A stretch of DNA of 15,697 nucleotides. It comes from Clostridia bacterium (GTDB lineage Bacteria > Bacillota_A > Clostridia > Christensenellales > Aristaeellaceae). A program made the position numbers and the translations under genes. Of this stretch, positions 1 to 15,697 are shown piece after piece (the stretch's first letter is position 1; every line of letters starts with the position of its first letter). Below the pieces are notes generated by a model. That model saw nothing but the letters and a program-made list of their open reading frames with translations, ran no database searches and was not told where the DNA came from. The stretch is taken from positions 1 to 15,697 of the forward strand of contig JAFQIF010000187.1 in the NCBI GenBank assembly GCA_017397695.1, given 5' to 3'.

Positions 1-242
1 AGCACGACGGAGTGCTCCTGCAGGTTGTGGCCGATGCCCGGGATGTAGCAGGTACCTTCGACGCCGTTGGTCAGGCGAACACGGGCGATCTTACGGAGCG
101 CGGAGTTCGGCTTCTTCGGGGTCGTGGTCTTGACGGAGAGGCAGACGCCGCGCTTCTGCGGGCACTTCTGCAGGATGGGAGCGGTCGGCTTTGCAGCGAT
201 CGCTTTTCTTCCGTTGCGGATCAACTGGTTGATCGTAGGCAT
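1..242 (-). CDS. rpsL: 30S ribosomal protein S12, N-terminal part (runs off left edge)
   Basis: Small-subunit ribosomal protein S12, which sits at the decoding centre and monitors codon-anticodon pairing. The first 80 codons are present; the family is usually 124-140 residues, so the 3' part lies beyond the window. Family signatures are plain: MPTINQLIR at the start, CPQKRGVC (residues 27-34), [13 protein letters not shown] (39-51) and [10 protein letters not shown] (71-80). Lys43 of TPKKPNS is the residue whose replacement gives streptomycin resistance in other bacteria; it is the sensitive-type lysine here. The start ATG follows a strong AGGAGGT about 7 bases upstream. It lies 162 bp after the L7Ae-family gene and probably shares its promoter at 722-750. 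By the usual Firmicute order, rpsG, fusA and tuf should follow to the left; they are not visible. Confidence 0.97.
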
Positions 243-404
243 GGAAGCACCTCCTATGTTTCTTTCAAAAAATCTTGGAACACTTCTTGCTGATATATCT
301 ATATGAACCCGCGTCATGCAGGGCCATATCAAAAAGGGAATTGCGCTTTCGCGCCAAAAGAGCCGGCATGCCGGTGGCTGCCGGTATTATGCCCGCCGGA
401 GCGC

Positions 405-650
405 TTACTTAAGCAGACCGGCGGCAGCTGCCTTCACATCGATGGCGCAGGCACGTCCGAGCTTCTCCATGGATTCCACCTGGGTGCAGGGGATATTCAT
501 GTCGTAGCAGCGATCCGATACACGCTTGGTCAGAAGCAGATCCGCATCGGCGGCGACATAGGCGTGGGCAATCCTGCCCTCATCCAGCGCACGCAGCAGC
601 TGCTTGGTACCAACGACCCGTCGACTCGCGTCGGCAAGAGCCTCATGCAT
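405..650 (-). CDS. ybxF: L7Ae/L30e-family RNA-binding protein (YbxF type)
   Basis: Small protein of 81 residues in the L7Ae/L30e/S12e/Gadd45 family, whose members bind kink-turn RNA. It resembles Bacillus YbxF, which lies just before rpsL in the str operon. Visible signatures are VVGTKQLLRAL (about residues 12-22), a VAADAD..LT segment (32-41) and VESMEKLGRACAIDVKAAAAGLL near the end, closely matching the YbxF pattern VESMKKLGKACGIEVGAAA. The chosen start (MHEALADASRR) gives the normal family length and has an AAGGAAG ribosome binding site about 9-10 bases upstream. A longer reading to 713 would begin at about the predicted transcription start, so it is unlikely. The gene is first in a unit with rpsL and has its own promoter. 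Whether it is a ribosome component or an RNA regulator cannot be told from sequence. Confidence 0.93.
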   Translation of the reverse strand: MHEALADASRRVVGTKQLLRALDEGRIAHAYVAADADLLLTKRVSDRCYDMNIPCTQVESMEKLGRACAIDVKAAAAGLLK

Positions 651-678
651 AAATCCATTCTTCCTTTCAAATCGTCCT

Positions 679-710
679 CTGCGCATAGCTCCCCCATGGA
701 GGTTGCACAG
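679..710 (-). promoter_or_regulatory. Predicted leader stem-loop upstream of the L7Ae gene
   Basis: On the minus strand, CTGTGCA and TGCGCAG pair as a 7-bp lower stem (one G-U wobble). A small AC/CTA internal loop follows, then a 4-bp upper stem CTCC/GGAG with a five-base loop. The element begins about five bases after the predicted transcription start and ends about 28 bases before the start codon of the L7Ae-family gene. An RNA-binding protein could regulate its own message here, but the tandem G-A pairs of a canonical kink-turn are not evident. Visible by base pairing only. Confidence 0.35.
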
Positions 711-721
711 CAAACATAGTC

Positions 722-750
722 ATCATACCACTTCAAAAACCATCTGTCAA
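722..750 (-). promoter_or_regulatory. Sigma-A-type promoter of the L7Ae-rpsL unit
   Basis: Reading the minus strand, a perfect -35 TTGACA (745-750) is followed by a 17-base spacer and a -10 TATGAT (722-727), five of six matches to consensus. The predicted transcription start is near 715, giving a leader of about 65 bases before the ATG at 650. This is the best promoter match in the window. It shows that the ribosomal genes are not dependent on the upstream CotH array for expression. Confidence 0.9.
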
Positions 751-802
751 CTGAAAAAATGCCTTTTGTTGCGCAAATGTTAAATTTTGTCGCCCGTCGG
801 AA

Positions 803-2350
803 TCACGGTGCATATGAAGCAAAAATGCCGTCGAGAATCGGAAAATGCTCTGCCGCAAATGTGATGATCTCATACCCGTCGGCCATGTAAGCCTCGCCGC
901 GCCAGCGCAGCGCGTCGCGCATATACGCGCCCGATGCGTCCAGCTCATGCGTATAACCATCCACCAGGCGCTGCACGTTTTCTTCGCTGAATACCGTTTC
1001 CCGCAGCTGTGCCCACATGTCCGCCAGCATCCGGCGCACACCCGGTACGTCCTCGTCGATCATCCGCTGCGCCACGCCAAAGGAAAACAGGCCATGGTAA
1101 AAATCGTCGCCGTCCTTGAATCGGCCCCAGGTCAGGTCCATATCCCATGGCGCAAAGCTGTACACGGTTCGGCCGCCCGCGCCGTGTGCGATCACATACA
1201 TATTATTGTAGACATTGTCGCTCATGCCGCCGCCCTGCACCAGCAGATAGTAGCGCAGCACAGACGCCATATCGATATGCTCTGCCGCCATGCGCGCAAA
1301 TTCTGCCGCTTCCTGCGGTGTCATCTGTTCCAGCTTCAGGTACGGTGCAAGCGCGTCGAATTCATGTCCTGCCGCCGGCGCATGATACAGCTCGTAGATT
1401 GAGCCTGCGCGCATGGGATTTTCCACATATGCCCGTTCTCCTGCGTAATCGATCTGCGCCGAACGGTATACGCTGTCCATCATCGGCGCGTTCGCGCTGC
1501 GCTTTTGCAGCTCCTCGCCGTCGTCCACCGGCTCCATCATCACATAGACGCCCTGATAGCGATTGTCTGCAAACAGCTCAACATACTGCGTGCTGCGCGG
1601 GCCGTAGGGCTCGTCCTCACCGGCCATCATCGCATAAACGTCCCAGCTGAGCCTGTCGCGCATCAGAGACTGATCCATCACGCCTGCCAGCAGGATGACG
1701 TCGTCCGCCTGGCCGATGCCCGGCACGTCGGCAATCGCCGTGCTGTTTTTCTGTCCGTGCACAAAGTCGATCTTGTAGCTCTTCTTTTCGCTGAAGCTCG
1801 AACCTGCGCCGCGCAGATGTGCAATCGCGCGCGTATCCAGCGCGCCCGCTGGCGAAGCAACCGTCACCTGTGCCGGCGTATCGGCATAGCTGATTGGGCC
1901 GTCCGCCTCAAGCGTCACCACCGGAAGCCCGGTAAAGACGATCTGCGCATAGGAATACTCCGTATCGGTGTAGGCGATAAGCTGATAAGCGTAGCCGTCG
2001 CGCAGCGCATCGGAGCACCAGTCGTAGCTGTAATCATCCACAAAGGCAATGCGCACATTTCCTGCGCCGGGCGCAGTCAGATGCAGCTGCGGCCACTCGT
2101 CGCCCGTGTCCAGTCCGATCGGACAGTAAAACGTATTCTCCGTTTCGTCGTAGCCCAGGCGCGCGCCATGGTTTTCCATCACGGTCACAAGCGGCCTCTC
2201 ACGCTCTGTGCGCGTATCCTCAATATCCCAGATCGCCTCAATATCCATCACCGGCTGCACAACGGGCGCATACGGCGAGCCCATCAGCACCGTGCCTGCG
2301 AGCACGAAAAGAAGCGCCGCGATGAGCGCAAGCAGCTGCAGTCTCTTCAT
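803..2350 (-). CDS. CotH-7: CotH-family kinase-like protein, predicted surface-anchored
   Basis: 515 residues, last of seven tandem paralogues. Residues 6-24 form a hydrophobic signal or anchor segment ending at SPYAPVV. Residues 36-140 are the shared N-terminal module (IEAIWDIED, NTFYCPIG, FVDDYSYDWC, AYTDTEYSYAQIVFTGLP). The CotH core follows: HLRGAGSS (178-185), KKSYKIDF (189-196), MRDRLSWD (230-237), YVELFADNRYQGVYVMMEPVD (256-276), MSDNVYNNMY (376-385) and PWDMDLTWG (401-409). The DN..NN and WDxD acidic residues match the likely metal/ATP site of the family. Glu273 after the GVY motif is retained, as only in CotH-5 among the copies. The start has an excellent AAGGAGG 9 bases upstream, 12 bp after CotH-6. 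CotH in Bacillus phosphorylates spore-coat proteins; the substrate here is unknown. No convincing terminator follows the stop. Confidence 0.92.
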   Translation of the reverse strand: MKRLQLLALIAALLFVLAGTVLMGSPYAPVVQPVMDIEAIWDIEDTRTERERPLVTVMENHGARLGYDETENTFYCPIGLDTGDEWPQLHLTAPGAGNVRIAFVDDYSYDWCSDALRDGYAYQLIAYTDTEYSYAQIVFTGLPVVTLEADGPISYADTPAQVTVASPAGALDTRAIAHLRGAGSSFSEKKSYKIDFVHGQKNSTAIADVPGIGQADDVILLAGVMDQSLMRDRLSWDVYAMMAGEDEPYGPRSTQYVELFADNRYQGVYVMMEPVDDGEELQKRSANAPMMDSVYRSAQIDYAGERAYVENPMRAGSIYELYHAPAAGHEFDALAPYLKLEQMTPQEAAEFARMAAEHIDMASVLRYYLLVQGGGMSDNVYNNMYVIAHGAGGRTVYSFAPWDMDLTWGRFKDGDDFYHGLFSFGVAQRMIDEDVPGVRRMLADMWAQLRETVFSEENVQRLVDGYTHELDASGAYMRDALRWRGEAYMADGYEIITFAAEHFPILDGIFASYAP

Positions 2351-2362
2351 GGCGCTTCCTCC

Positions 2363-3994
2363 TTATTCAAGCCCGCGCATCGTCTGATCGAGCGCGCCCA
2401 TATCCTTAATCTCGTAACGGTCCACCCAGATCTGGCGGTCCTTCAGTGCATCGCCTGCAATTTCGGCCACGCGCCTGTCCATCATGTCAAACCGGGCGAT
2501 GGCATACGAATAGATTTCGTAGGTATCCAGCATCTCGTGGCTGCGCTCCCAGCGCTGCGCGTTGCGGTAAAACGCGCCGGAGCTGTTCAGCGCCTCGTCA
2601 TAGCGGGCCATAAAGGCGTCCATATTCTCCTGATTGAACGCCTCGCTGCGCAGCTCCTGCCAGATCTGCGCAGTGCGCTCGCGCACCACGCCGCCGCAGT
2701 CTAGTCTGAGCATCCGGTTGAACAGATCAAACGAATACCACGCCTCCGCGTCGCGCCCGTCGCCGATGCCCCAGGACATGTCCAGATCCCAGGGCACGTA
2801 GCGATAGCGGACGCTTCCGTCAGCATGATGCGCCCAGATCCCCAGATTGTTGAATTCGTTGTCAATCATGCCGCACGCCTCGATGAACAGCGCATAGCGG
2901 ATCACGGAATCCAGATCCATCAGCTGCATCACCCTGCGGCTGAAGGCTGCATCATCCTCCAGCGCGATCATATCCAGATACGGCCGGATGGACTGAAAAT
3001 CCGTCTCGCCTGCTGGCGCATAGAACTGCTCGTAGCTGTGCCCCAGATAATCGGTGATCACCGGACGCTCGGGGTTGGCGATCACGCCGTCCACCGTGCG
3101 GTAGTAGCTATCCGACAAAGGCGCCGCGGGCGCTTCCTTGGCCATCTCCTGCGCATAGTCGTACTGCTTCATCAGCAGGTACACACCGTGATAATCATCA
3201 TCCACAAACAGCTCAACGTAGCGCGTGTTCAGATCACCGAAGGCCTCGTCCTCACCCATGAAGGCATTGTACAGATCCCAGCTCAGCCTGTCACGGATCA
3301 TCAGCGGATCAATGGAGCAGGCGATGAGCGTCATGTCGTCCGTCATGCCCAGGAAGGGTACGCCCACCTGCGCCCGGCCGCCGGCTTCGCCTCGGGTAAA
3401 TTCCACCTTAAAGCCGTTCTTCGGCGTCTTGTTGAGGCTGGTCGCGCCGCGCCTGTGTGCGCGGCCCGTGGTATCCACCGGCGTTTCACCCGCCCAACTC
3501 ACCGTCACGTCTGCCGGTACATCCTCGTGCGCGGTGATCGCCGTTCCTGCCGTCAGCGTCACGATCGGCAGGCTGGTAAAGACGATCTGCGCGTAGGAAT
3601 ACTCCTCATCCGTGTACGCCAGGATCTGGTATTCATAGCCGTCGCGGATGGCATCAGCACACCAGTCATAGCTGTAATCATCCACAAATACGAGGCGAAC
3701 GTCCTTTGCGCCCGGTGCGGTCAGGTGAAGCTGCGGCCAGTCGCCCTCCAGCCCCATGCCCAGCGTGCAGTAAAATATGTTCTGCTGCGCGTCATAGCCC
3801 AGCCGCTGTCCGTGGTTTTCCAGCCTCGTCACCAGCGGCGTTTCGCATTCTGTGCGCGCATCCTCGATGGCCCAGATCTCCTCAATCTCCCTCACGGGCT
3901 CCACCACCGGCGCATACGGAGAGCAGAACACCACCGTTGCAGTCAGCAGCGCCGCCATCACCAGGATGAGCGTCAGCAGAGCGAATCTCTTCAT
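2363..3994 (-). CDS. CotH-6: CotH-family kinase-like protein, predicted surface-anchored
   Basis: 543 residues. The hydrophobic N-terminus (residues 4-24) ends in CSPYAPVV; the bases around Cys24 do not make a good lipobox. The shared module (36-140) includes NIFYCTLGM, FVDDYSYDWC and AYTDEEYSYAQIVFTSLP. Core motifs are HRRGATS (180-186), PKNGFKVEF (191-199), IRDRLSWD (233-240), YVELFVDDDYHGVYLLMKQYD (259-279), MIDNEFNN (376-383) and PWDLDMSWG (401-409). Lys276 stands where CotH-5 and CotH-7 have Glu. The C-terminal end (SYAIARFDMMDRR plus a tail of about 35 residues) closely resembles CotH-3, so the two form a subgroup. Its ATG overlaps the TGA of CotH-5 by 4 bp (ATGA), with GGAGAG about 8 bases upstream inside the CotH-5 reading frame; this suggests translational coupling. 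The family assignment is firm, the biochemical role is not known. Confidence 0.92.
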   Translation of the reverse strand: MKRFALLTLILVMAALLTATVVFCSPYAPVVEPVREIEEIWAIEDARTECETPLVTRLENHGQRLGYDAQQNIFYCTLGMGLEGDWPQLHLTAPGAKDVRLVFVDDYSYDWCADAIRDGYEYQILAYTDEEYSYAQIVFTSLPIVTLTAGTAITAHEDVPADVTVSWAGETPVDTTGRAHRRGATSLNKTPKNGFKVEFTRGEAGGRAQVGVPFLGMTDDMTLIACSIDPLMIRDRLSWDLYNAFMGEDEAFGDLNTRYVELFVDDDYHGVYLLMKQYDYAQEMAKEAPAAPLSDSYYRTVDGVIANPERPVITDYLGHSYEQFYAPAGETDFQSIRPYLDMIALEDDAAFSRRVMQLMDLDSVIRYALFIEACGMIDNEFNNLGIWAHHADGSVRYRYVPWDLDMSWGIGDGRDAEAWYSFDLFNRMLRLDCGGVVRERTAQIWQELRSEAFNQENMDAFMARYDEALNSSGAFYRNAQRWERSHEMLDTYEIYSYAIARFDMMDRRVAEIAGDALKDRQIWVDRYEIKDMGALDQTMRGLE

Positions 3995-5754
3995 TCGTCA
4001 TACTCTCCGTCGTCTTCGTAATACTCGTCTTCGTAGTATTCGTCTTCGGCGGCCTGCAGATAGCGCTCCATCTCGGCCTGCACCGCTTCGTAATATGCAG
4101 CATAGCCGTCATCATCCTCAAGATGGATCGCGCCGGCCTTCTGTTCGTAATGAGACCGCTCCAGGAAATCCACCGGACCATCGCTGGCGAGAATCATGTC
4201 CATTGCCTCATCCAGCAGCGGCCATCGCATTTCGGCAAAGGTGATCAGTTCATAGCCGTCGGGATACGTCATATCGCTTCCCCAGCGCTCGGCGTCGCGC
4301 ATCAGCGCGCCGCTTTCACCCAGCAGGAACGTGTATTCCTCAATCTTTGCCTCCAGATACTCCAGGCTGAAAACCGAAGTGCGCAGCTGCTGCCAGATGT
4401 CATACGCTTTCTGGCGGATACCGCCCGCATCGAGGCTCAGCATTCTGTCGAGTACCGGGAAATACAGCCAGCGCTCAAATTCCTCGCCAATCTCGTCCTT
4501 CTCAAAGCCCCAGGACATATCCAGATCCCACGGCGCAAGGCGATACTGCATGCCGCCGTCCTGAGCAGGATGCGCCCACATGTACATGTTGTTGAAGAAG
4601 TTATCCGCAATCGCGCCGCCCTGCATCAGAAGCGAATACGTGAGCAGGTTGTCCAGATCAAACAATTCCAGCGCGCGCCGGGCGAACGTCTCATCGTCCT
4701 GTGTCATCGTCAGCTCCAGATAAGGGAGCAGACCCGCAAAGCGCTTGTCAAACGTATCTGCCCCCGCCGGCGCGTAATACAGCTCGTAGCCCGCATTTGC
4801 GCGATGCGGATGCTTGTAGTATTCACGGTCGCGCGAGAAATTCAGCGCCGCCGTGCGATACAGGCTGTCGGTATTCAGGCGGCTGCCGTCCGCAAGGGCA
4901 AGCTCCTCCTTCACATCCACCGGCTCGAGCATCAGATACAAGCCAAAGTATTCGCCGTTTTTGAATACCTCGACATACTCTGCCCTACGCGCGCCGAACG
5001 GCTCGTTATCCGCCGTAAGCTCGGCCCACATGTCCCAGTTGAGCCTGTCGCGCATCTTGGTCTCGTCGTGCCTGCAGGGCAGCAGCGCCACGTCGTTGGC
5101 CGCGCCAAAGCCCGGCACGATAGCCTCTCTCTTCTTGGAGCCGCCGTCCTTCTCGCGCGTAAATTCCAGCTTGTAGCCCTGCTTTTCAAACAGCAGCGTC
5201 GATGCGCCGCGCAGATGCATCCGCGCCGTCGTCACAAGCGGCGCCTCGCCGTAGGCCATCATGGTCACGTCCACGGGAGAATCCTCAGTGGTCAGCTCCG
5301 CGCCGCGGGTATCAAAGCACAGCTGCGGCAGGCCCGTGAATACCACGTCGAAGTAGGAAAACACCGTATCCGTATAGGCGATCACCTGATAGGGATAACC
5401 GTCACGGACGGCGTCGGCGCACCAGTCGTAGCTGTAGTCATCCACAAAGCGCAGCTGCACATGCGAAGCATCCGGCGCAGTCAGATGGATCTCGGGCCAG
5501 CTGTCCGTATGGCTGAGGCCCAGCGTGCAGTAAAACGTATTGGCTGCCGCATCATATGCCAGAGGCACGCCGCAGTTTTCCAGCGCCGTTACCAGCGGCA
5601 CGTCGCTCTCCTGATGCGTATCCTCGATATCCCAGATCTCCTCGATATTCTCCGGCGCCTGCGTAACCACCGGCGCATACGGCGAAGCGAAGACCACCAC
5701 GCCGACAATCACCAGCGCAAGCGCAGCAATCGCCGTCAGTATCCGAAATCTCAT
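3991..5754 (-). CDS. CotH-5: CotH-family kinase-like protein with acidic Tyr-rich tail
   Basis: 587 residues from the chosen start, the longest copy. The hydrophobic N-terminus (4-23) ends in SPYAPVV; the shared module spans 37-142. Core motifs are HLRGAST (180-186), KQGYKLEF (191-198), MRDRLNWD (234-241), YVEVFKNGEYFGLYLMLEPVD (260-280), IADNFFNN (382-389) and PWDLDMSWG (408-416). Glu277 is retained. Unlike the other copies it has a C-terminal extension (about 525-587) ending in a run of Asp, Glu and Tyr (EDEYYEDEYYEDDGEYDE), encoded by 15-bp repeats at 4010-4054. Start choice is uncertain: ATG at 5754 aligns with the paralogues and has AGAAAGG about 11 bases upstream. ATG at 5778 would overlap the CotH-4 stop by 4 bp and add eight residues, but has AGGA directly against it. 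CotH-6 overlaps its end. Confidence 0.91.
   Translation of the reverse strand: MRFRILTAIAALALVIVGVVVFASPYAPVVTQAPENIEEIWDIEDTHQESDVPLVTALENCGVPLAYDAAANTFYCTLGLSHTDSWPEIHLTAPDASHVQLRFVDDYSYDWCADAVRDGYPYQVIAYTDTVFSYFDVVFTGLPQLCFDTRGAELTTEDSPVDVTMMAYGEAPLVTTARMHLRGASTLLFEKQGYKLEFTREKDGGSKKREAIVPGFGAANDVALLPCRHDETKMRDRLNWDMWAELTADNEPFGARRAEYVEVFKNGEYFGLYLMLEPVDVKEELALADGSRLNTDSLYRTAALNFSRDREYYKHPHRANAGYELYYAPAGADTFDKRFAGLLPYLELTMTQDDETFARRALELFDLDNLLTYSLLMQGGAIADNFFNNMYMWAHPAQDGGMQYRLAPWDLDMSWGFEKDEIGEEFERWLYFPVLDRMLSLDAGGIRQKAYDIWQQLRTSVFSLEYLEAKIEEYTFLLGESGALMRDAERWGSDMTYPDGYELITFAEMRWPLLDEAMDMILASDGPVDFLERSHYEQKAGAIHLEDDDGYAAYYEAVQAEMERYLQAAEDEYYEDEYYEDDGEYDE
4010..4054 (-). repeat. Three 15-bp direct repeats inside the CotH-5 acidic tail
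   Basis: Plus-strand units at 4010-4024, 4025-4039 and 4040-4054 each begin TCGTCTTCG; the first two match at 13 of 15 positions and the third diverges after nine bases. Because the unit is a multiple of three, copy changes would keep the reading frame and lengthen or shorten the Glu-Asp-Glu-Tyr-Tyr tail of CotH-5. This is a minisatellite-like coding repeat. Confidence 0.7.
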
Positions 5755-5774
5755 AGCGCATTCAGCCTTTCTGT

Positions 5775-7322
5775 TCATTCCTGTTCAAGGGAAGCAATCC
5801 ATGCCTCCATCATCTCAAAGCGCGCCGAGGCAAAGCTCACGATCTCATAGCCGTCCGGGTAGAAGCTGCCCTTCTCCCAGCGCTCGCTGTCGCGGGCAAA
5901 CGCGCCGGAGTCGCCCAGCTCGCGCACATACTGCGTGATCAGCGCCTCGATCGTCTCAATCGTAAACCCGCGCGCCTTCAGGCTCTCCCAGATTTCGCGC
6001 ACGCGCTGTTTCGCGCCGCCCACATCCAGACCGATCACGCGCTCGGCTACCGCCAGTTCCACCCAGCGGTCGCCCTCTTCGCCTGCGTACAGGCCCCAGG
6101 TCAGATCCATATCCCAGAAGGCGAAGCGATACTTCACGCCGCCATCCTGCTGGTGCGCCCAAATGTACATGTTGTTCTTGACGTTATCGACCATGCAGCC
6201 CGTCTGCACCAGAATATAGTAACGCAGCAGCGAATCGATATCCAGGCACGCAGCCGCCTTTTGGGCAAAGAGCGCATCATCCTGCTCGGCCACCAGATCC
6301 AGATACGGCGCAAGCGCATCAAAGCCGTACGCCATATTGGGCGCGTAGAACAGCTCGAAACCGACCTCAGGATCCGTCGGATCGGCGATCACAGGCCTGT
6401 CGGTCACCATCTCCACGCGGGATACGCGGTACAGGCTGTCCCTGAAGACGGTCTCCTGTCCTTCTTTGCGCATCTCATCGCCGATGTCGTAGGGTTTGAG
6501 CATCAGGTATACGCCCTCGTAGCTGCCATCTACAAAGACCTCGACATACTGGTTGGGCAGGCCGGCAAAGCCCTCTTTCCTGTCAAACGCCAGGTTCACC
6601 ACGTCCCAGCTCAGTCGGTCACGCATCATCGTGCCATCGATGGCAATCGGCAAAAGCAGCAGCTCCTGCGTATCGCACAGGCCCGCCACGCTGCGCAGAA
6701 TCTTGCCGCTGTCGCCGCCGCGGGTGAATTCCACGCGGTAGCCGCCCTTGGGCTTCCAGGTCAGGCTTCTGTCTCCGCGCAGGTGCACGCGCGCCGGGGA
6801 ACGCAGCGCCTCCTCGCCATGCACGCTGAAGGTGAACTGTACGGGCGTATCCAGCTCAGTGATGATCTCCTCGGACGTGATCTGTACAATCGGCAGTCCG
6901 GTAAAGATCATATCGAAATAGGCAAACTCCGTATCCGTATACGCCAGCACCTGATAGGGATAGCCGTCCATCAGCGCGTCCTGACACCAATCGTAGCTGT
7001 AATCATCCACGAACATGAGCTGTACGCCCGGGGCGTTCGGCGCAGTCAGATGCATCTGCGGCCAGGACTCGCCGTTTTCAAGCCCAAGCGTGCAATAGAA
7101 CGTATTCGTTTCCGGTCGGTAGGCCAGCGGCACGCCGCCTAGCTCCAGCGCCGTTACCAACGGCGCTTCGCTTTCGCTGCGCGCATCCTCAATATCCCAG
7201 ATGTCCTCGATATTCTCCGGCGCAGGCGCCACCACGGCAGCATACGGCGAGCCCCATAACACAGCGGCCGCCAAAACGCCCACGAACAGAAGCATACCCA
7301 ACAGCAGCTTCAGCTTTCTCAT
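5775..7322 (-). CDS. CotH-4: CotH-family kinase-like protein, predicted surface-anchored
   Basis: 515 residues. The hydrophobic N-terminus (5-24) ends in GSPYAAVV; the shared module spans 38-143 (APENIEDIWDIED, NTFYCTLGL, FVDDYSYDWC, AYTDTEFAYFDMIFTGLP). Core motifs are HLRGDRS (180-186), KPKGGYRVEF (190-199), MRDRLSWD (233-240), YVEVFVDGSYEGVYLMLKPYD (259-279), MVDNVKNNMY (377-386) and FWDMDLTWG (402-410). Lys276 replaces the Glu seen in CotH-5 and CotH-7. The C-terminus (YPDGYEIVSFASARFEMM) groups it with CotH-5 and CotH-7. The ATG at 7322 is preceded by AAAGGAG at 8 bases; the alternative in-frame GTG at 7340 lies upstream of that site and is rejected. It lies 27 bp after CotH-3 and 20 bp before CotH-5. 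Intact, no frameshift. Confidence 0.92.
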   Translation of the reverse strand: MRKLKLLLGMLLFVGVLAAAVLWGSPYAAVVAPAPENIEDIWDIEDARSESEAPLVTALELGGVPLAYRPETNTFYCTLGLENGESWPQMHLTAPNAPGVQLMFVDDYSYDWCQDALMDGYPYQVLAYTDTEFAYFDMIFTGLPIVQITSEEIITELDTPVQFTFSVHGEEALRSPARVHLRGDRSLTWKPKGGYRVEFTRGGDSGKILRSVAGLCDTQELLLLPIAIDGTMMRDRLSWDVVNLAFDRKEGFAGLPNQYVEVFVDGSYEGVYLMLKPYDIGDEMRKEGQETVFRDSLYRVSRVEMVTDRPVIADPTDPEVGFELFYAPNMAYGFDALAPYLDLVAEQDDALFAQKAAACLDIDSLLRYYILVQTGCMVDNVKNNMYIWAHQQDGGVKYRFAFWDMDLTWGLYAGEEGDRWVELAVAERVIGLDVGGAKQRVREIWESLKARGFTIETIEALITQYVRELGDSGAFARDSERWEKGSFYPDGYEIVSFASARFEMMEAWIASLEQE

Positions 7323-7349
7323 GTGCAGCGCTCCTTTCACCTTTTGTCG

Positions 7350-8975
7350 TCATTCCAGCGGGCCCTCGTCAAAGGTCGTGTAGCCCTGAACGCGCAGCCT
7401 TCTGCCGCGCAGTCCCTCGCTCGTCATCTCCTCGATGCGTCTGTCCATCATTGCGATGCGCGCGCTGGCATAGGAATAAATGTTGTAGTTTTCCGAATAG
7501 CTGTTGGGGCGATTCCAGCGCACCGCATCGCGATAGAACGCGCCGGAATCGTTCAGCTCCGTGTTGTAGCGGTCAAGCAGCTGCCCGATATTCTCTTCGC
7601 TGAAGGCGCTTGCGCGCATTTCCTGCCAGATAGCTGCGAGCCTGTCGCGCACGATGCCGCCGCAATCCAGCGCCACCAGCCTGTCAAAGAGCGGGAACTC
7701 ATACCAGACCTCGGAATTCTCCTCGTCGTCACGTCCCCAGGATACATCCAGATCCCACGGCGCAAACAGATAGCGCCAGCCGTCGCCCTCGCGATGGGCA
7801 ATGATGTAAAGGTTGTTGTGCGTGTTGTCCGTCATGCCGCAGGCCTGTACGTAGAGCGTGTAGCGCAGCACGGAATCGATATCCAGCAGCCTGACCGCCT
7901 GCTCGCTGAAGAGCCTGTCGTCCTCCTGCGCGTACATCGCCAGATACGGCTCGATGCACGCATGGCCCGTCTCGCCCGAGGGCACATAGTGCTGCTCATA
8001 ATACATATTGCGGTGATCCTGAATCAGCGCCTTGTCGAACTCATGTACGCTGCGTCCCGCCAGGCGGTACAAGCCGTCCGTCGCCGCCGCATCCGCGCCA
8101 AGCCGCGAGATCTCCTGCGCATAATCAAAGGGCAGCATCATTACATAAACGCCCAGATATTCGTCGCCCGCGAAGACCTCGCAGTAGGTTGTGCCGCGCT
8201 CGCCGAAGGGCTCGCCCGCGTCGGCGATGCCGTTCCACAAATCCCAGCTGAGCTTATCGCGAATCAGCAGCTGATCCATCGAGCAGGCAATCAGAATGAA
8301 TTCATCCGTCTGACCCAGGATGGGCATCTCCTGCGTCGTCTTGCGCGTACCGTCGCTGTTTCTGGTGTATTCCACCTTGATGCCGTGCTTGGGGCGCATG
8401 CGCAGCGTTGTGTCACCGCGCTCATGCGCGCGCGCGTGCGCGCGCACGCCCGGTTCGCCCGCCTTGCTCACGGTCACCTCCACGGGGATATCCTCGTGCG
8501 GCAGCAGCATATCGCCATGCGTGTCAATCGTCACAATCGGCAGGCCCGTAAACACCAGATACGCATAGGAGAACTCCGTATCCGTATACGCCATGATCTG
8601 ATACTCGTAACCGTCGCGGATAGCGTCGGCGCACCAATCGTAGCCGTAATCGTCCACAAGCACCAATCGAACATCCTTCGCATCCGGCGCAGTCAGCCGG
8701 ATGTCCGGCCACGCATCGCTGTTTCCCATGCCCAGTGTGCAATAAAACGTGTTGCTTTCCGCGTCGTAGCCCAGCGCCTGACCATGATTTTCCAGCCTGG
8801 TGACCAGCGGCGCTTCGCTTTCCGTTCGCGCATCTTCGATCGCCCAGATCTCCTCGATCTCCATCACCGGTTCCACAACCGGCGCATACGGGGACGCACA
8901 GACCACAACAGCCCCCAGCAAGCCCAGCAGCAGCGCCATGCCTGCCAGAAGGCGCAGCCTCATAAATCGCTTCAT
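7350..8975 (-). CDS. CotH-3: CotH-family kinase-like protein, predicted surface-anchored
   Basis: 541 residues. The hydrophobic N-terminus (about 8-27) ends in CASPYAPVV; the shared module spans 39-145. Core motifs are HERGDTT (184-190), PKHGIKVEYTR (195-205), IRDKLSWD (238-245), YCEVFAGDEYLGVYVMMLPFD (264-284), MTDNTHNNLY (381-390) and PWDLDVSWG (406-414). Leu281 stands at the position held by Glu in CotH-5 and CotH-7. The tail after SYASARIAMMDRR resembles that of CotH-6. Although the frame is open upstream to 9170, the ATG at 8975 matches the paralogues' signal region and has AAGGAG about 10 bases upstream; the upstream part overlaps CotH-2 out of frame. A 27-base alternating purine-pyrimidine tract lies in the coding region near residues 176-184. 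A weak hairpin precedes this gene. Confidence 0.92.
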   Translation of the reverse strand: MKRFMRLRLLAGMALLLGLLGAVVVCASPYAPVVEPVMEIEEIWAIEDARTESEAPLVTRLENHGQALGYDAESNTFYCTLGMGNSDAWPDIRLTAPDAKDVRLVLVDDYGYDWCADAIRDGYEYQIMAYTDTEFSYAYLVFTGLPIVTIDTHGDMLLPHEDIPVEVTVSKAGEPGVRAHARAHERGDTTLRMRPKHGIKVEYTRNSDGTRKTTQEMPILGQTDEFILIACSMDQLLIRDKLSWDLWNGIADAGEPFGERGTTYCEVFAGDEYLGVYVMMLPFDYAQEISRLGADAAATDGLYRLAGRSVHEFDKALIQDHRNMYYEQHYVPSGETGHACIEPYLAMYAQEDDRLFSEQAVRLLDIDSVLRYTLYVQACGMTDNTHNNLYIIAHREGDGWRYLFAPWDLDVSWGRDDEENSEVWYEFPLFDRLVALDCGGIVRDRLAAIWQEMRASAFSEENIGQLLDRYNTELNDSGAFYRDAVRWNRPNSYSENYNIYSYASARIAMMDRRIEEMTSEGLRGRRLRVQGYTTFDEGPLE

Positions 8976-9000
8976 GTCCCCGTTTCTCCTTTCCGGCGAT

Positions 9001-9036
9001 ATGCCAAAGAAGGCGGAGCCAAATGCTGCCGCCTGA
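9001..9036 (-). terminator. Weak stem-loop between CotH-2 and CotH-3, possible attenuator
   Basis: About 10 bp after the CotH-2 stop, AGGCGG (9029-9034 as read on the minus strand) can pair with CCGCCT (9011-9016) around a 12-base loop, followed by TTCTTTGG. The stem is only 6 bp and the T run is broken, so at best a partial terminator. It sits in the longest gap of the array (68 bp) and at the border between the CotH-1/2 and CotH-3..7 subgroups. Confidence 0.35.
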
Positions 9037-9043
9037 TGGGTGA

Positions 9044-10756
9044 TTATTCCTGATGAATGGCGTTTTCGTGCGGCCAGAACTGGCTGAGCTGCCTGTCGAT
9101 GGTATTCAGATGCTCCATCGCAAAGCCGAGCACCTCGCCAAGGCTCAGCTCCTGCGCGCCGCCCTGCCATTTCTCCGTCTCGCGCAGGTACGCGCCGGAA
9201 CGGTTGATCATGTCCTCAAAATCCTGGAAGCGCGTGTACATCGCATCGTCAGAGACGATGGTCTGCCGCTTCTCATTCCAGATTTCCCACAGAATATCCT
9301 GTGCGCCGCCGATGTTCATATCCAGCATGCGCCAGGTCTGCTTATGATACAGGTTGATGATGTCGCTGTCTGAGCCAAACATTTGGGTAAACGCCATGTC
9401 CATGTCCCAGGGCGAGAGATGATAGACGAAATGATCGCCGTCGCGCAGAGCCCACATGTACACATTATTGAACACGTTGTCGTGGCCCAGGCCCGCCGCC
9501 TGCACATACAGGAAATACTCCAGCAGCTCGCGCACATCCGCCGTCTTCGCGCAGACCTCGGCAAAGGTTTCGTCATCGAGCAGCTTGCCCGCCTGATCGT
9601 TCATCAGCTCATACGGCTTAAAGCGGTCAAACGCCTTCTGGTTGAACTGGCCCTGCGGCGCATAGCGCAGCTCCGCCCAGAATTCAACCGTATCCATCCA
9701 GTCGGCACGCGGCTTATCGCCCTCGTTCACGGGCTTGATCACGCGCGCCACATAGTCCGTACCCAGATTGCCGCCCATGCGCACAATCTCGCTCTCTTCG
9801 TTGATGCGCTGCATCACCTGATAAAGGCCCACGTATTCGTCGTCGAGGAACACCTCGACCATCTGGCTCTGCTGGAGCATGAACGCTTTGCCGTCCGGGT
9901 TCCAGTCCCGCCACAGCTGCCAGGCCAGCTCGTTGCGCGAGCAGGTCGGATCCGCCGCATTGGCAATGAGCAGCCAGTCCGTATCTGCCGGCATGCCCAG
10001 CACGCTGCGCAGCGCCTTGTCGTCGCCCGTGGGCGTCATCTCGTGGAATTCCACGCGGAAGCTCCACTTCGGATATTCCTTCACAAATCCGCCGCCGCGC
10101 AGATGCACCCATGCGCCGGAATTGATCGCCTCATGATCCGCACTGGACACGGCAGCACGCGCAGGGATGTATTCCTCGCCCAGCGCCTCTTCTCCGCCGT
10201 GCACATGCAGCGTCACAATCGGCAGGCCGGTAAAGACCACGCCGAAATAGGCATATTGCGTATCGGTATACGCCATCAGCTCATAACGATAGCCGTCGCG
10301 GATGGCGTCGCTGCGGTAATCATAGGTGTAGTCATCGATCCAGGCTACGCGCAGGTTCTCTGCGCCTGCCGCGCCCTGCGCAAAGAGCGCAAGCTCCGGC
10401 CAGTCGCCTGTATCCTCCATGCCCAGCGTGCAGTAGAACGTATTGCTCTCGCGGTCAAAGCCCATTTCGCTCTGGCCATTGCGCATGCCGATCACCAGCG
10501 GCGTCTCCCAGCATTCCTCGCGCGTATCTTCGATTTCCCAGGCGTCCTCCAGCTCCATAACGGGCTCCACGGCCGCGTCCGCTTTCATCTGCGGGCTTTG
10601 GGCCAGCATGGCGAGCATGGGCTTCACCATGTGATCCGCATCGTTTGCGTCCACAGCGCCCTGCCCGCTGGAAAGCAGATGCGCAGCAGGCAGCAATACA
10701 GCGACCAGCAGCAATACCGCCAGTCCCGTGCCGATTATCTTTCTTCTCATGTGCAT
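9044..10756 (-). CDS. CotH-2: divergent CotH-family kinase-like protein, predicted surface-anchored
   Basis: 570 residues. MHMRRK is followed by a hydrophobic segment (about 7-29), then a linker of about 35 residues absent from CotH-3..7, then the shared module (67-179; IEDTRE, NTFYCTLGM, WIDDYTYDY, AYTDTQYAYFGVVFTGLP). Core motifs are HLRGGG (218-223), PKWSFRVEF (229-237), SRNELAWQ (273-280), VEVFLDDEYVGLYQVMQRIN (300-319), GHDNVFNNVY (424-433) and PWDMDMAF (449-456). WDxD and DN..NN remain, but the WG after WDxD and the RDxLSWD motif of CotH-3..7 are altered, and Gln316 replaces the Glu. The start at 10756 is preferred over 10762 and 10750. GGTGA lies six bases upstream, and the start region parallels that of CotH-1 base for base (GGTGA, six bases, ATGCACA). 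It follows CotH-1 after 30 bp. Confidence 0.9.
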   Translation of the reverse strand: MHMRRKIIGTGLAVLLLVAVLLPAAHLLSSGQGAVDANDADHMVKPMLAMLAQSPQMKADAAVEPVMELEDAWEIEDTREECWETPLVIGMRNGQSEMGFDRESNTFYCTLGMEDTGDWPELALFAQGAAGAENLRVAWIDDYTYDYRSDAIRDGYRYELMAYTDTQYAYFGVVFTGLPIVTLHVHGGEEALGEEYIPARAAVSSADHEAINSGAWVHLRGGGFVKEYPKWSFRVEFHEMTPTGDDKALRSVLGMPADTDWLLIANAADPTCSRNELAWQLWRDWNPDGKAFMLQQSQMVEVFLDDEYVGLYQVMQRINEESEIVRMGGNLGTDYVARVIKPVNEGDKPRADWMDTVEFWAELRYAPQGQFNQKAFDRFKPYELMNDQAGKLLDDETFAEVCAKTADVRELLEYFLYVQAAGLGHDNVFNNVYMWALRDGDHFVYHLSPWDMDMAFTQMFGSDSDIINLYHKQTWRMLDMNIGGAQDILWEIWNEKRQTIVSDDAMYTRFQDFEDMINRSGAYLRETEKWQGGAQELSLGEVLGFAMEHLNTIDRQLSQFWPHENAIHQE

Positions 10757-10786
10757 CTGCATTCACCCATCCGTTTCTGTGTTTAT

Positions 10787-12487
10787 TTATTGCTGTCCTT
10801 CAAGCGGCCAGCGCTCGTTCAAAGTGGTCTCTACGGTCCACATATGTTCAATTTCAAAGGTGAGAATCTGCGACAGATTCAGTTCATATGCGCCGCCGCG
10901 CCATTTATTCGCCTCGCGGCGATATGCACCGGACCCGTTGACATACTCCTGTACATCTATGATCCATTTTTCCAGTTCGGAATCCATGAGCACCGTTTCA
11001 CGCTTCTGCTTCCAGGTTTTCCACAGCTTCTCCCGCGCGCCTGCGACATCCAGATCCAGCAGCCGGGTGGGCAGCACCATGCGCTCCTCGTAATATGGAA
11101 TCACGGAGCCGTCCTCCAGATAGCCCGTCTCCTGCAGGCTCAGGTCCATATCCCACGGGGACACGCGGTACACAAAGCGGTCGCCCTCGCGGATATTCCA
11201 GATATAGAGATTGTTGAAAACATTATCGCCCAATCCGCATGCCTGCATAAACAGATAATACGAGATCATCGCATCCACATCCAGGCAGCGCTGTGCCAGT
11301 TCGGCAAATTCTGCATCACCGAGCCTGTTTTCTGTGCTCATGCTCAGGCGCGCATAGTCCTCAAAATCGTTGAACACGCGCATCGGATCGGCATAGGGCG
11401 AATAACGGCATTCCACAAAGAAGCCGGAATCGGCCGCATAGCTCATGTTCGGCCGTTCGTGCCGGTTGGTTTCGATGACCATACGCACAGCGCTGTCCGT
11501 TTTCAGGCTGCCGCCCATGCGCACAATCTCGCCTTCCACATCCACCGACGGCATCACCTGATAGATGCCCATGTACTCGTCGTCCACAAACAGCTCCGCA
11601 AGACGGCTTTCCAGCATCATCGGCGCGCCTTTCTCCGCGTTCCATCTGTTCCACAGATCGTAGCAGAGGTGATTGCGCACCGCCGTTTCCTCCTGCGCGT
11701 TGCTCAGCAGCAGCCAGTCCGTGCTCGGCTGCATGCCCAGCATGCTGTCTGCTTTCGCCTTGCCCTGGCCTTTGGCCTGCTCGTCGTGCAACTCCACGCG
11801 GTAGGAGAATTTGTCAATGCCCTTGTACACGCCGCCGCCTCGGATGTGCGTCAGCGCCGCCGATTCAACCGCCTCATGCTCCGCAGACGATACGCTCACG
11901 CGGGCAGGCACATAGCTTTCGCCCAACTCGCCGTCATAGCCTATATGCAGCGATACGATCGGCATGCCGGTGAAGATCAGGCCGATGTATTCGTACTGCG
12001 TATCCGTATAGGCCAGCAGCTCGTAGCGGTATTCGTCGCGCAGCGCATCCTCCGGATAGTCGTACGCATAGTCGTCGATCCAGGCCACCTGAACCGACTC
12101 CTGAGCGGCGCCTTCAGCAAAGAGCTCAATGACGGGCCAGTCGTCGCCGCAGTTCATGCCCAGCGTGCAGTAAAAGGTTCGCTCTTCCCGGTCATATCCC
12201 AGTACCGAATTGCCGCTTCGCATACGCTCAACCAGCGGCGTCTCCGCCTCATGGCGCGTATCCTCAATCGCCCACGCCTCTTCGATCGGCATCGGCGGCT
12301 GCACGGCAATGCTGCGGCGCGCATGCTCGTACTCGCGGTACTGATTCAGAGCTTCCACGATCATCCTGCCCTTTTCGGCATCCGGATCATCCTGGGGCAT
12401 GGACAGCAGATGTGACAGCGGCAGCAGGCAAAGCGCCAGCAGCAGGGCTGCCGCACCCGTGGCAATCACGCTTCTTCTCTTGTGCAT
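10787..12487 (-). CDS. CotH-1: divergent CotH-family kinase-like protein, predicted surface-anchored
   Basis: 566 residues, first of the seven paralogues. MHKRRS leads into a hydrophobic segment (about 7-29), a charged linker (31-65), and the shared module (67-177; IEEAWAIEDTR, RTFYCTLGM, WIDDYAYDY, AYTDTQYEYIGLIFTGMP). Core motifs are HIRGGG (214-219), DKFSYRVEL (225-233), VRNHLCYD (270-277), AELFVDDEYMGIYQVMPSVD (297-316), LGDNVFNNLY (419-428) and PWDMDLSLQE (444-453). WDxD and DN..NN are kept; the WG after WDxD is not, and Pro313 stands at the Glu position. It pairs with CotH-2 as a subgroup. AGGTGA lies six bases before the ATG. It begins 37 bp after dapH with no visible terminator between, so it is probably transcribed with the dap genes. 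Substrate unknown. Confidence 0.9.
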   Translation of the reverse strand: MHKRRSVIATGAAALLLALCLLPLSHLLSMPQDDPDAEKGRMIVEALNQYREYEHARRSIAVQPPMPIEEAWAIEDTRHEAETPLVERMRSGNSVLGYDREERTFYCTLGMNCGDDWPVIELFAEGAAQESVQVAWIDDYAYDYPEDALRDEYRYELLAYTDTQYEYIGLIFTGMPIVSLHIGYDGELGESYVPARVSVSSAEHEAVESAALTHIRGGGVYKGIDKFSYRVELHDEQAKGQGKAKADSMLGMQPSTDWLLLSNAQEETAVRNHLCYDLWNRWNAEKGAPMMLESRLAELFVDDEYMGIYQVMPSVDVEGEIVRMGGSLKTDSAVRMVIETNRHERPNMSYAADSGFFVECRYSPYADPMRVFNDFEDYARLSMSTENRLGDAEFAELAQRCLDVDAMISYYLFMQACGLGDNVFNNLYIWNIREGDRFVYRVSPWDMDLSLQETGYLEDGSVIPYYEERMVLPTRLLDLDVAGAREKLWKTWKQKRETVLMDSELEKWIIDVQEYVNGSGAYRREANKWRGGAYELNLSQILTFEIEHMWTVETTLNERWPLEGQQ

Positions 12488-12524
12488 CCGCTGTCACCTG
12501 CCCATGTTTTTTCTTTTGCGCGGC

Positions 12525-13217
12525 TTACAGCTCACGCAGCGCATCCACCAGCGCGGTCTTGGCGCTGGTCTTCTCGTCCTTCATCTTGATCACGCGCGCC
12601 GGCACGCCCGCGACAACCGCATTGTCCGGTACATCCTGCGTAACCACAGCGCCTGCCGCAACCACGGCGTTGTTGCCCACGCGCACACCCTCGATGATCA
12701 CGGCGTTCGCGCCGATCATCACGTTATCGCCCACGGTCACCGGCGTCGCGCTCGGCGGCTCTACCACGCCCGCAAGCACAGCGCCTGCGCCGACATGGCT
12801 GTTTTTACCCACGATCGCACGACCGCCCAGCACGGCGCCCATGTCGATCATCGTACCCTCGCCGATCACTGCACCGATGTTGATGATCGCGCCCATCATG
12901 ATCACCGCGCCGTCACCGATCTCCACGCGGTCGCGGATGATCGCGCCCGGCTCGATGCGCGCGCCGATATGCTTCATATCCAGCAGCGGCAGCGCGCTGT
13001 TGCGGCGGTCGTTCTCGATCACGATATCCTCGATTGCGTCCTTGTTGGCCGCAAGCACCGGCTCGATGTCGGCATAGTCGCCGATAACGACCATATCCGT
13101 GCCGGTAAACACGTGGCAGTTTTCAAAGGCAAGCGGCTTGCTCACCTTGATATAGGCCTTCACCGGCGTCTTCTTCTTCGCCGAGCGAATCGCCTCGATA
13201 ATCTCGTATGCATCCAT
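12525..13217 (-). CDS. dapH: 2,3,4,5-tetrahydropyridine-2,6-dicarboxylate N-acetyltransferase
   Basis: Transfers an acetyl group from acetyl-CoA to tetrahydrodipicolinate, the committed step of the acetylase branch of diaminopimelate/lysine synthesis (also called dapD in some annotations). The 230 residues match the DapH layout: an N-terminal alpha/beta domain (1 to about 80, with PVKAYIK and [14 protein letters not shown]), then a left-handed beta-helix of hexapeptide repeats (about 85-205). That helix carries [60 protein letters not shown] and ANAVIIEGV. It ends with [17 protein letters not shown], as in the Bacillus enzyme. The ATG at 13217 gives the family's MDAxEII start and has GGAGG 11 bases upstream; in-frame extension to 13292 would use a TTG and has no family support. 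It lies 105 bp after dapB. Presence of dapH implies N-acetyl rather than N-succinyl intermediates. Confidence 0.96.
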
Positions 13218-13322
13218 CTTTTTGCTCACCCTCCGGGCTTGCTTCCAAGACGTATTCTTCGGGAATAAGGCCCTCGAATACTTCCTTAGCAAGCAGCATT
13301 TTTTCCTGATTCTTCAGCTTAT

Positions 13323-14042
13323 TTATTCTTGCGGGAACAGTACATCTTCCATATCGTACAGGCCCGGCTTCGCCTTGGCGGCAAAGGCCGCCGCCCGCAG
13401 TGCGCCCCGGGCGAAGATCTCGCGGCTGTCTGCCCTGTGGCGCAGCTCAATCTCCTCCATCCTGCCGAAGAAATGCACGCTGTGTTCGCCCACGACCGTT
13501 CCGCCGCGCAGCGCGTGCATGCCGATCTCGCGGCCGCGCTTTCCGGGTCTTCCCTCGCGTCCGTTCACCACAGCGTATTCGCCATGCGGATCGACGCTCG
13601 AAAGCAGCATCTTCGCCGTACCGCTGGGCGCGTCTTCTTTTTTGTTGTGATGCGTTTCGCTGATCTCGATGTCAAAATCTTCGCCCAGCGCCTCGGCAGC
13701 CATGCGCGCAAGGCGCACAAGCACGGTCACACCGGTGGAGAAATTGTTCGCCCAGACGATGGGAATCAGATCGCTTGCCGCGCGGATCGCGTCGCCCTGC
13801 TCGGCGGTCAGGCCTGTCGTGCCGATCACCAGCGGCAATCGCCTTGCAACCGCCTCCATGAGCACCATATCCAGATTGCCGGGATAGGAGAAATCGATCG
13901 CCGCATCCGCATTCGCAATCTCGCCCAGATGCGCATGGTCTCCCGGGCCGACAAAGCCCGCCACGCAGAAGTCGTCGCCCTGCGCGCAAACGCTCTCAAT
14001 CATCTTTCCCATTCGGCCATTGCCGATGACTGCCAGATTCAC
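13323..14042 (-). CDS. dapB: 4-hydroxy-tetrahydrodipicolinate reductase
   Basis: NAD(P)H-dependent reductase that converts the DapA product to tetrahydrodipicolinate. 239 residues, slightly short for the family. The Rossmann nucleotide-binding motif GNGRMG lies at 7-12, GTTG at 74-77, ANNFSTGV at 98-105, and the catalytic and substrate-binding stretch ETHHNKKEDAPSGTA at 129-143 (His131/His132, Lys135). The start is a GTG at 14042 that overlaps the dapA TGA by 4 bp (GTGA), with GGAGGT six bases upstream. A longer reading from 14099 would put 19 non-family residues, overlapping dapA out of frame, before the Rossmann motif. The overlap makes translational coupling with dapA likely. The gene acts in the cytosol, second of three consecutive dap genes. 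Confidence 0.96.
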   Translation of the reverse strand: MNLAVIGNGRMGKMIESVCAQGDDFCVAGFVGPGDHAHLGEIANADAAIDFSYPGNLDMVLMEAVARRLPLVIGTTGLTAEQGDAIRAASDLIPIVWANNFSTGVTVLVRLARMAAEALGEDFDIEISETHHNKKEDAPSGTAKMLLSSVDPHGEYAVVNGREGRPGKRGREIGMHALRGGTVVGEHSVHFFGRMEEIELRHRADSREIFARGALRAAAFAAKAKPGLYDMEDVLFPQE

Positions 14043-14911
14043 CTGAGCACCTCCAGCGCGCAGCGGACCTTCTCGCGGCCTGCGTCGGAGATCTCGCACA
14101 GCGGCAGGCGATAGCCGCCCACACCCATACCCAGCTGGTTCATCGCTTCCTTGATCGGAATCGGATTGACCTCGCAGAAGAGGGTGTTGATCAGTTCCAG
14201 ATATTTGAGCTGGATCTCTCGCGCCTTCGCTACATTGCCTGCAGCAAACGCCGCCACCAGATCATGACTCTCCTTCGGACAGATATTCGCCCACACGGAG
14301 ATTACACCCACCGCACCCAGGCTCATCATCGGCACGATCATATCGTCGTTGCCGGAGAACATGCAGAAATCGTCGTTCAGCAGCTTGGCGATCTGCGCCG
14401 CATAGCTGATATTGCCGCTGGCCTCCTTGATGCCCGCCACATTCGGATGCTTTGCCAGCCTCGCGCAGCAAGCCGGAGAGATGGCGCAGCCCGTGCGGCC
14501 CGGTACATTGTACAGGATGATCGGCGTATCGACCGTATCCGCTACCGTGGCAAAATGGCGGTACATACCCTCGTCATTCGCCTTGTTATAATACGGGGTG
14601 ATCAGCAGTAAGCCGTCCGCGCCCATATCGTGATACTTGCGGCTCTTTTCCAGCTGGGTCTGCGTGCTGTTGGAGCCCGCGCCGCAGATAACCGGAATCC
14701 TGCCATTCACCGTCTCGATCACGCAGCGGGCGACCTCGTCGTCCTCTTCGTGGCTCATGGTGCTCGATTCACCGGTCGTACCCAGCGCAACAATGCCATC
14801 CGTGCCCTCGGCCAGATGCCACTTCACCAGTTCTTTGAGCTTATCAAAATTCACGCTGCCGTCCGGATGAAACGGCGTAACGATCGCTACATAGCTTCCT
14901 GAAAACTTCAT
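14039..14911 (-). CDS. dapA: 4-hydroxy-tetrahydrodipicolinate synthase
   Basis: Condenses pyruvate with L-aspartate-4-semialdehyde, the first step specific to the diaminopimelate/lysine pathway, forming a Schiff base with an active-site lysine. 290 residues, normal length for this TIM-barrel family. Visible motifs are GTTGESST (44-51), the YNVPGRTG stretch with catalytic Tyr134 and substrate-binding Arg139, and GIKEASG with Schiff-base Lys162. GSNST (79-83) and FSGND also fit the family. The ATG is preceded by GGGAGGT about 8 bases upstream. It is the first gene of dapA-dapB-dapH and follows a promoter at 14948-14976. The leader is only about 30 bases, too short for a lysine riboswitch. The DapA product is also the branch point to dipicolinate in spore-formers. 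Confidence 0.97.
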   Translation of the reverse strand: MKFSGSYVAIVTPFHPDGSVNFDKLKELVKWHLAEGTDGIVALGTTGESSTMSHEEDDEVARCVIETVNGRIPVICGAGSNSTQTQLEKSRKYHDMGADGLLLITPYYNKANDEGMYRHFATVADTVDTPIILYNVPGRTGCAISPACCARLAKHPNVAGIKEASGNISYAAQIAKLLNDDFCMFSGNDDMIVPMMSLGAVGVISVWANICPKESHDLVAAFAAGNVAKAREIQLKYLELINTLFCEVNPIPIKEAMNQLGMGVGGYRLPLCEISDAGREKVRCALEVLR

Positions 14912-14947
14912 GGTTGGTTACCTCCCGCTTGATCTTAGATAGCGGTT

Positions 14948-14976
14948 ATTCTAGCACAGCAAAGCGAGGCTGTAAA
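14948..14976 (-). promoter_or_regulatory. Predicted promoter of the dapA operon
   Basis: On the minus strand, TTTACA (14971-14976; five of six -35 matches) is followed by a 17-base spacer and TAGAAT (14948-14953; five of six -10 matches). The -10 is preceded by TGC, an extended -10. The predicted start is near 14941, about 30 bases before the dapA ATG. The -35 lies in the loop of the inverted repeat at 14956-14990, so a protein binding that dyad, or cruciform formation, would affect this promoter. Confidence 0.8.
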
Positions 14977-14990
14977 CCTCGCTTTGTTGT
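14956..14990. terminator. Long inverted repeat in the purD-dapA gap: terminator and/or operator
   Basis: Plus-strand arms ACAGCAAAGCGAGG (14956-14969) and CCTCGCTTTGTTGT (14977-14990) pair over 14 bp with one G-U wobble around a 7-base loop. It is placed to terminate purD, whose stop is 32 bp away. However, the only good T tract (TTTT at 14991-14994, extending GTTGT) lies on the plus-strand side. On the minus strand the stem is followed by GCTAGAATAACC, with no T run. It may be a two-way terminator that is weak for purD, a stop for antisense transcription of dapA, or an operator dyad, since it encloses the dapA -35 element. Confidence 0.65.
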
Positions 14991-15022
14991 TTTTATCATT
15001 TCAAGGTATCTGAATTGTATTT

Positions 15023-15697
15023 TTAACAATCCTTGCTGCCAATGTCGCTGCGCATATGTACGCCGTCAAAATGAATCTGCTTCGCAGCGGCATACGCGCT
15101 CTCCACAGCAGCCTTCAGGCTTCCGCCCAGCGCAGTCACGCCCAGCACGCGGCCGCCTGCGGTCACAAACTCACCGTCTGCCATTTTAGTACCTGCATGG
15201 TACACAGTCGCGCCCATCTCCTCGGCCTTATCCATGCCGGTGATCACCTTGCCGCCCTCGTACTTGCCAGGGTAGCCGCCGCTGGCGAGCACGATGCACG
15301 CAGCAGATTCCTGCTTCCACTGGATATCCAGATCGGACAGGGTCTGATTGCGCACGGCCATCATAATCTCCATGAGATCGCTGTCAAGCAGCGGGAGCAC
15401 GACCTGCGTCTCCGGATCGCCGAAGCGCGCATTATACTCGACCACCTTCGGGCCCTTTTCGGTGAGCATCAGGCCCACGTAGAGCACGCCCTTGAAGGTA
15501 AAACCCTCGGCATTCATGGCGTTCAGCGTCGGCACGAGGATCTCGTTCATGGTGCGCTGCGCAATTTCCTGGGTATACAACGGGCTCGGCGCGAATGCAC
15601 CCATGCCGCCGGTATTCGGGCCCTGATCGTTGTCATACACGCGCTTGTGATCCTGACTGGCGCGCATCGGCACGATGGTCTTGCCGTCGCAGAAACA
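15023..15697 (-). CDS. purD: Phosphoribosylamine-glycine ligase, C-terminal part (runs off right edge)
   Basis: ATP-grasp enzyme that joins glycine to 5-phosphoribosylamine, the second step of de novo purine synthesis. 224 residues are present of a usual 420-430; the N-terminal half lies beyond the window. The frame is open to the last base (CFCDGKTIVPM), so the ATG at 15673 is internal. Family motifs include DGKTIVPM, SQDHKRVYDNDQGPNTGGMGAF, FKGVLYVGLMLTEKGPKVVEYNARFGDPETQVVLPLL (ATP/metal site Glu and Asn in VEYNARFGDPE), CIVLASGGYPG and GGRVLGVTALG near the end. It stops with TAA at 15023, followed by the inverted repeat at 14956-14990. It is probably the last gene of a purine operon and separate from the dap genes, which have their own promoter. 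Confidence 0.97.
   Translation of the reverse strand, partial: CFCDGKTIVPMRASQDHKRVYDNDQGPNTGGMGAFAPSPLYTQEIAQRTMNEILVPTLNAMNAEGFTFKGVLYVGLMLTEKGPKVVEYNARFGDPETQVVLPLLDSDLMEIMMAVRNQTLSDLDIQWKQESAACIVLASGGYPGKYEGGKVITGMDKAEEMGATVYHAGTKMADGEFVTAGGRVLGVTALGGSLKAAVESAYAAAKQIHFDGVHMRSDIGSKDC

Follow-up and report, generated by a model that had tools for sequence, protein, structure and literature searches.

To our knowledge, the function of bacterial CotH kinases is understood mainly from the Bacillus spore coat. The usual partner of CotH is VTC. In B. subtilis, CotH phosphorylates the coat proteins CotB and CotG, as described in the available part of PMC7821199, and a module of CotH with VTC is found in Gram-positive pel loci (PMC7112168, available part). 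Expanded CotH families occur in Mucorales fungi, with 17 cotH-like genes in Mucor lusitanicus according to the available part of PMC9973265; these resemble the array described here in having many paralogues per genome but are eukaryotic. The kinase-like folds of PI4KII, CtkA, HipA and Fam20, with 4-14% identity in alignments, belong to families other than that of the array proteins.

The window, that is the whole stretch of 15,697 nucleotides of Clostridia DNA that was analysed, contains seven CotH frames at 803-12487 on the minus strand, all in the same orientation between dapH and an L7Ae-like gene (Table 1). As the initial annotation stated, each of the seven is open and complete and none is broken. 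Relative to spore coat protein H (CotH) of Bacillus cereus / B. subtilis (PDB 5jd9, 5jda), the proteins of the array have a membrane helix and an N-terminal domain in addition, and their genes lie in tandem and adjoin dap and ribosomal genes whereas Bacillus cotH adjoins cotB/cotG. Gene 3 starts at ATG 8975 (base 8978 begins GAC), the longer mechanical ORF extending further upstream. Gaps of 24, 68 and 12 bp separate genes 1-2, 2-3 and 6-7, respectively, and genes 3 and 4 are 9 bp (GTG 7340) or 27 bp (ATG 7322) apart. Genes 5 and 6 overlap by 4 bp (3991-3994), while genes 4 and 5 either overlap by 4 bp (ATG 5778) or leave a 20 bp gap (ATG 5754). With the alternative starts of gene 5 there are one or two 4-bp overlaps, where the earlier description had a single 4-bp overlap and gaps of 12-68 bp. 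Gene 5 has an acidic Tyr/Glu/Asp-rich C-terminal tail (3991-4120) which is absent from the other six copies.

Table 1. Features of the window, with profile scores and cut-offs in bits.
Feature	Position	Strand	Remarks
CotH gene 1/7	10787..12487	-	566 aa; dapH-proximal, class A, longer N-terminal linker; PF08757 101.4
CotH gene 2/7	9044..10762	-	572 aa; class A; PF08757 80.5
CotH gene 3/7	7350..8975	-	541 aa from ATG 8975; PF08757 99.2
CotH gene 4/7	5775..7340	-	GTG 7340, or more likely ATG 7322 behind AAAGGAG; PF08757 104.6
CotH gene 5/7	3991..5778	-	ATG 5778 or 5754; PF08757 120.2
CotH gene 6/7	2363..3994	-	543 aa; PF08757 117.9
CotH gene 7/7	803..2350	-	515 aa; adjoins L7Ae; PF08757 114.8
Small N-terminal beta domain, gene 7 residues 33-148	1907..2254	-	Alignment; AF2 model
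dapH (tetrahydrodipicolinate N-acetyltransferase), upstream flank	12525..13217	-	TIGR03532 341.7, cut-off 231.75; ATG 13217
dapB, upstream flank	13323..14045	-	TIGR00036 183.3, cut-off 122; positions are the stretch searched, not a fixed start
dapA, upstream flank	14039..14911	-	TIGR00674 338.9, cut-off 206.15
purD, cut by window end	15023..15697	-	TIGR00877 295, cut-off 288
L7Ae-like ribosomal protein gene, downstream flank	405..713	-	NF010125 79.1, below cut-off 113
rpsL (ribosomal protein S12), downstream, cut by window end	3..242	-	TIGR00981 129.4, cut-off 112.95
Sigma-A-like promoter TTGACA-17-TATGAT, extended -10	722..750	-	Ahead of L7Ae-rpsL; 11/12 consensus matches

The assignment to PF08757 was confirmed by Pfam profile search, all seven proteins scoring 80-120 bits, far above the gathering cut-off of 23.8 bits. 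As seven adjoining genes each match at E 2e-22 or better, the array is not a chance finding. None of the seven was matched by any NCBIfam profile at E 1. The proteins have the CotH kinase domain fold, and alignment of the seven copies bears out the RG, DN..NN and WDxD motifs noticed first; these and the Lys after RG are invariant, and the catalytic and metal-binding residues of CotH are present in every copy. From alignment and spacing, Asp residues of the array would be equivalent to D228/D251 of B. subtilis. The array represents a genuine and clearly delimited expansion of a kinase family already known. The N-terminal hydrophobic segment noted earlier was also found in every window copy (best 18-residue Kyte-Doolittle mean 2.45-3.04), and the topology predicted by computation was N-in/C-out in 66/66 array-type proteins. 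Our preferred reading, to which we give a probability of roughly 0.55, is that the array encodes seven membrane-anchored CotH kinases, lineage-specific and partnerless, each with a different exported or envelope protein as substrate. Kinase activity, difference in substrates and an extracytoplasmic location of the array proteins are inferred in this reading: one N-terminal membrane helix would anchor each protein, leaving its catalytic part on the outer side of the membrane. What counts against this reading is that an extracytoplasmic kinase needs ATP outside the cytoplasm.

The reported absence of VTC partners proved correct, as no VTC gene was found in the window and the array contigs of the 14 genomes searched (0/14; the contigs are short) gave no VTC hit, the VTC hits of the relatives lying on other contigs. 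This separates the array from the CotH-VTC module of pel loci, with which it shares the PF08757 kinase. In all 13 relatives searched for both families (VTC alone being searched in G023, the fourteenth genome) a VTC hit is accompanied within 3 kb by a long CotH frame (912-1244 aa). Sporulation markers above cut-off were present in the draft genomes of the relatives, Spo0A in 16/16, SpoIVA in 13/16 and SigE in 14/16. Given the VTC-linked long CotH elsewhere and these markers, the array is a second CotH system, separate from the VTC-linked one, in bacteria with the potential to form spores. The same markers, and the phosphorylation of CotB and CotG by the B. subtilis enzyme, would agree with array proteins that act at sporulation like Bacillus CotH, on coat or exosporium proteins. 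We find this rather doubtful, given that every copy has a membrane helix at its N-terminus and is predicted to be N-in, and that the window neighbours are dap, purD and ribosomal genes, with dapH and L7Ae-rpsL next to the array, and not cotB or cotG.

The small beta domain of gene 7 is also carried, according to the alignment, by the other six window copies, and an AF2 model of the gene 7 domain alone had a pLDDT of 94.4. No Pfam family matched this domain above noise and it is nearly confined to this Clostridia lineage; the array also reveals a conserved domain without a Pfam family match. Neither the domain nor the locus setting could be matched in the literature searched. The shared domain probably positions the kinases or binds a common partner. 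It might instead bind glycan, if the CotH-fold proteins acted on a non-protein substrate (surface glycan, teichoic acid) or served in surface binding, but we consider this unlikely.

Relatives were collected by scanning contigs of GTDB species with the alignment of the seven sequences. The scan yielded 18 loci. Each carries the title of a MAG, from Clostridia, Clostridiales or, in two cases, Candidatus Ventricola, and any source that the titles name is animal rectum, colon or cecum. The content of the slot was read by profile searches of the relatives' ORFs and flanking genes. The common slot is dapH-[cotH]n-L7Ae-rpsL, and n, counted from dapH to L7Ae within a single contig, is 1 in G007, G010, G012, G016 and G023, 2 in G011, 4 in G009, 5 in G005 and 6 in G001, G004 and G008; the window, where n is 7, has the highest number seen among the loci examined. 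G013 has three copies together with a frame of 138 aa that holds a C-terminal remnant, and G002 has 6 copies before L7Ae with ∼5.4 kb of other ORFs between them and dapH. Arrays cut by contig ends have at least 5 copies in G003 and at least 1 in each of G006 and G014. The slot is empty in G019 and G024, where L7Ae-rpsL come directly after dapH (L107, L108). No CotH match was found in the ∼0.9 kb between dapH and L7Ae of G026, and the slot of G017 (L106:1454-2965) holds a 504-aa ORF matching ATPase_2 (PF01637)/AAA families and not CotH. The proposed comparison of neighbourhoods shows a copy number that varies, from 0 to 6 plus the 7 of the window, at one fixed site. The L7Ae-rpsL genes are usually preceded by rpoC, and since in the empty slots they come directly after dapH the lineage may have rearranged the str operon. 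CotH remnants inside arrays, at L003:1438-1827 (G003, ∼60 residues between the first two copies) and L013:13392-13805 (G013), score 37 and 62 bits against the array profile and gave no Pfam hit.

In a tree of 68 array-type proteins, the copies group across genomes by position. Gene 7 clusters with the last gene of G1, G2, G3, G4 and G5, gene 3 with G1_1, G8_2, G2_3 and G5_2, gene 4 with G5_3 (support 100/100) and gene 2 with G2_2, G5_1 and G3_1 (100/100), while gene 6 joins G1_4, G8_5 and G9_3 with weak support (83/42). Members of the gene 5 group occur in the window and in each of the seven further genomes that have at least four copies. Genes 1 and 2 belong to one class (A), located at the dapH end whenever in the slot; the 68 tree proteins include no close orthologue of gene 1, whose metagenome relatives (P0122-P0133) are 52-79% identical over nearly the whole length. 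Gene order, with labels set by hand, agrees in 113 of 114 pairwise comparisons among eight arrays, and the tree of flanking genes (midpoint root, G3 filling only 14% of columns) unites the window with the seven further genomes of at least four copies in one branch (97/98). Given the cross-genome groups, the conserved order and this branch, most of the duplications seem to predate the split of these genomes. Later history seems to include loss, gain (recent pairs G3_3/G3_4 and G11_1/G11_2) and decay (G13, G3). The suggestion that every copy is retained stands for the window and fails in the relatives, where groups have been lost or gained and two genomes have remnants.

Codon models gave omega values of 0.119-0.154 in six orthologous groups, five of them holding a window gene, and omega = 1 was worse by 177-562 log units in all six. 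Two sets with recent duplicates gave 0.229 and 0.168; for comparison, in seven of these genomes the values were 0.052 for dapA, 0.110 for dapB and 0.032 for dapH. A ratio near 1, named beforehand as the sign of drift, was not seen: omega is far below 1, as expected for purifying selection, and a fast form of the diversifying set suggested earlier is not supported since evolution within orthologous groups is conservative. Gene 6 has the highest NG86 ratios in the window (0.33-0.48), which, like the gain and loss of copies, was counted against the preferred reading. That the copies are redundant, kept through recent duplication, dosage or drift, would suit the remnants in L013 and L003 and the recently duplicated pairs of G3 and G11 but is very improbable and largely refuted by the orthologous groups and the omega of 0.12-0.15. 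The other six window copies are just 33-47% identical to gene 7, and other genomes contain orthologues or close relatives of these six.

The columns that distinguish the groups concentrate downstream of the kinase hinge and keep clear of the N-terminal domain, within region borders that we set from the model. The mutual-information ranking is biased to variable columns, and variability is highest in region 276-330 (mean entropy 2.44); a stricter column filter, with thresholds chosen after the first ranking, answers this bias only partly. Both the predicted topology and the clustering of columns after the hinge agree with the original idea of surface kinases that differ in substrate. In the preferred reading, the duplications arose at the dapH-[cotH]n-L7Ae-rpsL slot in one Clostridia lineage and the duplicates were mostly kept as separate orthologous genes, differing most consistently after the hinge, the likely reason for retention being that each copy has its own phosphorylation target among exported or envelope proteins. 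A fuller version can be offered tentatively, in which a CotH with a new N-terminal domain settled at the slot and expanded up to seven-fold, each copy having its own substrate via the diverged post-hinge segment and the N-terminal domain being a shared docking part. Diverged paralogues at the same site, together with single-copy and empty relatives, form a natural series for exported-kinase targets, change of specificity and the source of ATP.

Of the 29 genomes that make up the genus-level set of G001, 18 have array-type CotH at E 1e-60. Among 148 genomes drawn at class level, 54 (G001 included) had PF08757 at E 1e-15 or better; among the matches listed, none besides G001 had three or more neighbouring PF08757 genes, and one genome with ten hits had them spread over ten contigs. 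Arrays look rare in this draw, in agreement with the earlier view that a seven-copy array without VTC partners is unusual.

The gap between dapH and the first cotH gene is 37 bp and no promoter-like site was found in it. Given this short gap and the near-consensus sigma-A site ahead of L7Ae, one dap-cotH transcript with the ribosomal genes started anew is plausible, and we infer that the array is co-transcribed with dapA-dapB-dapH in the window. The site at 722..750 is to be read as a consensus match, 6 sigma-A-like sites being found in the whole window and 7.9 expected from shuffles. Such sites before the first cotH gene of relatives were in no clear excess over shuffles (fractions 0.06-0.48; G7, G10, G11, G13). 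Between purD and dapA, a 14-pair hairpin followed by T lies on the plus strand at 14956-14990 and overlaps a minus-strand promoter-like site for dapA.

Array-type cotH genes also occur outside the slot. An extra copy lies between purD and dapA in G002 and G005 (L052:3428-5401, L053:13195-14907), the two being sisters in the tree (100/99). Two-copy tandems with no dap or rpsL genes near are found in G022 and G027. Directly upstream of these tandems are ORFs of ∼200 aa (L049:5426-6043, L051:9526-10107), which match the array profile weakly (∼17-19 bits), the match being confined to the first part of the kinase domain; for the L049 ORF, Pfam gave no match at E 0.001. Both look like CotH relatives that have a membrane helix and, of the kinase domain, just the N-lobe. 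Unlinked single array-type CotH genes are present in G004, G009, G027 and G003 (L054, L055, L056 and L015, respectively), and in that of G009 the catalytic Asp is replaced by N.
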